A stretch of 64,000 bases of DNA from Thiosocius teredinicola. GTDB taxonomy: Bacteria > Pseudomonadota > Gammaproteobacteria > Chromatiales > Chromatiaceae. The DNA lies in assembly GCF_002009425.1 (NCBI RefSeq), contig NZ_CP019936.1, positions 1,349,001 through 1,413,000 of the forward strand, given 5' to 3'. Each line of letters starts with the position of its first letter. The first letter of the stretch is position 1. This document shows positions 1-64,000 of this stretch, one piece after another. A program made the position numbers and the translations under genes. Below the pieces are notes generated by a model, which saw nothing but the letters and a program-made list of their open reading frames with translations, did not search any database and was not told the origin of the DNA.

Positions 1-865
1 CGCGCTGGCGCTGGTAGGTGACGATTTCATTGATGCGTTGCGTCTGTTCGTGGATCAGCTGGCGAACGCCGGAGTCGGATTCGCTGTCCGCCGCACCGCG
101 CAGCACGGCCAGCGGCGTCTTCATGCTGTGCGCCAGGTCGGCAAGGCTGTTGCGCACCCGTTCCTGGCGGGTTTGGTTCTGCGTGATCAGCGAGTTCAGG
201 TTGTCGGCCAGGCCGGTGAGCTCGCGCGGCACCCGGCCTTCGATCTGTGCACTCTCTCCCTGTTCGACACGACGTACGGCGTCGGTCATCTCGCGCAGCG
301 GGCGCAGCCCCCAGCTCACCAGCAAGAGTTGCGACAGCAGGAGTAACACACCGACACCACCGAGCCACAACCACAGCGTATTGCGAAATCCTTCGAGTTC
401 ATCGCGGAATGGCGTGATATCGGCCGCCACGGTGATCGAGTAATCAATCGGATTGCCGCGGTCGTCTTCCCACAAGATGCCCTGGTCGATCACGGCGAAT
501 TCGCCGGAGAAGCGAAAACGCGTCTGCCCCGGGGCCTGTGGCGTCATGGTCGGTGCCTTGCGCCCGAGCAGTGAGCGCGAGCGCCATCGGTAGTTGCCGT
601 TCTCGCCGGTGATCTTGGCGTACAGCCCCGAGTCGGGTTGGTTGAAATCGGGCGCGGCGAGAATCCCCGGCAGCCGCATGCGGCCCTGATCGTCCTCTTT
701 GGCCGAGGTCAGCAGGGTGTAGACGTGCGCCTGCAGCCGGTCGCGCGCGGCGCTTTCGGCGCTGCTGCGGAATGCGCGGTCGAGCGCCGCGGCGGCGATG
801 CCGAGAAACGCCACCAGAATCACCAGGCTGCTGATCAGCAATCGGCGCGCGATCGAGCGCCTCAC
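1..865 (-). CDS. PhoQ-like sensor histidine kinase, partial (C-terminus outside window)
   Basis: Inner-membrane sensor kinase, partner of the adjacent PhoP-like regulator. Translation of the minus strand from the GTG at 865 gives a first membrane segment at about residues 8-28, a periplasmic region of about 120 residues, a second segment (LWLWLGGVGVLLLLSQLLLV), a HAMP-like linker, and the H-box SLADLAHSMKTPLAVL with the phospho-acceptor His at residue 246 (codon 128-130). This H-box closely matches PhoQ. The catalytic ATPase domain lies beyond position 1. The GTG overlaps the TGA of the response regulator (GTGA), so the two are translationally coupled. The stimulus cannot be read from sequence; Mg2+ or cationic peptides would be the PhoQ precedent only. 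Confidence 0.88.
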   Translation of the reverse strand, partial: MRRSIARRLLISSLVILVAFLGIAAAALDRAFRSSAESAARDRLQAHVYTLLTSAKEDDQGRMRLPGILAAPDFNQPDSGLYAKITGENGNYRWRSRSLLGRKAPTMTPQAPGQTRFRFSGEFAVIDQGILWEDDRGNPIDYSITVAADITPFRDELEGFRNTLWLWLGGVGVLLLLSQLLLVSWGLRPLREMTDAVRRVEQGESAQIEGRVPRELTGLADNLNSLITQNQTRQERVRNSLADLAHSMKTPLAVLRGAADSESDSGVRQLIHEQTQRINEIVTYQRQR

Positions 866-1545
866 GCGGCCTCACCCTCCTTGACCAGCCGGTAGCCTCG
901 GCCGCGCAGGGTTTCGATGGGTTTGCGGCTGCCGTCGGGGTCGATCTTCTTGCGGATACGCCCGACCAACACCTCGACCACGTTGCTGTCGCGGTCGAAA
1001 TCTTGATCATAAATGTGTTCGGTAAGCTCGGTCTTGGAGACGACCTTGCCAGCATGCACGATCAGGTATTCGAGAATGCGGTACTCATGACCGGTCAGCG
1101 AGATCTGCTCGCCGTCGCGATACACGGTTTGCTCGGCGGTGTTCACTTCTACGCCGGCCGCACTGAGCAGCGGCGAGCTATGCCCCGCCGCGCGACGCAG
1201 CAGGGCATTGATGCGCGCCAGCAGCTCTTCGGTGTGAAACGGTTTGGTCAGGTAATCGTCGGCGCCGCTTTCCAGCCCCTCGACCTTGTCCTGCCAGGCG
1301 TCGCGCGCGGTCAGGATCAGGATCGGGAAGTCGCGTTGCAGCTTGCGCAGTTCGCGGATCAATTCGATGCCCGACATCCCGGGCAGCCCCAGGTCGATGA
1401 CCGCCAGGTCCATCGGATATTCGCGTCCGAGAAACAGGCCGTTCTCGCCGTCTTCTGCAGCATCGACTGAATAGCCCTTGCTTTCGAGCTGGGTGCGCAG
1501 CTGTTCACGCAAGGTGGGTTCATCTTCGACAACCAGGATACGCAT
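862..1545 (-). CDS. phoP: PhoP-like OmpR-family response regulator
   Basis: DNA-binding response regulator of 227 residues. The receiver domain (about 1-120) has the acidic pair E7-D8, the phospho-acceptor D51 in VIDLGLPG, the Thr in LILTARD and the Lys in YLTKPFH. A C-terminal winged helix (about 125-222) ends in the OmpR-type ETLRGRGYRLV. It overlaps the start of the kinase gene by 3 bases and follows two small secreted proteins on the same strand, so all four may form one operon. The name rests on similarity to PhoP and on the PhoQ-like H-box of the partner; an orthologous regulon is not shown. Confidence 0.88.
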   Translation of the reverse strand: MRILVVEDEPTLREQLRTQLESKGYSVDAAEDGENGLFLGREYPMDLAVIDLGLPGMSGIELIRELRKLQRDFPILILTARDAWQDKVEGLESGADDYLTKPFHTEELLARINALLRRAAGHSSPLLSAAGVEVNTAEQTVYRDGEQISLTGHEYRILEYLIVHAGKVVSKTELTEHIYDQDFDRDSNVVEVLVGRIRKKIDPDGSRKPIETLRGRGYRLVKEGEAA

Positions 1546-1645
1546 GGTCGTGGTTCCTCAAGCCATCGCTGCGCGTTTCAGCAGCGTGTGTCGGATATCT
1601 CGGTGGGATTGCGGGGGCGGCAAAAAAGCCGCGAACGGCACCTGC

Positions 1646-1918
1646 TCAACGCTTGCTGCGACGTTCGAATCGACCGGATTCGGCGTCCACGTTGAGACGT
1701 TTCACCCGACCGTCATTGGTCAGGATGCGAATCTTGTGCGACTCGCGCCCGCCGCGGTTCTTGGTTTCCGCCGACAACACTCTGCCGGGGTAGCGATCGC
1801 GTGCCTCTTCAACCGCCTGGTCGAGAGACTTGCGTCGATCGCCGGCCAGACTGGGTGCGCTCAATAGAATGGCGATCAGTGCGATCAACAGCGTTTTTGT
1901 GTAGTACCACCGCTTCAT
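1646..1918 (-). CDS. PepSY-domain periplasmic protein
   Basis: Short secreted protein of 90 residues. It has a signal peptide (MKRWYYTKTLLIALIAILLS, cleavage near SLA-G) followed by one PepSY-like module: SLDQAVEEARDRYPGRVLSA, then a beta strand HKIRILTNDGRVKRLNVD. PepSY proteins are often inhibitors or accessory sensors and commonly sit beside PhoPQ-like or other two-component genes, as here. It lies 17 bases after the preceding secreted protein and about 100 bases before phoP, so co-transcription with the two-component pair is likely. The C-terminus is very basic (RFERRSKR). Confidence 0.75.
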   Translation of the reverse strand: MKRWYYTKTLLIALIAILLSAPSLAGDRRKSLDQAVEEARDRYPGRVLSAETKNRGGRESHKIRILTNDGRVKRLNVDAESGRFERRSKR

Positions 1919-1935
1919 CTTCTGCTTCCACGACC

Positions 1936-2358
1936 TCAGAACACCATCGGGCGCAGGCCGGTTTCAATGCGGATGACCCGACCCGGTTTCTGGTCGGTGT
2001 GTGTCCGGTAGGTGCGCCCCTGGTATTGATACTCTACATTGTAACCGACCAACGCTTCGCGGTTTTCCCAACGCTCGACCGATTCACAGCGGCGTACCAC
2101 GCCTTGTTCGGCAAGGTCGCGTTGTGCGTCGTCGGCCGAGTTCGGCGCACGCTTTTTCCAACAGCGCTGTTCGGCCACTGCGGTCGGTACGGTGGCATAG
2201 ACAGGGCTGACATCGATGACCTTGGCGAGCGCGCCATTGCCGTCGTATTTGACTTGGCCGAATGTGGGGCTGGCGGCCGCAGATACCATGCCGGCAAGAG
2301 CGCAGGCGGCTAGGGCGCCCGTGCCGACCATCAGGATTCTTCCGATTGGGTTTCTCAT
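1936..2358 (-). CDS. Small secreted protein resembling the C-terminal part of glycine-zipper (17 kDa-type) envelope proteins
   Basis: Protein of 140 residues with a hydrophobic N-terminus (about residues 5-28) that fits a signal peptide. The second half contains CESVERWENREALVGYN followed by a Tyr-rich strand pattern (VEYQYQGRTYRTHTDQKPG). That pattern resembles the C-terminal beta region of SlyB/17-kDa glycine-zipper proteins, but no glycine zipper is present. Two cysteines (QRCWKK and RRCESV) could form a disulfide. It is the first gene of the minus-strand group leading into PepSY-phoP-phoQ. The exact function is unknown; the family link is from pattern memory. Confidence 0.6.
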   Translation of the reverse strand: MRNPIGRILMVGTGALAACALAGMVSAAASPTFGQVKYDGNGALAKVIDVSPVYATVPTAVAEQRCWKKRAPNSADDAQRDLAEQGVVRRCESVERWENREALVGYNVEYQYQGRTYRTHTDQKPGRVIRIETGLRPMVF

Positions 2359-2446
2359 TCGTCTGCCTCGCCCTATCCAGGGTAGGTTGCCCGTTTTGCA
2401 GCAACTCTACGCGAGCCATCCTGAACGTTTGCTGAACGATAGGGTG

Positions 2447-3229
2447 TCAGTGACGCGGTCGTATCTGGGCCAGCAGGAACAGCCCGACTGCCGCGGTGAC
2501 GATCGACGGACCAGCCGGGGTGTCGAACCACAACGCGGCCGACAGTCCCGCGGCAACGGCGATGGCGCCGGCCAGGGTTGCCAGCAGTCCCATCTGCTCC
2601 GGGCTGTTGCTGAAACGTTGGGCGGTGGCCGCCGGAATGATCAGCAGCGCCGTGATCAGCAGCACACCGACGATCTTCATCGCCGCGGCGATCACCAGGG
2701 CGACCAGCAGCATGAAAACCAGCTTGATGCGTGCCACAGGCACGCCGTCGACGGCGGCCAGGTCGGCATGCACCGTCAGGTTCAACAGTGGACGCCAGAT
2801 CAGCGTCAGCACTACCAGACAAGACACCGCACCCGCCCAGATCCAGATCAGGTCGGTGACGCCGACGGCCAGGATGTCGCCGAACAGATAGGCCTGCAGG
2901 TCTACCCGGAGATCTTCGCGAAAGCTGATCGCGACCAGGCCGATCGCCAGTGAACCGTGCGCCAGTATTCCCAACAGCGTATCGGTCGCCAGGTCGCTGC
3001 GACGTTGCAGGGTCAGCAGGGCGATCGCGATCAGTACGGCCAGCACTAGCACGCTGAACTGCAGGCTGACCTGGAACAACAGGCCGAGCGCGATGCCGAG
3101 CAGTGCCGAATGCGCCAGCGTGTCGCCGAAGTAGGCCATGCGCTGCCACACGACGAACACGCCGAGCGGGCCGCTGACCAGCGTCAGCCCCAGCCCCGCG
3201 GCGAGCGCACGCAACATGAAGTCATCCAT
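2447..3229 (-). CDS. znuB: Zinc ABC transporter permease ZnuB
   Basis: Membrane permease of the ABC-3 family, 260 residues, with about eight hydrophobic segments; MDDFMLRALAAGLGLTLVSG begins the first. It imports zinc delivered by ZnuA with energy from ZnuC. A longer in-frame reading exists upstream, but its sequence is an Arg/Thr-rich shadow of znuC; the ATG at 3229 gives the normal ZnuB length. Its start lies inside the last 8 bases of znuC, so it is translationally coupled. It is the last gene of znuA-zur-znuC-znuB. Confidence 0.93.
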   Translation of the reverse strand: MDDFMLRALAAGLGLTLVSGPLGVFVVWQRMAYFGDTLAHSALLGIALGLLFQVSLQFSVLVLAVLIAIALLTLQRRSDLATDTLLGILAHGSLAIGLVAISFREDLRVDLQAYLFGDILAVGVTDLIWIWAGAVSCLVVLTLIWRPLLNLTVHADLAAVDGVPVARIKLVFMLLVALVIAAAMKIVGVLLITALLIIPAATAQRFSNSPEQMGLLATLAGAIAVAAGLSAALWFDTPAGPSIVTAAVGLFLLAQIRPRH

Positions 3230-3986
3230 GGTCGTGCCGGTCCTCGTCGCACACCACGTCGCCATGCAGGTTGTGCGTGTGGTCGTGATGGTGGGTGTAG
3301 ACCGCGAGCGTGTCGGCCGCCGCGGTGCCGAACAGGTCGAGGTAGGCCGGATGCTGGCTGACCGTGTCGGGATGACCGGAGCAGCACACATGCTGGTTGA
3401 TGCACAGCACCTCGTCGGTCGAGGCCATGACCAGGTGCAGGTCGTGCGACACCATCATCACCGCGCATCCGCGCTGGTCGCGCAGGCGCATGATCAATGC
3501 ATACAGCTCGGTCTGGCCATTGACGTCGATGCCCTGTACCGGTTCGTCGAGCACCAGCAGGTTGGGGTCGCCGAGCAGGGCGCGGGCCAACAGCACGCGC
3601 TGGGTTTCGCCGCCCGACAGGGCCTGCATGGGGCGATCCAGCAGATGCGTTATGCCCACGTCGGCCGCACCGGCCGCCACCTTGTCGGCGTTGTGTTCGC
3701 TCAGGGTGAGAAAACGTTCAACGCTCAGTGGCATGCTGTCGGGCAGGCTGAGCTTCTGCGGCATGTAGCCGACCTTCAGGTTGCGCGCTTTTTCGACATG
3801 TCCGCGGGTTGGGCGCAACAGCCCCAGGGCGATGCGCACCAGGGTCGTCTTGCCGGCACCGTTCGGACCGATGACGGTCAGGATGCGTCCTCGGTCCAGC
3901 TCGAACGACACATGGTCGAGCAGCTGACGGCCCTTGACCGTCATGCACAGATTGGTGCCGACCAGCAGCTGTTCAGGTTTCAGCAT
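3222..3986 (-). CDS. znuC: Zinc ABC transporter ATPase ZnuC
   Basis: ATPase subunit of 254 residues. Walker A is GPNGAGKTT, the signature is LSGGETQRV, Walker B is LLVLDEPVQG, and the switch His is in MMVSHDLHLV. The C-terminal tail is His-rich (THHHDHTHNLHG), as in many ZnuC proteins, and may sense or hold zinc. It overlaps the end of zur by 14 bases and the start of znuB by 8 bases, which supports a single operon. Confidence 0.94.
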   Translation of the reverse strand: MLKPEQLLVGTNLCMTVKGRQLLDHVSFELDRGRILTVIGPNGAGKTTLVRIALGLLRPTRGHVEKARNLKVGYMPQKLSLPDSMPLSVERFLTLSEHNADKVAAGAADVGITHLLDRPMQALSGGETQRVLLARALLGDPNLLVLDEPVQGIDVNGQTELYALIMRLRDQRGCAVMMVSHDLHLVMASTDEVLCINQHVCCSGHPDTVSQHPAYLDLFGTAAADTLAVYTHHHDHTHNLHGDVVCDEDRHDHG

Positions 3987-4470
3987 GGTCTGCCACGCAC
4001 TGCGGACACAGCCCGGTAATCTCGACCGTCTGTTCGTGAATCTCGAATTCCAACTCGTCGGCGTTGCGCCGGATACGCTGGTTCAATGACGCGTCGGCCT
4101 GTTCCACGGCCATGCCGCAGGCCTCGCAGATAAATATCTGCGCCATGTGCTCGTCGCCCGGGGCAGAGCAGCCGACATAGGCGTTGCGCGACGTGATGCG
4201 GTGGATGAGTCCGTGCAGCAGCAGGAACTCCAGCGCCCGGTAGACGGTCGGCGGCGATGGCTTGTGACCGTCGGCAGTAATCTGCTCGAGCAGTTCATAG
4301 GCGCCGCTGGGGCGATGGCTGCGCCAGATCAGTTCGAGCACGCGGCGGCGGATCGGCGTCAGGCGCAGGCCGCGCGCTTTGCAGATGAGTTCGGCGTCGT
4401 TCAACGCGCTGCGGATGCACGCGCGATGATCGTGATCGCCGTGCGGAAAGGTGGCGTGCGGTGTCGTCAT
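3973..4470 (-). CDS. zur: Zinc uptake regulator Zur (Fur family)
   Basis: Repressor of 165 residues. The N-terminal winged helix includes GLRLTPIRRRVLELIW and PSPPTVYRALEFLLLHGLIH. The C-terminal dimerisation domain carries two CxxC pairs, FICEACGM and GLCPQC, for structural zinc. The N-terminal stretch has HGDHDH. The start at 4470 overlaps the znuA stop as ATGA; a longer in-frame reading only extends into a shadow of znuA. With zinc bound, Zur should repress this operon through the palindrome at 5427-5444, giving autoregulation. Confidence 0.92.
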   Translation of the reverse strand: MTTPHATFPHGDHDHRACIRSALNDAELICKARGLRLTPIRRRVLELIWRSHRPSGAYELLEQITADGHKPSPPTVYRALEFLLLHGLIHRITSRNAYVGCSAPGDEHMAQIFICEACGMAVEQADASLNQRIRRNADELEFEIHEQTVEITGLCPQCVADHAET

Positions 4471-5402
4471 CGATCGGCCTCCGTCAGGCATTCGTGCATG
4501 GTTCGACCCATCTGCCGCAGGGTCTCGAAGTACGCCTCGGGTCCCGGTTCGATGCTCGCACCCAAGGGATCGAGCACGGCGTGGCGGATCGGCAGGCCCT
4601 CGCTCAACATGTCGACCAGGCGGTCGTCGAACTGCGGCTCCGAGAACAGGCAACGGACCTGCTCGTCACGTAGCGCCTTGCGCAGCCAGCGCAGGTGGCC
4701 GGCACCCGGTCGGCGCTCGGGGTGGGTGGTTATCCCGCTCACGGGATGCAGGCCGTAGCGCCGTTCGAAGTACTGGTAGGCGTTGTGAAAAACCGTGTAG
4801 CGGGCCTCGAGCCCGTGCAGCTGCGCGCGCAGTTCATCGTCGAGGTCGGCCAGCCGCTGATTGAGCGCGTCGGCATTGCGGCGATAGAGGTCCGTACCAT
4901 CGGGATCGGCCGTGATCAGGGCATCGGCGATGGCGTCGACCATGCGTTGCGCATTGCCCGGCGACAGCCAGATGTGCGGGTCGATGGAAGACAGCGAACT
5001 TTTGTGCGTCTTATCTGCCTGAACGTGTTCCGCGTGGTCGTGTACGCCCTTTTGGGCGAGCAGTTCCAGGCCGGGAAGCGACAGCATGCTGATCGAGCGC
5101 TTCGCCGACAGCGTCGGCAGAATCCGCTCGAGCGGTTGCTCCAGTTCGGGGCCGATCCAGATGACAAGATCGGCATTGTTGATGGCACGTGCATCGGAGG
5201 GTCGCAGACTGAAGGTATGTGGCGATTCCGACCCGCTCAACAACAGCAACGGCTCGCCGCGCCCGCTCATGACCGCCGCGACCAGCGAATGCAGCGGTGC
5301 GATGCTGGCGACAACGCGCGGTGGGTGCGAGGCGGCGCCGACGTTGAACGCGACGGCGATGAACAACAGGGCCAGGGCCGTCCTGACTGGGTTTACGGTC
5401 AC
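4467..5402 (-). CDS. znuA: Zinc ABC transporter periplasmic binding protein ZnuA
   Basis: Secreted zinc-binding lipocalin-independent solute receptor of the TroA/ZnuA type, 311 residues. It has a signal peptide (TVNPVRTALALLFIAVAFNV), a short His-rich loop HDHAEHVQADKTH, and metal-site motifs SIAPLHSLVAAV, TVFHNAYQYFERRYGL and SEPQFDDRLVD. The GTG at 5402 was chosen because the only nearby in-frame ATG sits inside the Zur-like palindrome and would lie upstream of the signal peptide; GGAA stands about 8 bases before the GTG. It is the first gene of the four-gene zinc operon. Confidence 0.9.
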   Translation of the reverse strand: MTVNPVRTALALLFIAVAFNVGAASHPPRVVASIAPLHSLVAAVMSGRGEPLLLLSGSESPHTFSLRPSDARAINNADLVIWIGPELEQPLERILPTLSAKRSISMLSLPGLELLAQKGVHDHAEHVQADKTHKSSLSSIDPHIWLSPGNAQRMVDAIADALITADPDGTDLYRRNADALNQRLADLDDELRAQLHGLEARYTVFHNAYQYFERRYGLHPVSGITTHPERRPGAGHLRWLRKALRDEQVRCLFSEPQFDDRLVDMLSEGLPIRHAVLDPLGASIEPGPEAYFETLRQMGRTMHECLTEADR

Positions 5403-5426
5403 TGCGGATTCCGGGTGGATTTGGGT

Positions 5427-5444
5427 GTAATAGAATAACATTAC
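5427..5444 (-). promoter_or_regulatory. Candidate Zur box upstream of znuA
   Basis: An AT-rich imperfect inverted repeat, GTAAT-N8-ATTAC, is centred about 33 bases upstream of the chosen znuA start and is embedded in GC-rich surroundings. The core (GTAATGTTATTCTATTAC on the minus strand) resembles the gammaproteobacterial Zur consensus built around TGTTATAnTATAACA. Position and the presence of zur inside the same operon support negative autoregulation. The intergenic stretch 5403-5597 holds this site and, presumably, the divergent promoter of the cyclase gene, for which no clear match was seen. Confidence 0.65.
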
Positions 5445-5606
5445 AATCCGGTCACATGGGTCATCCCGGAAGTTGTCAATTGGAGAAAATTTTTGGGGTT
5501 GTGGTGTATTCGGCGCTATGGTTGACACACTCCTTGAAGTTCCCAACGGAAACTTGAGATATCGGGGCGCGTTTGACTCGATGCGGTCTGCGCGCCTGTG
5601 CGGTCG

Positions 5607-7145
5607 ATGGAAAAGACAGCGGTAATGAACACTAGTCAGAAAACCAGCGAGGCTTTTTTGCCCGGACCCGAACCACGCCACGAAGGCGACTCGATCCTGG
5701 GCCGTTGGATGCAGCAGATCTGGCAGCGCTACGAAAATTCGTCGTTGCCGCTCGGCTTGAAGTGGTCGGTGGCGATCGCGGCGCTGATCGTATTTGCCAT
5801 GGGTGTCCTCGGTTTCTACCTGATTCAGCAGCAGGAGGCCGGGTACCGCAGCCAGGTCGACCGCTTCAGCCAGGTCATCGTCGAGCAACTGGTCGGGGTC
5901 AGTGGCGAACCGCTGATGGCCGAAGACACCTTGTCGTTGCAGATTCTTCTACAGCGCCATGCGCAGAGTTCGCTGGTGCTCGGCGCCGCATTGCACGACG
6001 CCGAAGGCAAACTGGTCGCTGAAGCCGGCGTGAGCCCGCCCGGTGCCGACCAGCGCCGCTTCGACCAGGATGGCGTGGCTCCGTGGGATTGGGAGAGCGG
6101 CGACTACAAGGCGGTTTCTTACGTCAGCCCAGTGGTGTTCCAGGATGTGACGGCAGGCTATCTGACGGTCAGCATCGACCGTTCGCCGCTGGAGAAAGAT
6201 CTCCAAGAAACGCTGCGCTTCCTTATTATCTCGACGCTGCTGTTGATCCTGGTCGGCATCATTTTCGCGTCGGCGCTGGCGTACCGGATGTCGCGCCCGA
6301 TTGAGCGTCTGGCGCGGGCGGGCGAGGCCCTGGGTGCGGTCATGCCGCAGGTGGTTGTCGAACGGCGCGACGAGATCGGCCAGGTGCTCAATACCTTCCA
6401 ACACCTAGCAGAGGGCGTGAAGCGCAAGAACGAGGTCGAGGCCGCGTTGTCGCGTTATGTGTCGCCGCAGATCGCGCAGCAGGTACTGGCGAGTGACGCG
6501 GGCGGCGCCCTCGGTGGCGATTGCGTCGAAGGCAGCGTGCTGTTCTGCGACATCGTCGGTTTCACCGAGTTGTCGGAATCCCGCGAGCCCGGCGAGGTGG
6601 CGGCGCTGCTCAACGACTACTTCGGCTACTTTGCACTGGCTGCCGAGAGCTGTGGCGGCACGGTCGACAAGTTTATCGGCGACTGCATCATGATCGTGTT
6701 CGGTGTACCGGATGAAAACCCGCATCACGCATTGCACGCCATGACCTGCGGCATGCTGATCCAGCAGCTCACCCACCGCATCAACCGGATTCGCGAGTCG
6801 CTCAACCAGGCCACAGTGCGCCTGCGGGTGGGCATCAGTAGCGGCCCGATGCTGGCCGGCAACCTCGGCAGTTCCGAGCGCATGCAGTACACGGTGGTCG
6901 GCGACACGGTAAACGTGGCCGCTCGCCTGTGCAGCATCGCCGAGCCCGGTGGCGTGTTGGTCACCGAGTCCATGCTGTTGTGCGGTCACCCGGGCAACCT
7001 GGCGCACTACCGCCATCTGGGCGAGGCCAAGCTCAAGGGCCGCAAGAGCGGTGTCGAGGTGCGGGCGATGAACGTCGAAGCGGTTGCCCACGATATCAAT
7101 GCCGATCAATTGATCGATCAGATCCTGCAGGTTGTGGATAGCTGA
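5607..7145 (+). CDS. Membrane-bound class III adenylate/guanylate cyclase with HAMP domain
   Basis: Cyclic-nucleotide synthase of about 512 residues. One membrane helix near the N-terminus (WSVAIAALIVFAMGVLGFYL), a periplasmic domain of about 135 residues, a second helix (LRFLIISTLLLILVGIIFAS), a HAMP region, then the cyclase domain. Metal-binding Asp residues are in LFCDIVGFTELSE and FIGDCIMIVFG, the purine-selecting Lys is in VDKFIGD, and YTVVGDTVNVAARL gives the transition-state Asn/Arg. All are intact, and the Lys favours ATP as substrate. Possible starts are GTG 5598, ATG 5607 and ATG 5625; no ribosome site decides. Its stop overlaps the next ATG by one base. Confidence 0.87.
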   Translation: MEKTAVMNTSQKTSEAFLPGPEPRHEGDSILGRWMQQIWQRYENSSLPLGLKWSVAIAALIVFAMGVLGFYLIQQQEAGYRSQVDRFSQVIVEQLVGVSGEPLMAEDTLSLQILLQRHAQSSLVLGAALHDAEGKLVAEAGVSPPGADQRRFDQDGVAPWDWESGDYKAVSYVSPVVFQDVTAGYLTVSIDRSPLEKDLQETLRFLIISTLLLILVGIIFASALAYRMSRPIERLARAGEALGAVMPQVVVERRDEIGQVLNTFQHLAEGVKRKNEVEAALSRYVSPQIAQQVLASDAGGALGGDCVEGSVLFCDIVGFTELSESREPGEVAALLNDYFGYFALAAESCGGTVDKFIGDCIMIVFGVPDENPHHALHAMTCGMLIQQLTHRINRIRESLNQATVRLRVGISSGPMLAGNLGSSERMQYTVVGDTVNVAARLCSIAEPGGVLVTESMLLCGHPGNLAHYRHLGEAKLKGRKSGVEVRAMNVEAVAHDINADQLIDQILQVVDS

Positions 7146-8107
7146 TGATCCTACGCGTCGTTTTGCTTGCGCTGCTCGTGGCGCTTCCCGGCTGTACCAA
7201 GCTGACCAAGTCGTCTTCGAAGGAGGGTGTCGATACACCGTTGCCTGCGTCGGCGGCCGAATCGCTGACTCAGGCCCAGCAATTGGCACGCCGTGACGGC
7301 CGTTGGGCCGATGCACTCGCAATGTTGAAGGAAGCCAAGACGGCCTATCCTGAGAGTGCGGAGATCGCCAAGCTGTACGACGATCTGGCATCCGAACGCG
7401 ATGTGATCGCGCGTCAGATCCGCGACCAGATCATGGTCTCTGACGCCGAAAACTTTAAGAGCAAGATCGATCTGCTCGATCAGCTCGCATTAGTCGATGC
7501 GGATTCGCTGTTTGCCACCTCGCGCCGCCTTTATTGGAAAGAGAAACTGGGCGACCAGGAAGAGTCGCTGACGGCGTGCGGGGAAGAGCACGCCAAGACC
7601 CAGCCGGTGCTGGCGAGGCGTTGCTACGCCCTGGCGGTCGAGATTGCCGGTACCCCTGAATTGAAGGACCGGCTTGCCGCCGTCAACGCGACACTGCGGG
7701 CCAGCGAGAACAACGCCGCCAAGCGTCGCATCGCGGTCGAGAAACAGGACCGACAGGCACGGGGCAAGGAGCTGCTGGAAAGCGCACGCGCCGCGATCGA
7801 GGCACGCGAGTACCGCAAGGCCCTGGACATCCTCGATAAAGTGGCGCAGCTGCAGCCGAACAACCGCGAGGTGTCCGGTTTGCAGGAGAAGGCCTGGTCG
7901 ATGATCAGTCCGCAGGTCGAAGCATTGGTGAAGCTGGGTGATCACCTGTACCTCGATGAGCAGTTGAATGCCGCAGTCGCCACCTGGCAGGCGGCGCTCA
8001 GCCTGAAACCCGACGACGAGGACATCCTGGCACGCATCGAACGCGCCAAGAACGTGCTGAGCCGGCTCGACGAATTGCGCAAGCAGCAGAACTCGCCGAA
8101 GCCCTAG
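7145..8107 (+). CDS. TPR-containing lipoprotein paired with the cyclase
   Basis: Lipoprotein of 320 residues. The signal peptide ends in the lipobox LPGC (LLALLVALPGCTKL), so Cys17 is the acylation site. The rest is helical and TPR-like: QQLARRDGRWADALAMLKEA near the start, and REYRKALDILDKVAQLQPNN and LDEQLNAAVATWQAALSLKP near the end. ATG overlaps the cyclase TGA by one base. The pair is probably one transcription unit, and the lipoprotein may touch the cyclase periplasmic domain. No specific named family was recognised. Confidence 0.78.
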   Translation: MILRVVLLALLVALPGCTKLTKSSSKEGVDTPLPASAAESLTQAQQLARRDGRWADALAMLKEAKTAYPESAEIAKLYDDLASERDVIARQIRDQIMVSDAENFKSKIDLLDQLALVDADSLFATSRRLYWKEKLGDQEESLTACGEEHAKTQPVLARRCYALAVEIAGTPELKDRLAAVNATLRASENNAAKRRIAVEKQDRQARGKELLESARAAIEAREYRKALDILDKVAQLQPNNREVSGLQEKAWSMISPQVEALVKLGDHLYLDEQLNAAVATWQAALSLKPDDEDILARIERAKNVLSRLDELRKQQNSPKP

Positions 8108-8244
8108 GTCCGTAGACCTCCAGCGACCGCGAACCCCGACCGGTCGCATTCCCGTCAAACATATCTGATCGCCGCGAAGCAGTGCGGCGCGGCACCCGCA
8201 TGTCCATCGCTTTATCCCTACTTCTCGTGTGGGAACGGCGCGCC

Positions 8245-8271
8245 TAAAGCTGGCCGGTCAATGGCCGATAG
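8245..8271 (+). promoter_or_regulatory. Sigma-28 (FliA) promoter for the RR-CheC-GGDEF/EAL operon
   Basis: TAAAGCTG, 11 bases, then GCCGATAG. This matches the flagellar sigma-28 consensus TAAAGTTT-N11-GCCGATAA in 14 of 16 positions and lies about 40 bases before the response-regulator ATG at 8312. The rest of the 204-base gap 8108-8311 shows no other clear signal. It places the three downstream genes in the late flagellar regulon by inference. Confidence 0.75.
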
Positions 8272-8311
8272 GCAGCAGATACACGGAACGAATCTAAAGG
8301 GGAGATCGCCG

Positions 8312-8680
8312 ATGACGGCAAAGAAGACCGTCTTGGTCGTCGACGACAGTCGCATGTCGCGCATGATGATCAGCAAGATCATCAACGCCCACTTTCCGGA
8401 GTGGGATGTCGTAGAGGCCGGCAATGGTGATGAAGCCCTTGCGGTTACCGAAGGCAAACAGATCGACATCATGACGCTCGACATGAATATGCCGGGCATG
8501 AACGGTTTCGAACTCGGTACCCGTCTGCGCGAACGATTTCCCGACGCGAAGATCTCGTTGGTAACGGCAAACATCCAACCCGCGGTCAAGGAGAAGGCCA
8601 AAGAAGCGGACATCCGGTTCGTGCCCAAACCTATCACCGAGGAGAAGATGCTTGGCTACTTCAGAGCAGCAGCAATTTGA
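8312..8680 (+). CDS. Single-domain CheY-like response regulator
   Basis: Stand-alone receiver of 122 residues with no output domain. Acidic pocket D11-D12, phospho-acceptor D57 in TLDMNMPG, the Thr in LVTANIQ and Lys in RFVPKPIT are all present. The ATG at 8312 follows AAAGGGGAGA, a good ribosome site; a longer reading to 8261 lacks one. It overlaps the following CheC-type gene by 29 bases. The pairing of a receiver with a CheC phosphatase suggests that CheC dephosphorylates this protein; the kinase is not in the operon. Confidence 0.87.
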   Translation: MTAKKTVLVVDDSRMSRMMISKIINAHFPEWDVVEAGNGDEALAVTEGKQIDIMTLDMNMPGMNGFELGTRLRERFPDAKISLVTANIQPAVKEKAKEADIRFVPKPITEEKMLGYFRAAAI

Positions 8681-9299
8681 GGTCTATAGCCTGACCGAAG
8701 ACGAGCACGATGCCTTCTCCGAGGCATTCAACCTCGGGATCGGTGTGGCGGCATCGTCGCTCAGCGAAATGATCGACGCAGAGATTCAGTTGTCTGTGCC
8801 GCGCATCGAGGCCATGCGCAAGATCGACGCTGCAGCTGCCGCAGATATGGAGCATTCGCTGTCGATCCGCGGTGTGCGCGAGCGTTTCTCCGGGCCGTTC
8901 TCGGGCAGTGCACTGTTGCTGTTTCCGCAGAACCGCAGTCTCGAGTTGGTCAGGTTGCTGTTGCAGCAGCCGGATGCCGATATCGCCTTCGTAACGGAGA
9001 TGGAGCAGGAGGCCTTGTCGGAGGTTGGCAACATCATTCTCAATGCCTGTCTGAGCACGATGGCGTCGATCATGGGCGACGAGATCCACAACGAAATACC
9101 CGAACCGGTCGTTGGCGAACTCAAGGATGTCATCATCGGCAACCAGGACATCGGCGACGACGATTATGTGTTGCGCCTGCGCGTTGAGTTCGCCGTCAAG
9201 CACATCAATCTGAACGGCTACATTGCCTTTCTGATGGACATCGAGTCGCTCGATATCTTTCGCCGGAAACTGGCCGAATACTTCGGATTCGCGCAATAG
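8652..9299 (+). CDS. cheC: CheC-family phospho-response-regulator phosphatase
   Basis: Protein of 215 residues with two CheC active-site repeats: EAFN followed 22 residues later by Pro (EIQLSVP), and EVGN again followed at the same spacing by Pro (HNEIP). Both acidic and Asn residues that act on aspartyl phosphate are present, so both sites could be active. Translation starts at TTG 8652, eight bases after GAGGAG and inside the end of the response-regulator gene. CheC is typical of Firmicutes and archaea; here cheZ is also encoded in the window (46238-46993), so this one probably serves a separate pathway. Confidence 0.82.
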   Translation: MATSEQQQFEVYSLTEDEHDAFSEAFNLGIGVAASSLSEMIDAEIQLSVPRIEAMRKIDAAAAADMEHSLSIRGVRERFSGPFSGSALLLFPQNRSLELVRLLLQQPDADIAFVTEMEQEALSEVGNIILNACLSTMASIMGDEIHNEIPEPVVGELKDVIIGNQDIGDDDYVLRLRVEFAVKHINLNGYIAFLMDIESLDIFRRKLAEYFGFAQ

Positions 9300-9313
9300 G
9301 TGTAACGGCGACC

Positions 9314-11836
9314 ATGACTCCGCCAGACAGCCTGATACGCAGCGCGCTATTCGAAAGCCATGCCGGTGTCATTCTGCTCGACGAGCAACAACGCATCGTG
9401 TTCTGGAACCGCTGGATGGTGCGCCACAGCGGCACTTCGACAGAAACTGCCTGCGGTGAAACGCTGCATGCGCTGTATCCGACGGCCAATATCGCTCGAC
9501 TGATACAACGCGTGGTTGCGGCTATCGACGCCGGCCAAACTTCGCTGCTCTCCAACTCGTTGAATCGCACGCCACTGCCATTGTTTGCCGATCCAAGCGA
9601 CCCGACGGCATTGCCGATCGAGCAGATGATCGTGGTCAAGCCGCTGATCGCCGACGACGGCAAGCGCTACGCCTTCATCAAGATCGACGACGTCACCACT
9701 GCGACGGCGCGCGAAAGCCTGTTGAAGGATCAGAGTGAACAGCTGCGCCGGCTTGCGGAAACGCACCAGCGCGGCGAGGCGACGGCCAGGGCGGTTATCG
9801 ACAATGTCAGCGATGCCTTGGTGACCATTGATCGCGACAACAACATCGTCGATCTGAACAAGGCTGCGCATCGCTTGTTCATGTACGAAGACGAAGTGAT
9901 CCTCGGACAGCCTTTCAGGCTGTTGCTGGCGCCGACGGTGTCCGATGACTGCGTGGTGCGCGGCGACTGCGAAGACACCGAGGTCAACTGCGTCAATGCT
10001 GAAGGCAAGGTGTTTTCTGCCGAGGTCACGGCGTCGCGCATCGTGGGCGATGAACGCGAACACACGATCGTGTTGATCCGCGACCAGACCGAGCGAAAGC
10101 AGTACGAAGAGGCGATCTTCGAAGAGAAAGAGTTTGCGCAGGTCACCCTGCAAGCGATCAAAGAGGCGGTCATCACCACTGATCAGTCGGGTACCGTCAA
10201 TGGCAGCAATGCGGCGGCTGCAGCGCTGCTCGGCGTTCCGGAAGAGCGTATGTATGGCAGCTCGCTGGCCGGTTTGCTGTTTATCGACGACAGTGAGCAT
10301 TGCCAACAAGCAGAACATGCTATCGAGGCGGCATTGGTCAATGGCATCAGCACCGAACTCGAAGAAAGCTCCGAGCTGCAGTTGGATGACGGGCGCGTCA
10401 TCAAGATCGCAGGCTGCGTGACGCCGATGCGCGGCAAGGATGGCTCGATCATCGGCAGCGTCACCGTACTGCAAGACGTATCGGCCGAACGGCACATGCA
10501 GGAGATTCTGTCGTATCAGGCCAGCCACGATGAGCTTACCGAGCTGATCAATCGTCGCGAGTTCGAGCGTCGCCTCGAGCAGGTTGTGAGTCATTCCGAC
10601 AGCAAGCCGCGCAGCGTGCTGCTGTTCCTCGATCTCGATCAGTTCAAGTTGGTCAACGATACCTGCGGTCACCGCGCCGGCGACCAGTTGCTGCGACAGC
10701 TCACCAGCATCATGAAGCTGCAGGTGCGCCAGTCGGATACCTTCGCCCGTCTGGGCGGTGACGAGTTCGCCGTGCTGCTGCCGGGCTGCGATGTCGATGT
10801 CGGCCTACGCATTGCCAACGCCCTGCGCGACGAGGTCAAGCAGTTCCGTTTTCGCTGGAACGAAGCCAGTTATGGTGTGGGTGTATCGATCGGCCTGGTG
10901 ATCATCGATGAGACCTGGACGCGCATCGGCGAAGTGATGTCGGCCGCCGATTCGGCCTGCTACATGGCCAAAGAGAATGGTCGCGACCAGGTGGTGGTGT
11001 ATCAGCCGGCGGGCGACAAGGAAACGCAGCGGCGCGGCGAGATCTCGCAGGCCGCCCGCATTCGTGAGTCGCTCGAGAAGAACCTCTTCACCCTGTACTG
11101 CCAGCCAATCGTGCCGCTGAACGGCGGTGACGAGACCGGCTGCGGCATCGAGATACTGGTGCGGATGATCGACGAGGACGGACGGATGGTACCGCCAGGG
11201 GCCTTCATTCCGGCTGCCGAACGCTACGACCTGATGACCTATATCGATCGTTGGGTGGTCGAAGCCGTCTGCCGGCACTGGGAACAGGAACCCGAGATCT
11301 TCGAGCGTCTCGATCGGATCGCGATCAACCTTTCCGGTCTGTCGATCGCCAACGATGATTTCCACAGGTTCGTGATCGAGCGGATCGCTTCGGTCAATCT
11401 GCCTTGGGAAAAGGTCTGCTGGGAGATCACCGAGACAGCGGCGGTGAACAGCATCGAGAAGGCGCAGCGCCTGATCGCCGAACTCGCGGGTCGCGGTTGC
11501 CGTTTCGCCCTCGATGATTTCGGCAGCGGCCTGTCGTCGTTCGCCTACCTCAAAAACCTGCCGGTCGACTACCTGAAGATCGACGGGGCCTTCGTTCGCG
11601 ACATGCTCACCGACGCTATGGACGCGGCGATGGTGCGGTCGATCGCCGACATCGGACGCGCCTTGGGTCTGCGCACGATTGCCGAGTTCGTCGAAGACAA
11701 GGCGATGATCGCCGCGCTGCGCAACGCCGGCGTGGATTTTGCCCAGGGCTACGGCATCTGCCGCCCGATGCCGTTGCACGAGCTGCGCGACTGGATGTCG
11801 GATGCGAACGAGTACCTGCTCAATAAGGTGGGCTAG
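9314..11836 (+). CDS. PAS-GGDEF-EAL c-di-GMP signalling protein
   Basis: Cytoplasmic protein of 840 residues without membrane segments. About three PAS-like domains (roughly 5-120, 150-260, 270-395) precede a GGDEF domain with intact LGGDEF and an inhibitory-site RQSD five residues upstream. An EAL domain follows with EILVRM, INLSG, CWEITETA, LDDFGSG, LKIDGAFVRD and AQGYGICRP, so most catalytic residues of both activities are kept. It could make or degrade c-di-GMP according to PAS input. It begins 14 bases after cheC, in the sigma-28 operon, which suggests control of the swim-versus-stick decision. Confidence 0.9.
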   Translation: MTPPDSLIRSALFESHAGVILLDEQQRIVFWNRWMVRHSGTSTETACGETLHALYPTANIARLIQRVVAAIDAGQTSLLSNSLNRTPLPLFADPSDPTALPIEQMIVVKPLIADDGKRYAFIKIDDVTTATARESLLKDQSEQLRRLAETHQRGEATARAVIDNVSDALVTIDRDNNIVDLNKAAHRLFMYEDEVILGQPFRLLLAPTVSDDCVVRGDCEDTEVNCVNAEGKVFSAEVTASRIVGDEREHTIVLIRDQTERKQYEEAIFEEKEFAQVTLQAIKEAVITTDQSGTVNGSNAAAAALLGVPEERMYGSSLAGLLFIDDSEHCQQAEHAIEAALVNGISTELEESSELQLDDGRVIKIAGCVTPMRGKDGSIIGSVTVLQDVSAERHMQEILSYQASHDELTELINRREFERRLEQVVSHSDSKPRSVLLFLDLDQFKLVNDTCGHRAGDQLLRQLTSIMKLQVRQSDTFARLGGDEFAVLLPGCDVDVGLRIANALRDEVKQFRFRWNEASYGVGVSIGLVIIDETWTRIGEVMSAADSACYMAKENGRDQVVVYQPAGDKETQRRGEISQAARIRESLEKNLFTLYCQPIVPLNGGDETGCGIEILVRMIDEDGRMVPPGAFIPAAERYDLMTYIDRWVVEAVCRHWEQEPEIFERLDRIAINLSGLSIANDDFHRFVIERIASVNLPWEKVCWEITETAAVNSIEKAQRLIAELAGRGCRFALDDFGSGLSSFAYLKNLPVDYLKIDGAFVRDMLTDAMDAAMVRSIADIGRALGLRTIAEFVEDKAMIAALRNAGVDFAQGYGICRPMPLHELRDWMSDANEYLLNKVG

Positions 11837-11914
11837 GCACGACGCCTGACGGGTGCAGCGCAGATCGTTGCACGCTGCGCTGCGAACTCTGTAAGCGCGA
11901 AAGCCGAACACAAC

Positions 11915-11937
11915 AAAGGCCCGCATGGCGGGCCTTT
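11915..11937. terminator. Bidirectional hairpin terminator
   Basis: A perfect 10-bp stem AAAGGCCCGC with an ATG-sized loop and GCGGGCCTTT lies between the plus-strand GGDEF-EAL gene and the minus-strand tRNA-Leu, so it can end both transcripts. Confidence 0.65.
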
Positions 11938-11967
11938 GCGCGTACTGAGTCAGGCTCAGGTTTGTTC

Positions 11968-12054
11968 TGGTACCGAGGGTCGGACTCGAACCGACAAGCT
12001 GTTGCCAGCGGGGGATTTTGAATCCCCTGTGTCTACCAATTCCACCACCCCGGC
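11968..12054 (-). tRNA. tRNA-Leu (anticodon CAA)
   Basis: An 87-nt class II tRNA with encoded 3' CCA. Acceptor GCCGGGG pairs with CCTCGGT (G-U at the end), the anticodon stem GGGGA/TCCCC encloses loop TTCAAAA giving anticodon CAA (reads UUG), there is a long variable arm, and the T-loop is GGTTCGAGTCC. It lies alone, divergent from queA. Confidence 0.95.
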
Positions 12055-12067
12055 AGGGAAGCGGCGA

Positions 12068-12095
12068 AGTATAACGTCATCCGCGGTTGTCGCAA
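12068..12095 (-). promoter_or_regulatory. Probable sigma-70 promoter of tRNA-Leu
   Basis: On the minus strand TTGCGA, 16 bases, TATACT, followed by a GC-rich discriminator. The start point would fall about 7 bases before the tRNA 5' end, as expected for a stable-RNA promoter. Confidence 0.55.
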
Positions 12096-12120
12096 GTGGC
12101 TGTGTTAACATCGCGCGCCC

Positions 12121-13140
12121 ATGCAGCTCAGCGATTTTCATTACGACCTGCCCGAGGCGCTGATCGCCCAGCAGCCGACACCGCAGCGCGGCCAGAGCCG
12201 GCTGCTGCATCTTCAACGTGGCGGCGGGATTGTCGATCGACAGTTCCGTGAGTTCGATCGCCTGCTGCAAGCAGGTGACCTTCTTGTTTTCAACGATACG
12301 CGCGTTATCCCGGCGCGCCTGTACGGCAGCAAGCAGACGGGTGGGCAGGTCGAGATACTGATCGAGCGTCTATTGGCATCTGATCTTGCGGCCGCCCATG
12401 TGCGCGCCAGCAGGTCGCCGAAACCGGGCAGCCGGATTGTGGTCGGTGATCGGACGTTGCTGATGGAGCGGCGTGACGATGAGTTGTTCATTCTGCGCAG
12501 CGAGGCGGGCAACTTCGCCGAGTTGATGCAGCAGCATGGTCATATGCCTTTGCCGCCCTATATCCAGCGGCCGGATACGCAAGCCGATCAGGAGCGTTAC
12601 CAGACGGTATTCGCCGACCGCCCCGGTGCCGTAGCTGCACCGACCGCCGGTCTGCATTTCGATGATGCGATGCTCGAGCGACTGGCAGCCAAAGGCATCG
12701 AGTCGGCGCGGGTCACGCTGCATGTCGGCGCCGGCACCTTTCAGCCGGTACGCGTGCAGAATCTCGACGAGCACAAGATGCACAGCGAATGGCTCGAGGT
12801 AAGCGCGGCGACGGTCGACGCGATCAGACGCACCCGCGAACGCGGGGGCAGGGTGGTAGCGGTGGGAACCACCAGCGTGCGCAGCCTCGAGACGGCCGCA
12901 GCCGGCGGCGAACTGGCGCCGTATACGGGCGACACCCGGTTGTTCATCCGACCCGGTTACCCGTTCAACGTGGTGGATGCCTTGTTGACCAACTTCCATC
13001 TGCCCGAGTCGACACTGTTGATGTTGGTTTGCGCCTTTGCAGGCTATGAGCCGACCATGGCCGCTTATCGCCACGCGGTCGAGGCCGAGTACCGGTTTTT
13101 TAGCTACGGCGATGCCATGTTTCTGGAACGGCAGGCGTAA
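12121..13140 (+). CDS. queA: S-adenosylmethionine:tRNA ribosyltransferase-isomerase QueA
   Basis: Converts preQ1 at tRNA position 34 to epoxyqueuosine using the ribosyl part of SAM. The 339-residue protein has the family start [19 protein letters not shown], the motifs [26 protein letters not shown] and [13 protein letters not shown], and the C-terminal [18 protein letters not shown]. The next codirectional gene is tgt, the preceding step of the pathway. The stop codon abuts an A-run that belongs to a minus-strand terminator (13139-13167). Confidence 0.96.
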
Positions 13141-13215
13141 AAAAGGCGCGGCAGGGGGTGCCGCGCCAAGTTCCACCAAAGGAGGATGGAGGAATGTACT
13201 GATTCAATCAGTACA
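13139..13215 (-). ncRNA. Candidate small RNA with two anti-Shine-Dalgarno motifs
   Basis: The minus strand of the queA-tgt gap has all parts of a compact sRNA of about 77 nt. A promoter (TTGACC at 13249-13244, 17-base spacer, GAGAAT at 13226-13221) puts the start at about 13214-13215. That point is where a perfect 10-bp inverted repeat with a one-base centre begins (13195-13215). It is followed by a pyrimidine-rich single-stranded stretch with two CCTCC motifs (opposite 13181-13185 and 13188-13192). The end is a 9-bp GC stem with CCCCC loop and six T (13139-13167), a textbook terminator with no minus-strand protein gene in front of it. Alternative: on the plus strand a 10-codon leader (13186-13218, MEECTDSIST) behind AAAGGAGG. 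Confidence 0.55.
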
Positions 13216-13259
13216 TAATTATTCTCTAATATAAGATCCGAATGGTCAATTATTAATAG

Positions 13260-14387
<1,128 letters not shown>

Positions 14388-14455
14388 GCTATGGCATAAT
14401 CTTGCGCCTTTGTTAAGCGCGGCCGCCAGGTCGCCAGATTCGACGGGAGCGCACG

Positions 14456-14788
14456 ATGAGCTTTTTTATATCCGACGCAATGGCTCAGGCTCCGGCACCG
14501 GGTGCCGGCGGCGATGGGGGCATGTCGATCATCTTCCTGATCGGGATGTTCGTCATCATGTACTTCTTCCTGATCCGTCCGCAGGTCAAACGCCAAAAAG
14601 AACACAAAGCCATGGTCGGTGGCTTGAAAAAGGGCGATGAGATCCAAACTATGGGTGGTCTGATGGGCAAGATCACCGAACTCGGCGAGAACTTCATGAA
14701 AGTCGAGGTCGCCGACAATGTCGTCGTCACGGTACGCAAGTCGGCCGTCGAGGCGGTAATGCCCAAAGGCAGCCTAAAAGAACTTTAA
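14456..14788 (+). CDS. yajC: Sec translocon accessory protein YajC
   Basis: Small inner-membrane partner of SecDF, 110 residues. One membrane helix (MSIIFLIGMFVIMYFFLIRP) is followed by the family motif QVKRQKEHKAMVGGLKKGDE and a beta-rich cytosolic tail. It lies between tgt and secD, the standard order. Confidence 0.95.
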   Translation: MSFFISDAMAQAPAPGAGGDGGMSIIFLIGMFVIMYFFLIRPQVKRQKEHKAMVGGLKKGDEIQTMGGLMGKITELGENFMKVEVADNVVVTVRKSAVEAVMPKGSLKEL

Positions 14789-14845
14789 ACGCCCGCATGG
14801 CCTGCCCTGCGCAGGCCAACTCTCACACGAGTTTCACGGAAACCC

Positions 14846-16705
14846 ATGCTGAACCAATACCCCTTGTGGAAGAACCTGCTGGTCGCCTTTGTGCTGCTGG
14901 TGGGGCTCCTGTACGCCTTGCCGAATGTCTTTTCACAGGATCCCGTCATCGAGGTATCCGCTGCGCGCGGCGAGAAGGTCAGCGAGACGACCAAGATGGC
15001 CGTGGTCAACGCCTTGCAGCGCGCCGACGTGCCGATCAAGGCCGACAAGATGCTCGACGATGGCCGCTTGCAGATCCGGTTCAGTGATTCCGAAGACCAG
15101 CTCAAGGCACGCACTGTCGTCGCCAAGGCCCTGCCGCCGGATTACACCTCGGCCTTGTCGATCTCACCCGATCTGCCGGGCTGGATGAGCGCGATCGGTG
15201 GTCGGCCGATGAACCTCGGCCTCGACCTGCGCGGCGGTATCCACGTGCTTATCGACGTTGACATGGAGGCGGCGATCGAGACCGCGGTGGAGCGCTACTC
15301 GGGTAGCGTTAAGACCGCACTGCGTGGCGAGACGATTCGCTACGTCAGCGTCAAGGAATCCGGCACCTCGATCGAGGTGCGCTTCAAAGACGCCCAGACG
15401 CGCGACCGCGCCGAAGAAGTGCTTGGCGAAGAACTGCGCGATCTCGATATGTCTTCCGCCGACGAAGGCGGCAGCTATTTCATTCGCTTGGTGATGTCTC
15501 CCGACCGCGAGCGCGAAGTGCGCAAGCTGGCGCTGTCACAGAACATCACCACGCTGCGCAACCGCGTCAACGCACTCGGCGTGTCCGAGCCGATCATTCA
15601 GCAGCAGGGTGATCGTCGTATCGTCGTCGAACTGCCCGGCGTGCAGGATCCGGCGCAGGTCAAGGGCCTGTTGGAAGCGACTGCGACGTTGGAATATCGC
15701 CTGGTGCACGCCGGTCCGGCCGAGGCGATCGAAGCGAAGGCCTCGGGTCGTGCGCCGGCCGGCTCGAAGCTGTATGCCGAGCGTGACGGCACACCGATCC
15801 TGCTGAAACGCCAGGTGATCGTGACCGGTGACCAGATGACCGGCGCGTCGTCCGGCTTTGATCAGCAGTCCGGTCAGCCGGCGGTCATCGTCAATCTCGA
15901 CAGCAACGGTGCGCGCCGCATGCGCGATACCACCACCGACAATGTCGGCAAGCCGATGGCAGTCGTCTTCAAGGAAAAGCGCACCGTAAGCCGTGATGCC
16001 GAAGGCAAGCCGGTAAGGCAGTGGGTCGAAGAGGTCATCAATGTCGCGACGATCCGTGAGCCGTTCGGCGCACGTTTCCAGACGACCGGCCTGGACAGCC
16101 CGCAGGAGGCACACGAACTCGCGCTGCTGTTGCGTGCCGGTGCGTTGGCCGCGCCGATCGAGATCGTCGAAGAACGCACGATCGGCCCGACCCTCGGTCA
16201 GGACAACATCGACCAGGGCATGATCTCGGTCGCGGTCGGCCTGCTCGCCGTCATGATTGTCATGGCGATCTATTACAAGGCTTTCGGACTGGTGGCAAAC
16301 CTGGCGCTGGTCGCCAACCTCGTGTTGATCGTTGCGGTCATGTCCATCCTGCAGGCCACGCTGACCGTGCCCGGTATCGCCGGTATCGTGTTGACCGTCG
16401 GTATGGCGGTGGACGCCAACGTGCTCATCTACGAGCGCATTCGAGAGGAACTCGGGGTGGGGTCGACACCACAGGCGAGTATCCATTCGGGTTATGAGCG
16501 GGCCTTCAGCTCGATCCTCGACGCCAACGTCACCACGCTCATTGCGGCGGTCGTACTGTTCTCGGTCGGTAGCGGGCCCGTGCGTGGTTTCGCAGTAACG
16601 CTTGCGGTCGGCATCCTGACCTCGATGTTTACTGCGCTGCTCGGCACCCGGGCCGTCGTGAACCTGATCTACGGCGGTCGGCGTGTGCAGAAACTGGCGA
16701 TCTAG
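14846..16705 (+). CDS. secD: Protein translocase subunit SecD
   Basis: Uses proton-motive force to complete protein export through SecYEG. The 619 residues (normal length) start with one membrane helix, then large periplasmic P1 domains with LGLDLRGGIHVLIDVD. Five further helices at the C-terminus contain VGMAVDANVLIYERIREEL, the conserved RND-like motif. It is followed by secF after 15 bases. Confidence 0.97.
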   Translation: MLNQYPLWKNLLVAFVLLVGLLYALPNVFSQDPVIEVSAARGEKVSETTKMAVVNALQRADVPIKADKMLDDGRLQIRFSDSEDQLKARTVVAKALPPDYTSALSISPDLPGWMSAIGGRPMNLGLDLRGGIHVLIDVDMEAAIETAVERYSGSVKTALRGETIRYVSVKESGTSIEVRFKDAQTRDRAEEVLGEELRDLDMSSADEGGSYFIRLVMSPDREREVRKLALSQNITTLRNRVNALGVSEPIIQQQGDRRIVVELPGVQDPAQVKGLLEATATLEYRLVHAGPAEAIEAKASGRAPAGSKLYAERDGTPILLKRQVIVTGDQMTGASSGFDQQSGQPAVIVNLDSNGARRMRDTTTDNVGKPMAVVFKEKRTVSRDAEGKPVRQWVEEVINVATIREPFGARFQTTGLDSPQEAHELALLLRAGALAAPIEIVEERTIGPTLGQDNIDQGMISVAVGLLAVMIVMAIYYKAFGLVANLALVANLVLIVAVMSILQATLTVPGIAGIVLTVGMAVDANVLIYERIREELGVGSTPQASIHSGYERAFSSILDANVTTLIAAVVLFSVGSGPVRGFAVTLAVGILTSMFTALLGTRAVVNLIYGGRRVQKLAI

Positions 16706-16720
16706 GCGCGGAGAAGTCTG

Positions 16721-17665
16721 ATGGAAATCGTAAGCAAGAATCTCAACATCGACTTCATGCGCGTACGCCGCGCGGCGGTCATCTTGTCGATCCTCTGGTT
16801 GATCGCCGCGGCGGCGGCCATCGCGATCCGCGGTCTGAATTTCGGCATCGACTTCACCGGCGGTACGTTGATCGAGGTCGGTTACCAGCAGGACGTACAA
16901 CTCGACTCCGTTCGCCAGGCGCTGGCCGACGGTGGTTTCGATGGTGCTACCGTGCAGCGTTTCGGTACCCCGCGCGATGTGCTGATCCGTGTCGCGCCGG
17001 ATGCCGCGAGCGAGGAGAAGAACAGTGCCGAGGTCAGTGACCGGGTGTTGCGCGCGCTCAGCGCCGCGGCCGATGGCGAAGTCGACATGCGTCGCGTCGA
17101 GTTCGTCGGGCCGCAGGTCGGCGATGAACTCACCGAAGACGGTGCGCTGGCGGTGCTGGTCGCCTTGATCGCCATCCTGATGTACGTCGCCATGCGCTTC
17201 GAGTGGCGCTTCGCCGTCGGTGCGGTGGCTGCGCTGGCACACGACGTGTTGTTCACGGTCGGTTTGTTCGCGCTGTTGCAGATCGAATTCGATCTACAGG
17301 TGCTGGCGGCGGTGCTGGCGGTAATCGGTTACTCGCTGAACGACACCATTGTCATCTTCGACCGGGTGCGTGAGAACTTTCGCAAGATGCGCAAGGGCAC
17401 GCCGGCATCGATCGTCAACGCCTCGATCAACCAAACGATGGCGCGAACCATTATGACCTCGGGTACGACCCTGGTGGTGTTGCTGGCGCTGTTCTTCCTT
17501 GGTGGCGAGAACGTCTACGGCTTCTCGCTGGCATTGATCGTCGGTGTCTTGGTCGGTACCTACTCGACCATCTATGTCGCCTCGGCGGTTGCCTTGTGGC
17601 TCGGCGTCAGCAAGGCCGACCTGATGCCGGTGAAGAAAGAAGACGTGGTGGACGATCGCCCCTGA
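16721..17665 (+). CDS. secF: Protein translocase subunit SecF
   Basis: Partner of SecD, 314 residues. The first helix region is followed by NFGIDFTGGTLIEVGY (periplasmic P1 start), and the later helices hold VIGYSLNDTIVIFDRVRENF, the SecF signature. A GC-rich hairpin without a T-run (about 17679-17702) follows the stop. Confidence 0.97.
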   Translation: MEIVSKNLNIDFMRVRRAAVILSILWLIAAAAAIAIRGLNFGIDFTGGTLIEVGYQQDVQLDSVRQALADGGFDGATVQRFGTPRDVLIRVAPDAASEEKNSAEVSDRVLRALSAAADGEVDMRRVEFVGPQVGDELTEDGALAVLVALIAILMYVAMRFEWRFAVGAVAALAHDVLFTVGLFALLQIEFDLQVLAAVLAVIGYSLNDTIVIFDRVRENFRKMRKGTPASIVNASINQTMARTIMTSGTTLVVLLALFFLGGENVYGFSLALIVGVLVGTYSTIYVASAVALWLGVSKADLMPVKKEDVVDDRP

Positions 17666-17738
17666 ATGCACACAACGGGCGGCAGCCGTTGTGCCGCCCT
17701 GATCGAGTCATCGGCAGCACTGAGCACTGTAGGCTGAC

Positions 17739-18917
17739 ATGCGTATTCTCTACCATCACCGCACCCAGGCCGGCGACGCTCAAGGTATCCATATCCGCGA
17801 GATCATCGGCAGCCTGCGGGATAGCGGCCACGAGGTGAACGAGGTCGCGTTGGTGCTCAGTGATGCACCCAAACCGGCGACCGGTGACGCCGATGCCAAG
17901 CCTTCGATGCTGAGTCGCTTGAAGGATAATCTGCCCGACCTGTTCCGCGAGTTGGCCGAGATCGGCTACAACCTGGTGGGTTTCTTCAAGCTGCTTTCGG
18001 CGGCGCGGCGCATCAAGCCCGATTTCATCTACGAACGTTACGCGCTGTTCAATTTCTCCGGCGTGCTGGTTGCGCGTGTGTTGAAGATCCCGGTCATCCT
18101 CGAAGTGAACAGCCCGCTGGCGATGGAGCAGGCGGACCTCGGTCAGCAGAAGCTCGGCGGACTGGCGCGCCGCGCCGAGCGTTGGATCTGCAATCACGCG
18201 ACGGTCGTTATTACGGTCTCGACTCCGTTGAAACAGATCCTGGTCGACATGGGTGTCGAGGCCGAGCGAATCGTGGTGATGAGTAACGGCGTCGATCCGG
18301 AGCGTTTCCACGGTCGGCGCGATGCCGGTGACGCGGTGCGTGCGCGTTTTGGTCTGGACGGTAAACGCGTTGTCGGATTTGTCGGCTGGGTGCGCGAATG
18401 GCACGGCATCGAAGATCTGGTGCGCGGCATGCCCGACTGGCCGGCCGATCTCGGCGACGTACACCTGCTGGTGATCGGCGATGGTCCCGCGCGTGCCGAC
18501 ATCGAAGCGGCCGCCCGAGCGGTCGGCGTCGCCGAGCGTGTGCATGTGACCGGCGCAGTCGAACACGCGCAGATCGTTGAGTATCTCGCCGCGATCGATG
18601 TGGCGCTGCAGCCGGCTGCAACTACCTACGCCTCACCGATGAAGATCTTCGAATACCTGGCAATGGCCAAGCCGGTGGTTTCGGTCGACCAGGGCAACAC
18701 GCGCGAAATCCTGACCGAAGGCGAGAATGCGCTGTTCTTTCCGCCCGGCGATCGCCCCGCGTTCGTCGATGCCGTCAAGGACATGTTCTCCGATCAGCAG
18801 CGGCTCGAGCGCATGAGCGAAGCGGCGCGCAACACGATCTTCAATCGTGAGTACCTGTGGCGGCGTAACGCCGAGAAGGTCGTCGACCTGGCCGCAGCGC
18901 ATCGTCCGCACGATTGA
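17739..18917 (+). CDS. GT4-family glycosyltransferase
   Basis: GT-B fold transferase of 392 residues. The C-terminal half has SNGVDPERFHGR, the nucleotide-sugar motif GDGPARADIE, and the EX7E-type region PMKIFEYLAMAKPVVS. No signal peptide, so it is cytosolic or peripheral at the membrane. It ends within 9 bases of the next glycosyltransferase start, so the two likely act on the same glycan. No other polysaccharide genes are nearby; acceptor and sugar are unknown. Confidence 0.85.
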   Translation: MRILYHHRTQAGDAQGIHIREIIGSLRDSGHEVNEVALVLSDAPKPATGDADAKPSMLSRLKDNLPDLFRELAEIGYNLVGFFKLLSAARRIKPDFIYERYALFNFSGVLVARVLKIPVILEVNSPLAMEQADLGQQKLGGLARRAERWICNHATVVITVSTPLKQILVDMGVEAERIVVMSNGVDPERFHGRRDAGDAVRARFGLDGKRVVGFVGWVREWHGIEDLVRGMPDWPADLGDVHLLVIGDGPARADIEAAARAVGVAERVHVTGAVEHAQIVEYLAAIDVALQPAATTYASPMKIFEYLAMAKPVVSVDQGNTREILTEGENALFFPPGDRPAFVDAVKDMFSDQQRLERMSEAARNTIFNREYLWRRNAEKVVDLAAAHRPHD

Positions 18918-18925
18918 CCGCCGTT

Positions 18926-20110
18926 ATGAAGATACTGACGTTCAGCACGCTGTATCCGAATTCGCGCCAGGCATCACACGGCATCTTCGTCGAGAACCGT
19001 CTGCGACAGTTGCTCGGCTATGCGCCCGAAGTCGAGGCCCGGGTGATCGCGCCGGTGCCCTGGTTTCCGTTTAAACACCCGCTGTTCGGCGAATATGCCA
19101 AGTTCGCCGGCGTCGAAAAAACAGAGACGCGCCACGGCATTGACGTGGTTCACCCGCGCTACCTCGTCATCCCGAAGATCGGCATGGGGTGGACGCCGGG
19201 TCTGCTCTATCGCGCCGTCCGGCCCTATGTGCAGGCGGTGCGCGACCAGGGTTTCGATTTTGACCTGATCGATGCGCACTATTTCTATCCTGACGGTATA
19301 GCGGCGATGCGGCTGGCACAGGAGTTCGGCCGACCGTTCACCGTGACCGGAAGGGGTACCGACCTCAATCTGATTCCACAATATGCCGGGCCGCGCGAAC
19401 AGATCCTCGAGGTCACGCGCGAGGCCGCGCACATGATGACCGTTGCCGGCGCGCTCAAAGATTATCTGCGTGAAATGGGGGTAGCCGATGATCGTGCGAC
19501 GGTGTTGCGCAACGGTGTCGATCTAAACTTCTTTCAGCCGCCGAGCGATCGCAGCACATTGCGCGAGGCCGTGGCCTACACGCAGCGACCGACCCTGCTG
19601 TCGGTCGGTCATCTGATCGAACGCAAAGGGCATCACCTGGTCATCGAGGCGATGCAGCAACTGCCGGAGTTCGATCTCGTGATCGCCGGCGATGGCCCGG
19701 AGGCGGCGGCGCTGAAGCAGCTGGTTGAACGCATGGGTGTGCAATCGCAGGTGACGTTCGCCGGGCGGCTGGGGCAGGAGGCTTTGCGACAGCACTACCA
19801 GGCGGCCGATGCGCTGGTCCTTGCGTCCAGCCGCGAGGGTTGGGCGAACGTACTGCTCGAAGCCATGGCCTGTGGCACGCCGGTGGTCGCGACGCCGGTC
19901 GATGGAACGCCCGAGGTCGTCGCGGCGCCCGCGGCGGGGCGCCTGACGCCGGACCGCAGTGCAGCCGGTGTTGCGGCATCGGTCAAGGCGCTGTTCGCCG
20001 ATCTGCCCGAACGCGCAGCCACGCGCGCCTACGCCGAAGGTTTCAGTTGGGACGAAACGTCGCAAGGGCAGCTCGATATCTTTCGCCGGGCGATCGCCGC
20101 CGGCGTGTGA
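18926..20110 (+). CDS. GT4-family glycosyltransferase
   Basis: Second GT-B transferase, 394 residues from ATG 18926 (MKILTFSTLYPN, a typical start); a TTG at 18914 would add four residues and overlap the previous stop. Features are FVENRLRQLL, RNGVDLNFFQPP, LLSVGHLIERKGHH, IAGDGPEAAALKQL and SREGWANVLLEAMACGTPVV with the EX7E pair. Together with the upstream gene it forms a two-gene glycan unit inserted between secF and metY. Confidence 0.86.
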   Translation: MKILTFSTLYPNSRQASHGIFVENRLRQLLGYAPEVEARVIAPVPWFPFKHPLFGEYAKFAGVEKTETRHGIDVVHPRYLVIPKIGMGWTPGLLYRAVRPYVQAVRDQGFDFDLIDAHYFYPDGIAAMRLAQEFGRPFTVTGRGTDLNLIPQYAGPREQILEVTREAAHMMTVAGALKDYLREMGVADDRATVLRNGVDLNFFQPPSDRSTLREAVAYTQRPTLLSVGHLIERKGHHLVIEAMQQLPEFDLVIAGDGPEAAALKQLVERMGVQSQVTFAGRLGQEALRQHYQAADALVLASSREGWANVLLEAMACGTPVVATPVDGTPEVVAAPAAGRLTPDRSAAGVAASVKALFADLPERAATRAYAEGFSWDETSQGQLDIFRRAIAAGV

Positions 20111-20231
20111 CACGTTCGGCGCGATTTTCCAAGCCGCGCCTGGCGATTGCCGTTATCATCCCTGATCAACCGATACGCAGGTCGGTTCGCGCCCCACGCG
20201 GCGCAACACAATAAGATCCGGAGGAACCCTG

Positions 20232-21506
20232 ATGAAACTCGAGACGCTGGCGCTCCATGCCGGTTATGAAAGCGAACCCACCACCAAGGCGGCGACCACG
20301 CCGATCTACCAGACCACGTCTTATACTTTCGACGACACCCAGCACGGTGCCGACCTGTTCGACCTGAAGGTCCAGGGCAACATCTACACGCGCATCATGA
20401 ATCCGACCCAGGCCGTGCTCGAGCAGCGCCTGGCGGAAATGGAAGGGGGTGTCGCAGCCCTGTGTCTGGCCTCGGGCATGGCGGCGGTGACTTATTCGAT
20501 CCAGTGTATCGCGGATGTCGGCTGCAACATCGTCAGCACCAGCCAGCTCTACGGTGGTACCTACAACCTGTTTGCACATACCTTCCCGCGCCAGGGCATC
20601 GAGGTGCGCTTCGCCTCGCATGACGACTACGACGGGCTCGAGGCGCTGATCGATGACAACACCCGCGCGGTGTTTTGCGAGTCGATCGGCAACCCGGCCG
20701 GCAATGTCGTCGATATTGCGAAACTGGGCGAGATCGCGCATCGCCATGGTGTACCGCTGATCGTCGACAATACCGTGCCCACGCCGTTTCTGTGCCGGCC
20801 GTTCGAGCTCGGTGCGGATATCGTCGTGCATGCACTGACCAAGTACATCGGCGGGCACGGCACGAGTATCGGCGGCGCCATCGTCGATTCAGGCAAGTTC
20901 GATTGGGCCGGCAATGCGGCACGTTTTCCGATGTTGAACGAGCCCGATCCGTCATATCACGGTGTGGTCTACACCGAAGCCCTGGGGCCGGCGGCCTACA
21001 TCGGCCGCTGCCGCGTCGTACCGTTGCGCAATACCGGCGCGGCGATTTCGCCGATGAATGCGTTTCTGATCATGCAGGGGCTGGAAACGCTCGGTCTGCG
21101 CATGGAACGGCATTGCGAGAATGCGATGAAGGTTGCCGAGTACCTGCGCGGTCACGATCAGGTGAACTGGGTGAGCTATGCGGGGCTGCCCGACAGTCCG
21201 TACCACGAAGTCTGTCAGAAGATCACCGGCGGCAAGGCATCGGGCATTCTCAGTTTCGGTATCCAGGGTGGCAAAGAGGCCGGCGCCAAGTTCATCGATG
21301 CGCTGAAGATGATCCTACGCCTGGTGAATATCGGCGATGCAAAATCGCTGGCCTGCCATCCAGCGACGACGACCCACCGCCAGCTTGGCCCCAATGAACT
21401 GGCATCTGCCGGCGTCAGCGAAGACATGGTGCGCCTGTCGATCGGTATCGAGCATATCGACGACATTATCGCCGACATCGAGCAGGCCCTCGTAGCAGCA
21501 GGCTGA
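20232..21506 (+). CDS. metY: O-acetylhomoserine (thiol)-lyase MetY
   Basis: PLP enzyme of the Cys/Met metabolism family that makes homocysteine from O-acetyl-L-homoserine and sulfide. The 424 residues start MKLETLALHAGYESEPTTKA and include QTTSYTFDDTQHGADLF, YTRIMNPTQAVLEQR and the PLP-lysine motif HALTKYIGGHGTS; length and family start fit MetY rather than cystathionine enzymes. GGAGG is 8 bases before the ATG. No SAM riboswitch is visible in the 120-base leader. It is followed by a strong terminator. Confidence 0.92.
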   Translation: MKLETLALHAGYESEPTTKAATTPIYQTTSYTFDDTQHGADLFDLKVQGNIYTRIMNPTQAVLEQRLAEMEGGVAALCLASGMAAVTYSIQCIADVGCNIVSTSQLYGGTYNLFAHTFPRQGIEVRFASHDDYDGLEALIDDNTRAVFCESIGNPAGNVVDIAKLGEIAHRHGVPLIVDNTVPTPFLCRPFELGADIVVHALTKYIGGHGTSIGGAIVDSGKFDWAGNAARFPMLNEPDPSYHGVVYTEALGPAAYIGRCRVVPLRNTGAAISPMNAFLIMQGLETLGLRMERHCENAMKVAEYLRGHDQVNWVSYAGLPDSPYHEVCQKITGGKASGILSFGIQGGKEAGAKFIDALKMILRLVNIGDAKSLACHPATTTHRQLGPNELASAGVSEDMVRLSIGIEHIDDIIADIEQALVAAG

Positions 21507-21530
21507 CAAAAACCTCGATTCCGCCCTCAA

Positions 21531-21565
21531 AGCCCCCGTAACCGTTTGGTTGCGGGGGCTTTTTT
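21531..21565 (+). terminator. Rho-independent terminator after metY
   Basis: Stem AGCCCCCG...CGGGGGCT extended inside by AACC/GGTT, loop GTTT, followed by a six-T run. Confidence 0.9.
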
Positions 21566-21602
21566 GTTTCGTTCCCGATTCGGCGGAGAAAACAAACTTA
21601 CT

Positions 21603-21630
21603 TAAAGTTTGCCCGCGGCGGTGCCGCTAT
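21603..21630 (+). promoter_or_regulatory. Sigma-28-like promoter for the PAS/chemoreceptor pair
   Basis: Perfect TAAAGTTT, 12 bases, then GCCGCTAT, ending 30 bases before the PAS gene. The -35 is consensus; the -10 has one or two mismatches and the spacer is one base longer than usual. Confidence 0.6.
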
Positions 21631-21659
21631 GACTGCAAATTAGTGACGTATTCCGCCGA

Positions 21660-22178
21660 ATGAAGCCAGACATCAAGCCCGTAGCGCGCGAACGCGAGAT
21701 GCGCGAAGAGGATTTCATCGTCTCCAAGACCGACGTGAAAGGTCGCATCGTGTACGCCAATCGCGTCTTCATGGACTTTGCGGGATATCCCGAGGAGAAG
21801 CTGCTCGGTATTCAGCACAACATCGTGCGCCACCCCGACATGCCGCGCGCCGTATTCAAGATGATGTGGGAGGTGCTGCAGTCCGACCGCGAGTTCTTCG
21901 GCTACGTCAAGAACCTGGCGAGCGATGGGTCGTTCTATTGGACGTTCGCCAACGTGACGCCCACGCACGACGAGCGCGGTAACCTCATCGGTTACTACTC
22001 GGTGCGGCGCAAGCCGCGCAAAGACGCCATTCGTTACATCGAACCAATCTATGCGCAGATGCTGGCCAAGGAGCAACAGGCAGGCAGCAAAACGGGAATG
22101 GACGTGTCCCGCAAAGTGATCGAAGCCTGTTTTGCCGACGACGGTGTGAGCTATGAACAGTTTGTCCTGGCGTTGTAG
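21660..22178 (+). CDS. Aer-like PAS domain protein
   Basis: Soluble protein of 172 residues built of one PAS domain (about 15-125) of the Aer type: SKTDVKGRIVYANRVFMDF, the motif HNIVRHPDMPRAVFKMMW and SFYWTFANVTP. In Aer this fold binds FAD and reports redox or oxygen state. The remaining helical tail lacks a signalling domain. The gene overlaps the following chemoreceptor by 26 bases, so the two probably act as a split redox receptor. It lies behind a sigma-28-like promoter. Confidence 0.83.
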   Translation: MKPDIKPVAREREMREEDFIVSKTDVKGRIVYANRVFMDFAGYPEEKLLGIQHNIVRHPDMPRAVFKMMWEVLQSDREFFGYVKNLASDGSFYWTFANVTPTHDERGNLIGYYSVRRKPRKDAIRYIEPIYAQMLAKEQQAGSKTGMDVSRKVIEACFADDGVSYEQFVLAL

Positions 22179-23649
22179 TCGCCAGTGCGTGATCGGTGCG
22201 GGCGTGCTGCTGTTTGTCGCAGCCGCCGTGTACACCAGTATCGTTTATACGGTCGATCCGGTTGTCTGGGGTCTGACCTTGTCTTTCGCGGTTGTCGCCT
22301 TCCTCGGCTGGCGTGGCCTGCAGTCGGAACGCTGGCTGCATGCACAGATCGAACAGCTGGGTGTCGCCAACAAACAGGGCGATATCAACTTCCGCATCAC
22401 CCACATCGACCCGGCCCATCCCTTGAGCAACGCGCTGTGGGGTATCAACGAAGGCCGTGATCAGATCGAGGCGTTCTTCCGCGAGGTCGACACGGCCTTC
22501 TGCTACATCGAGCGAGAGCAATACTTCCGTCGCGCCCTGCCGATGGGACTGCGTGGTCGGTATCGGTCGATCATGGAACGCATCAATACGTCGATCGACG
22601 CGATTGCCGAGGCCAAGCAACGTCGGGAGTTCGATATGTTCTCGGCCAAGTTGGGCGAACTCAACACCAGCAACCTGCTCGATAATCTGATGCGTGCGCA
22701 GAAGGACCTGGCGCAGATCACGCAGCAGATGAAACAGGTGGCGGGCAATACATCGTCATCGGTCGATGTAGCGACGCGCGGACGTAAATCGATCGGCAAG
22801 GTCATCGAGACGCTGCACCAGATGGCCGCCAAGATGCAGGGCGTGCACGAAACCGCGTCCGACCTGGGAACGCACAGCGCCGAGGTCGGCGAGATCGTCG
22901 AGATGATTACCGGTATCGCTGACCAGACCAACCTGCTGGCATTGAACGCCGCTATCGAGGCCGCGCGCGCGGGCGAGCATGGCCGCGGTTTTGCGGTGGT
23001 TGCCGACGAGGTCAAAAAGCTTGCCGAGCGCACCAAGGAGGCGACCGCCAACGTCCACAAGGTGATGCAGCGTTTCTCGGTATCTGCCAACCAGGTTACC
23101 GAAGAGGCGGCAGCGATGTCGGGTATGGCGACCGAGTCGCAGGCGACGATTCAGCAGTTCGAAGTGGATTTCTCGACCTTCTACCAGCACGCCATCGATA
23201 CCCACAGCTCGGTCACTTTCACTCAGACCGTCAGCGAATCTTCGTTGAGCAAGGTCGACCACATGATCTACATCCAGAACGCCTATCGTGCGATCGATCT
23301 GGGCGAGTCGTCGGAATCCTGGGGCAAGTGTGCGGTCTCGCCGGATCATTGCCGCTTCGGCAAGTGGTACAGCCAGGGCGAGGGCGCCACCAACTTTGCC
23401 TACCTGCCGTCGTACGGCGAGATGGACGCACCGCACCGCGCAGTGCACAACAACGTGCATGCTGCACTGCACCTGGTTTCAGGCAACTGGCGCGAGTCGA
23501 GCGAGACGCAACAGAACATCCTGGAACTGTTCCAGCGTGTTGAAGATGAAAGCGATAAGCTGATGATGTTGCTCAGCGGCCTGGCCGACGAGAAGCAGCG
23601 TTTCGAGCGACCGAGCGTCGGCGGCAACAGTGACGTCGATCTGTTCTGA
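22153..23649 (+). CDS. Methyl-accepting chemotaxis protein with C-terminal CZB domain
   Basis: Chemoreceptor of 498 residues with two closely spaced membrane helices (about 12-30 and 34-52) and no periplasmic sensor. A HAMP-like stretch follows, then the signalling hairpin with IADQTNLLALNAAIEAARAG and FAVVADEVKKLAERT. The C-terminus is a chemoreceptor zinc-binding domain: KVDHMIYIQNAYR, DHCRFGKWY and HRAVHNNVH supply the three His and one Cys ligand set. CZB domains sense zinc or hypochlorous acid in studied cases. Input may come from the overlapping Aer-like PAS protein as well as from CZB. Confidence 0.9.
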   Translation: MNSLSWRCSRQCVIGAGVLLFVAAAVYTSIVYTVDPVVWGLTLSFAVVAFLGWRGLQSERWLHAQIEQLGVANKQGDINFRITHIDPAHPLSNALWGINEGRDQIEAFFREVDTAFCYIEREQYFRRALPMGLRGRYRSIMERINTSIDAIAEAKQRREFDMFSAKLGELNTSNLLDNLMRAQKDLAQITQQMKQVAGNTSSSVDVATRGRKSIGKVIETLHQMAAKMQGVHETASDLGTHSAEVGEIVEMITGIADQTNLLALNAAIEAARAGEHGRGFAVVADEVKKLAERTKEATANVHKVMQRFSVSANQVTEEAAAMSGMATESQATIQQFEVDFSTFYQHAIDTHSSVTFTQTVSESSLSKVDHMIYIQNAYRAIDLGESSESWGKCAVSPDHCRFGKWYSQGEGATNFAYLPSYGEMDAPHRAVHNNVHAALHLVSGNWRESSETQQNILELFQRVEDESDKLMMLLSGLADEKQRFERPSVGGNSDVDLF

Positions 23650-23670
23650 GGTGAGCGCTACGCCGCGCGA

Positions 23671-23910
23671 CTAAGGCGGCGACTCGCTGAGCCGCCGTAC
23701 CAGCCAGCCGCGAAAGAACGGGTTGCCGGTGTCGGCGAACAATTGCACCTCGGTCAGCCAGTCGCGCAATTGCTCGGGATTGTCGGCGGGCTTGCCATGG
23801 TGCGCAAAATAGCAGTCGAGGTAGAACTCTCCCTGCAGTGCCTGCCATGCCTCTTCATCGATCGCATCGCGAAACCGGTTGGGAAACGGCAGCACATTGT
23901 CGTCCGACAT
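23671..23910 (-). CDS. Small acidic protein of unknown function
   Basis: Hypothetical protein of 79 residues: MSDDNVLPFPNRFRDAIDEE start, no signal peptide or membrane helix, enriched in Trp and acidic residues (DWLTEVQLFADTGNPFFRGW). I do not recognise a family. It is codirectional with the HerA-like gene upstream, after a 112-base gap, and converges with the chemoreceptor gene. Confidence 0.6.
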   Translation of the reverse strand: MSDDNVLPFPNRFRDAIDEEAWQALQGEFYLDCYFAHHGKPADNPEQLRDWLTEVQLFADTGNPFFRGWLVRRLSESPP

Positions 23911-24022
23911 GTCGTGTCCTTGTTTGACTGAAGGGCCAGTCTGACACGATCACCGTGCGAATTCGACCGGGCATGCCGTGCGGGATTGCGCTGCAATGTC
24001 CGCACGAGCCAAACCCAACTGC

Positions 24023-25666
24023 TCAGCGTTGCTGACGCCACCAGCGCTTGACGATACCACCCACGTCGAGGTCATCCGGGCCGGATTGCCACGACTCGAC
24101 CACCGGAGCATCGCTGCTGTCGGGTGCCGGATCGGGCTTGTATAGATTGAAACGGGTCGGCAGCGGGATCGCTTCGCCGACCGCCAGTGCCTCACCGCGA
24201 CGCAGCGTGGTCAACACGTCGGCCAGGTCCTGCTCGCCCTCGGGCATCAGGTTGCGTACGTAGGCCTGGTCTTGCGGGTTGGTGGTGCGCAGTACCAGGA
24301 AGTTGTTGCACTGGGACAACACGGTCTCCGACAATTCCGTCGGTCGCTGGCTGACCACGCATAGGCCGACGCCGTACTTACGGCCTTCTTTGGCGATGCG
24401 TTCCATCTCGCGCCGGCTGCCGCTGTGACGGCTGGTCGACTCGCGCGGGATGTATTGGTGGGCCTCTTCGCACACCAGCAGGATCGGGAACTCGCGGCGG
24501 CGCGGGTTCCAGTAGTTGAACTCGAAGGCCAGGCGGCCGATCTGCGCCGACACGGTCGGGCGCACGTCGTGCGGCACCGGGCTCAGGTCGATGACCGTGA
24601 TCTGCCGTTTCGGTTCGCCCAGGCCGATGAAATCGCGCAGCAGCCCTTCGAGGTCGGTCGACTTGGCGCGCGCACGCGGGCGGAACAGAAAGTCGTAGCG
24701 CGAGTCGTTGAACATCGACTGGAAACGCACCAGGAACTCGTCGAACGAACCGAACAGCGGGCCCTTGGTCTTGCCGAAGTCGAACTGCTGTTCGTTGGCC
24801 TGTTTGAAGTGCATGTACAGCTCTTTGAGCGAGAAGTACACGGGGGAGTCGACCGACAGACGGTCGATGCCCAGATCCTTGTTGCTCTTCTTGCGCAGCG
24901 AATGCAGCACTTCGCGCATGAACGAGATCTGCAGCGAGGCATTCGGATCGGTGCGATCGATCAACAGGTCGACCAGCTCTGCATAGGTCAGCAACCAGTA
25001 GGGCATTTCGAGCTCGCGCGCATCGACGTGCCGTACCATCTCGCTGGGGAAGGCGCTGTGTAGCTTGCCCTGTTCATCGCGCCAACCGTATTCGCCGTGC
25101 AGGTCGAGAACGACGATATGCGCCTTGGGCATCAGCGCGACGGTGCGTTGCAATACGCTGCTGACGGCCCAGGATTTGCCCGCACCCGACTGTCCGAGTA
25201 TCGCGAGGTGACGGTTGAACAGCAGGTTCGGATCGGCATACACGCGCAGCTCGTTGCGCTGACTCAACCGCCCCAGGTGCAGGCCGTAGCGCCGCACGCT
25301 GTCGAACATGGCATCGAGCTGATTGGTTTCGGCGAGGAAGACGGGCGTCGACAGCGGCGGGTAGCGTCCGGTGCCGCGAATGAATTCACCGTCGGACGTG
25401 ATCTCGCCTAGGGGCAACAGGCGGACCAGGCGCACACGCCCATCGCCGCGCGGCTCTTCCCACGCGCGCACGATCTGACACAAGACCTGTTCGCGGTGAC
25501 CGCGCGCGATGACATAGGAACCGATCTGCCCGACGGCGATCTGCTCCATGCCCATTTGTCGGTAAGGTTGAAATTCTTCGTTGTTATCTACGAGTTGGGC
25601 GATGAAGTACGCTGCGGATACATCTGTCAGCGTACCGAGGAAGCCCGGATCCGAGTCCGCCATCAA
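24023..25666 (-). CDS. HerA/DUF87-type ATPase
   Basis: FtsK/HerA-superfamily ATPase of 547 residues. The N-terminal beta domain begins MMADSDPGFLGTLTDVSAAY (HAS-barrel-like), followed by Walker A ILGQSGAGKSWAVS, a Walker B region ILLVCEEAHQYIPRE and the family motif CVVSQRPTELSETVLSQCNN. HerA relatives are hexameric DNA pumps that usually pair with the nuclease NurA or another effector; no nuclease gene adjoins it here. Only the unknown 79-residue gene follows on the same strand. Confidence 0.83.
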   Translation of the reverse strand: MMADSDPGFLGTLTDVSAAYFIAQLVDNNEEFQPYRQMGMEQIAVGQIGSYVIARGHREQVLCQIVRAWEEPRGDGRVRLVRLLPLGEITSDGEFIRGTGRYPPLSTPVFLAETNQLDAMFDSVRRYGLHLGRLSQRNELRVYADPNLLFNRHLAILGQSGAGKSWAVSSVLQRTVALMPKAHIVVLDLHGEYGWRDEQGKLHSAFPSEMVRHVDARELEMPYWLLTYAELVDLLIDRTDPNASLQISFMREVLHSLRKKSNKDLGIDRLSVDSPVYFSLKELYMHFKQANEQQFDFGKTKGPLFGSFDEFLVRFQSMFNDSRYDFLFRPRARAKSTDLEGLLRDFIGLGEPKRQITVIDLSPVPHDVRPTVSAQIGRLAFEFNYWNPRRREFPILLVCEEAHQYIPRESTSRHSGSRREMERIAKEGRKYGVGLCVVSQRPTELSETVLSQCNNFLVLRTTNPQDQAYVRNLMPEGEQDLADVLTTLRRGEALAVGEAIPLPTRFNLYKPDPAPDSSDAPVVESWQSGPDDLDVGGIVKRWWRQQR

Positions 25667-25810
25667 AATACCGTCAAATACTCAAAGGTCTCGAAAGCAT
25701 AGCGGTAGCGCGGCCGATTCCCAAATCATTTCCACGCAATCGGTGTCTGACATCGGCGGTTGCCCGCCTTAGAATAGGCAACTGTCCCTGACACCCGAGG
25801 AGTGGTCCAC

Positions 25811-26938
25811 ATGCCGCGTGTTACCGTCATCGGCGCCGGATTTGCCGCCCTGACCGCCGTGCGAAAGCTGCGGGCAGCCGACGCCAGCCTGACGATCGAC
25901 CTGATCGCCCCCAAGCCCGAGTTCGTGTTCTACCCCGGTACGATCTGGGTACCGACGGGGCTGCGCCAACCGGAAGACCTTGTCGTACCGCTCGAACCGT
26001 TCTTCAAGCGCATGAACGTCAACTACCGGCAGGCCTCCGCACAGGGAATGGGTGAAGCGGGGCGCGTGGTGAGCACCGACAAAGGCGATGTCCGGAACGA
26101 TGGCCTGATCATCGCCTGCGGCGGACGCTTCATCCGCAAGCTGCCGGGTATCGAACATTCATTGTTGCCCTGTGGCGGCGTCGATGTGGTCACGCAGATT
26201 CGCGATCGCCTGCGCGCGCTCGAAGGCGGCACGTTGGCGTTCGGCTTTGCCGGCAACCCGAAAGAACCCTCGGCGATGCGTGGCGGGCCGGTGTTCGAGT
26301 TCCTGTTCGGCATCGATACCTGGCTGCGCCAGCAGGGCAAGCGCGACAAGTTCAAGCTGGTGTTTTTCACGCCGGCGGAAAAGCCCGGCCAGCGCCTTGG
26401 GCCGAAGGCCGTCGAAGGCATCATGCGTGAGATGGCCAAGCGCAATATCGAGACCCATCTCGGGCATAAGATGAAGGCGTTCGAGGCGAACAAGGTCATA
26501 ACCGAGGGTGGCGAGTTTGCCGCCGACATGATCCTGTTCATGCCCGGCATGACCGGCAATCAATGGTTCGACAATACCGAACTGCCGCGCTCGGAAGGCG
26601 GCATGATCAAGGCCGACCAATTCTGCCAGGTCGAGGGCTGGGACAAAGTCTACGTGGCCGGCGATTCCGGTAGCTTCCCCGGACCGGACTGGCTGCCCAA
26701 ACAGGCGCATATGGCCGATCTGCAGGCCGAAGCGGCGGTCGCCAACCTGATGGACAACTTCTCCGGCAAGGCGGCAAGTCATACCTTCAAGGCCGAGCTG
26801 GTTTGTATCGTCGACAGCTTCAGCAGCGGCATGTTGGTGGCGCGCACGCCGAGCAAGAATCTCGTCCTGCCGTCGTTCGTCGGATTCCACTGGGCCAAGC
26901 GCGCCTTCGAATGGGCGTACCTGCGCAAGTACCGCTAG
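25811..26938 (+). CDS. Sulfide:quinone oxidoreductase-like FAD protein
   Basis: Flavoprotein of the disulfide-reductase fold, 375 residues. The FAD fingerprint RVTVIGAGFAALTAVRKLR opens the protein, IIACGGRFI carries Cys103, LLPCGG has Cys122, and KVYVAGDSGSFPGPDWLPKQ is the second FAD motif. The overall pattern (FYPGTIWVPTGLRQPEDL, KQAHMADLQAEAAVAN) is that of SQR-like proteins. ATG 25811 follows GAGGAG by 8 bases; GTG 25802 is a weaker alternative. It converges on a TSUP exporter gene. Electron acceptor and true substrate (sulfide or other) are not proven by sequence. Confidence 0.75.
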   Translation: MPRVTVIGAGFAALTAVRKLRAADASLTIDLIAPKPEFVFYPGTIWVPTGLRQPEDLVVPLEPFFKRMNVNYRQASAQGMGEAGRVVSTDKGDVRNDGLIIACGGRFIRKLPGIEHSLLPCGGVDVVTQIRDRLRALEGGTLAFGFAGNPKEPSAMRGGPVFEFLFGIDTWLRQQGKRDKFKLVFFTPAEKPGQRLGPKAVEGIMREMAKRNIETHLGHKMKAFEANKVITEGGEFAADMILFMPGMTGNQWFDNTELPRSEGGMIKADQFCQVEGWDKVYVAGDSGSFPGPDWLPKQAHMADLQAEAAVANLMDNFSGKAASHTFKAELVCIVDSFSSGMLVARTPSKNLVLPSFVGFHWAKRAFEWAYLRKYR

Positions 26939-26951
26939 CCGCCGATACCGC

Positions 26952-27707
26952 TCAGTCGCCGAGCAGCAGCTTGATCGAGATGGCCAGCGACACGATCACC
27001 AACAAGGGCCGGATCAGCCGCGTGCCGTGACTTATCACCAGGTGTGAGCCGACCCAGGCGCCGGCTATCTGTGCCATGCCCATCGCCAACCCGACGTGCC
27101 ACACCACGTGTCCACCGGCGGCGAAGAACAGCAGGGATGCAACATTGCTGGTGAAGTTCAAAATCTTGGTGCCGGCCGTGGCACGCCGCAGGTTGTAGCC
27201 GAGCAGCATGACGAAGGCCACGGCGAAGAAGCTGCCGGTGCCCGGGCCGAAGAAGCCGTCATAGAATCCCACGCTGAAACCGATCAGCAGGCCGAACATC
27301 GGATGGCTGATGCGGTGGTGGGCATCCTGATCGCCGATCCTCGGCGAAAACAGAAAGTACAGCGCAAACGCGATCAACAAGACCGGGACGATATCTTCGA
27401 GCAGTTCCGAGCCGAGGCGTTGTACCGCGAGCGTACCGGCTGCCGATCCGATGAAGGTCATCAGGATCGGTATGCGCATCTTGGCGAGCGTAATCTCGCC
27501 ACGTCGCAGAAAATGAAACGAAGCGGTCATGGTGCCGAAGGTGCCCTGCAGCTTGTTGGTTGCGAGCGCCTGCACCGGCGGCAGGCCGGCCCACAGCAGG
27601 GCAGGCAGGGCCAACAGCCCACCGCCGCCGGCGATGGCATCGATCATGCCCGCGAGCGCGGCAACGGCGACCAGTATCGCCAGTGTATCGAGTGCGATGG
27701 TTTCCAA
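26952..27707 (-). CDS. TSUP (TauE/SafE) family membrane transporter
   Basis: Membrane protein of 251 residues with about eight helices. It starts METIALDTLAILVAVAALAG, has the family-type AIAGGGGLLALPALLWAGL and an internal repeat with FYDGFFGPGTGSFFAVAF. TSUP proteins move sulfite, sulfoacetate, thiosulfate or other small sulfur or organic anions. It is convergent with the SQR-like gene, with only 13 bases between the two stops, and sits 21 bases after the aminotransferase on the same strand. Confidence 0.88.
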   Translation of the reverse strand: METIALDTLAILVAVAALAGMIDAIAGGGGLLALPALLWAGLPPVQALATNKLQGTFGTMTASFHFLRRGEITLAKMRIPILMTFIGSAAGTLAVQRLGSELLEDIVPVLLIAFALYFLFSPRIGDQDAHHRISHPMFGLLIGFSVGFYDGFFGPGTGSFFAVAFVMLLGYNLRRATAGTKILNFTSNVASLLFFAAGGHVVWHVGLAMGMAQIAGAWVGSHLVISHGTRLIRPLLVIVSLAISIKLLLGD

Positions 27708-27728
27708 CGTAACTGCTTTATCGCGTGC

Positions 27729-29015
27729 TCAGCTGCTCGACCATTCCGCCAGCAGGTCGATCGCGGTGGTAACCCGGTTGCAGTGTGTCTTGACGAACGC
27801 GGTGTCGATCGTCTCGGTCTGCGCATGCTTCAGTGCCTGCTCGCCGTCGAAGTCAACGATCGCGATGCGTGCGGATAGCTCGCGCGATGGACGGCCGAAG
27901 CAGTTGCCGGGCAGCAGGGCAACGCCCGTTTCCTGCAACAGGCGCTCAGCGAACTGTGCACCGTCTTCGATACCGCGTGCGGCGAGCTTGTCGCGATGCT
28001 GTTCGAACTGCGGGAACAGGTAAAAGCCGCCGGACGCGGGGTTGAGCACCGAGCCCGAGGCGGCGAGGGTGCGATAGGCATAGTCGGCCAGGTTGGCGAG
28101 TATCTGTCGACTGTGCGACAGGTATTGTTCCATGCCCGGATGCTCCTGCATGGCGGCGACCGCGGCGTATTGGATCGGTGCGCTGGTGGCGGTGAAGGTC
28201 TCACTGGCTACGGCGGCCATCGCATCGGCCAACCAGCCGAGGCTCTCGGGAAAGACGAAAAAGCCCAGCCGCCAGCCGCCGGCGCCGCACCACTTGCTGA
28301 CGCCGTTGCTGATGATGGTGCCTTCGGGATAGTAGCGCGCCAACGACACGTGACCGTTCTCGTAGTGCGTGCCGCTGTAGATCTCGTCCGACAGTGCCAG
28401 CACGCGGTACTTGCGCAGTACCTCGGCGAGGCGCTCGAGCTGTTGCTCGCTGTAGCACAGGCCGGTCGGGTTGCTTGGCGAGTTCAGTATCAACAGCCGT
28501 GGGCGGCCCGGGTCGCTCTCGCACAGTTCTTCGAGGATCTCGGGTTCGACGCCGAGGCCGTTCTTCGGGTTGGTGCGCAGCCACTGGATCTGCCGCCCGA
28601 TGATGCGCGCCTGTGGCGCATACGAAACCCACGACGGCGACGGAATGACCAGGTCGCCGTAGTACACCAGCTGCACCAGGAACATCAATTCTTTGGTGCC
28701 GGGACCGACCAGCACGTTCTGCGGCAGATAGTCGAGACCTTCGGTGCGTTTCACCCAGTCGACGATTGCCTCACGCAGCGGCATCAGGCCCTTGACCGCG
28801 AGATAGTCCTTCTGGTGCGCGTTGGCGGCAAGCGCATCGCGTACATGGTCGGGTACCGGGAAAGGCGATTGCCCGAGCCCGAGCTTGTACACCTGGCGAC
28901 CTTCGCGCACGAGCTGCTGTGAACGTTCGTTGATCGCCAGCGTCGCGGATGCCCCCATACCGCGTACATTCAGATTGAGGTACACCTCTGGAGAGCGGGG
29001 CTGGTTGATCGCCAT
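27729..29015 (-). CDS. Class I/II PLP-dependent aminotransferase
   Basis: Aminotransferase of 428 residues in the aspartate-aminotransferase fold. Motifs are VREGRQVYKLGLGQSPFPVP, LILNSPSNPTGLCYSE (Asn of the PLP site), LALSDEIYSGTHY and the PLP-lysine SNGVSKWCGAGGWRLGFF, with a C-terminal LSARIAIVDFDG holding the carboxylate-binding Arg. Substrate is not determined. It is divergent from the acetoacetyl-CoA synthetase gene and probably cotranscribed with the TSUP gene. Confidence 0.88.
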   Translation of the reverse strand: MAINQPRSPEVYLNLNVRGMGASATLAINERSQQLVREGRQVYKLGLGQSPFPVPDHVRDALAANAHQKDYLAVKGLMPLREAIVDWVKRTEGLDYLPQNVLVGPGTKELMFLVQLVYYGDLVIPSPSWVSYAPQARIIGRQIQWLRTNPKNGLGVEPEILEELCESDPGRPRLLILNSPSNPTGLCYSEQQLERLAEVLRKYRVLALSDEIYSGTHYENGHVSLARYYPEGTIISNGVSKWCGAGGWRLGFFVFPESLGWLADAMAAVASETFTATSAPIQYAAVAAMQEHPGMEQYLSHSRQILANLADYAYRTLAASGSVLNPASGGFYLFPQFEQHRDKLAARGIEDGAQFAERLLQETGVALLPGNCFGRPSRELSARIAIVDFDGEQALKHAQTETIDTAFVKTHCNRVTTAIDLLAEWSSS

Positions 29016-29165
29016 CTTTTGTTCCTTGTGGTCGCGAATCGGGTTTGCATCGACGCTGTTGACTTTCTACCCTGAACAGCGATCGAAGAAAAACCCTTTT
29101 TGCGCAATCCCGGCAAATTATGTCGAGGGTCGCATTCATCTGACGACGACAGAGGGCAGACCACG

Positions 29166-31130
29166 GTGCAGCACGCAACCAACGAGGAGCGATATCGCAT
29201 CGTATGGCGTCCGGACCCGGATCGGGCAGCGCACAGCCAGATGGCTGCGTTCGCGCAGCTGGCCGGCGAGCGGCACGATCTGGACCTTGGCGACTATGCC
29301 GACCTGTGGCAGTGGGCGGTCGATCACCCTGACCAATTCTGGTCGGACCTGCTCGATGCCGCCGACATCTGCTTCGACGGCGATCGCCAACCGGCCATGG
29401 TCGAAGGCGACACAATGCGCGCGACGCGCTGGTTTCCGAATGTACGCCTGAACTACGCCGAGAATCTGCTGCGCTTCCGCGATGGCCATGAAGCCTTAGT
29501 GTTCCGCGGCGAGGACGGTAGCGACATGCGCCTGAGCTACGCCGAACTGTATGCGCAGGCTGCGGCTATGGCCGCTGCTTTGCAGCAACTCGGCGTCTCA
29601 GCCGGCGACCGCGTGGCAGCCATCGTGCCTAACATCCCCGAGGCGGTCGTCGCGATGCTGGCGACCACCTGGCTGGGCGGCGTCTGGTCATCCTGTTCAC
29701 CCGACTTCGGCGCGCAGGGCATCCTCGATCGTTTCGGTCAGATCGAACCGAAGGTCCTGATCGCGGTTGACGGTTATCGCTTCAAGGGACGTATGATCGA
29801 TATCCGCGAAAAGGTGCGCGAGGTCGGCAATGAATTGCATGGCTGCGAGTACCACATTCAGATCAGCTGGCAGGGTCTCGACAGTGACGCGACGTTGCGA
29901 GATTGGTTGCAGCTGATCGACAACAGTTTGCCCGCGCCGCCGTTTGCCATGCTGCCGTTCGACCATCCGCTGTACATCCTGTATTCGTCGGGCACGACGG
30001 GTAAGCCCAAGTGCATTGTGCACGGTGCCGGCGGCACGCTGCTGCAGCATGTCAAAGAGCATCGCCTGCATACCGACCTGACGCGTGAAGATAGCCTGTT
30101 CTTCTTCACCACCTGTGGCTGGATGATGTGGAACTGGCTGGTGTCCGGCCTGGCGACCGGCTGCCGCATGGTGCTGTACGACGGCAATCCGTTTCACCCG
30201 TCGGCAGACAACCTGTGGCGCATGGCCGATGAACTCGGGGTGTCGGTGTTCGGCACCAGCGCGAAATACCTGTCGGCACAGGAGAAGGCCGGGGTCGACG
30301 TGCGCGGTGACCTTGGGCTCGATGCCCTGCGTGTCGTTCTCTCGACCGGCTCGCCGCTGGCACCGGCGTCGTACGATTACCTGCATCGCGCGATCAAACC
30401 CGGCATCCAGATCAGCTCGATCTCCGGCGGCACCGATATCGTGTCGTGCTTCGCCCTCGGCAACCCGCTGCTGCCGGTGCGCCGCGGTCAGCTGCAATGT
30501 CGCGGCCTGGGGATGGCGGTCGATGTGTTCGACAGCGAGGGTCACAAGGTACGAAACGAACCGGGAGAGATGGTGTGCACGCGCGCCTTTCCGTGCATGC
30601 CGGTCGGTTTCTGGAACGACCCGAACGGTGAGCGTTACCACGCCGCCTACTTCGAGCGTTTTCCCGGCGTCTGGACGCACGGCGATTGGACCGTGCTGAC
30701 CGACGAGGGCGGGCTGATCATCGAGGGTCGTTCGGATGCGGTGCTGAACCCGGGCGGCGTGCGTATCGGTACCGCCGAGATCTACCGCCAGGTCGAACGC
30801 CTGTCGCAGATCCAGGAGAGTGTCTGTGTCGGCCAGCAGTGGGACGACGATGTGCGCGTCGTATTGTTCGTGGTGCTGGCCGCCGGCGCCGAACTGGATG
30901 CGGCGCTCGAGGCGGACATCCGTTCGAAGCTGCGCGAACGCGCCAGCCCGCGGCATGTGCCGGCCAAGATTCTCGCGGTAAGCGACATCCCGCGCACGCG
31001 TAGCGGCAAGATCTCCGAGCTCGCCGTGCGCGACGTCGTCGAGGGGCGCGCGGTAAAGAACACCGAGGCCCTGCTGAACCCCGAATCGCTCGCGCAATAC
31101 CGCGACCGCCCCGAGTTGCGCGAGGCGTGA
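29166..31130 (+). CDS. Acetoacetyl-CoA synthetase
   Basis: ANL-family ligase of about 654 residues that activates acetoacetate with ATP and CoA. AMP-binding motif [19 protein letters not shown]; the long N-terminal part ([35 protein letters not shown]) and [17 protein letters not shown] fit acetoacetyl- rather than acetyl-CoA synthetase. The C-terminal [16 protein letters not shown] carries the catalytic Lys. GTG 29166 is preferred over an upstream reading to 29100 because the family-like sequence begins there; a weak AGAGGG lies 13 bases upstream. Confidence 0.88.
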
Positions 31131-31256
31131 GCCGTTCAAGGGTAAGGGCTTGGTCGCCGGGTCCATCACCTTGCAGATCGTGGGGCTGGTTTGGTCGTAC
31201 TCGATTGATGCGGGTGGTTTAGAATGAACGGCTCACCCACGAATTGAGTCGGTTTC

Positions 31257-32192
31257 ATGAAGGCTTTGGTGCTGCAAGACCTGCGCAAGACCTATAAGAA
31301 CGGTCACGAGGCGCTGTGCGGCATCGATCTGGAGGTCGACGAGGGCGACTTCTTCGCCTTGCTCGGTCCGAACGGCGCGGGCAAGTCGACCGCGATCGGC
31401 ATCATCAGCTCGCTGGTCAACAAGAGCGCCGGTAAGGTCAGCGTGTTCGACCACGATCTGGACAGCGAGCCGACGAAGGTCAAGTCGAGCATCGGCCTGG
31501 TGCCGCAGGAATTCAACTTCAACGTGTTCGAACCGGTTGTCGAGATCGTCGTCAACCAGGCGGGTTACTACGGCATCCCGCGGCGCGAGGCCTACCAGCG
31601 CGCCGAGCGCACACTGAAGCAACTCGATCTTTGGGGCAAACGCGATGCACAGGCGCGCGACCTGTCGGGCGGCATGAAGCGTCGCCTGATGATTGCCCGC
31701 GCCCTGGTGCACAAGCCGCGCCTGCTGATACTCGATGAGCCGACCGCGGGCGTCGATATCGAGATTCGCCACACGATGTGGGAGTTCCTGCGCGAGATCA
31801 ACAAGGCCGGCACCACCATCATCCTGACCACGCACTACCTCGAAGAAGCCGAAAGCCTGTGTCGGCATATCGCGATCATCAACCGTGGCGTGATCGCCGA
31901 ACGCGCGGCCATGGGTGAGCTGCTGCGTCGCCTGCATACCGAGACCTTCGTCCTCGATGTGCGCGAACCGCTGGAACATATCGATCAGATCCCCGGCTTC
32001 GTCATCAACCCGCTCGACAGCACCACCTTGGAGGTGTCGGTCACGCGCGACCTCGGCTTGAACTCCCTGTTCGAGGCGTTCAACGCGCGTGGCATCGAGG
32101 TGGTCAGCATGCGCAACAAGCAGAACCGGTTGGAGCAGCTGTTCATCGACCTGGTGCGCAGCGGCGTCGAGCTGCGGGGAGACGCATCGTGA
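31257..32192 (+). CDS. ABC-2 type exporter ATPase (YadG-like)
   Basis: ATP-binding subunit of 311 residues. Walker A LLGPNGAGKSTAIG, signature LSGGMKRRLMIARAL, Walker B LLILDEPTAGVD and switch His TTHYLEEAESL are intact. A C-terminal extension of about 90 residues follows, as in YadG-like proteins. It overlaps the permease start by 4 bases (GTGA), so the pair forms one exporter. Substrate unknown. Confidence 0.93.
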   Translation: MKALVLQDLRKTYKNGHEALCGIDLEVDEGDFFALLGPNGAGKSTAIGIISSLVNKSAGKVSVFDHDLDSEPTKVKSSIGLVPQEFNFNVFEPVVEIVVNQAGYYGIPRREAYQRAERTLKQLDLWGKRDAQARDLSGGMKRRLMIARALVHKPRLLILDEPTAGVDIEIRHTMWEFLREINKAGTTIILTTHYLEEAESLCRHIAIINRGVIAERAAMGELLRRLHTETFVLDVREPLEHIDQIPGFVINPLDSTTLEVSVTRDLGLNSLFEAFNARGIEVVSMRNKQNRLEQLFIDLVRSGVELRGDAS

Positions 32193-32965
32193 ACAACGCG
32201 TCGGTGTACTGGGTTGCGTTCAAGACCATCCTGACCAAGGAGATCCTGCGCTTCAGCCGCATCTGGGTGCAGACGGTGTTGCCGCCGGCGATCACCACGG
32301 CGCTGTACTTCGTGATCTTCGGTAAGCTGATCGGATCGCAGATCGGCGATATGGACGGCTTTCGCTACATCGACTTCATCGTGCCGGGCCTGATCCTGAT
32401 GTCGGTGATCACCAACAGTTACGCCAACGTGGTGTCGAGCTTCTACAGCAGCAAGTTTCAGCACAACATCGAAGAGCTGCTGATCGCACCGCTGCCGAAC
32501 GTCATTATCCTCGCCGGCTATGTCGGCGGGGGTGTAGCGCGTGGCGTGGTCGTCGGTACCGTGGTCACGATCATCTCGTTGCTGTTTACCGATCTGAGCA
32601 TCCACAGCTACGGCGTGACGCTGGCGGTGTTTGTGCTGACGTCGGTGTTGTTCGCTACGGCAGGGTTTATCAACGCGGTCTACGCCAACAGCTTCGACGA
32701 TATCTCGATCATTCCGACGTTCGTGTTGACGCCGCTGACCTACCTCGGCGGCGTGTTCTACTCGATCAGTATGCTGCCCGAGTTCTGGCAGAAGGCCTCG
32801 CTGGCCAACCCGGTGTTGTACATGGTGAACGCCTTCCGCTACGGCCTGCTCGGTGTCAGTGACATCCCGATGTGGCCCGCCTTCGCCATCATCATCGGCT
32901 TCATCATTGCCTTGGGCTCGTTCGCCATGTGGCTGCTGGCCCGTGGTGTCGGCATCAAGAGCTGA
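32189..32965 (+). CDS. ABC-2 type exporter permease (YadH-like)
   Basis: Membrane subunit of 258 residues with six predicted helices and the ABC-2 signature region FVLTPLTYLGGVFYSISMLP. GTG start at 32189 overlaps the ATPase stop. The stop TGA overlaps the ATG of the following MFS gene by one base, so three genes may be coupled. Confidence 0.92.
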   Translation: MNNASVYWVAFKTILTKEILRFSRIWVQTVLPPAITTALYFVIFGKLIGSQIGDMDGFRYIDFIVPGLILMSVITNSYANVVSSFYSSKFQHNIEELLIAPLPNVIILAGYVGGGVARGVVVGTVVTIISLLFTDLSIHSYGVTLAVFVLTSVLFATAGFINAVYANSFDDISIIPTFVLTPLTYLGGVFYSISMLPEFWQKASLANPVLYMVNAFRYGLLGVSDIPMWPAFAIIIGFIIALGSFAMWLLARGVGIKS

Positions 32966-34248
32966 TGGCCGACACGCTCCCGGCCGGTCGTCGTTCGCAG
33001 TGGTCGTGGGCCTTGTACGACTGGGCCAACTCCGCGTTCGCGACGACCGTGATGGCCGGTTTCTTTCCCGTGTTCTTCAAATCCTACTGGTCGGCGGATG
33101 TGTCGGTGACCGAGAGTACCGCTCGCCTGGGCACTGCCAACGCGATCGCCTCGTTACTCGTCATGCTGCTGGCGCCATTGCTGGGTGTCATCGCCGATCG
33201 AAGTGGACGCAAGAAGGGCCTGCTGTTGATGCTGACGACCCTCGGGGTGTTGATGAGCGCCGGCCTGTTCCTGGTCGCCGAGGGTTATTGGCTGGTCGCC
33301 GCGGGCCTGTATGTGTTCGGCGTGGTCGGCTTCGCCGGCGCCAATGTCACCTACGACGCGATGTTGCTCGACGTGGCGGCGAAAGACGAGGTCGAGAGGG
33401 TCTCGGCGCTCGGCTATGCCCTGGGTTACCTCGGGGGCGGGCTGCTGTTCACGGTCAATGTGCTGATGGTGTTGTATCCGCAAAGCTTTGGCCTGGCCGA
33501 TAAGGCCGAGTCGGTACGCCTGGCCTTTCTGATGGTGGCGATCTGGTGGGCGGTGTTCTCCCTGCCTGTCATGTTGTATGTCCATGAGCAGGGTCATGCT
33601 ACGACACGCGACGGCAGGGGATTGCGCCAGGCCTGGGCAGAGTTGGTCGCGACCTGGCGATTGCTGCGTAGCCTGCCGATGGCGTTCACCTTCCTGCTGG
33701 CCTATTGGTGCTATATCGATGGCGTCGACACGATTGTGCGCATGGCAGTCGATTACGGCATGTCGCTGGGCTTCGCCGCCGAGGGCCTGCTGACCGCGCT
33801 GTTGATCACGCAATTCGTCGGTTTTCCCGCGGCGCTGGTTTTTGGGCGCATCGGTGACCGCATCGGCGCCAAGCATGCGATCTGGCTGGCTCTGGTGGTC
33901 TATGTGATCGTCGTGTTCTGGGCATCGCAGATGCGCGCCGAGTGGGAGTTCTACGGCCTGGCCGTGGTCATCGGCCTGGTGCAGGGCGGTATCCAGGCGA
34001 TGAGCCGGGCACTGTACGCGCGCCTAATCCCTACGGAACATGCCGGGCGTTTGTTCGGTCTGTACAACATGATGGGTAAGTTCGCTGCGGTGGTCGGCCC
34101 GCTGCTGGTCGGTTGGGTCGCCGTGCTGAGCGACAGCGCCCGCATGGGTATATTGAGCGTGCTGTTGCTGTTCGTGGCAGGCGGCTGGCTGTTGGGCCGG
34201 GTGGATGTCCGGGCAGGCCAACGTGCGGCGGCCGAATGGGAAGGTTGA
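32965..34248 (+). CDS. MFS transporter, UMF1/Atg22-like
   Basis: Twelve-helix transporter of 427 residues. The start MADTLPAGRRSQWSWALYDW with ANSAFATTVMAGFFPVFFKS is the hallmark of the UMF1 family (bacterial relatives of yeast vacuolar Atg22); GGIQAMSRALYARLIPTEHA matches its later signature. The ATG at 32965 overlaps the permease stop; a longer in-frame reading upstream is a shadow of the permease gene. Substrate is unknown; amino-acid efflux is the yeast analogy only. Confidence 0.87.
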   Translation: MADTLPAGRRSQWSWALYDWANSAFATTVMAGFFPVFFKSYWSADVSVTESTARLGTANAIASLLVMLLAPLLGVIADRSGRKKGLLLMLTTLGVLMSAGLFLVAEGYWLVAAGLYVFGVVGFAGANVTYDAMLLDVAAKDEVERVSALGYALGYLGGGLLFTVNVLMVLYPQSFGLADKAESVRLAFLMVAIWWAVFSLPVMLYVHEQGHATTRDGRGLRQAWAELVATWRLLRSLPMAFTFLLAYWCYIDGVDTIVRMAVDYGMSLGFAAEGLLTALLITQFVGFPAALVFGRIGDRIGAKHAIWLALVVYVIVVFWASQMRAEWEFYGLAVVIGLVQGGIQAMSRALYARLIPTEHAGRLFGLYNMMGKFAAVVGPLLVGWVAVLSDSARMGILSVLLLFVAGGWLLGRVDVRAGQRAAAEWEG

Positions 34249-34265
34249 ATGGGAAGGTTGAATGG
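34234..34265 (+). repeat. 13-bp tandem duplication at a gene junction
   Basis: GAATGGGAAGGTT occurs at 34234-34246 and 34247-34259, with a partial third copy (GAATGG) to 34265. The first copy encodes the end of the MFS protein, the second supplies GGGAAGG in front of the next gene, and the partial copy contains that gene's ATG. Confidence 0.85.
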
Positions 34266-34945
34266 TCTATCTGCTGATCATCGTCGCAGTTGTTGCCATG
34301 GTCTATCTACCGCAGTTCTGGGTGCAGCGGGTCATGGCGCGTTACCACCGTGAGCCGGAGAGCAACTTTCCCGGCACCGGCGGCGAGTTCGCGCGCCATC
34401 TGCTCGCACGACTCGGTCTCGACGGGGTAGACGTCGAACGCACCGACGCCGGCGATCACTACGATCCGCAGGCCAGATGCGTACGCCTTACCCCAGACAA
34501 GTTCGACGGCAAGACGTTGACCTCGATCACGGTTGCCGCGCACGAGTGCGGTCATGCGATGCAGCACGCCGCCGATGAGCCGATGTTTCAATTGCGTTCG
34601 CGCCTGGCGATGGCCTCCATCTGGGCGACCCGGCTTGGCTCGATGATGTTGTTTGCCGCCCCCTTGCTCGGCCTGGCGACAAGGGCGCCTTCGCCGGTGC
34701 TGATTTCGCTGGCCGGCGGGTTCCTGGTGTTGGGTTTCGGTGTGCTGGTGCAGTTCGTGACCCTGCCGGTGGAGATCGATGCCTCGTTCGGCAAGGCGAT
34801 GCCGATTCTCGAGGCCGGCTATCTGCACCCCGACCAGGTGCCGGCCGCACGCGACATCCTGCGTGCCGCCGCTTGGACCTACGTCGCCGCCTCGCTCGCC
34901 AGCCTGCTCAATTTCTGGCGCTGGCTCGCCGTTCTGCGGCGCTGA
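34262..34945 (+). CDS. Membrane zinc metallopeptidase, YugP-like (Zn_peptidase_2)
   Basis: Integral membrane peptidase of 227 residues: one N-terminal helix (MVYLLIIVAVVAMVYLPQFW), an exposed segment with the zinc site ITVAAHECGHAMQHA (HExxH-type), then three helices and ASFGKAMPILEAGYLHPDQV. The family (YugP of Bacillus) has no well-defined substrate. Its ribosome site comes from the tandem duplication that joins it to the MFS gene. Confidence 0.88.
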   Translation: MVYLLIIVAVVAMVYLPQFWVQRVMARYHREPESNFPGTGGEFARHLLARLGLDGVDVERTDAGDHYDPQARCVRLTPDKFDGKTLTSITVAAHECGHAMQHAADEPMFQLRSRLAMASIWATRLGSMMLFAAPLLGLATRAPSPVLISLAGGFLVLGFGVLVQFVTLPVEIDASFGKAMPILEAGYLHPDQVPAARDILRAAAWTYVAASLASLLNFWRWLAVLRR

Positions 34946-35130
34946 GCCGCCCCGCGCCGACATCGGCATCCCCACCGTCCCGTCGGTAACCCCGATGCCT
35001 CGATCGGCGGCCCGCCGGCTGCCAATTTTTTAGCCCGTGCAATCCCCGCTGATTCGTCAAATGCCTGACGTTCAATCAAGTGCAAATTTTAAGTAATTGA
35101 AAAATAGGGATAAAAAATTCGCGTTGGCAG

Positions 35131-35146
35131 TGGCACAGCGTTTGCA
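35131..35146 (+). promoter_or_regulatory. Sigma-54 (RpoN) promoter upstream of fliL
   Basis: TGGCAC, five bases, TTGCA: exact -24/-12 consensus with GG and GC ten bases apart, 61 bases before the fliL ATG. The gap 34946-35206 otherwise holds a GC-rich segment and an AT-rich block (35080-35120) where an enhancer-binding protein such as FleQ could bind, but no defined site was seen. Confidence 0.85.
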
Positions 35147-35206
35147 GTCCTCCGCTGCAAACGGTTCTGTGCGTCAACAATCGCTATCGAGGACGGATTC
35201 GCACCC

Positions 35207-35722
35207 ATGGCAGACGAAAAAGATATCGCCGGTGAAGAGCAGGCCCCCGGCGGCAAAAAGAAGCTGATCATCATCATCGCCGCGGTCGTCGTACTGCTGC
35301 TCGTCGGTGGTGGTGCAGCGTTCTTTCTGCTGGGCGGCGAAGAAGAGGGCGAGGAGACCGCCGCTACCGAGGAGGCAGGGGAGGCGCCGGCCGCTGAAGA
35401 GGGTCCGGCCCTGTACCACAAGCTCGATCCGCCGTTCATCGTCAATCTGCCGTCGGGCGGTCATGCCGGCATGTTGCAGGTCGCGATCGAGATTCGAACC
35501 CATCACCAGAGCGTGGTCGACACCCTGACCACCAACGACCCGATGATCCGCCACAACCTGCTCAACCTGCTCGAGGAACAGCAGGCCGACGTCTTGCTGA
35601 CACCCGAAGGTGTCACGGCGTTGCAGGAAGCGGTTCAGACGAATCTCGGCGAACAGCTCAAAGAACTGAACGAGCCCGGCGAGATCAAGGGCGTGTACTT
35701 CACCCGTTTCGTGATGCAGTAA
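35207..35722 (+). CDS. fliL: Flagellar basal-body protein FliL
   Basis: Single-pass membrane protein of 171 residues that associates with the stator ring. Positively flanked helix GGKKKLIIIIAAVVVLLLVG (about 20-44), acidic linker, then the periplasmic domain (YHKLDPPFIVNLPSGGHAGM to KGVYFTRFVMQ). First gene of the flagellar operon after the sigma-54 promoter; fliM follows after 2 bases. Confidence 0.94.
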   Translation: MADEKDIAGEEQAPGGKKKLIIIIAAVVVLLLVGGGAAFFLLGGEEEGEETAATEEAGEAPAAEEGPALYHKLDPPFIVNLPSGGHAGMLQVAIEIRTHHQSVVDTLTTNDPMIRHNLLNLLEEQQADVLLTPEGVTALQEAVQTNLGEQLKELNEPGEIKGVYFTRFVMQ

Positions 35723-35724
35723 TC

Positions 35725-36780
35725 ATGGCTGGCTCAGATCTTCTTTCACAAGACGAAATCGATGCGCTGTTACACGGCGTCGATAGCGGCGGCGTCGAAA
35801 CCGGCACGGACGAGGGCCTGGAGCCGGGCGAGGCGCGGGGTTATGACTTCGCCAGCCAGGACCGCATCGTTCGCGGTCGTCTGCCGACGCTGGAGATGAT
35901 CAACGAACGTTTCGCGCGCTATTTCAGAACCAGCCTGTTCAACATGTTGCGTCGCAGTGCGGATATCTCGGTATCCGGCGTGCAGATGCTGAAGTTCTCC
36001 GAATTCGTGCACAGTCTGTTCGTACCGACCAGCCTGAACGTAACGAAGGTATCGCCACTGCGCGGCAAGTCGCTGTTCGTGCTCGACCCCAAGCTGGTGT
36101 TCAGCGTGGTTGACAGCTTCTTCGGCGGCACCGGGCGTTTTCATACCAAGATCGAGGGTCGTGATTTCACCCCGACCGAATTGCGCGTGGTGCAGATCCT
36201 GCTGGGCATGGCCTATGGCGATCTGAAACTGGCGTGGCAGCCGGTGCTCGATATCACCTTCGAGTACGTCAATTCCGAGGTCAATCCGCAGTTCGCCAAC
36301 ATCGTGTCGCCGTCGGAGGTTGTTGTGGTGACCACCTTCAACGTCGACCTCGAATCGGGCGGCGGTGATTTCTATATCTGCCTGCCGTACTCGATGCTCG
36401 AACCGATCCGCGACCTGCTCGATGCGGGCGTGCAGAGTGACCGTGGCGAGACCGACGAACGTTGGGAGCTGGCGATGCGCGAAGAGGTCATGAACGCCAG
36501 CATCGAGATCGCCAGTGTGTTCGGCGAAGCGACCCTGGCGCTGCGCGATATCGCCGCGCTGGAAGTCGGCGACATCATTCCTCTCGACGTGCCCGATCTA
36601 CACGAAGTAACCGCCGAGAGCCTGCCGATATTCCGCGGCTCGCTCGGCGTACACAACAACAGTTACTCGATAAAGATCGCCGAATGGATCGAACGCAGCA
36701 GCTCGCGCAAGTTGCACGAGTTGCTGAGCCAGACAAAGAAACAGGAAGGCACCCAGTTGGTGCCCAGTGAACAAGCTTAA
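35725..36780 (+). CDS. fliM: Flagellar motor switch protein FliM
   Basis: C-ring protein that binds phospho-CheY. The 351 residues begin MAGSDLLSQDEIDALLHGVD, the CheY-binding N-terminal motif. The CheC-like middle domain includes RYFRTSLFNMLRRSADI, and a SpoA domain closes the protein (about 270-340). Confidence 0.97.
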   Translation: MAGSDLLSQDEIDALLHGVDSGGVETGTDEGLEPGEARGYDFASQDRIVRGRLPTLEMINERFARYFRTSLFNMLRRSADISVSGVQMLKFSEFVHSLFVPTSLNVTKVSPLRGKSLFVLDPKLVFSVVDSFFGGTGRFHTKIEGRDFTPTELRVVQILLGMAYGDLKLAWQPVLDITFEYVNSEVNPQFANIVSPSEVVVVTTFNVDLESGGGDFYICLPYSMLEPIRDLLDAGVQSDRGETDERWELAMREEVMNASIEIASVFGEATLALRDIAALEVGDIIPLDVPDLHEVTAESLPIFRGSLGVHNNSYSIKIAEWIERSSSRKLHELLSQTKKQEGTQLVPSEQA

Positions 36781-36796
36781 CTAGGCGGAAAACGCG

Positions 36797-37198
36797 ATGA
36801 GCGACGACAAGAGTGCAGACGAAGCCCTGGCAGATGAATGGGCAGCGGCGCTGGAAGAGCAGGACCACACCGAAGCGGCGGAGGCAGCGCATTTCGAACA
36901 GCTGCAACCGGAGGCCTCGGCCAGCCTGTCCGGCGACGTCAAGATCGACGCAATCCTCGATGTGCCGATCACTATCTCGATGGAGATCGGGCGTACGCGC
37001 ATCAACATCCGCAACCTGCTGCAACTCAACCAGGGTTCGGTCGTTGAGCTCGACCGACTGGCCGGCGAGCCGATGGACGTGCTGGTCAACGGCACCTTGA
37101 TCGCGCAAGGCGAGGTCGTGGTGGTCAACGAGAAGTTCGGTATCCGTCTGACCGATATCGTCAGCCCGGCCGACCGGGTCAAGAAACTGACTGCCTGA
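36797..37198 (+). CDS. fliN: Flagellar motor switch protein FliN
   Basis: C-ring SpoA protein of 133 residues. Acidic N-terminal extension, then the conserved IDAILDVPITISMEIGRTRI and GEVVVVNEKFGIRLTDIVSP. It lies between fliM and fliO. Confidence 0.96.
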   Translation: MSDDKSADEALADEWAAALEEQDHTEAAEAAHFEQLQPEASASLSGDVKIDAILDVPITISMEIGRTRINIRNLLQLNQGSVVELDRLAGEPMDVLVNGTLIAQGEVVVVNEKFGIRLTDIVSPADRVKKLTA

Positions 37199-37256
37199 TA
37201 GCCATGTCGATGCCCGATATCACAGCCGTAAACGGAACACATACGCGGTAGCCGCA

Positions 37257-37715
37257 ATGACAAGCAAGTTTCTACTGACTGCGCCCCTGCTTCTGATGGC
37301 CGAGGCTGTTGGGGCAGCGCAGGGCGAGGCTTCTGCTCGCCTGGGCGAATCGCCGCTGAGCACGTCCAACCTGATCGATACCGCGGTCGGGTTGGTCGTC
37401 GTGTTGGCGATCATGCTGGCCCTGGCATGGGTGGTTAAGCGCTTCGTACAGACGCCGGGCATCAACAAGGGGCAGGTCCAGGTACTGGGCGGGGTATCGC
37501 TCGGCGCGCGTGAAAAGGCGGTGTTGTTGTCGGTGGAAGGCCGCCGTCTGCTGGTCGGCATCGCGCCCGGACGGGTGCAGACGTTGATGGTGCTCGACGA
37601 GTCGGCAAGCGGCACGACCGATTTCGCGCAGCAACTGGAGCGGGCGGCGGCCACTCCGGCAGAGCAGCCGGTCGACGCTCAAGCTGTCGACACCCACAAG
37701 GAAGATGCGCCATGA
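37257..37715 (+). CDS. fliO: Flagellar export apparatus protein FliO
   Basis: Small membrane protein of 152 residues needed for FliP ring assembly. Signal-like N-terminus, membrane helix ([20 protein letters not shown]), then the beta region [20 protein letters not shown] typical of FliO. Overlaps the start of fliP by 4 bases. Confidence 0.92.
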
Positions 37716-38446
37716 AAGCACTGTTTGTGTTCACCCTGTGCTTGATCGCACCCAGCGTGTTTGCCGCGCCTGGGGTCGAGGCACTGACCGTGACGCCGGG
37801 CGAGGGCGGCGAGCAAACCTATACGTTGTCGATTCAGGTGCTGCTGCTCATGACGGCGCTCAGCATGTTGCCGGCAGCGTTGATCCTGATGACCTCGTTC
37901 ACCCGCATCATCATCGTGCTGTCGATCCTGCGCCAGGCGCTGGGCACGGCACAGACACCGTCGAATCAGGTGCTGCTCGGCCTGGCCCTGTTCCTGACGT
38001 TCTTCATCATGAGCCCGGTGTTGTCCGAGGTCTACGAGACCGCCCTGCGCCCGTACCTGGCGGACGAGATGACCGCACAGGCCGCACTCGATGCGGCGCA
38101 GATTCCGTTGCGCGAGTTCATGCTGGCGCAGACGCGCGACGATGACCTGGCCTTGTTTGCGCGCATCTCGGGCCAGGAAGAGTTCCAGGGCGAGGCCGAC
38201 GTGCCCTTTACCTTGCTGATGCCGGCCTTTGCCACCAGCGAGTTGAAGACGGCGTTTCAGATAGGCTTCCTGTTGTTCATTCCGTTCCTGGTCATCGACC
38301 TGGTCGTGGCGAGCGTGTTGATGTCGATGGGCATGATGATGCTGTCGCCGCTGATCATCTCGCTGCCGTTCAAGATCATGCTGTTCGTGCTGGTGGATGG
38401 CTGGGCGCTGGTGCTCGGTACGCTGGCGACGAGTTTTTACGTTTAG
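37712..38446 (+). CDS. fliP: Flagellar export gate protein FliP
   Basis: Export-gate core protein of 244 residues. Cleavable signal peptide ([19 protein letters not shown]) and the conserved [39 protein letters not shown] and [20 protein letters not shown]. Confidence 0.97.
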
Positions 38447-38455
38447 GAGACCGCG

Positions 38456-38725
38456 ATGGATGCAGATACCGTAGTGACTGTAGGTCGTCAGGCGATGGAA
38501 GTGACCATTCTGCTGGCCGCACCGATCCTGTTGGCGTCGCTCGGCGTCGGCCTGATCATCGCGATGTTCCAGGCGGCGACGCAGATCAACGAGATGACGC
38601 TGAGCTTCGTGCCGAAATTGATCGTGGTCGCGATCGTGTTGATGTCGGCCGGGCCCTGGATGCTGCGCCAGATCGTCGGTTTTACCCAGCGCCTCGTTGA
38701 GAACGTGCCGTACATCATCGGCTGA
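38456..38725 (+). CDS. fliQ: Flagellar export gate protein FliQ
   Basis: Two-helix export-gate subunit of 89 residues; GLIIAMFQAATQINEMTLSF is the family motif. Sits 9 bases after fliP and 8 bases before fliR. Confidence 0.97.
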   Translation: MDADTVVTVGRQAMEVTILLAAPILLASLGVGLIIAMFQAATQINEMTLSFVPKLIVVAIVLMSAGPWMLRQIVGFTQRLVENVPYIIG

Positions 38726-38733
38726 CGTGACGT

Positions 38734-39510
38734 ATGAACTTCACCGAGGCGCAACTCGCCCAGTGGCTGGCCGATTTCTTCTGGCCGCTGGTGCGCATCA
38801 CCGCGATGATGATGGCGGCGCCGATCTTCAGCGTGCGCCAGATCCCGGTGCAATTGCGTTTGATCCTGTCGGTGCTGATCACGTTGCTCGTGCAGCCGGT
38901 GCTCCCGAGTTCGCCGGTTGTCTCGGTATTCAGCCCGGAAGCGGTGATCATCCTGGTGCAGGAGATCGGCGTCGGCGTCGCACTCGGCCTGCTGATGCAG
39001 ATGGTGTTCGCCGCATTGATCTTCGGCGGGCAGATCATGGCGTTCAGCATGGGCCTGGGTTTTGCCAACATGATGGACCCGACCAACGGCGTACAGGTGC
39101 CGGTGATTGCGCAGTTCTGGCTGATCCTGGCAATGCTCGCCTTTCTGATGATGAACGGTCACCTGGTGCTGATCTCGGCGATCGTCGACACCTTCACCGT
39201 GATTCCGGTGGCTACCGACGGCATCAGCCGCGCCGGCATCTACGAATTGTTGAAATGGGCGTCGCGCATGTTTGCCGCCGGCATCCTGATGGCGATGCCG
39301 GTGATCATCTCGCTGTTGTTGATCAACATCGGCATGGGCGTGGTATCGCGCGCCGCGCCGCAGCTCAACATCATCGCAATCGGCTTCCCGGTAACCCTGT
39401 TGATGGGTTTCATTCTGATCTGGGTCACGCTACCGCAGGTCATGACCAACTTCGGCAACCTGGTACTCGAGGCATTCGACCAGGCGCCCGCCATCCTTAC
39501 AACGAGGTGA
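38734..39510 (+). CDS. fliR: Flagellar export gate protein FliR
   Basis: Export-gate subunit of 258 residues with about six helices; FGGQIMAFSMGLGFANMMDP is diagnostic. It completes the P-Q-R gate, and flhB follows after 6 bases. Confidence 0.96.
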   Translation: MNFTEAQLAQWLADFFWPLVRITAMMMAAPIFSVRQIPVQLRLILSVLITLLVQPVLPSSPVVSVFSPEAVIILVQEIGVGVALGLLMQMVFAALIFGGQIMAFSMGLGFANMMDPTNGVQVPVIAQFWLILAMLAFLMMNGHLVLISAIVDTFTVIPVATDGISRAGIYELLKWASRMFAAGILMAMPVIISLLLINIGMGVVSRAAPQLNIIAIGFPVTLLMGFILIWVTLPQVMTNFGNLVLEAFDQAPAILTTR

Positions 39511-39516
39511 CGTGGC

Positions 39517-40650
39517 ATGGCTGAAAACCAAGACGGTCAGGAAAAATCCCAAGACCCCACAGGCAAACGTATCGCCGATGCGCGTGAAAAAGGGCAGGTG
39601 CCGCGTTCGCGTGAGCTCAATACCGCGGCGATGACTCTGATGGGTCTGGCTACGGTGATGATGCTCGGGCCGTACTTCACCGAGAACTTCCATACGCTGT
39701 TCAACGAGCAGTTCGCACTGAAGCGCGAAGACATCTTCGATCCGAACGCGATGTTGGCCCACCTGACCAAGGCGATCGGCGATGCGCTGTTCATGCTGCT
39801 GCCGTATTTCGGCGTGATGATCGTGGTCGCGGTGGCATCGTCGATCGCGCTCGGCGGCTTCAACGTGAGTACCCAGGCGCTGCAGCCGAAGTTCAGCAAG
39901 CTCGACCCGATCAAAGGCATGGCGAAACTGTTTTCGGTACGCGGCCTGGTCGAACTGGTCAAATCGCTGGCCAAGTTCGTACTGGTCGCGGCGGCCACCG
40001 TCGCGCTGCTGTATGCCTGGTCGAACGACATCATCCGTCTGGGCGATCTCAACGTCGAACAATCGCTGATGCAGGCGATGAAGATGGTCGGTGGTGCATC
40101 GCTGTTGTTGTCGTCCACGCTGATCCTGATGGCGCTGATCGACGTGCCGTTCCAGATGCGTCAATACGTCAAAGACCTGAAGATGACGCAGCAGGAAGTG
40201 CGCGAAGAACTCAAGCAGACCGAGGGCAAACCCGAGGTCAAGAGCCGTATCCGTCGCCTGCAGATGGAGATGGCGGTACGCCGCATGATGCAGGAAGTAC
40301 CCAACGCCGATGTCATCGTTACCAACCCGACGCACTATGCCGTCGCCTTGCGTTATGACCCGGACAAGATGCGCGCGCCGATCGTCATCGCCAAAGGCAA
40401 GGAGCTGATCGCGGCCAATATTCGTGAGGTCGGTCAGGCCAACCGGGTGCCGCTGGTCGAGGCGCCGATGCTGGCACGTGCGATCTACTTCAGCACCGAA
40501 CTTCAACATCCGATACCCGGCCCCTTGTTCCTCGCGGTCGCACAGTTGCTGGCCTACGTATTTCAGTTGCGTGCCTACCGTGAGCAGGGCGGCGATATCC
40601 CGACACCGCCGCAGTCGTACCCGGTGCCGGAGGAATACCAGCATGATTGA
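39517..40650 (+). CDS. flhB: Flagellar export switch protein FlhB
   Basis: Substrate-specificity switch of 377 residues. N-terminal EKSQDPTGKRIADAREKGQV, four membrane helices, and a cytosolic domain with the autocleavage motif NPTH at 270-273 (VTNPTHYAVALRYD), intact. A 25-codon reading begins inside its last codons and bridges to flhA. Confidence 0.96.
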   Translation: MAENQDGQEKSQDPTGKRIADAREKGQVPRSRELNTAAMTLMGLATVMMLGPYFTENFHTLFNEQFALKREDIFDPNAMLAHLTKAIGDALFMLLPYFGVMIVVAVASSIALGGFNVSTQALQPKFSKLDPIKGMAKLFSVRGLVELVKSLAKFVLVAAATVALLYAWSNDIIRLGDLNVEQSLMQAMKMVGGASLLLSSTLILMALIDVPFQMRQYVKDLKMTQQEVREELKQTEGKPEVKSRIRRLQMEMAVRRMMQEVPNADVIVTNPTHYAVALRYDPDKMRAPIVIAKGKELIAANIREVGQANRVPLVEAPMLARAIYFSTELQHPIPGPLFLAVAQLLAYVFQLRAYREQGGDIPTPPQSYPVPEEYQHD

Positions 40651-40720
40651 TCGCAGCTTTATCGCAACTCTGATGCCCGGCGTTGTGCCGGCGATGCGCA
40701 CCCACGGAGGGCCGGCATGA
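40643..40720 (+). CDS. Possible 25-residue bridging mini-gene between flhB and flhA
   Basis: An ATG at 40643 lies eight bases after GGAGGA, overlaps the flhB stop, and opens 25 codons (MIDRSFIATLMPGVVPAMRT then HGGPA). Its TGA overlaps the tandem ATGATG of flhA. Both joins favour translational coupling. Whether a peptide accumulates or the reading only carries ribosomes to flhA is unknown. Confidence 0.35.
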   Translation: MIDRSFIATLMPGVVPAMRTHGGPA

Positions 40721-42864
40721 TGGACCAGGTCATGGGTGTCTTCCGCCAGGTCGGTGCACGCGGTATGGGTGCGCCGCTGGTCATCCTCATGCTGCTGGCG
40801 ATGATCGTGCTGCCGTTGCCGGCGTTCCTGCTCGATCTGTTCTTCACCTTCAACATCGCGCTGTCGCTGGTGGTGTTGCTGGTCACCGTGTATGCCTTGC
40901 GGCCGCTCGATTTTGCGATGTTCCCGTCGATGCTGCTGGTCGCCACGCTGTTGCGCCTGGCGTTGAACGTGGCGTCGACGCGTATCGTGTTGCTCGAAGG
41001 GCATAACGGCGGCGACGCGGCGGGTAAGGTCATCGAGGCCTTCGGTGAGTTCGTCATCGGTGGCAACTATGCCGTCGGCCTGGTGGTGTTCGCGATTCTG
41101 GTGATCATCAACTTCGTCGTGGTCACCAAGGGCGCGGGGCGCGTATCCGAGGTTTCCGCGCGCTTCACCTTGGACGCCATGCCCGGTAAACAGATGGCGA
41201 TCGACGCCGATCTGAACTCCGGTCTGATCGACCAGGAAGAGGCGCGCACGCGGCGCGAAGAGATCTCCAGCGAGGCCGACTTTTACGGCGCGATGGACGG
41301 TGCCTCGAAGTTCGTCCGCGGCGATGCGATTGCCGGCATCCTGATCCTGGTGATCAATATCATCGGCGGCCTGGCCATCGGCATGGGCCAGCACGATCTC
41401 GATTTCGGTACGGCCGTGCGCAACTACGCCCTGCTGACCATTGGTGACGGCCTGGTCGCCCAGTTGCCGTCGCTGTTGCTGTCGACCTCGGCGGCGATCA
41501 TCGTCACCCGCGTGTCGAGCGCCGAAGACCTCGGCAGCCAGGTATCCACCCAGCTGCTCGACAATCCGCGCGCGCTGGCGATCACCGCCGCGATCCTGGT
41601 CATGCTCGGCCTGATCCCCGGCATGCCGAACCTGGTGTTCCTGCTGCTCGGCGGCGGCATCGCCGGACTGGCCTACATGATCGCCAAGCGCAAGCAGGAA
41701 GGTCAGGCCGAGCCGGCACTGGCCGGCGCTGTTGCTGCCACCGCCACCGCAACTGCGGCCGGCGCCCCCGGCCACGACCTGGTGCCGGCCGATGACTCGG
41801 GCGAGATGCGTGAACTGACCTGGCAGGATGTGCAGCCGGTCGACGTGATCGGCCTGGAGGTCGGCTATCGCCTGATCCCGCTGGTCGATCGTGACCAGGG
41901 CGGGCAGTTGATGAACCGCATCAAGGGTGTGCGCAAGAAGCTGTCTCAGGAACTCGGCTTCCTGGTGCAGTCGGTGCACATCCGCGACAACCTCGATCTG
42001 TCGCCCAATGCCTACCGCATCACGCTCAACGGTGTGCCGGTCGGCGAGGCAGAAGTGTTCGTCGATCGCGATATGGCGATCAACCCCGGTCGCGTGTTCG
42101 GCGAGCTCAAGGGCACGCCGACCACCGATCCGGCGTTCGGTCTCGACGCGGTGTGGATCGATGCCGCGCAGCGCGATCAGGCACAGACCATGGGCTATAC
42201 GGTGGTCGATGCCAGCACCGTGGTCGCCACCCATATGAGCGAGCTGTTGCACTCGCATGCGCATGAACTGCTCGGTCACGACGAGGTGCAGCAGCTGCTC
42301 GACAACCTGGCCGAATCGGCGCCGAAGCTGGTCGAGGACCTGGTGCCCAAGCTGTTGCCGTTGGCGGTGGTGTTGCGCGTGCTGCAGAACCTGCTTCAGG
42401 AAGGTGTGCCGATCCGCGACATGCGCACGATTGCCGAAACGCTGGCGGAGCAGGCGACGAAAAGTCAAGATGCCGGCACTTTGACGGCTTCCGTCAGGGT
42501 CGCCCTGTCACGTTCCATCGTTCAGCAAGTCATTGGTCCTATTGGAGAAATTCCGGTAATCGTTCTCGAGCCCGGATTGGAACGCCTCTTGCAACAGACC
42601 CTCGCGAACGCAGGAGAGGATGGTGCCGGTGTCGAGCCGGGAATGCTCGAACAGCTGCAGACGGCGATGCAGGAGACAGCTCGCCAGCAGGAGATCAGCG
42701 GACAGGAAAGTGTCTTGTTGGTCGCCGCAGCGATACGCCCCTGGATGGCCAAGTTTGCCCGCCACAGCGTACCGGGATTACGCGTCCTCTCTTACAACGA
42801 GATACCCGATAACCGGCAGATAAAAGTGATCAGCACGATCGGCCGGAATTCGAAAGAGCCCTGA
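40717..42864 (+). CDS. flhA: Flagellar export gate protein FlhA
   Basis: Nonameric export-gate protein of 715 residues. The N-terminal half has about eight helices with LFFTFNIALSLVVLLVTVYA and the FHIPEP-region FPSMLLVATLLRLALNVAST. ARFTLDAMPGKQMAIDADLN is the conserved cytosolic loop. The C-terminal half is the docking platform for export substrates. Starts with a double ATG (40717 and 40720). Confidence 0.97.
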   Translation: MMDQVMGVFRQVGARGMGAPLVILMLLAMIVLPLPAFLLDLFFTFNIALSLVVLLVTVYALRPLDFAMFPSMLLVATLLRLALNVASTRIVLLEGHNGGDAAGKVIEAFGEFVIGGNYAVGLVVFAILVIINFVVVTKGAGRVSEVSARFTLDAMPGKQMAIDADLNSGLIDQEEARTRREEISSEADFYGAMDGASKFVRGDAIAGILILVINIIGGLAIGMGQHDLDFGTAVRNYALLTIGDGLVAQLPSLLLSTSAAIIVTRVSSAEDLGSQVSTQLLDNPRALAITAAILVMLGLIPGMPNLVFLLLGGGIAGLAYMIAKRKQEGQAEPALAGAVAATATATAAGAPGHDLVPADDSGEMRELTWQDVQPVDVIGLEVGYRLIPLVDRDQGGQLMNRIKGVRKKLSQELGFLVQSVHIRDNLDLSPNAYRITLNGVPVGEAEVFVDRDMAINPGRVFGELKGTPTTDPAFGLDAVWIDAAQRDQAQTMGYTVVDASTVVATHMSELLHSHAHELLGHDEVQQLLDNLAESAPKLVEDLVPKLLPLAVVLRVLQNLLQEGVPIRDMRTIAETLAEQATKSQDAGTLTASVRVALSRSIVQQVIGPIGEIPVIVLEPGLERLLQQTLANAGEDGAGVEPGMLEQLQTAMQETARQQEISGQESVLLVAAAIRPWMAKFARHSVPGLRVLSYNEIPDNRQIKVISTIGRNSKEP

Positions 42865-42905
42865 GGGCCGCCACGGCGGTCCCGGCCAAACGAGGACCGC
42901 CGGAC

Positions 42906-44093
42906 ATGAAAATCAAGCGCTTTGTTGCCCAGGATATGCGCCAAGCCCTTCGCATGGTTCGCGATGCGCTCGGCGAGGACGCCGTGATCCTGTCGAACAA
43001 ATCGGTCGAGGGTGGCGTCGAACTGACCGCCGCGGTCGACCTGGTCGAGCATGACGTCGAAGAAACCGCCGATCAGCGCATTCCTACCCAGCAACACAAG
43101 CCGGCGCGCAACGAAAGCCAGGTCTCCGAGTCCTTGTACGCCAACCACGATGACTCGGCTGCGCTCGACGAGATGCGTCGCGAGATGCAGAACCTGCGTC
43201 GTTGGATGCAGGCCGAACTGAGCGGCATGAGCTGGTACGACCTCGGTCAGCGTGCGCCGCACTCTCAAGAACTTCTCGCTCGCCTGATGTCGCTCGGACT
43301 GAGCGCTGACCTTGCACGCAGCCTGTCGGAGCGGGTGCGCGATATCGAGGTGGTCGACCAGGCGTGGCGCAAGGCGCTGTACCTGCTGGCCAGTGACCTG
43401 CGGGTGCACGACACCGATGTACTCGACCGCGGCGGCATCGTCGCCCTGGTTGGCCCGACCGGCGTCGGCAAGACCACCACGATTGCCAAGATGGCGGCAC
43501 GTTTCGCCTTGCGTTACGGCCACCGCAGCGTTGCATTGATCACCACCGACAGCTATCGCATCGGCGCACGCGATCAACTGCAGACCTATGCGCGCATCCT
43601 CAACGTGCCGGTACGCACCGCGACCACGCCTGAAGAGATGGAAGAGGCGTTGAATATGTTGGGCGATCGTCGCCTGATCCTGATCGATACCGCCGGCATG
43701 TCGGCGGCGCACGAGCGCATCATCGATCAGCGCGAAACCCTGATGGCTGCCGGCCATCATTTGACGACTTTGTTGGCCCTTTCGGCGACCACCGAGGCGG
43801 CGGCCGTGCAACGTGCACTGCGCCTGTTCGCCGACTTCCGTCCGGACGCCTGTGTGCTGACCAAACTCGACGAGGCCGCCAGCCTGGGCAGCCTGATGTC
43901 GGCACTGATCCAGGCCGACCTGCCGATGGCGTTCGTGACCGACGGCCAGCGTGTGCCGGAAGACCTGCAGACCGCCAAGGCGCATCCGCTGGTGACTCGC
44001 GCAGCCGAGCTGTTGAACGAAAACCCGAACGATATCGACGCCGGCTATGCGGCTCTGGCTCTGGGAGGAGTGCATTCACATGCTAACGCCTGA
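42906..44093 (+). CDS. flhF: Flagellar-placement GTPase FlhF
   Basis: SRP-type GTPase of 395 residues that recruits the first flagellar parts to the cell pole. N-terminal MKIKRFVAQDMRQALRMVRD, G1 VGPTGVGKTTTIAKMAARFA, then LITTDSYRIGARDQLQTYAR and VLTKLDEAASLGSL. FlhF points to a polar or polar-tuft flagellum. It overlaps flhG. Confidence 0.96.
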   Translation: MKIKRFVAQDMRQALRMVRDALGEDAVILSNKSVEGGVELTAAVDLVEHDVEETADQRIPTQQHKPARNESQVSESLYANHDDSAALDEMRREMQNLRRWMQAELSGMSWYDLGQRAPHSQELLARLMSLGLSADLARSLSERVRDIEVVDQAWRKALYLLASDLRVHDTDVLDRGGIVALVGPTGVGKTTTIAKMAARFALRYGHRSVALITTDSYRIGARDQLQTYARILNVPVRTATTPEEMEEALNMLGDRRLILIDTAGMSAAHERIIDQRETLMAAGHHLTTLLALSATTEAAAVQRALRLFADFRPDACVLTKLDEAASLGSLMSALIQADLPMAFVTDGQRVPEDLQTAKAHPLVTRAAELLNENPNDIDAGYAALALGGVHSHANA

Positions 44094-44967
44094 AACCCAT
44101 GTTGATCAGGCTACCGGTCTGCGCCAGATGGTAAACCCACGTCCGGTGCGCGCAATTGCCGTTACCGGTGGCAAGGGCGGCGTCGGCAAGACCAACGTCT
44201 CCGTGAATCTCGGCGTTGCGGCGGCAGAGATCGGCAAGAAGGTGATGCTGCTCGATGCCGATCTGGGCCTGGCGAATATCGACGTTGTGCTCGGTCTGCA
44301 CCCGCAGCACGACCTGTCGCACGTGATGCGCGGCGAGTGCAGCCTGGAAGACGTGCTGGTCGAAGGCCCGAACGGCATGAAGGTGATTCCGGGTGCCTCG
44401 GGCGTGCAGTCGTTGGCCGAGTTGAGCCCGGCCGAGCATACCGGCCTGATTCGCGCGTTCAGCGAACTGGCGGCCGACACCGAGCTGCTGATCGTGGATA
44501 CCGCGGCCGGCATCTCGGATACGGTGTTGAGCTTCTCGCGCGCGTCGCACGAGATTGTGGTTGTGGTGTGTGACGAACCGGCGTCGATCACGGATGCGTA
44601 CGCCATTATCAAGTTGTTGAACCGTGACTATGGCCATCAGCGTTTCCGGATCCTGGCCAACATGATCCGCAGCGCGCAGGAAGGCCGCGAGTTGTATACC
44701 AAGATGTGCCGGGTCACCGACCGGTACCTCGACGTCACCCTGAGCTTCATGGGTGCGATTCCTTTCGATGAGAGTGTGCGCAAAGCCGTACGGGCGCAAA
44801 AGCCGGTAGTACAGGCGTTCCCTCGCAGCAAGGCTGCGCAGGTGTTTCGCAGCCTGGCCAAAAAAATAGAAACATGGCCGCAGCCGAGCGGTGCAAATGG
44901 CCAGGTGCAGTTCTTCGTCGAGCGTCTTATCAAATATTCCAGTGACTATGGGGAGATGGTGCTGTGA
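44080..44967 (+). CDS. flhG: Flagellar-number ATPase FlhG (FleN)
   Basis: MinD-like ATPase of 295 residues that limits the number of polar flagella and, in Pseudomonas as FleN, restrains FleQ. Deviant Walker A VTGGKGGVGKTNVSVNLG, LLDADLGLANIDVVLGL, LLIVDTAAGISDTVL. ATG 44080 follows GGGAGGAG and overlaps the end of flhF by 14 bases; the longer reading to 44047 is a shadow. It overlaps fliA by 4 bases. Confidence 0.95.
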   Translation: MLTPETHVDQATGLRQMVNPRPVRAIAVTGGKGGVGKTNVSVNLGVAAAEIGKKVMLLDADLGLANIDVVLGLHPQHDLSHVMRGECSLEDVLVEGPNGMKVIPGASGVQSLAELSPAEHTGLIRAFSELAADTELLIVDTAAGISDTVLSFSRASHEIVVVVCDEPASITDAYAIIKLLNRDYGHQRFRILANMIRSAQEGRELYTKMCRVTDRYLDVTLSFMGAIPFDESVRKAVRAQKPVVQAFPRSKAAQVFRSLAKKIETWPQPSGANGQVQFFVERLIKYSSDYGEMVL

Positions 44968-45728
44968 GCAATCTTGCAACTTATGATGCAGTTAAAGACC
45001 AAAGTTTTGATGACCTGGTGACCCGGCATGCGCCGCTGGTAAAACGCATCGCCTACCACCTGATGAACCGTCTGCCGCCGTCGGTGCAGGCCGAAGATCT
45101 CATTCAGGCGGGCATGATTGGTTTGATCGAGGCCAGCCGCAACTACGATGCGAGCCAGGGTGCGAGCTTCGAAACCTACGCCGGCATCCGTATTCGCGGC
45201 GCGATGCTCGACGAGATCCGCCGTTCCGACTGGACGCCGCGTTCGGTACACCGCAAGGCGCGCATGGTCGCCGATGCGATGCGTGAGATCGAGAACACCG
45301 AAGGGCGTGACGCACGTGATGTCGAGGTTGCCGAATCGCTCGGCATGTCGATCGAGGAATACCACCAGGTTCTGCAGGACGCGTCGGGTGCGCGCATCTT
45401 CAGCTACGAAGAACTGAGTGAAGTGGGCGAGGTTGTGCCGCACGAAGGCGGCGCCACGGCCGCACGCACGCGTAACTCGCTCGAAGACGGTCCCGACCGC
45501 GGCCTGGAAAAGAGCCGTTTCCGCGAAGCCCTCGGCGATGCCATCGCCAGCCTGCCGGAACGCGAGCGCCTCGTAATTGCCCTGTATTACGACGAAGAGC
45601 TGAACCTGCGCGAGATCGGCCAGGTGCTCGGCGTGAGCGAATCACGCGTCTGCCAGATACACAGTCAGGCCGCATTGCGTTTGCGTTCGCGTCTGGGCGA
45701 GTGGCTGCCCGAAGACGGGCTCAAATAA
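44964..45728 (+). CDS. fliA: Flagellar sigma factor FliA (sigma-28)
   Basis: RNA polymerase sigma factor of 254 residues for late flagellar and chemotaxis genes. Region 2 VQAEDLIQAGMIGLIEASRN and FETYAGIRIRGAMLDEIRRS, region 4 RLVIALYYDEELNLREIGQV. GTG start at 44964 overlaps the flhG stop. Three candidate target promoters lie in this window (8245, 21603, 45751). Confidence 0.97.
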   Translation: MSNLATYDAVKDQSFDDLVTRHAPLVKRIAYHLMNRLPPSVQAEDLIQAGMIGLIEASRNYDASQGASFETYAGIRIRGAMLDEIRRSDWTPRSVHRKARMVADAMREIENTEGRDARDVEVAESLGMSIEEYHQVLQDASGARIFSYEELSEVGEVVPHEGGATAARTRNSLEDGPDRGLEKSRFREALGDAIASLPERERLVIALYYDEELNLREIGQVLGVSESRVCQIHSQAALRLRSRLGEWLPEDGLK

Positions 45729-45750
45729 GCTTTTTCAAGAAAAAAATCCC

Positions 45751-45777
45751 TACGGTTTTTCGGCGTAGTGCCGATAC
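45751..45777 (+). promoter_or_regulatory. Sigma-28 promoter of the cheYZAB gene block
   Basis: TACGGTTT, 11 bases, GCCGATAC: close to TAAAGTTT-N11-GCCGATAA, located just after fliA and 66 bases before the cheY start. Confidence 0.78.
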
Positions 45778-45842
45778 GCCGGATGAATCAATTAATCGGG
45801 CCTTTTCGTCGGGGCCACATTGTCTGATGTGCGGAGGTTGCT

Positions 45843-46229
45843 TTGGACAAGAACATGAAGATCCTTGTTGTGGACGACTTCTCCACGATGCGCCGGATTA
45901 TCAAAAACCTGCTGCGGGATCTTGGCTTCACCAATACACAGGAAGCTGACGATGGCATGACCGCGCTACCGCTGCTGCAGAGTGGAAATTTCGACTTTCT
46001 GATCACCGACTGGAACATGCCCGGTATGCAGGGTATCGACCTGCTCAAGGCCGTGCGCGCCGACGAAAAACTCAAGTCCCTGCCGGTACTGATGGTTACT
46101 GCCGAGTCGAAGCGCGAACAGATCGTCGAAGCTGCCCAGGCGGGCGTCAACGGTTACGTTGTCAAGCCGTTCACTGCCGGCACGCTGGAAGAAAAGATCA
46201 ACAAGATCTTTGAGCGCGTCGCGGCCTGA
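45843..46229 (+). CDS. cheY: Chemotaxis response regulator CheY
   Basis: Diffusible signal from the receptor array to FliM, 128 residues. D11-D12 pocket, phospho-acceptor D56 in TDWNMPG, Thr in LMVTAESK and Lys in YVVKPFT. TTG start at 45843, eight bases after GGAGG, is preferred; an internal ATG four codons later is possible. First gene after the sigma-28 promoter. Confidence 0.95.
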
Positions 46230-46237
46230 TCAGCACT

Positions 46238-46993
46238 ATGGAAACCCTAATGGCACAGAATCCCGAGCAAGTAAGCGAAAAACTGGAGCTGGCCAAAACG
46301 TTGGTCGATCACTTGGAATCCGGCAGCGAGGATGCAGCGATTTCGGTTATCGCACAGCTTGCAGGTTTCCGTGACAGCATGTTGTTTCAGGAAGTGGGCC
46401 GGCTGACCCGTGAGCTGCATGATTCGATCAATGGCTTTGTGATGGACGCCCAGTTGGCGAACATCGCCGAGACTGAGATGCCGAACGCGGCGGAACGACT
46501 GGAATACGTTATTCAGACTACCGAACAGGCGGCCAACACCACGCTCGGCGCGGTTGAGGACAGCCTGCCGCTGGCCGATACCCTGCGCAACGATGCGCAC
46601 CACCTGTCGGAACAGTGGGACAAATTCAATTCGCGCCAGATGACGGTCGACGACTTCCGTGATCTGAGCACAGAGATCAGCAAGTTTCTCGGTGCCACGC
46701 AGGCCAATTCAGAGGCACTGCACAGCAAGCTGTCGGAAGTGCTGATGGCCCAGGGTTATCAGGATCTGACCGGCCAGGTGATCCGCAAGGTGATCAAGCT
46801 GGTCAACGATGTGGAAGGCAAGCTGGTCGAGCTGGTTCGCTTGTCGGGTGCCAAAGCGAAGCCGAAAGATGAAGAACAGCCTAGCGGCCCGGATATCACG
46901 GCGGAAGGGCCGGCAGTACCGGGTGTCGACAAAGGCGATGTGGTTAGCGGTCAAGACGACGTCGATGACCTGCTCTCAAGTTTGGGGTTCTAA
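46238..46993 (+). CDS. cheZ: CheY-P phosphatase CheZ
   Basis: Helical protein of 251 residues that removes phosphate from CheY. The active-site motif AQGYQDLTGQVIRKV has the catalytic Gln and Asp. The C-terminal DDVDDLLSSLGF is the CheY-tethering peptide, joined by a long flexible linker. ATG 46238 or 46250. Confidence 0.95.
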   Translation: METLMAQNPEQVSEKLELAKTLVDHLESGSEDAAISVIAQLAGFRDSMLFQEVGRLTRELHDSINGFVMDAQLANIAETEMPNAAERLEYVIQTTEQAANTTLGAVEDSLPLADTLRNDAHHLSEQWDKFNSRQMTVDDFRDLSTEISKFLGATQANSEALHSKLSEVLMAQGYQDLTGQVIRKVIKLVNDVEGKLVELVRLSGAKAKPKDEEQPSGPDITAEGPAVPGVDKGDVVSGQDDVDDLLSSLGF

Positions 46994-46996
46994 ACG

Positions 46997-49165
46997 ATGA
47001 GTCTCGATGCAGACGACGAAATCCTCCAGGACTTTTTGGTAGAGGCCAACGAGATCCTCGAGCAGTTGGGTGAACAGCTGGTCGATCTCGAGCAGAGTCC
47101 GCAAGACATGGATCTGCTGAACGCGATCTTCCGCGGTTTCCATACCGTCAAGGGCGGTGCCGGATTCCTCGCGATTACACCGCTGGTAGAGACCTGCCAC
47201 CGTGCCGAAGACTTGTTGAACGTTTTGCGCCAGGGGCAGCGCGCGGTCACGCCGCACGTCATGGATACCATCCTGCAGTCGCTGGACGTTGTTAATGAAA
47301 TGATGGAGCGCCTGGTCGAAGGCGAAATGCCGGAGCCGGCCGACCCGGATCTGCTGGCGCGCCTCGAAGTGCTGACCCAGCCCGATGACGGCAGTGGCGA
47401 CGAGGCCGAGGCGGTCGCCGAAGCGCCTGCGGCCGAACCTGAAGTTCAAGCCGAACCTGAACCGGTGGCGGAACCCGAGCCGGTGGCCGAGGCAGCGCCT
47501 GCGCCTGCAGCCGATGATGCGGCCGGTGTTGCACCGGGCGGCGACGATATTACCGAAGAAGAGTTCGAGGCACTGCTCGACCAGTTGCATGGCAAGGGCA
47601 AGTTCGGCGGCGCGGCAGAAGGCGAGACCGAAGCCGCCCCCGCAGCAGCAGCCGCGGCCCCGACCCCGACCAGCGACGAGATCACCGAAGACGAGTTTGA
47701 AGCCCTGCTCGATGAGCTGCATGGCAAGGGCAAGTTCAGTAGCGCGCCGGCAGATGACGCCGCGGCGAGCAAACCCGCTGCGCCCGCAGCTGCTCCGGCC
47801 GCGCCCAAACCGGCAGCCGCCGCGAAGCCGGCCGCTGCCGAGGCACCCGCGCCACAGGCAAAGAAAGCCGAGCCGGCAGCACCGAAGAAGGTCGAGAAAC
47901 CGGCTCCGGCCAAGGCCGCTGCGCCGGCCAAGGCAGCACCGGCGAAGGCAGCCGACAAAGCGGCCGGTCCGGGCAAAGGCGCGGCACCGGAAACCACGGT
48001 GCGTGTCGATACGCAGCGCCTTGACGACATCATGAACATGGTTGGCGAACTGGTACTGGTGCGCAACCGCCTGGCGACCCTCAAGTCGACAATGGCCGAC
48101 GAAGAACTGGCCAATGCGGTCGGCAACCTGGACGTGGTCACCGCCGATCTGCAGCTGTCGGTCATGAAGACCCGCATGCAGCCGGTCAAAAAGATCTTTG
48201 GTCGCTTCCCGCGCGTGGTGCGCGATCTGGCGCGCAACCTGAAGAAGGAAGTCGACCTGGTGTTGAACGGTGAAGACACCGACCTCGACAAGAACCTGGT
48301 CGAGGCGCTGGCCGACCCGCTGGTTCACCTGGTGCGCAATGCCGTCGACCACGGCATCGAGTCGCCGGATGAGCGCGAGATGGCAGGCAAGCCGCGTCGC
48401 GGCACCGTGATCCTGTCGGCCGCGCAGGAAGGCGATCACATCCTGTTGTCGATCGAAGACGACGGCAAGGGTATGGATGCCGATGTGCTGCGCGGGAAAG
48501 CGGTCGAGAAGGGCATGATGGATGAAGACGCAGCCGCACGCCTGGAAGACAAAGATTGCTACAACCTGATCTTCCAACCCGGTTTCTCGACCAAGACCGA
48601 GATCTCGGATGTGTCCGGCCGCGGCGTCGGCATGGATGTGGTGAAGACGCGTATTGCGCAGATGAATGGCTCGGTCGAGATCGATTCGGTCCACGGCCGG
48701 GGCAGCAAGATCATCGTCAAGCTGCCGCTGACACTGGCGATCCTGCCGACCTTGATGGTGATTCTCGGCCGTCAACCGTTCGCGCTGCCGTTGGCCAGCG
48801 TGGTCGAGATTTTCAACCTCGACCTGACGCGCACCAATACGGTCGACGGTCAGTTGACCATCCGTGTGCGTGATCGTGCCTTGCCGCTGTTCTATCTGCG
48901 CAACTGGTTGGTTACCGATCACAGCATGGCCGACACGCGCCAGGAAGGGCATCACGGACATGTGGTCGTGGTCAATGTCGGCGGTGTGCAGGTCGGTCTC
49001 GTGGTCGATTTTCTGGTCGGCCAGGAAGAGGTTGTTATCAAACCGCTCGGCGCCCTGCTGCAAGGTCTCGACGGCATGGCCGGCGCGACCATCACGGGCG
49101 ACGGCAAAATCGCATTGATCCTCGATGTACCCGGGTTGATGCGCAAATACGCACGTCGGTACTGA
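46997..49165 (+). CDS. cheA: Chemotaxis histidine kinase CheA
   Basis: Array kinase of 722 residues. P1 HPt domain with phospho-His H49 in FRGFHTVKGGAGF. An Ala/Pro/Glu-rich linker (about 125-330) carries two near-identical modules, ITEEEFEALLDQLHGKGKF (185-203) and ITEDEFEALLDELHGKGKF (229-247). P3 dimerisation begins near RVDTQRLDDIMNMVGELVLV. P4 kinase has VHLVRNAVDHGIE, SIEDDGKGMD and GRGVGMDVV. P5 (CheW-like) forms the last 140 residues. Confidence 0.97.
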   Translation: MSLDADDEILQDFLVEANEILEQLGEQLVDLEQSPQDMDLLNAIFRGFHTVKGGAGFLAITPLVETCHRAEDLLNVLRQGQRAVTPHVMDTILQSLDVVNEMMERLVEGEMPEPADPDLLARLEVLTQPDDGSGDEAEAVAEAPAAEPEVQAEPEPVAEPEPVAEAAPAPAADDAAGVAPGGDDITEEEFEALLDQLHGKGKFGGAAEGETEAAPAAAAAAPTPTSDEITEDEFEALLDELHGKGKFSSAPADDAAASKPAAPAAAPAAPKPAAAAKPAAAEAPAPQAKKAEPAAPKKVEKPAPAKAAAPAKAAPAKAADKAAGPGKGAAPETTVRVDTQRLDDIMNMVGELVLVRNRLATLKSTMADEELANAVGNLDVVTADLQLSVMKTRMQPVKKIFGRFPRVVRDLARNLKKEVDLVLNGEDTDLDKNLVEALADPLVHLVRNAVDHGIESPDEREMAGKPRRGTVILSAAQEGDHILLSIEDDGKGMDADVLRGKAVEKGMMDEDAAARLEDKDCYNLIFQPGFSTKTEISDVSGRGVGMDVVKTRIAQMNGSVEIDSVHGRGSKIIVKLPLTLAILPTLMVILGRQPFALPLASVVEIFNLDLTRTNTVDGQLTIRVRDRALPLFYLRNWLVTDHSMADTRQEGHHGHVVVVNVGGVQVGLVVDFLVGQEEVVIKPLGALLQGLDGMAGATITGDGKIALILDVPGLMRKYARRY

Positions 49166-49215
49166 TCGTTTGCGAAGGAGAGGCAGGACGAAATTGGCGT
49201 AGTCCTGGATAACAC

Positions 49216-50283
49216 ATGGTGGGAAAAGTCCGGGTACTCGTCGTCGATGATTCGTCTTTCTTCCGCAAACGAATCAAGCAGGAGCTGGAACGGCACGGCG
49301 ATATCGTCGTCGTCGGCGAAGCCAGCAATGGGCGCGAAGCCGTCGAGATGGCCTCGCGTCTGCACCCCGATCTGATCACTATGGATGTCGCGATGCCGTT
49401 GATGGACGGCATTGCCGCCGTGCGCGAGATCATGCGCACGCACCCAACCAATATCATCATGTTCTCTGCACTGACCCGCGACGGCGCCAAGTCGACGTTG
49501 GAGGCGCTGGAAGCCGGCGCCGTCGACTTTCTTGCCAAGCAGGGCGGTATCGGTGTCGGCAACGGCAATGCCAGCAGCACCCTGGCCGAGCGCGTTATCA
49601 GCATCGCACGCAGCAACCGGTCGCGGCACCACATGGCGGTCGCCACCAACGTTGCACCGGTTCCGACGCGCCCGCTGCCCGCCGCGCCGCCGCCGAGAAA
49701 CGTCGAGCGCCGACGTGCCGCTGTTCGCCTGGTGGTGATCGGCGCATCGACCGGCGGTCCGGTTGCGATTCAGCAGGTGCTCAACGAGCTGCCTGCCAAT
49801 TATCCCTATCCGGTGCTGGTCGCCGTGCACATGCCCGCGGAGTTTTCGGCAACCTTTGCCGAGCGTCTCGATCACGTCTGCCGCATCGGCATTGCGCAGG
49901 CATCAAACGGCGATGAGTTGTCGCCCGGCCGCGTGCTGATCGCGCCCGGTGGCATGCAGACCACCGTCGATGCGCAAGGCGGACGCCTGCGCGTTCGCGT
50001 CTCGCCGGGTGGTGAACATCTCTACAAGCCGAGTGTCGACATCATGTTCGATTCGGCGGCGCGCGCATTGAACAAAGGTGTGCAGGCTGTGGTGTTGACC
50101 GGTATGGGTTCCGACGGCACCGAAGGTGCGCGAGCCCTGAAGGGGGCCGGCGCCACGGTATGGAGCCAGGACCAGGCGACATCGGTGGTGTACGGCATGC
50201 CTTATTCCGTCGCCAAGGCCGGTTTGACCGACCGCGTGCTGCCACTCGAGCAGATTGGCAGCGCTTTGGCAGGGTTGGCGTAG
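49216..50283 (+). CDS. cheB: Chemoreceptor methylesterase CheB
   Basis: Receiver-esterase of 355 residues for adaptation. The receiver has D57 in TMDVAMPLMDG. The esterase triad is visible as Ser in VIGASTGGPVA, His in VAVHMPAEFSATFAERLD and Asp in GMGSDGTEGARAL. The methyltransferase cheR is not in the window. Confidence 0.95.
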   Translation: MVGKVRVLVVDDSSFFRKRIKQELERHGDIVVVGEASNGREAVEMASRLHPDLITMDVAMPLMDGIAAVREIMRTHPTNIIMFSALTRDGAKSTLEALEAGAVDFLAKQGGIGVGNGNASSTLAERVISIARSNRSRHHMAVATNVAPVPTRPLPAAPPPRNVERRRAAVRLVVIGASTGGPVAIQQVLNELPANYPYPVLVAVHMPAEFSATFAERLDHVCRIGIAQASNGDELSPGRVLIAPGGMQTTVDAQGGRLRVRVSPGGEHLYKPSVDIMFDSAARALNKGVQAVVLTGMGSDGTEGARALKGAGATVWSQDQATSVVYGMPYSVAKAGLTDRVLPLEQIGSALAGLA

Positions 50284-50287
50284 CACG

Positions 50288-51028
50288 ATGGATATCCTGA
50301 GTTTCATCGGCGTCGTCATTGCCTTTGCCGCGATCCTCGGCGGCAACTGGCTGGAGGGCGGTCACATCGACACGCTCGCCAATGGCCCGGCGATGATCAT
50401 CGTGCTCGGCGGCACCATAGGTGCCGTGCTGTTACAGACCCCGATGCAGGTGTTTCTGCGCAGCATGCGCATGATGGGCACGGTGTTTATGCCGCCCAAA
50501 CACGGCCTGCCGGAAACGATCGAGAAACTCGTCGAGTGGAGCAAGATCGCGCGCAAGGATGGCCTGCTCGGGCTGGAGGCGGCCGTCGAGTTCGAGAGCG
50601 ACGTGTTCATTCGCAAGGGTATGCAACTGGTGGTCGACGGCAACGAGCCGGACGACATCCGGCGCACCCTCGAGGTGGAGCTGGACAGTCGTGAACGTTT
50701 CGACCTGGCGGCCTGCAAGGTGCTTGAGGCGATGGGCGGTTATTCGCCGACCATCGGCATCATCGGCGCCGTCATGGGCCTGATCCACGTAATGCAGAAT
50801 CTCAGCGATCCCTCCAAGCTCGGCAGCGGTATCGCCACCGCGTTCGTCGCGACCATCTACGGGGTCGGCCTGGCCAACCTCTTCATGTTGCCGATGGCGG
50901 CCAAGATGAAGGCCTATGTGCAGCAACAGAGCCACTATCGCGAGCTGGTCATCGAGGGCCTGGCTGCGATCTCCGAAGGTGAGAACCCACGTCAGATCGA
51001 GACCCGCCTGCAGGGTTTCCTGCGTTGA
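50288..51028 (+). CDS. motC: Flagellar stator protein MotC (MotA family)
   Basis: Ion-driven stator subunit of 246 residues with four helices. It starts MDILSFIGVVIAFAAILGGN; VLEAMGGYSPTIGIIGAVMG is the MotA/PomA signature with the conserved Pro. ATG 50288 is 5 bases after the cheB stop; the longer reading to 50255 is a shadow. It pairs with motD. Confidence 0.95.
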   Translation: MDILSFIGVVIAFAAILGGNWLEGGHIDTLANGPAMIIVLGGTIGAVLLQTPMQVFLRSMRMMGTVFMPPKHGLPETIEKLVEWSKIARKDGLLGLEAAVEFESDVFIRKGMQLVVDGNEPDDIRRTLEVELDSRERFDLAACKVLEAMGGYSPTIGIIGAVMGLIHVMQNLSDPSKLGSGIATAFVATIYGVGLANLFMLPMAAKMKAYVQQQSHYRELVIEGLAAISEGENPRQIETRLQGFLR

Positions 51029-51036
51029 GGTAACGC

Positions 51037-51960
51037 ATGGCGCGGCGGCGACAACACCATGAAGAACACGAGAACCACGAACGTTGGTTGGTTTCGTATG
51101 CCGATTTCATCACCTTGCTGTTTGCGTTTTTCGTCGTGATGTACTCGATTTCGTCAGTCAACGAAGGCAAGTATCGCGTGTTGTCCGAGACCTTGAGTTC
51201 GGTGTTCAAGGTCGAACCGCGCAGCAACGATCCGATCCAGATCGGTGAGCGCCCGCGTTCGATGAACGCAATGCCGGTAGGGCCGCTCGCGCCGAAGCAG
51301 ATGGACGCCAACAACGCCGGCGAGATCGGCGGCAAAGGCAATGGCGAGGAACAGGCGGCGGCTGCGACCGAGGGCGAAGGCAAGGGCAAAGACGCCGACC
51401 CGAGCGAGGGCAACAGTGTTCTCGACGAACGTTTCAAGGAAGACGGCACTGCCATGCGTATCGCCGATGAACTGCAGATCTCACTGCAGGAATACATCGA
51501 CAACGATCTGCTGCGGATCACGCGCGAAGGCGAACGTATCGAGATCGAGATGAAGGAGAAGATGCTGTTTCCATCCGGTGAGGCGCGCCTGTCGCGCGAT
51601 GCCTTGCGCGCGTTGCGCGAAATGGCCAAGACCCTGGCGCGCATCCCGAGCAAGTTGCAGGTGGAAGGGCACACCGACAACGTACCGATTGCGACCTCGG
51701 CGTTTCCGTCCAACTGGGAATTGTCGGCCGCACGCGCAGCGAGCGTCGTGCATTTCATGGCGCGCAGCGGCGTCGATCCACTGCGCATGTCGGCCGTCGG
51801 CATGGGCGAGCACCGACCGATCGCCGACAATGCGAACGACAAAGGCCGCGCTGCGAACCGCCGCGTGACCGTGGTCGTACTCGCCGATCCCAACGACAAT
51901 GCACCGGCCAGCGGCGACGATGTGCCGTGGGCCGAAGGGCCGGCGGTGAACCTGCAATGA
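51037..51960 (+). CDS. motD: Flagellar stator protein MotD (MotB family)
   Basis: Peptidoglycan-anchored stator partner of 307 residues. The plug-proximal helix WLVSYADFITLLFAFFVVMY holds the ion-carrying D23. A Glu/Gly/Lys-rich linker (about 85-125) leads to an OmpA-like domain with LQVEGHTDNVPI and NWELSAARAASVV. Ends as ATGA with parC. Confidence 0.95.
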   Translation: MARRRQHHEEHENHERWLVSYADFITLLFAFFVVMYSISSVNEGKYRVLSETLSSVFKVEPRSNDPIQIGERPRSMNAMPVGPLAPKQMDANNAGEIGGKGNGEEQAAAATEGEGKGKDADPSEGNSVLDERFKEDGTAMRIADELQISLQEYIDNDLLRITREGERIEIEMKEKMLFPSGEARLSRDALRALREMAKTLARIPSKLQVEGHTDNVPIATSAFPSNWELSAARAASVVHFMARSGVDPLRMSAVGMGEHRPIADNANDKGRAANRRVTVVVLADPNDNAPASGDDVPWAEGPAVNLQ

Positions 51961-52751
51961 AGGTCTGGTCGATCGCCAATCAGAAAGGTGGTGTGGGCAA
52001 GACCACCACGACCGTGGCGTTGGGCGGCCTGCTGGCGGCCTGGGGATTCCGCACCCTGATGATCGATATCGATCCGCACGGTTCGCTGACCAGCTATTTC
52101 GGTCACGACCCGGATTCGCTCACGCGCAGCAGCTACAGCCTGTTCGAGGCGGTCGCCGAGAAACGTACAGTCGATCCGTTCTCGCTCGTTGTGGACACGC
52201 AGACCGAAGGGCTCAGCCTGATTCCGGCCGCCGTCGCACTGGCAACGCTGGATCGCCAGTCGGGCCGACTCGAAGGCATGGGATTGGTGCTGACGCGCGC
52301 CGTCGCCCAGCTTCGCGAGCGTTTCGATTACATCCTCATCGATTGTCCGCCGGTATTGGGCGTGCTGGTGATCAATGCCTTGGCGGCCTGCGAGCGCCTG
52401 GTGGTGCCGGTGCAGACCGAGTTTCTCGCCCTCAAGGGCCTCGAACGTCTGCAGCACACGCTGAAGATGGTGACCAAGGCACGGCCGCAACCACTGGATG
52501 TGGTGGTGGTGCCGACCTTCTATGACAAGCGCACGCGCGCCTCGCACGACAGCCTCGCGGCGTTGCGCCGCGATCACGCCGAGTATCTGTGGAACGGCGT
52601 GATCCCGATCGACACCCGTTTCCGCGAGGCTAGCCGAGAGGGACTGCCGCCGGCCATATTCGATCCGCGCGCGCGCGGCGTACGCGCCTATGCCCGCTTG
52701 CTCGAAGAACTGGTGCAGGGCCAGGGCGGCGAAACACGCGAGGCGGTCTGA
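51957..52751 (+). CDS. parC: ParA-like ATPase ParC, polar positioning of chemotaxis arrays
   Basis: MinD/ParA ATPase of 264 residues: IANQKGGVGKTTTTVALGGL, LMIDIDPHGSLTSYFG and LIDCPPVLGVLVINAL. ATG 51957 overlaps the motD stop; the longer reading is a shadow. Its place between motCD and a CheW-like ParP identifies it as ParC of Vibrio and Pseudomonas type rather than a plasmid-partition protein. Confidence 0.92.
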   Translation: MKVWSIANQKGGVGKTTTTVALGGLLAAWGFRTLMIDIDPHGSLTSYFGHDPDSLTRSSYSLFEAVAEKRTVDPFSLVVDTQTEGLSLIPAAVALATLDRQSGRLEGMGLVLTRAVAQLRERFDYILIDCPPVLGVLVINALAACERLVVPVQTEFLALKGLERLQHTLKMVTKARPQPLDVVVVPTFYDKRTRASHDSLAALRRDHAEYLWNGVIPIDTRFREASREGLPPAIFDPRARGVRAYARLLEELVQGQGGETREAV

Positions 52752-53428
52752 TGACGTTGATGCGACCACCAGCGACGCCGACCGTCGAACAGGACGCCGC
52801 ACTCAGCAACCTGCTCGAATCGCTGCTCGCGGAAGTGCCCCCGGCGAATGCGGACGTGCCCGCGCCGCCGGCAGCACAGCCGCGCGTGGCGCCTCCGGTC
52901 GTCGAAACACCGCCTGTCGATGCGCCGGCGCCGACACTAAACGAACCGACCGAACAGCCGCTAACCAAGGAAACGCAAGCTGAGCCACCGGCCGACAGTG
53001 AGATTCCGGCTTGGGTCGGTGGCGGGTTTCGCACGCTGCTGTTTCGCATCGGCGAGTTCCGGTTTGGCGTGCCGCTGGTGTTGATGCATAGCGTGTGCCC
53101 CTATCCGGACGACGTTACCCGGGTGCCGGGCCAGCCACATTGGCACCGCGGCGTGTTCCGCTATCGCGATGCGTCCACCGTGGTGGCCGATCTGGGCGGG
53201 GTGATCGGCGTTGCGGCCGCGGCGGATGATCCGAAGTACCTGCTGGTGCTCGGCGAGGGCCGCAAGGCGATCGCAATCGACGCGATCGTCGACACGCTGG
53301 TGCTGCACGCCGACCAGGTGCGTTGGCACAAGGCAGCGGGGCGCGAGTGGTTGTTGGGCCTGTTGCCGGACCAGATGTGCGGGCTGTTGGACGCCAACGC
53401 GCTGAGCAGCGGCATTAGGCACAGATAG
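52751..53428 (+). CDS. parP: ParP, CheW-like array-integration protein
   Basis: Protein of 225 residues with a Pro/Ala-rich N-terminal arm of about 90 residues and a CheW-like (AIF) domain from FRTLLFRIGEFRFGVPLVLM onward. ParP links ParC to CheA and receptors in the polar array. ATG overlaps the parC stop by one base. Confidence 0.9.
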   Translation: MTLMRPPATPTVEQDAALSNLLESLLAEVPPANADVPAPPAAQPRVAPPVVETPPVDAPAPTLNEPTEQPLTKETQAEPPADSEIPAWVGGGFRTLLFRIGEFRFGVPLVLMHSVCPYPDDVTRVPGQPHWHRGVFRYRDASTVVADLGGVIGVAAAADDPKYLLVLGEGRKAIAIDAIVDTLVLHADQVRWHKAAGREWLLGLLPDQMCGLLDANALSSGIRHR

Positions 53429-53450
53429 TGCAGTAAATAAATTCAGGCGC

Positions 53451-53481
53451 TGCCCGAAGACGAACTTTTGACGTTCGGGCA
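53451..53481 (+). other. Hairpin in the cheW leader
   Basis: Inverted repeat TGCCCGAA ... TTCGGGCA with a 15-base loop, between parP and cheW, ending 20 bases before the cheW ATG. No T-run, so it may affect RNA stability or cheW translation rather than end transcription. Confidence 0.5.
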
Positions 53482-53501
53482 ACAATAACGGAGACGAAAC
53501 G

Positions 53502-53984
53502 ATGAGCAATACGGCGGTAGAGACCTCCTCCGGCGATGCAGTAATCCAGCTGGTGACCTTCCGGCTGAAAGACGAAACCTATGGCATCAACGTGATGCAG
53601 GTGCAGGAGGTGCTGCGGGTGACCGAGATCGCGCCGGTCCCGGGCGCGCCGAGCTATGTATTGGGCATCGTCAATCTGCGCGGCAACGTCGTCACCGTTA
53701 TCGATACGCGTACCCGCTTCGGGCTGCCGACCACCGAGGTCGACGATTCGAGCCGGATCGTGATCATCGAATCCGAGCAGCAGGTCGTCGGTATCCTGGT
53801 GGACAGCGTCGCCGAGGTCGTCGAGCTGCGCCAGTCGGAGATCGATACCGCGCCGAACGTCGGCACCGAAGAGAGCTCGCGCTATATTCAGGGTGTGGCC
53901 AGCCGCGACAGCGACCTGTTGATCGTGGTTGACCTGAACAAGCTGCTGACCGAAGAAGAATGGTCTGAGATGTCGATGTTCTGA
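53502..53984 (+). CDS. cheW: Chemotaxis coupling protein CheW
   Basis: Adaptor of 160 residues joining receptors to CheA. Motifs are TFRLKDETYGINVMQVQEVL, PVPGAPSYVLGIVNLRGNVV and IQGVASRDSDLLIVVDLNKL. ATG follows CGGAGA. Separated from parP by a 73-base leader with a hairpin. Confidence 0.95.
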   Translation: MSNTAVETSSGDAVIQLVTFRLKDETYGINVMQVQEVLRVTEIAPVPGAPSYVLGIVNLRGNVVTVIDTRTRFGLPTTEVDDSSRIVIIESEQQVVGILVDSVAEVVELRQSEIDTAPNVGTEESSRYIQGVASRDSDLLIVVDLNKLLTEEEWSEMSMF

Positions 53985-53990
53985 TGTCGA

Positions 53991-54161
53991 ATGGCCGATG
54001 AGATCAAACAGCCTGGGAATGTGCCACCGGTAGCACCGCCGAATCGATCGCGCAACGCCGGTACACGCAAAAAGCCGCCCAAGGCGCCGGATCGCTCAAG
54101 AAACGAACGAAGACGGCCGTCGAACGACGATGGCCGGCCCCATATCGATGAATATGCCTGA
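53991..54161 (+). CDS. Possible 56-residue Pro/Arg-rich protein between cheW and DUF2802
   Basis: A reading of 56 codons opens at ATG 53991, six bases after the cheW stop, and its TGA overlaps the start region of the DUF2802 gene. The peptide begins MADEIKQPGNVPPVAPPNRS, is very rich in Pro, Arg and Lys, and ends HIDEYA. No strong ribosome site is seen and two AGA codons occur. It fills a 145-base gap in an otherwise tight operon, which supports it weakly. No family recognised. Confidence 0.4.
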   Translation: MADEIKQPGNVPPVAPPNRSRNAGTRKKPPKAPDRSRNERRRPSNDDGRPHIDEYA

Positions 54162-54570
54162 CAACAACCTGGTCGTACTGATAGCGCTGGCGTTTGCCGC
54201 GTTCGCATTGCTGCTCGCGGTTGTTGCCTGGGTATCGGCGGTGCGTTCGTCGAAACGCCTGCAGCACAGTGAGGCGCGTGCCGCCGATCTGCAGACCCAG
54301 CTCGAACTGGTTCGCCAGAGCATCACCGGGCTCACCGCCGGCGCAGTCGGCATGGACCGTAAGCTGCAACAGCTTGCGGCACGCGAGCGGGTGCTCTCCG
54401 AGCGCCAGGAAACCTACGAGAACCAGCAGGTCGATGACCAACCCTACAGCCATGCGATTCGGCTGGTGCAGCAGGGGGCATCGGTGTCGCGTCTGGTAGA
54501 AGAACTCGAACTCAGCGAAAGCGAAGCCGAACTGATCGTGCGCCTGCACGGTCACCGCGATTCGGCCTGA
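54154..54570 (+). CDS. DUF2802 family membrane protein
   Basis: Protein of about 138 residues from ATG 54154 (MPDNNLVVLIALAFAAFALL); ATG 54130 and 54148 are alternatives. One N-terminal helix, a coiled-coil-like middle (RLQHSEARAADLQTQLELVR), and a C-terminal helix-turn-helix-like end with HAIRLVQQGASVSRLVEELE. DUF2802 genes regularly follow cheW in polar-flagellum clusters; role unknown. Confidence 0.8.
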   Translation: MPDNNLVVLIALAFAAFALLLAVVAWVSAVRSSKRLQHSEARAADLQTQLELVRQSITGLTAGAVGMDRKLQQLAARERVLSERQETYENQQVDDQPYSHAIRLVQQGASVSRLVEELELSESEAELIVRLHGHRDSA

Positions 54571-54726
54571 TCCCAACGCTCAACCTTTCGAACCGCGGCG
54601 CGCCCCCGGCGTCGCACGCTGCTTCTTGTGCATCGATAAGACCGCTTTGCGGCAAGTCACTTGGTTTGCGGCGCAGAAACATGTTAACAATGCAGGTTAC
54701 TCCTCTTTCTCTCGGAGCGCCCTGCA

Positions 54727-55485
54727 ATGAAACGGACAAGAATGGCGACGGTATGTGTGCTGGCGGGTCTTCTGGCTGCCGCAACCGCACACGCGGGTCT
54801 GGATGATCTCTTCAAATCGGCCGAGGGTCTGCTCAAAGAGGGCAGCTCGAGCGGCAGCACTTCGTCGCTGAGCAATTCGAAGATCAGCGACGGCCTGAAA
54901 GAGGCCTTGGGCGTTGGTGCCGAGCGGGCAATCGAGATACTCGGCAAGCAAGGCGGCTTCCTCAACGACAAGAGCGTGCGCATACCGCTGCCCGGTGTGC
55001 TCGGTAAGGCGGCCAAGGCGTTGCGCGCAGCAGGCCAAGGCAAATACGTCGACGATTTCGAAACCACCGTCAACCGTGCCGCCGAGCAGGCGATTCCGAA
55101 GACGCTCGATATCGTGAAAGAAACGGTCAGTAACATGACCCTCGATGACGTACGCGGCATCCTCAACGGACCGGACGATGCGGCTACGCAGTTCCTGCGC
55201 AAGCGGGCAGGTGGTTCGCTGCACGAAGCGGTATTGCCGATCGTCTCCGAAGCTACCGACAACGCAGGTGCAACGTCGGCCTACAAGTCGATGAAATCGC
55301 AGGCCGACGGCATGCTCGGTGGCCTCGGCGGATTGGTCGACACCGGTTCGCTCGATCTCGACAACTATGTGACCGACAAGGCGCTGGATGGGTTGTTTCT
55401 CAAGTTGGCGATCGAAGAAAAGAAGATTCGTGAGAATCCGGTGGCACGCACGACCGAGTTGCTGAAGGAAGTTTTCGGCAACTAA
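54727..55485 (+). CDS. DUF4197 family secreted protein
   Basis: Secreted protein of 252 residues: signal peptide (MATVCVLAGLLAAATAHA), then the family body with GLDDLFKSAEGLLKEG, SDGLKEALGVGAERAI and FLNDKSVRIPLPGVLGKAAK. Function of DUF4197 is not established. The 156-base gap before it contains no clear promoter match, and it lies outside the tight flagellar operon. Confidence 0.85.
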   Translation: MKRTRMATVCVLAGLLAAATAHAGLDDLFKSAEGLLKEGSSSGSTSSLSNSKISDGLKEALGVGAERAIEILGKQGGFLNDKSVRIPLPGVLGKAAKALRAAGQGKYVDDFETTVNRAAEQAIPKTLDIVKETVSNMTLDDVRGILNGPDDAATQFLRKRAGGSLHEAVLPIVSEATDNAGATSAYKSMKSQADGMLGGLGGLVDTGSLDLDNYVTDKALDGLFLKLAIEEKKIRENPVARTTELLKEVFGN

Positions 55486-55531
55486 CGGCGTTGCGGCGGT
55501 CGGACGATATTGAGATGCAGGGGAGAGATTG

Positions 55532-56356
55532 ATGGAAAACGCTGAGCAGATTCTTGCGCAGGTTCAGGAATTGCTGGCCGTTTACGGACTGAAGATTCTC
55601 GCGGCACTCGCGATCCTGTTGATTGGTCGGATCGCGGCGAAGTGGATCAAGTCGATCGTCGAACGCACGATGACGCGCGGCAAGACCGATCCGATGATCA
55701 TCGGTTTTGTCGGCAGCATCGTGTTTGTCGGCGTGATGGTGTTCGTGGTGTTGGCGGCTTTGAGCCAGCTCGGCATCCAGACGACCAGTTTCATCGCGGT
55801 GCTGGGTGCCGCCGGCCTGGCGATCGGCCTGGCGTTGCAAGGGTCGCTGTCGAACTTTGCGGCCGGTTTTCTGCTGATCATCTTCCGCCCGTTCAAAGTG
55901 GGCGATTTCATCGAAGGTGGCGGCACCTCGGGCATCGTCGAGAATATTCAGATCTTTACCACGACGTTACGCACCGGTGACAACAAGACGGTGATCGTGC
56001 CGAATGCCAAGCTGCTCGACGACAACATCGTCAACTACTCGACCAAACCGACGCGACGCGTCGATCTCACCGTCGGCGTTGCCTACGATGCGGATCTCGC
56101 TGAGGTCAAAAAGATCCTTGCCGATATCGCCGCCAAGGACGGCAGGGTCAAGGCCGATCCGGCGCCATTGATCGCGGTATCCGAGCTCGCCGATAACAGT
56201 GTGAACCTGGTGATGCGGATGTGGGCGGATACCTCCGACTATTGGGGTGTGTACTTCGATACGACCGAGGCGGTGAAACTCAGGCTGGACGAAGCCGGTA
56301 TCGGTATCCCGTATCCGCAGCGCGATGTACATCTGTACGAACACAAGGTTGCGTAA
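55532..56356 (+). CDS. mscS: Small-conductance mechanosensitive channel MscS
   Basis: Osmotic safety valve of 274 residues with three N-terminal helices. TM3 has the Gly/Ala pattern GAAGLAIGLALQGSLSNFAAG; the beta domain FRPFKVGDFIEGGGTSGIVE and VPNAKLLDDNIVNYSTKPTR follows. ATG 55532 lies after GGGAGAG. Length is close to E. coli MscS. Confidence 0.94.
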   Translation: MENAEQILAQVQELLAVYGLKILAALAILLIGRIAAKWIKSIVERTMTRGKTDPMIIGFVGSIVFVGVMVFVVLAALSQLGIQTTSFIAVLGAAGLAIGLALQGSLSNFAAGFLLIIFRPFKVGDFIEGGGTSGIVENIQIFTTTLRTGDNKTVIVPNAKLLDDNIVNYSTKPTRRVDLTVGVAYDADLAEVKKILADIAAKDGRVKADPAPLIAVSELADNSVNLVMRMWADTSDYWGVYFDTTEAVKLRLDEAGIGIPYPQRDVHLYEHKVA

Positions 56357-56441
56357 AAAATTTGAACTGACGCCGCGATATTCGATTGTGGCGATGTCTA
56401 AGAACGCGGACCGGAGAGTCCGCCGACCAGAGGGTTAAGGT

Positions 56442-58568
56442 ATGCGTTCCCTGCTCAAGGTGTTATTCGGGCTGATCCTGGTGATCGTCGTGCTGGCCGT
56501 CGGTGTGGTTGTTTATCTGACGACCGTGTTCGATCCGAACGAGCATAAACCGCGGATCGTTGAACAGGCCAAGAAGGAACTCGGGCGCGATATCGCGATC
56601 GAGCAGGACCTAAGCGTGACCTACTCTCCGTGGCTGGGCCTGCGAACCGGCGGGGTGAGAGTCGGCAACGCCGCGGGTTTCAAGGCCAAGAACATGGCCG
56701 AGATCGATGAACTCGACATCCGCGTGAAGCTTTGGCCGCTGCTGAGCCAGCGTGTCGAAGTCGATACCCTGGTACTCAAGGGCCTGCGCCTGAACCTCGA
56801 AAAAGACGCGCAAGGCAAAACGAACTGGGCGGACCTGACGGAAAAAGCCGCGGCCGATGCCGAACAAAAGCCGGCTGAAAAAGAGCAGCCCTCAGACGGG
56901 GGTTCCGCCGTGCAGTTCAGCGTGCAGGGTATCCAGATCGAACAGGGCCGGGTCTCCTGGGACGACCGCCAGGCCGGCAAGCAGTATGTGCTCGACGGTG
57001 TTCGCCTGGTGACCGGTGCACTCGAACCGGGCGCGTCGGTGCCGGTAGAGGCCGGGGTGCTGTTCACCAGCAACGCGCCGGCGATGAAGCTCGATGCCTC
57101 GCTGGAGGTAACGCTGTCGAGCGATGACGACCTCGCGGTGTTCAAGGCCGATGGCCTGACGCTGCTACTGGACGCCGAGGGCGAAGGGCTGCCGTCGGGT
57201 GGCGCCAAGTTGTCGCTGAAGGCGAACATGGTGGCCGACACCCGGGCCGACACGCTGTCGCTCGATCAACTCGAGATCACCGGGCCGGCGATGAAGGCGA
57301 CCGGCAATGTTGCGGTCAGCGGCATGAAGACCAACCCCCAGGCCAAGGGCAAGCTCAAGATTGCCGAAACCAATCTGAAGACGTTGGCATCGATGTTCGC
57401 GACCCCGATCGAGACGACCGATCCAAACGCAATGACCAAGGCCGGTGGCGAACTGAGCTTCGACTACGCCAACGGCGCGGTCAAACTCGATCCCTTCAAG
57501 ATCACGCTCGATGATTCCGAACTCGACGGCTTCGTACACGTGTTGAAGACCGACGGGCCGGTCGTCAGGACCAAGATGACGTTGAATGAAATCGACCTGG
57601 ATCGCTACATGCCACCGGCAGCAGCCGGCAGCCAAGCGGGTGCGGCAAAGTCGGACGGCGATGCGGCGAAGAATGGTGGCAAGACGGCGTCGGCCGATCC
57701 CTTTGGCGGTTTGCGCACGCTGGATTTCGAGGGTGACTTCAAGATCGGCAAGCTCAAGGTCAACAATGCGCGCATGAGCAATGTGACGGCCAAAGTGGTA
57801 TCGAAAGGCGGCGTGCTCAAGGTCGATCCGATGGCGGCGGATCTCTACCAGGGAAAGTTCAACGGTAGCACCACGTTCGACGCCCGCGGGAAGCAACCGA
57901 AGCTGGCGCTGAACAATTCACTGACCGGCATCCAGGTTGGCCCGCTGCTGAAAGATGTTGCCGGCGAGGATCGCTTGACGGGTAACGGTGAACTGCACGC
58001 GAACGTCAGCATGGTCGGGCTCAGTGAGGCTGATATAAAACGCAGCTTGAACGGCACGTCGCGCTTTGCCTTCACCGATGGCGCGCTGAAAGGCGTCAAT
58101 ATCGCCGAAACCGTGCGCAAGGCGAGCGCCGCGCTCGGGATCGAGAGCAAATCGATGGAAACCGGCACGCCGGGTCAGACCGATTTCTCGGAGCTCAGCG
58201 GTTCACTGCAGATGACAAACGGTATCGTGCGCAACGACGACCTGCAGGCCAAGTCACCGCTGTTGCGCATCGAGGGCAAGGGCAAGGTGGATCTGCCGAA
58301 CAACTCGATCGACTACCTCGTGATCACCGAGTTGGTGAAATCGTTGGCGGGGCAGGGTGGCAAGAGCCGTGACGAGCTGTCGGGTGTGCCGATACCGGTG
58401 CGCGTGACCGGTCCGCTGGACAACCCGAGCTACCGTCCTGATCTGCAGGCGGCAATCAACGCCAAGGCGAAGGCCAAGATCGACGAGAAGAAGGAAGAAC
58501 TCAAGCAGAAGGCCGAAGAGAAGGTGAAGGAAAAACTCGACGATGCCCTGAAAGGGTTGTTCCGCTAG
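56442..58568 (+). CDS. AsmA family envelope protein
   Basis: Inner-membrane-anchored periplasmic protein of 708 residues: N-terminal helix (LLKVLFGLILVIVVLAVGVV), then VYLTTVFDPNEHKPRIVEQA, the AsmA start. The C-terminal domain includes IDYLVITELVKSLAG and IPVRVTGPLDNPSYRPDLQA, ending in a charged Lys/Glu coiled tail. AsmA-like proteins are thought to carry phospholipid toward the outer membrane. Followed by a terminator. Confidence 0.92.
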   Translation: MRSLLKVLFGLILVIVVLAVGVVVYLTTVFDPNEHKPRIVEQAKKELGRDIAIEQDLSVTYSPWLGLRTGGVRVGNAAGFKAKNMAEIDELDIRVKLWPLLSQRVEVDTLVLKGLRLNLEKDAQGKTNWADLTEKAAADAEQKPAEKEQPSDGGSAVQFSVQGIQIEQGRVSWDDRQAGKQYVLDGVRLVTGALEPGASVPVEAGVLFTSNAPAMKLDASLEVTLSSDDDLAVFKADGLTLLLDAEGEGLPSGGAKLSLKANMVADTRADTLSLDQLEITGPAMKATGNVAVSGMKTNPQAKGKLKIAETNLKTLASMFATPIETTDPNAMTKAGGELSFDYANGAVKLDPFKITLDDSELDGFVHVLKTDGPVVRTKMTLNEIDLDRYMPPAAAGSQAGAAKSDGDAAKNGGKTASADPFGGLRTLDFEGDFKIGKLKVNNARMSNVTAKVVSKGGVLKVDPMAADLYQGKFNGSTTFDARGKQPKLALNNSLTGIQVGPLLKDVAGEDRLTGNGELHANVSMVGLSEADIKRSLNGTSRFAFTDGALKGVNIAETVRKASAALGIESKSMETGTPGQTDFSELSGSLQMTNGIVRNDDLQAKSPLLRIEGKGKVDLPNNSIDYLVITELVKSLAGQGGKSRDELSGVPIPVRVTGPLDNPSYRPDLQAAINAKAKAKIDEKKEELKQKAEEKVKEKLDDALKGLFR

Positions 58569-58592
58569 CCTCGCAAGGCATCGCGAGAAGAG

Positions 58593-58622
58593 AAAAAGCG
58601 CGGCAAACACCGCGCTTTTTTT
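58593..58622. terminator. Bidirectional terminator between asmA-like and methyltransferase genes
   Basis: AAAAAGCGCGG, six-base loop, CCGCGCTTTTT with further T. Works for both convergent genes; the methyltransferase stop overlaps its end. Confidence 0.85.
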
Positions 58623-59460
58623 ATTTTTCGGCGGTCAGATAGGCGATCCAGCCGGCATCGGCGTCGGCGCGTTTTGCGGGCTTGAAATCGCCGTCGGGCT
58701 CGCCGTCCTTGTCCCAGCCCTGCCAATACACGGTCACCCGGCTAAAGCCGCACTCTTCGAGCAGTTCGCGCACCTCGGGCAGCGACCACAGGCGCCACTC
58801 GTAGCTGAACGCCTTGTTCATCTCCGAACCGTCGGGGAAGGCGAACGAGATCGTGCAGTGCAGTTCGTGGTCTATCGGGTTGAACGAAGTTTGTTCCCAG
58901 ATGTAGGTGAAGCCATCGCCGTCGTCGTCGATTTCGCGCTCTTCGACGATCTCTTTGTGGCTGTCGTAGCCGCCGTAACAATCGAGGAAGAAGATGCCAT
59001 CGTCCTGCAATGACGAATGCACGCTCTTAAAGTATTGCTTGAGGTTCTGCCGTTCCTTCAGCAGCCAATAGCTGAAGTTCATCGCCGAGATGATATCGGG
59101 CTTGGCCGTCTTGACGTTCAAGACGTTTTTTTCAAGCAGCGTGATACGTTGGCGCTGCTTTTTCGTGAGTTTCGACAGGTTGTTCTTACGTCCCCAGTCG
59201 AGCACTTCGGGATCGAGGTCGACACCGATGGCCTCGCGTTTGTCGCCGCGCTTCACCCATTCGCAGCAGACGTTGGCCGTGCCGCAGAAGTCTTCGCGCA
59301 GCAGCTTGGCGCGCCGTTTTTTCAGCTTGCGGAAGGTCTCGTCGACAAAATCGATCTCGGCCTCGGCGCACTGCACAGAGAGTTCATAGAGATGGTGGCG
59401 GTCGGCGGTGGAGGCAATGGAAGGGGTAGATTTGCTACGGCGTTTGCCTTTCTTCTTCAT
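58621..59460 (-). CDS. Class I SAM-dependent methyltransferase
   Basis: Methyltransferase of 279 residues. A Lys/Arg-rich N-terminal tail (MKKKGKRRSKSTP) precedes the Rossmann core: LLREDFCGTANVCCEWVKRG as motif I, EAIGVDLDPEVLDWG, DIISAMNFSYWLLKERQNLK and DGIFFLDCYGGYDSHKE. Substrate not identified. Divergent from the YbaK gene. Confidence 0.85.
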   Translation of the reverse strand: MKKKGKRRSKSTPSIASTADRHHLYELSVQCAEAEIDFVDETFRKLKKRRAKLLREDFCGTANVCCEWVKRGDKREAIGVDLDPEVLDWGRKNNLSKLTKKQRQRITLLEKNVLNVKTAKPDIISAMNFSYWLLKERQNLKQYFKSVHSSLQDDGIFFLDCYGGYDSHKEIVEEREIDDDGDGFTYIWEQTSFNPIDHELHCTISFAFPDGSEMNKAFSYEWRLWSLPEVRELLEECGFSRVTVYWQGWDKDGEPDGDFKPAKRADADAGWIAYLTAEK

Positions 59461-59624
59461 CCTGCTGTCGGGTTCCGTTGTTGCTCAGAACTGTGACTAT
59501 ACTTCAAATCTAGCGGTCTGCCCCGCGAGGCTTCGTTTTCGCGGCAGGGTTGGTCTCCCTGTAATCGGGCAGCTCGCGGGCGGGGTGAAATACCCGGGTG
59601 AAAATTTGTTGGGAGGAATTCGTG

Positions 59625-60095
59625 ATGGGTGTTGCAACGACACTCCGGGAGTATCTGGAGAGCCGTGGCATTGCTTACGAAATCGTCGAGCATCCACATA
59701 CCGACTCTGCCATGCGTGCCGCCGAAGCGGCGCATGTGCCGGGTGATCAAGTGGCCAAGCCAGTTCTACTTGGCGACGACCACAGTTATCTTCTCGCCGT
59801 GATACCGGCAACCCACCGACTGGAACTGGATCGCCTGAACCAGATGATGGCGCGCAATCTCGAAATGCTGCCCGAGGACGAAATCGAGGCGACATTTTCG
59901 GATTGCGAGCGAGGCGCGATTCCGGCGTTGGGCGAACCCTACGGTGTCGACGTGCTGATCGACCCGGCGCTGATCCATCAAGCGGACGTGTATTTCGAAT
60001 CGGGCGACCATGAGCACCTGATTCATCTGCACGGCGAGGTGTTCCGCAACCTGATGGAACACGTCCCCCGGGCACACGTCAGCCATCACCTCTGA
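59625..60095 (+). CDS. YbaK/ProX-type aminoacyl-tRNA deacylase
   Basis: Trans-editing domain protein of 156 residues. Family features are LREYLESRGIAYEIVEHPHT, Lys in VAKPVLLGDD and the GXXXP loop GAIPALGEPYGVDVLID. It probably hydrolyses mischarged tRNA such as Ala- or Cys-tRNAPro. ATG 59625 follows GGGAGGA by about 8 bases and is preferred over ATG 59598. Confidence 0.87.
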   Translation: MGVATTLREYLESRGIAYEIVEHPHTDSAMRAAEAAHVPGDQVAKPVLLGDDHSYLLAVIPATHRLELDRLNQMMARNLEMLPEDEIEATFSDCERGAIPALGEPYGVDVLIDPALIHQADVYFESGDHEHLIHLHGEVFRNLMEHVPRAHVSHHL

Positions 60096-60204
60096 ACCGA
60101 CGCGGCGAGGGCGCCGACGTTGCGCCCGACGCCGGTCTGGTTTAATCTTGCGCGCCTTGTTTTCATGGCGCGGCGCTTCTCTGCACCCCGCCTGAACAGT
60201 TCCA

Positions 60205-60335
<131 letters not shown>

Positions 60336-60485
60336 CGACTACGAGCGATCGATTCGGACCCTCGGAATCAAAATGGTGGTTCGACAGCCATCACGTAGTG
60401 ATGGCGCAGACGCCGGCTGTGCCGGCGCCCCGAAGGGGTGAGCTGCGTAGCAGCGAATCAATCCCTCCCTCTCCGCCAATAAAAC

Positions 60486-60513
60486 AAAAGGCCCCCTCAA
60501 GGGGGCCTTTTTT
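60486..60513 (+). terminator. Second copy of the tRNA-Ser terminator
   Basis: AAAAGGCCCCC, TCAA loop, GGGGGCCTTTT plus T-run. Stem is shorter than in copy 1 but intact although no complete gene precedes it. Confidence 0.8.
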
Positions 60514-60896
60514 CGTTTGTGGCTCCGAGCGAGTCATTCGAAGCCTCGGCGTCAGAAAGGCGGCTCGATAGCCGGCGTCGTGCTGGAGTCACGATCAGGG
60601 CATTCATGGATTCGAGAGGCGGCTTGCCCCGATGACTTGCCGATGTCGAGTTCGCTTCTTTAGGATATCGACTTGTAAAGAATCGTTCGGCCCATTCGCA
60701 GAAGTGAATCGGGTCGACAGGCGCCGCCCTGCTTGGGCGGACGCGGCGGAGCCGAGCGACGGCAAACGTGTTCTTACCCTTGTCCGATCCCTCGGTGTTC
60801 GATCGTATCCCGGTCATATCAATGTCGTGAGATTGGATGGACCTTGTGCAATACCCGGTCGAGAGGTCCCGACCGAAATGAATTGACGACCAGATA
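60514..60896. other. Non-coding stretch between tRNA-Ser repeat and lipid genes
   Basis: Holds the end of the second repeat copy (to 60573) and GC-rich inverted-repeat sequence around 60720-60760. Overlapping readings on both strands (60632-60886 plus, 60497-60985 minus) have low-complexity, Arg/Ser/Pro-rich translations without family resemblance and are not called. No clear promoter for the 60897 gene was seen. Confidence 0.5.
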
Positions 60897-62219
60897 ATGA
60901 ACTCACCGTACCCACGCGCCGAAGCCAGACGATCGAAACTGGCGTGCTTCGACTTCGACGGTACGCTGACGTCGAGCAACATCATTCATCAGATCATCGT
61001 TATCAAATTCGCCTATTACGCGGGCCTCAAGCGTTACCTGTGGCTCTTTGGGTTCGTGTTGTCGTTGCCGGTGTACTTCTATTGGTATAAGCGCGACGCG
61101 GTGGAGTTCAACCGGCGTATCTACCGACAGTTTCGTGGGCTGGAACGGCGCAGGCTCGAGCAGATCGTCGACGAGCGGGTGGTACCGTTTGTTCTCCTGA
61201 AGGTGTTTGCCGACGCGCACCTGCGCATCGCTGACTACCGGCAGCGCGGCTATGAACTGATGGTCATTTCGGCGTCCTGGCATGTGGTCGTGTCGGCTGT
61301 CGCTGCTCGCCTGGGTATTCGCCATTGTCAGGCAACCACGCTCGAAGAAGTCGACGGCGTGTTGACCGGTGAGATCGTCCGGCTGGTGGATGGCGAGGAA
61401 AAGTCACTCGCTCTGACGCAGTTCTGTCGAGACTATGGCGACCGTCCTGGGCATATCGAGGTCTTCGGCAACTCCTCGTGGGACATACCGATGCTCGAGC
61501 AGGCAGGGCGCGCCCACGTCGTGAACCCCGGTCGGGCGTTGACTGCCTGGGCAAACGCAAACGATGCCGAGTCGCATCGCTGGAAGCATCCCAGGCTGCA
61601 CTGGTCGGTATTCGTGTTCTATCCGCTGGCGTACCTGATCGTTTCGCGCTGCGAGGGTTTGGAAGAGATTCCGAAGACAGGCGGCGCCCTGATCATCGCC
61701 AATCACACCAGCTATTTGGACCATTTCGTGCTCTACAGCCTGGTGGCCAGGCACGTACGCAGGCAGGCCAAGTTTGTCGCCAAGGTCGAGCATTTCAAGA
61801 ATCCGATGGTGAGTCGAATCATCACCTCTCTCGGTGCTTTCCCGATCGATCGGCAGCGCGGTGGGCGAACCGCATTGTCGAGAACGGTGGAGATGGTCAA
61901 CCGGGGTGAACTGGTGGTGATCTATCCGGAAGGCACGCGCAGTCGGGACGGAGAATTGAAGGCCTTCAAAGCGGGGATCGTTTTCGTGCAGGACAAGACG
62001 GGTTGTCCGATTGTGCCCGCGGCGATCCATGGCGCCTACGCGATGTGGCCCGCCCGAAATCGCATTCCCCGGCCGGGCCGCATTCACGTGAAATTCGGCA
62101 GCAAAATCGACCAGTGGGATCCGTCCGATCTGGCCAGCCTGTCGCCGCTGGGTGTCCAGAAGAAGAAACTCGACACTCTGCATGCGAAGGTGCAGGCATT
62201 GTTCAATGCCATACAGTAG
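60897..62219 (+). CDS. HAD-IB phosphatase fused to PlsC acyltransferase
   Basis: Two-domain protein of 440 residues. N-terminal HAD-IB hydrolase (about 15-220): nucleophile motif FDFDGTLTSSN, VISASWHVVVSAVA, and FGNSSWDIPMLEQAG. The C-terminal lysophospholipid acyltransferase (about 235-430) has HX4D ANHTSYLDHF, GAFPIDRQRGG, YPEGTRSRDG and VPAAIHG. All catalytic motifs are present. Such fusions can dephosphorylate a lipid or glycerol phosphate and acylate a product. It heads a lipid gene set and may take acyl chains from the downstream ACP. Confidence 0.87.
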   Translation: MNSPYPRAEARRSKLACFDFDGTLTSSNIIHQIIVIKFAYYAGLKRYLWLFGFVLSLPVYFYWYKRDAVEFNRRIYRQFRGLERRRLEQIVDERVVPFVLLKVFADAHLRIADYRQRGYELMVISASWHVVVSAVAARLGIRHCQATTLEEVDGVLTGEIVRLVDGEEKSLALTQFCRDYGDRPGHIEVFGNSSWDIPMLEQAGRAHVVNPGRALTAWANANDAESHRWKHPRLHWSVFVFYPLAYLIVSRCEGLEEIPKTGGALIIANHTSYLDHFVLYSLVARHVRRQAKFVAKVEHFKNPMVSRIITSLGAFPIDRQRGGRTALSRTVEMVNRGELVVIYPEGTRSRDGELKAFKAGIVFVQDKTGCPIVPAAIHGAYAMWPARNRIPRPGRIHVKFGSKIDQWDPSDLASLSPLGVQKKKLDTLHAKVQALFNAIQ

Positions 62220-62310
62220 CGCCCTTGGACCGTGTCTGAAACGGTGTTGTCAATTATCGCTGTTTGATACTTAATGAGGCGGTAATGCTCCGCATGCCGA
62301 TGAGATGGTT

Positions 62311-63285
62311 ATGGCAGATCAAAACCTGCTGAAGGAAACACGCGTCTACGCGAAAGAAGATCGACGCAAGAGCTGGCGCTTCGTCGTCACAACGATGGCG
62401 CTGTTGGTGGCGAGCATGGTGCTGGCGGTCGTCGTCGACAACGCCGTCGCCAGACTGTTGCTGTCGATACTCATCGGTCTGTTGATGGTGCGAGCATTCA
62501 TTCTGTTTCACGATTTCTACCATCACGCGATCCTGCGGGATTCGCCCATAGCGAAAGGTTTGTTCTGGACCTATGGCATGCTGACCCTGAGTCCGCCGAG
62601 CATTTGGAAGGAGACACACAACTTCCATCACGCGCATACCTCGGTCATCGAGTTCTCGAACATCGGCTCGTTTCGCATCATGACGGTCGAGGAGTGGCGG
62701 CGTTCCTCACCTCTGAGCCGCTGGCTTTATCGAGCGCAACGACACCCCTTGACGATCGTGTTCGGGTATTTCACGGTATTTCTGTACGGCATGTGCATAC
62801 AGGGCTTTTTGCGCAAGCCACGCAAGAACTGGGAAGGGTTGTTGGCGGTCGCGATCGCGGTATTGATCTTCGCCGGCTTCCTTCTCGCTGATGCCTTGGC
62901 GCTGTACTTTTTTGTATGGCTGCTACCTTCGATGATCGGTGCGGCGCTCGGCGCTTACCTGTTCTACGCGCAGCACAACTTTCCCGGTATGGAACTCAAA
63001 GAGCGCAATGACTGGACGTATACCTACGCGGCATTGCATTCAACGTCATTTATCGACATGCCGAAGATCATGCATTGGTTCACCGGCAATATCGGGTATC
63101 ACCACATACACCACATCAATCACCGGGTACCGTTCTACCGTCTCCCGGAAGCCATGCAGGGGATTCCTGCACTGCAGGTGCCGCATGTCACCACGCTGAA
63201 TCCCAAAGAGGTGTGGCGATGCCTGAAATTGATGTTGTGGGATAGCCAGGCAAACCGAATGATTACAACAGAAGAAATCGCGTGA
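62311..63285 (+). CDS. Membrane fatty acid desaturase
   Basis: Di-iron desaturase of 324 residues (ATG 62305 is two codons upstream). Three His boxes: FHDFYHHA, THNFHHAHT and GYHHIHHINHR. Hydrophobic hairpins at about 30-60 and 185-225. It introduces a double bond into an acyl lipid, acyl-CoA or acyl-ACP. The ACP gene follows 10 bases later, which suggests acyl-ACP as substrate. Confidence 0.87.
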   Translation: MADQNLLKETRVYAKEDRRKSWRFVVTTMALLVASMVLAVVVDNAVARLLLSILIGLLMVRAFILFHDFYHHAILRDSPIAKGLFWTYGMLTLSPPSIWKETHNFHHAHTSVIEFSNIGSFRIMTVEEWRRSSPLSRWLYRAQRHPLTIVFGYFTVFLYGMCIQGFLRKPRKNWEGLLAVAIAVLIFAGFLLADALALYFFVWLLPSMIGAALGAYLFYAQHNFPGMELKERNDWTYTYAALHSTSFIDMPKIMHWFTGNIGYHHIHHINHRVPFYRLPEAMQGIPALQVPHVTTLNPKEVWRCLKLMLWDSQANRMITTEEIA

Positions 63286-63295
63286 GGAAGTATTG

Positions 63296-63544
63296 GTGAG
63301 TGAATCTACAGAACAAAAAGTAATCGAGCTGGTCGCAAAGCATTCGGAAACCGATGTTGCGCAGATCTCTGCCGACACCAACCTGACGGATACCGGTATT
63401 GAGTCCGTCGGTGTCGCCGAGTTGATCTTCGATCTGGAGGAATACTTCGATATCACGATTGAAGATACCGACGATATTCAGAACCGTTTCAACCTCGGGA
63501 CCATCGCCGACATCGTCAAACTGATTGAGAAACTGCGGGCCTGA
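63296..63544 (+). CDS. Acyl carrier protein
   Basis: Acidic carrier of 82 residues. The phosphopantetheine Ser lies in DTGIESVGVAELIFDLEEYF, a variant of the usual DSL motif (ES-V). GTG 63296 is 5 bases after GAGGAAG; TTG 63293 is possible. Not the housekeeping AcpP, whose motif is DSLD. It lies between desaturase and ketosynthase and so is dedicated to this cluster. Confidence 0.87.
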   Translation: MSESTEQKVIELVAKHSETDVAQISADTNLTDTGIESVGVAELIFDLEEYFDITIEDTDDIQNRFNLGTIADIVKLIEKLRA

Positions 63545-63549
63545 ACACG

Positions 63550-64000
63550 GTGGATCAACGTATCGTTGTTACCGGTTTCGGTGCGATTTCCGCATTGGGC
63601 AACAATCGCGAAGCATTTGCTCACAACCTGTTCGCGGGATTCGATGGCGTCGATGAAATCAGCCGCTTCGACCCGGAGTCGGTGCAATGCCGCCGGGCGG
63701 CCGAGGTTCGCGGCTTCGTTCCGGCCGAACATATCAACGAGAAGGACTTGTCGTTCTACGACCCTTTCTCCCAGTTTGCCGTGGTCGCAGCGCGCGAAGC
63801 GGTCGCCCATGCCGGCATCACAATCGATACCGAGCTTGCCGAACGGTGCGTCGTGTTGTTCGGTACCGGTGTCGGTGGGCAACAAACACAGGAAGACGGC
63901 TATCGTCGACTGCTCATAGAAGGCGCGAAACGCCTGCATCCGTTTACCGTACCGAAGCTCATACCCAGCTCGGCGGCGAGCCTGATCAGCATGGACCTGG
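63550..64000 (+). CDS. Beta-ketoacyl-ACP synthase (FabF-like), partial
   Basis: The first 150 codons, from GTG 63550, read DQRIVVTGFGAISALGNNRE, then ARAA-like core sequence AAREAVAHAGI, FGTGVGGQQTQEDGYRRLL and FTVPKLIPSSAASLISM. This is the N-terminal half of a KAS I/II enzyme. The catalytic Cys and His lie outside the window. It starts 5 bases after the ACP stop, so chain extension is probably part of this cluster. Confidence 0.87.
   Translation, partial: MDQRIVVTGFGAISALGNNREAFAHNLFAGFDGVDEISRFDPESVQCRRAAEVRGFVPAEHINEKDLSFYDPFSQFAVVAAREAVAHAGITIDTELAERCVVLFGTGVGGQQTQEDGYRRLLIEGAKRLHPFTVPKLIPSSAASLISMDL

Follow-up and report, generated by a model that had tools for sequence, protein, structure and literature searches.

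A candidate anti-Shine-Dalgarno small RNA between queA and tgt of Thiosocius teredinicola and its predicted family in Gammaproteobacteria

In the window (the whole 64,000-nt stretch of Thiosocius teredinicola DNA analysed here), the gap between the plus-strand genes queA and tgt carries, on the minus strand, what appears to be a small RNA (sRNA) gene (Table 1). The original prediction had put a promoter, a 5' hairpin, two CCTCC motifs and a strong terminator on that strand, and we found all of them at the positions claimed. The promoter, TTGACC-17-GAGAAT, agrees with the consensus at 9 of 12 positions, and transcription is predicted to start at about 13216-13214. After the 5' hairpin (SL1) the minus strand runs through UCCUCC-A-UCCUCC, UUUGGUGG, the nine-pair GC-rich terminator (SL3) and six T, a run that extends to the queA stop codon of the opposite strand. 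Taken alone the promoter is weak evidence, because four promoter-like sites occur in 3 kb versus a mean of 1.0 in shuffled sequences; terminator-like sites in the same 3 kb number five, versus 1.8 in shuffles. The core (Table 1) has a single match in the 64 kb at up to three mismatches, where 0.03 would be expected. A plus-strand reading of the gap, in which AAAGGAGG precedes ATG TAC TGA (a frame of two codons, the Tyr codon being of queuosine type), was considered and dropped because its ATG lies within SL1 and is missing from relatives such as L003, L005 and L012.

Table 1. Genes and predicted sRNA features at the queA-tgt locus, in window coordinates
Feature	Position	Strand	Description	Basis
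queA	12121..13140	+	convergent with the sRNA gene	PF02547, 449.4 bits
tgt	13278..14387	+	divergent from the sRNA gene	PF01702, 554.8 bits
sRNA gene, queA-tgt copy	13139..13216	-	about 75-77 nt	predicted fold and R1 model match
-35 element	13244..13249	-	TTGACC (family consensus TTGACA)	promoter scan
Conserved spacer element	13227..13233	-	TATATTA, directly upstream of the -10 element	sequence and promoter-bearing copies
-10 element	13221..13226	-	GAGAAT (family GAAAmT), 17 nt from the -35 element	promoter scan
SL1	13194..13216	-	5' perfect ten-pair hairpin, ATGTACTGAT-TGA-ATCAGTACAT	scan and fold
Anti-SD motif 1	13188..13193	-	UCCUCC, doubles as 5' arm of SL2	sequence and unpaired probabilities
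Anti-SD motif 2	13181..13186	-	UCCUCC, within the SL2 loop	sequence, unpaired probabilities, alignments A1 and A2
SL2	13172..13193	-	small hairpin, UCC.CCA[UCCUCCUU]UGG.GGA	predicted fold
Core	13191-13173	-	CTCCATCCTCCTTTGGTGG	sequence
SL3, intrinsic terminator	13139..13167 (stem 13167-13145)	-	nine pairs (eight GC), then six T	terminator scan

The 77-nt RNA is predicted to fold at -37.5 kcal/mol (z = -8.4, with 0 of 200 shuffles as good) into three elements: SL1, a small SL2 and the terminator SL3. The two CCTCC motifs had been proposed to lie on a single-stranded linker; the motifs hold up but the linker does not, as the window copy is predicted to display motif 2 (UCCUCC) in the SL2 loop, with an unpaired probability of 0.77-1.0, and to pair most of motif 1 (UCCUCC) as the 5' arm (0.00-0.29, with one base at 0.79). 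Among the matches listed, 87 of 95 SL1 regions fold with z < -2 against mononucleotide shuffles. SL1 arms also fit their own partners, the longest helix averaging 6.78 bp over 80 nonredundant copies versus 5.20 bp when permuted (200 permutations, largest permuted mean 5.51 bp). All nine pairs of SL3 change on both sides, both in 32 aligned copies and in 94 distinct rows taken mainly from the class sample, for which the alignment was fitted to the model. For SL2, 97.1% of the cells in the 94 rows are paired and no pair changes on both sides; covariation speaks neither for nor against this hairpin because it is nearly invariant, and with no such change the case for it is made by folding and conservation alone. 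Its loop UCCUCC is kept in most rows of alignment A2, and the 3' side of the loop differs in length. The SL3 covariation, the partner-specific pairing of SL1 and the SL1 fold z-scores indicate that the predicted structure is under selection.

The best evidence for the sRNA is comparative. When 56 genomes including that of the host were searched at the DNA level, 46 gave matches at E <= 1, the weakest being at chance level, and 27 had one at E <= 1e-5; of the eight genus relatives, G006 (80% complete) and G007 (94% complete) had no match in this search. Common to the copies in relatives are the promoter, SL1, both CU motifs, the core and the terminator. The refutation set beforehand for the sRNA included a lack of the hairpin, the CCTCC motifs and the terminator in relatives, and all three proved to be conserved. 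The exact 19-nt core pattern was found in at least 118 stretches of genome contigs. Its gammaproteobacterial carriers, among the matches listed, include Thiocapsa, Chromatium, Allochromatium, Halochromatium, Thiohalocapsa and Thioalkalivibrio, and further Thiothrix, Leucothrix, Thiomargarita, Beggiatoa, Sedimenticola, Thiodiazotropha, Arenicella and others. A metagenome-assembled genome (MAG) labelled Gallionellaceae (DDYH01000047.1) has a copy much like the gammaproteobacterial ones, due to mislabelling, contamination or transfer.

From the core-pattern matches listed and the earlier loci we compiled 160 copies, 150 of them nonredundant; core invariance and location counts in this set are biased because it was partly fetched by the exact 19-nt pattern. 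Among the matches listed, TTGACA-N10-wATATwAGAAAmT lies upstream of 95 of the 150 copies, a promoter being called when at least 13 of the 19 positions agree; 46 copies fell below this threshold and nine could not be judged. The 95 promoter-bearing copies, again among the matches listed, share a near-invariant ATATwAG between the -35 element and a weak -10 element (GAAAmT), which may be the site of a regulator. By eye, copies that lack ATATwAG can show GATAAT (L263) or CATAAT (L170) at the same spacing. Four copies (L039, L040, L100 and L120, the last two from Sedimenticola) have a different 5' domain, sharing GCCAAAGGCnGTATCGnAGTAG before the same core, and this domain matched no Rfam family at cut-off, with weak matches only. 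Tandem copies also occur, three of them in one Thiotrichaceae MAG (L107, 5785-6024) and two in L297 (2427-2765).

The extent of the family was gauged with model R1, which describes the 3' part of the sRNA (core, SL2 and terminator) and was trained on pattern-fetched copies. R1 scores the queA-tgt copy at 75.8 bits (G000:C1:1362139-1362197, corresponding to window 13139-13197). Of the 276 class genomes, 117 have an R1 match at E <= 1e-4, 87 reach at least 40 bits and 68 at least 55 bits. In the phylum sample, 35 of 299 genomes matched at E <= 1e-4; four of these lie outside the class and score 33.4 bits or less, and we treated 40 bits as specific for this reason. Fifteen named genomes that were picked for carrying the core all match R1, as their selection demands. 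The host genome has two real copies far apart, in the queA-tgt gap and upstream of rplM. A third host match (G000:C1:3033681-3033760, 31.2 bits) was rejected, as it is a terminator-like hairpin with a T run and has no CU core.

Where the copies lie was assessed in 87 class-sample genomes, namely 85 of the 87 with at least 40 bits (leaving out G035 and G096, and with G302 represented by a weaker copy of 36.6 bits, its best being 42.2 bits) together with G127 and G233. In 62 of the 87 the sRNA precedes rplM-rpsI in the same orientation, at a median distance of 159 nt (range 97-698) from the L13 match, and five genomes, the host included, have it antisense at queA/tgt. One genome has rplM 1.4 kb downstream of the sRNA, 18 have none of rplM, rpsI, queA and tgt in the sequence covered, and for two the sequence is too short; the host and G112 are counted under two headings. 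In the pattern-biased set of 150 copies, among the matches listed, 42 have queA or tgt no more than 1.5 kb away (31 have both, 11 have one), and every one of the 42 is antisense to the detected neighbour. The suggestion that the queA-tgt location is incidental is thus contradicted. Downstream of the remaining 108 copies, among the matches listed, 51 loci have an L13-like frame and 53 an S9-like frame on the same strand. The queA-tgt gap is a second conserved site of the sRNA; the position ahead of rplM-rpsI is the commonest one in the class sample. In the host, the rplM copy (G000:C1:4642064-4642128; L002, L041) ends about 230 nt before rplM, and Pfam confirmed L13 and S9 with 166.3 and 171.1 bits. 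This copy is flanked upstream by a 2Fe-2S ferredoxin-like gene (of which a fragment scores 24.4 bits for PF01257, just below the cut-off of 24.8), and similar upstream frames are present in 27 loci among the matches listed.

A same-strand position upstream of rplM in 62 of 87 genomes, at a median of 159 nt, is what a leader, attenuator or terminator of the neighbouring gene would give. We consider such a cis element highly improbable, given that all 42 queA-tgt copies among the matches listed are antisense to their detected neighbour and that on the plus strand the terminator stem is not followed by a T run. The gap before rplM, scored in 50 of the 62 rplM loci, also tells against it, with a mean best promoter score of 8.2 of 12 versus 6.5 in mononucleotide shuffles and a score of 9 or more in 17 of the 50, often about 75-90 nt before rplM. 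Because this gap so often has a promoter-like site of its own, the sRNA at rplM is most likely a separate transcription unit. A functionless coincidence of promoter-like and terminator-like sequences would agree with the weak significance of the promoter scan alone, but an arrangement that recurs in many genera, and at two syntenic sites with covarying stems, reduces this possibility to a negligible one.

Compared with Rfam, the window gave no family at gathering score for the sRNA, its only two gathering matches being tRNAs. The best sub-threshold matches in the loci tested were to RF02278 (a toxic or double-hairpin sRNA of Betaproteobacteria) and NmsRb of Neisseria. Against the RF02278 cut-off of 50 bits, the window copy scored 32.3 and the best copy in ten loci 38.1, and none of 19 relatives reached it. 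Only two of 276 class genomes (G127 and G233) exceeded it; for about 1.5 kb around their copies (L199 and L200) none of rplM, rpsI, queA and tgt was seen, and the best rplM-type copy in the class sample scored 48.7 bits. At E <= 1e-4, RF02278 matched 57 of 276 class genomes, mostly in the same places as R1, and none of 14 control genomes; 11 of the 14 controls match at E <= 1, so little can be read from a weak match by itself. In the host genome, as in six of eight genus relatives, RF02278 matches best at a copy of this sRNA. The predicted fold also shows the RF02278 layout of two hairpins, with CU-rich motifs before and in the first and a U tail on the second. The CUCC motif, the hairpin with a CU-rich loop, the spacer and the terminator come in the same order, and there are several copies per genome, but our sRNA has an extra 5' hairpin and its own promoter. 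Kinship with RF02278 is likely.

The published members of RF02278 include ncS03, ncS05, ncS27 and ncS62 of Burkholderia cenocepacia. The Burkholderia double-hairpin RNAs are described as carrying CU-rich reverse complements of ribosome-binding sites in three to five copies per genome (PMC5688073), ncS27 is said in a review to help shut down metabolism upon nutrient deprivation (PMC10987360), and a 2020 paper calls the type exclusive to betaproteobacteria (PMC7011215). Bordetella S17, likened to bdhR1 of RF02278, depends on Hfq. It is reported to repress one target directly, and 70 of the 92 genes that were raised have a site at the ribosome-binding site or close to it; S17 differs from our sRNA in that RNase E releases the abundant S17S from a longer transcript (PMC11722255). 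For NmsR (RF02877), with a cut-off of 52 bits, the window copy reached 29.8 bits and the best copy 33.6. The predicted fold nonetheless reproduces its layout (SL1, anti-SD1, SL2 with anti-SD2 in the loop, and the SL3 terminator), a likeness to NmsRA/NmsRB (NgncR_162/163), which are described as siblings with three stem-loops in which anti-SD1 separates SL1 from SL2 and the loop of SL2 holds anti-SD2 (PMC5362039). Mutating either anti-SD there ended the repression of all targets but GltA, and the NmsR copies stand in tandem in one intergenic region (PMC5362039), whereas the host copies are far apart. Because the numeric membership tests fail, we file the sRNA in neither RF02278 nor RF02877.

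The sX13 RNA of Xanthomonas is likewise gammaproteobacterial and represses through C-rich loops at G-rich motifs near start sites, but it is reported to be restricted to Xanthomonadaceae, always downstream of polA, Hfq-independent and equipped with 4C/5C loop motifs (PMC3771888); Rfam scans of the loci returned no match under that name. In mmgR/suhB (RF00519), anti-hemB (RF02837) and ncS54 (RF02871) a CU-rich stretch is followed by a terminator, and matches to them are weak and far below the cut-offs; this is a common style and no evidence of kinship. The available parts of the literature found, mostly from outside subscription journals, on sRNAs of sulphur oxidisers and on rplM-linked, anti-SD, RcoF/NmsR-type and RF02278 sRNAs do not describe this RNA, and a Thioalkalivibrio transcriptome paper names other ncRNAs (PMC8092127).

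Pairing with ribosome-binding sites, which had been anticipated from the CCUCC motifs, gains support from their conservation and from the likeness to NmsR and S17, and would be the probable function of the RNA. Target prediction with the CCUCC seed, recommended along with it, yielded no convincing target in a long-seed pattern search of nine genus genomes. The 9-nt complement AAGGAGGAT occurs at Shine-Dalgarno spacing before ATG twice in the host genome, once as the sRNA's own other strand. Long-seed sites number 12 in the nine genus genomes versus two for a reversed control pattern, too few for us to name a target. Pairing of the core with the regions upstream of queA, tgt and rpsI (-10.4, -9.5 and -9.8 kcal/mol) was no better than with shuffled sequences (-11.7, -10.0 and -10.5 kcal/mol), bearing in mind that gene starts are approximate and some loci repeat; for rplM, with the same approximation of gene starts, it was slightly better (-12.3 versus -10.7 kcal/mol). 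A search for 16S rRNA in the single-contig host genome of 4.79 Mb found none, and the same search matched only nine of 14 control genomes.

The scarcity of long-seed sites would also suit a general damper of translation, in which the RNA, as a decoy of the 16S rRNA 3' tail, would compete for strong Shine-Dalgarno sequences and lower initiation broadly. The core is near-invariant across the class and the commonest site adjoins a ribosomal protein operon, both of which fit such a role. The likeness of the CU motifs to the host 16S rRNA 3' tail, on which the decoy depends, is presumed by us, which weighs against it. Among RF02278 relatives, overproduction of ncS27 slowed the planktonic growth of Burkholderia (PMC5688073) and members have been called toxic when cloned in E. 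coli (PMC4603805), as the damper would have it; yet S17 overproduction slowed E. coli only modestly, upon entry into stationary phase (PMC11722255), and NmsR (PMC5362039) and S17 (PMC11722255) are reported with defined target sets. On balance we find the damper unlikely. The near-invariance of some 20 nt, more than two short seeds need, raises the further thought that the core is kept for binding a protein, with mRNA pairing secondary, and a 27-nt stretch is reported as invariant in the betaproteobacterial relatives of S17 (PMC11722255). Variation in the A2 rows, however, often falls on the 3' side of the loop and mostly spares the CU motifs and the UGGUGG arm, as fits seeds presented on a hairpin, and we think it very unlikely that protein binding is what preserves the core.

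What we propose instead, and hold to be probable, is a stand-alone, trans-acting, Hfq-assisted anti-Shine-Dalgarno repressor of multiple targets, a reading suggested by the likeness to NmsR, the Burkholderia RNAs and S17 and by the presence of Hfq in the host (PF17209, 104.6 bits), a candidate partner by gene presence. From their sequences, a promoter and terminator of its own and conserved UCCUCC-type seeds, with motif 2 predicted open and motif 1 mostly paired, are both features of this kind of sRNA. We infer that a sigma-70-type promoter and a terminator, both belonging to the sRNA gene, would delimit an RNA of about 75-77 nt. Of the UCCUCC motifs, one lies between SL1 and SL2 and the other in the SL2 loop; both would pair with the Shine-Dalgarno sequences of a set of mRNAs, blocking ribosome binding and lowering translation of the targets, and Hfq would probably be engaged at the terminal U run. 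The two host copies, antisense at queA-tgt and upstream of rplM-rpsI, may act additively as siblings.

On the comparative evidence the sRNA is placed as a member of a gammaproteobacterial family, apparently a new family of a known kind. Anti-SD sRNAs of such build had previously been described in betaproteobacteria; the sister family is found in about a third of the class sample (87/276), mostly beside rplM-rpsI. A more far-reaching reading, absent from the literature we found and in our view rather doubtful, is that of a translational regulator throughout the Gammaproteobacteria, its main gene beside rplM-rpsI, which would tie ribosome supply to initiation by mimicking the anti-SD tail of 16S rRNA, with the second site at queA-tgt in the host's family and a few others. 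As far as is known, sulphur oxidisers, purple sulphur bacteria and their symbionts have seen little work on sRNAs. A covariance model of the family is now ready for use, and the finding points to an ancient, important control of translation in these bacteria.
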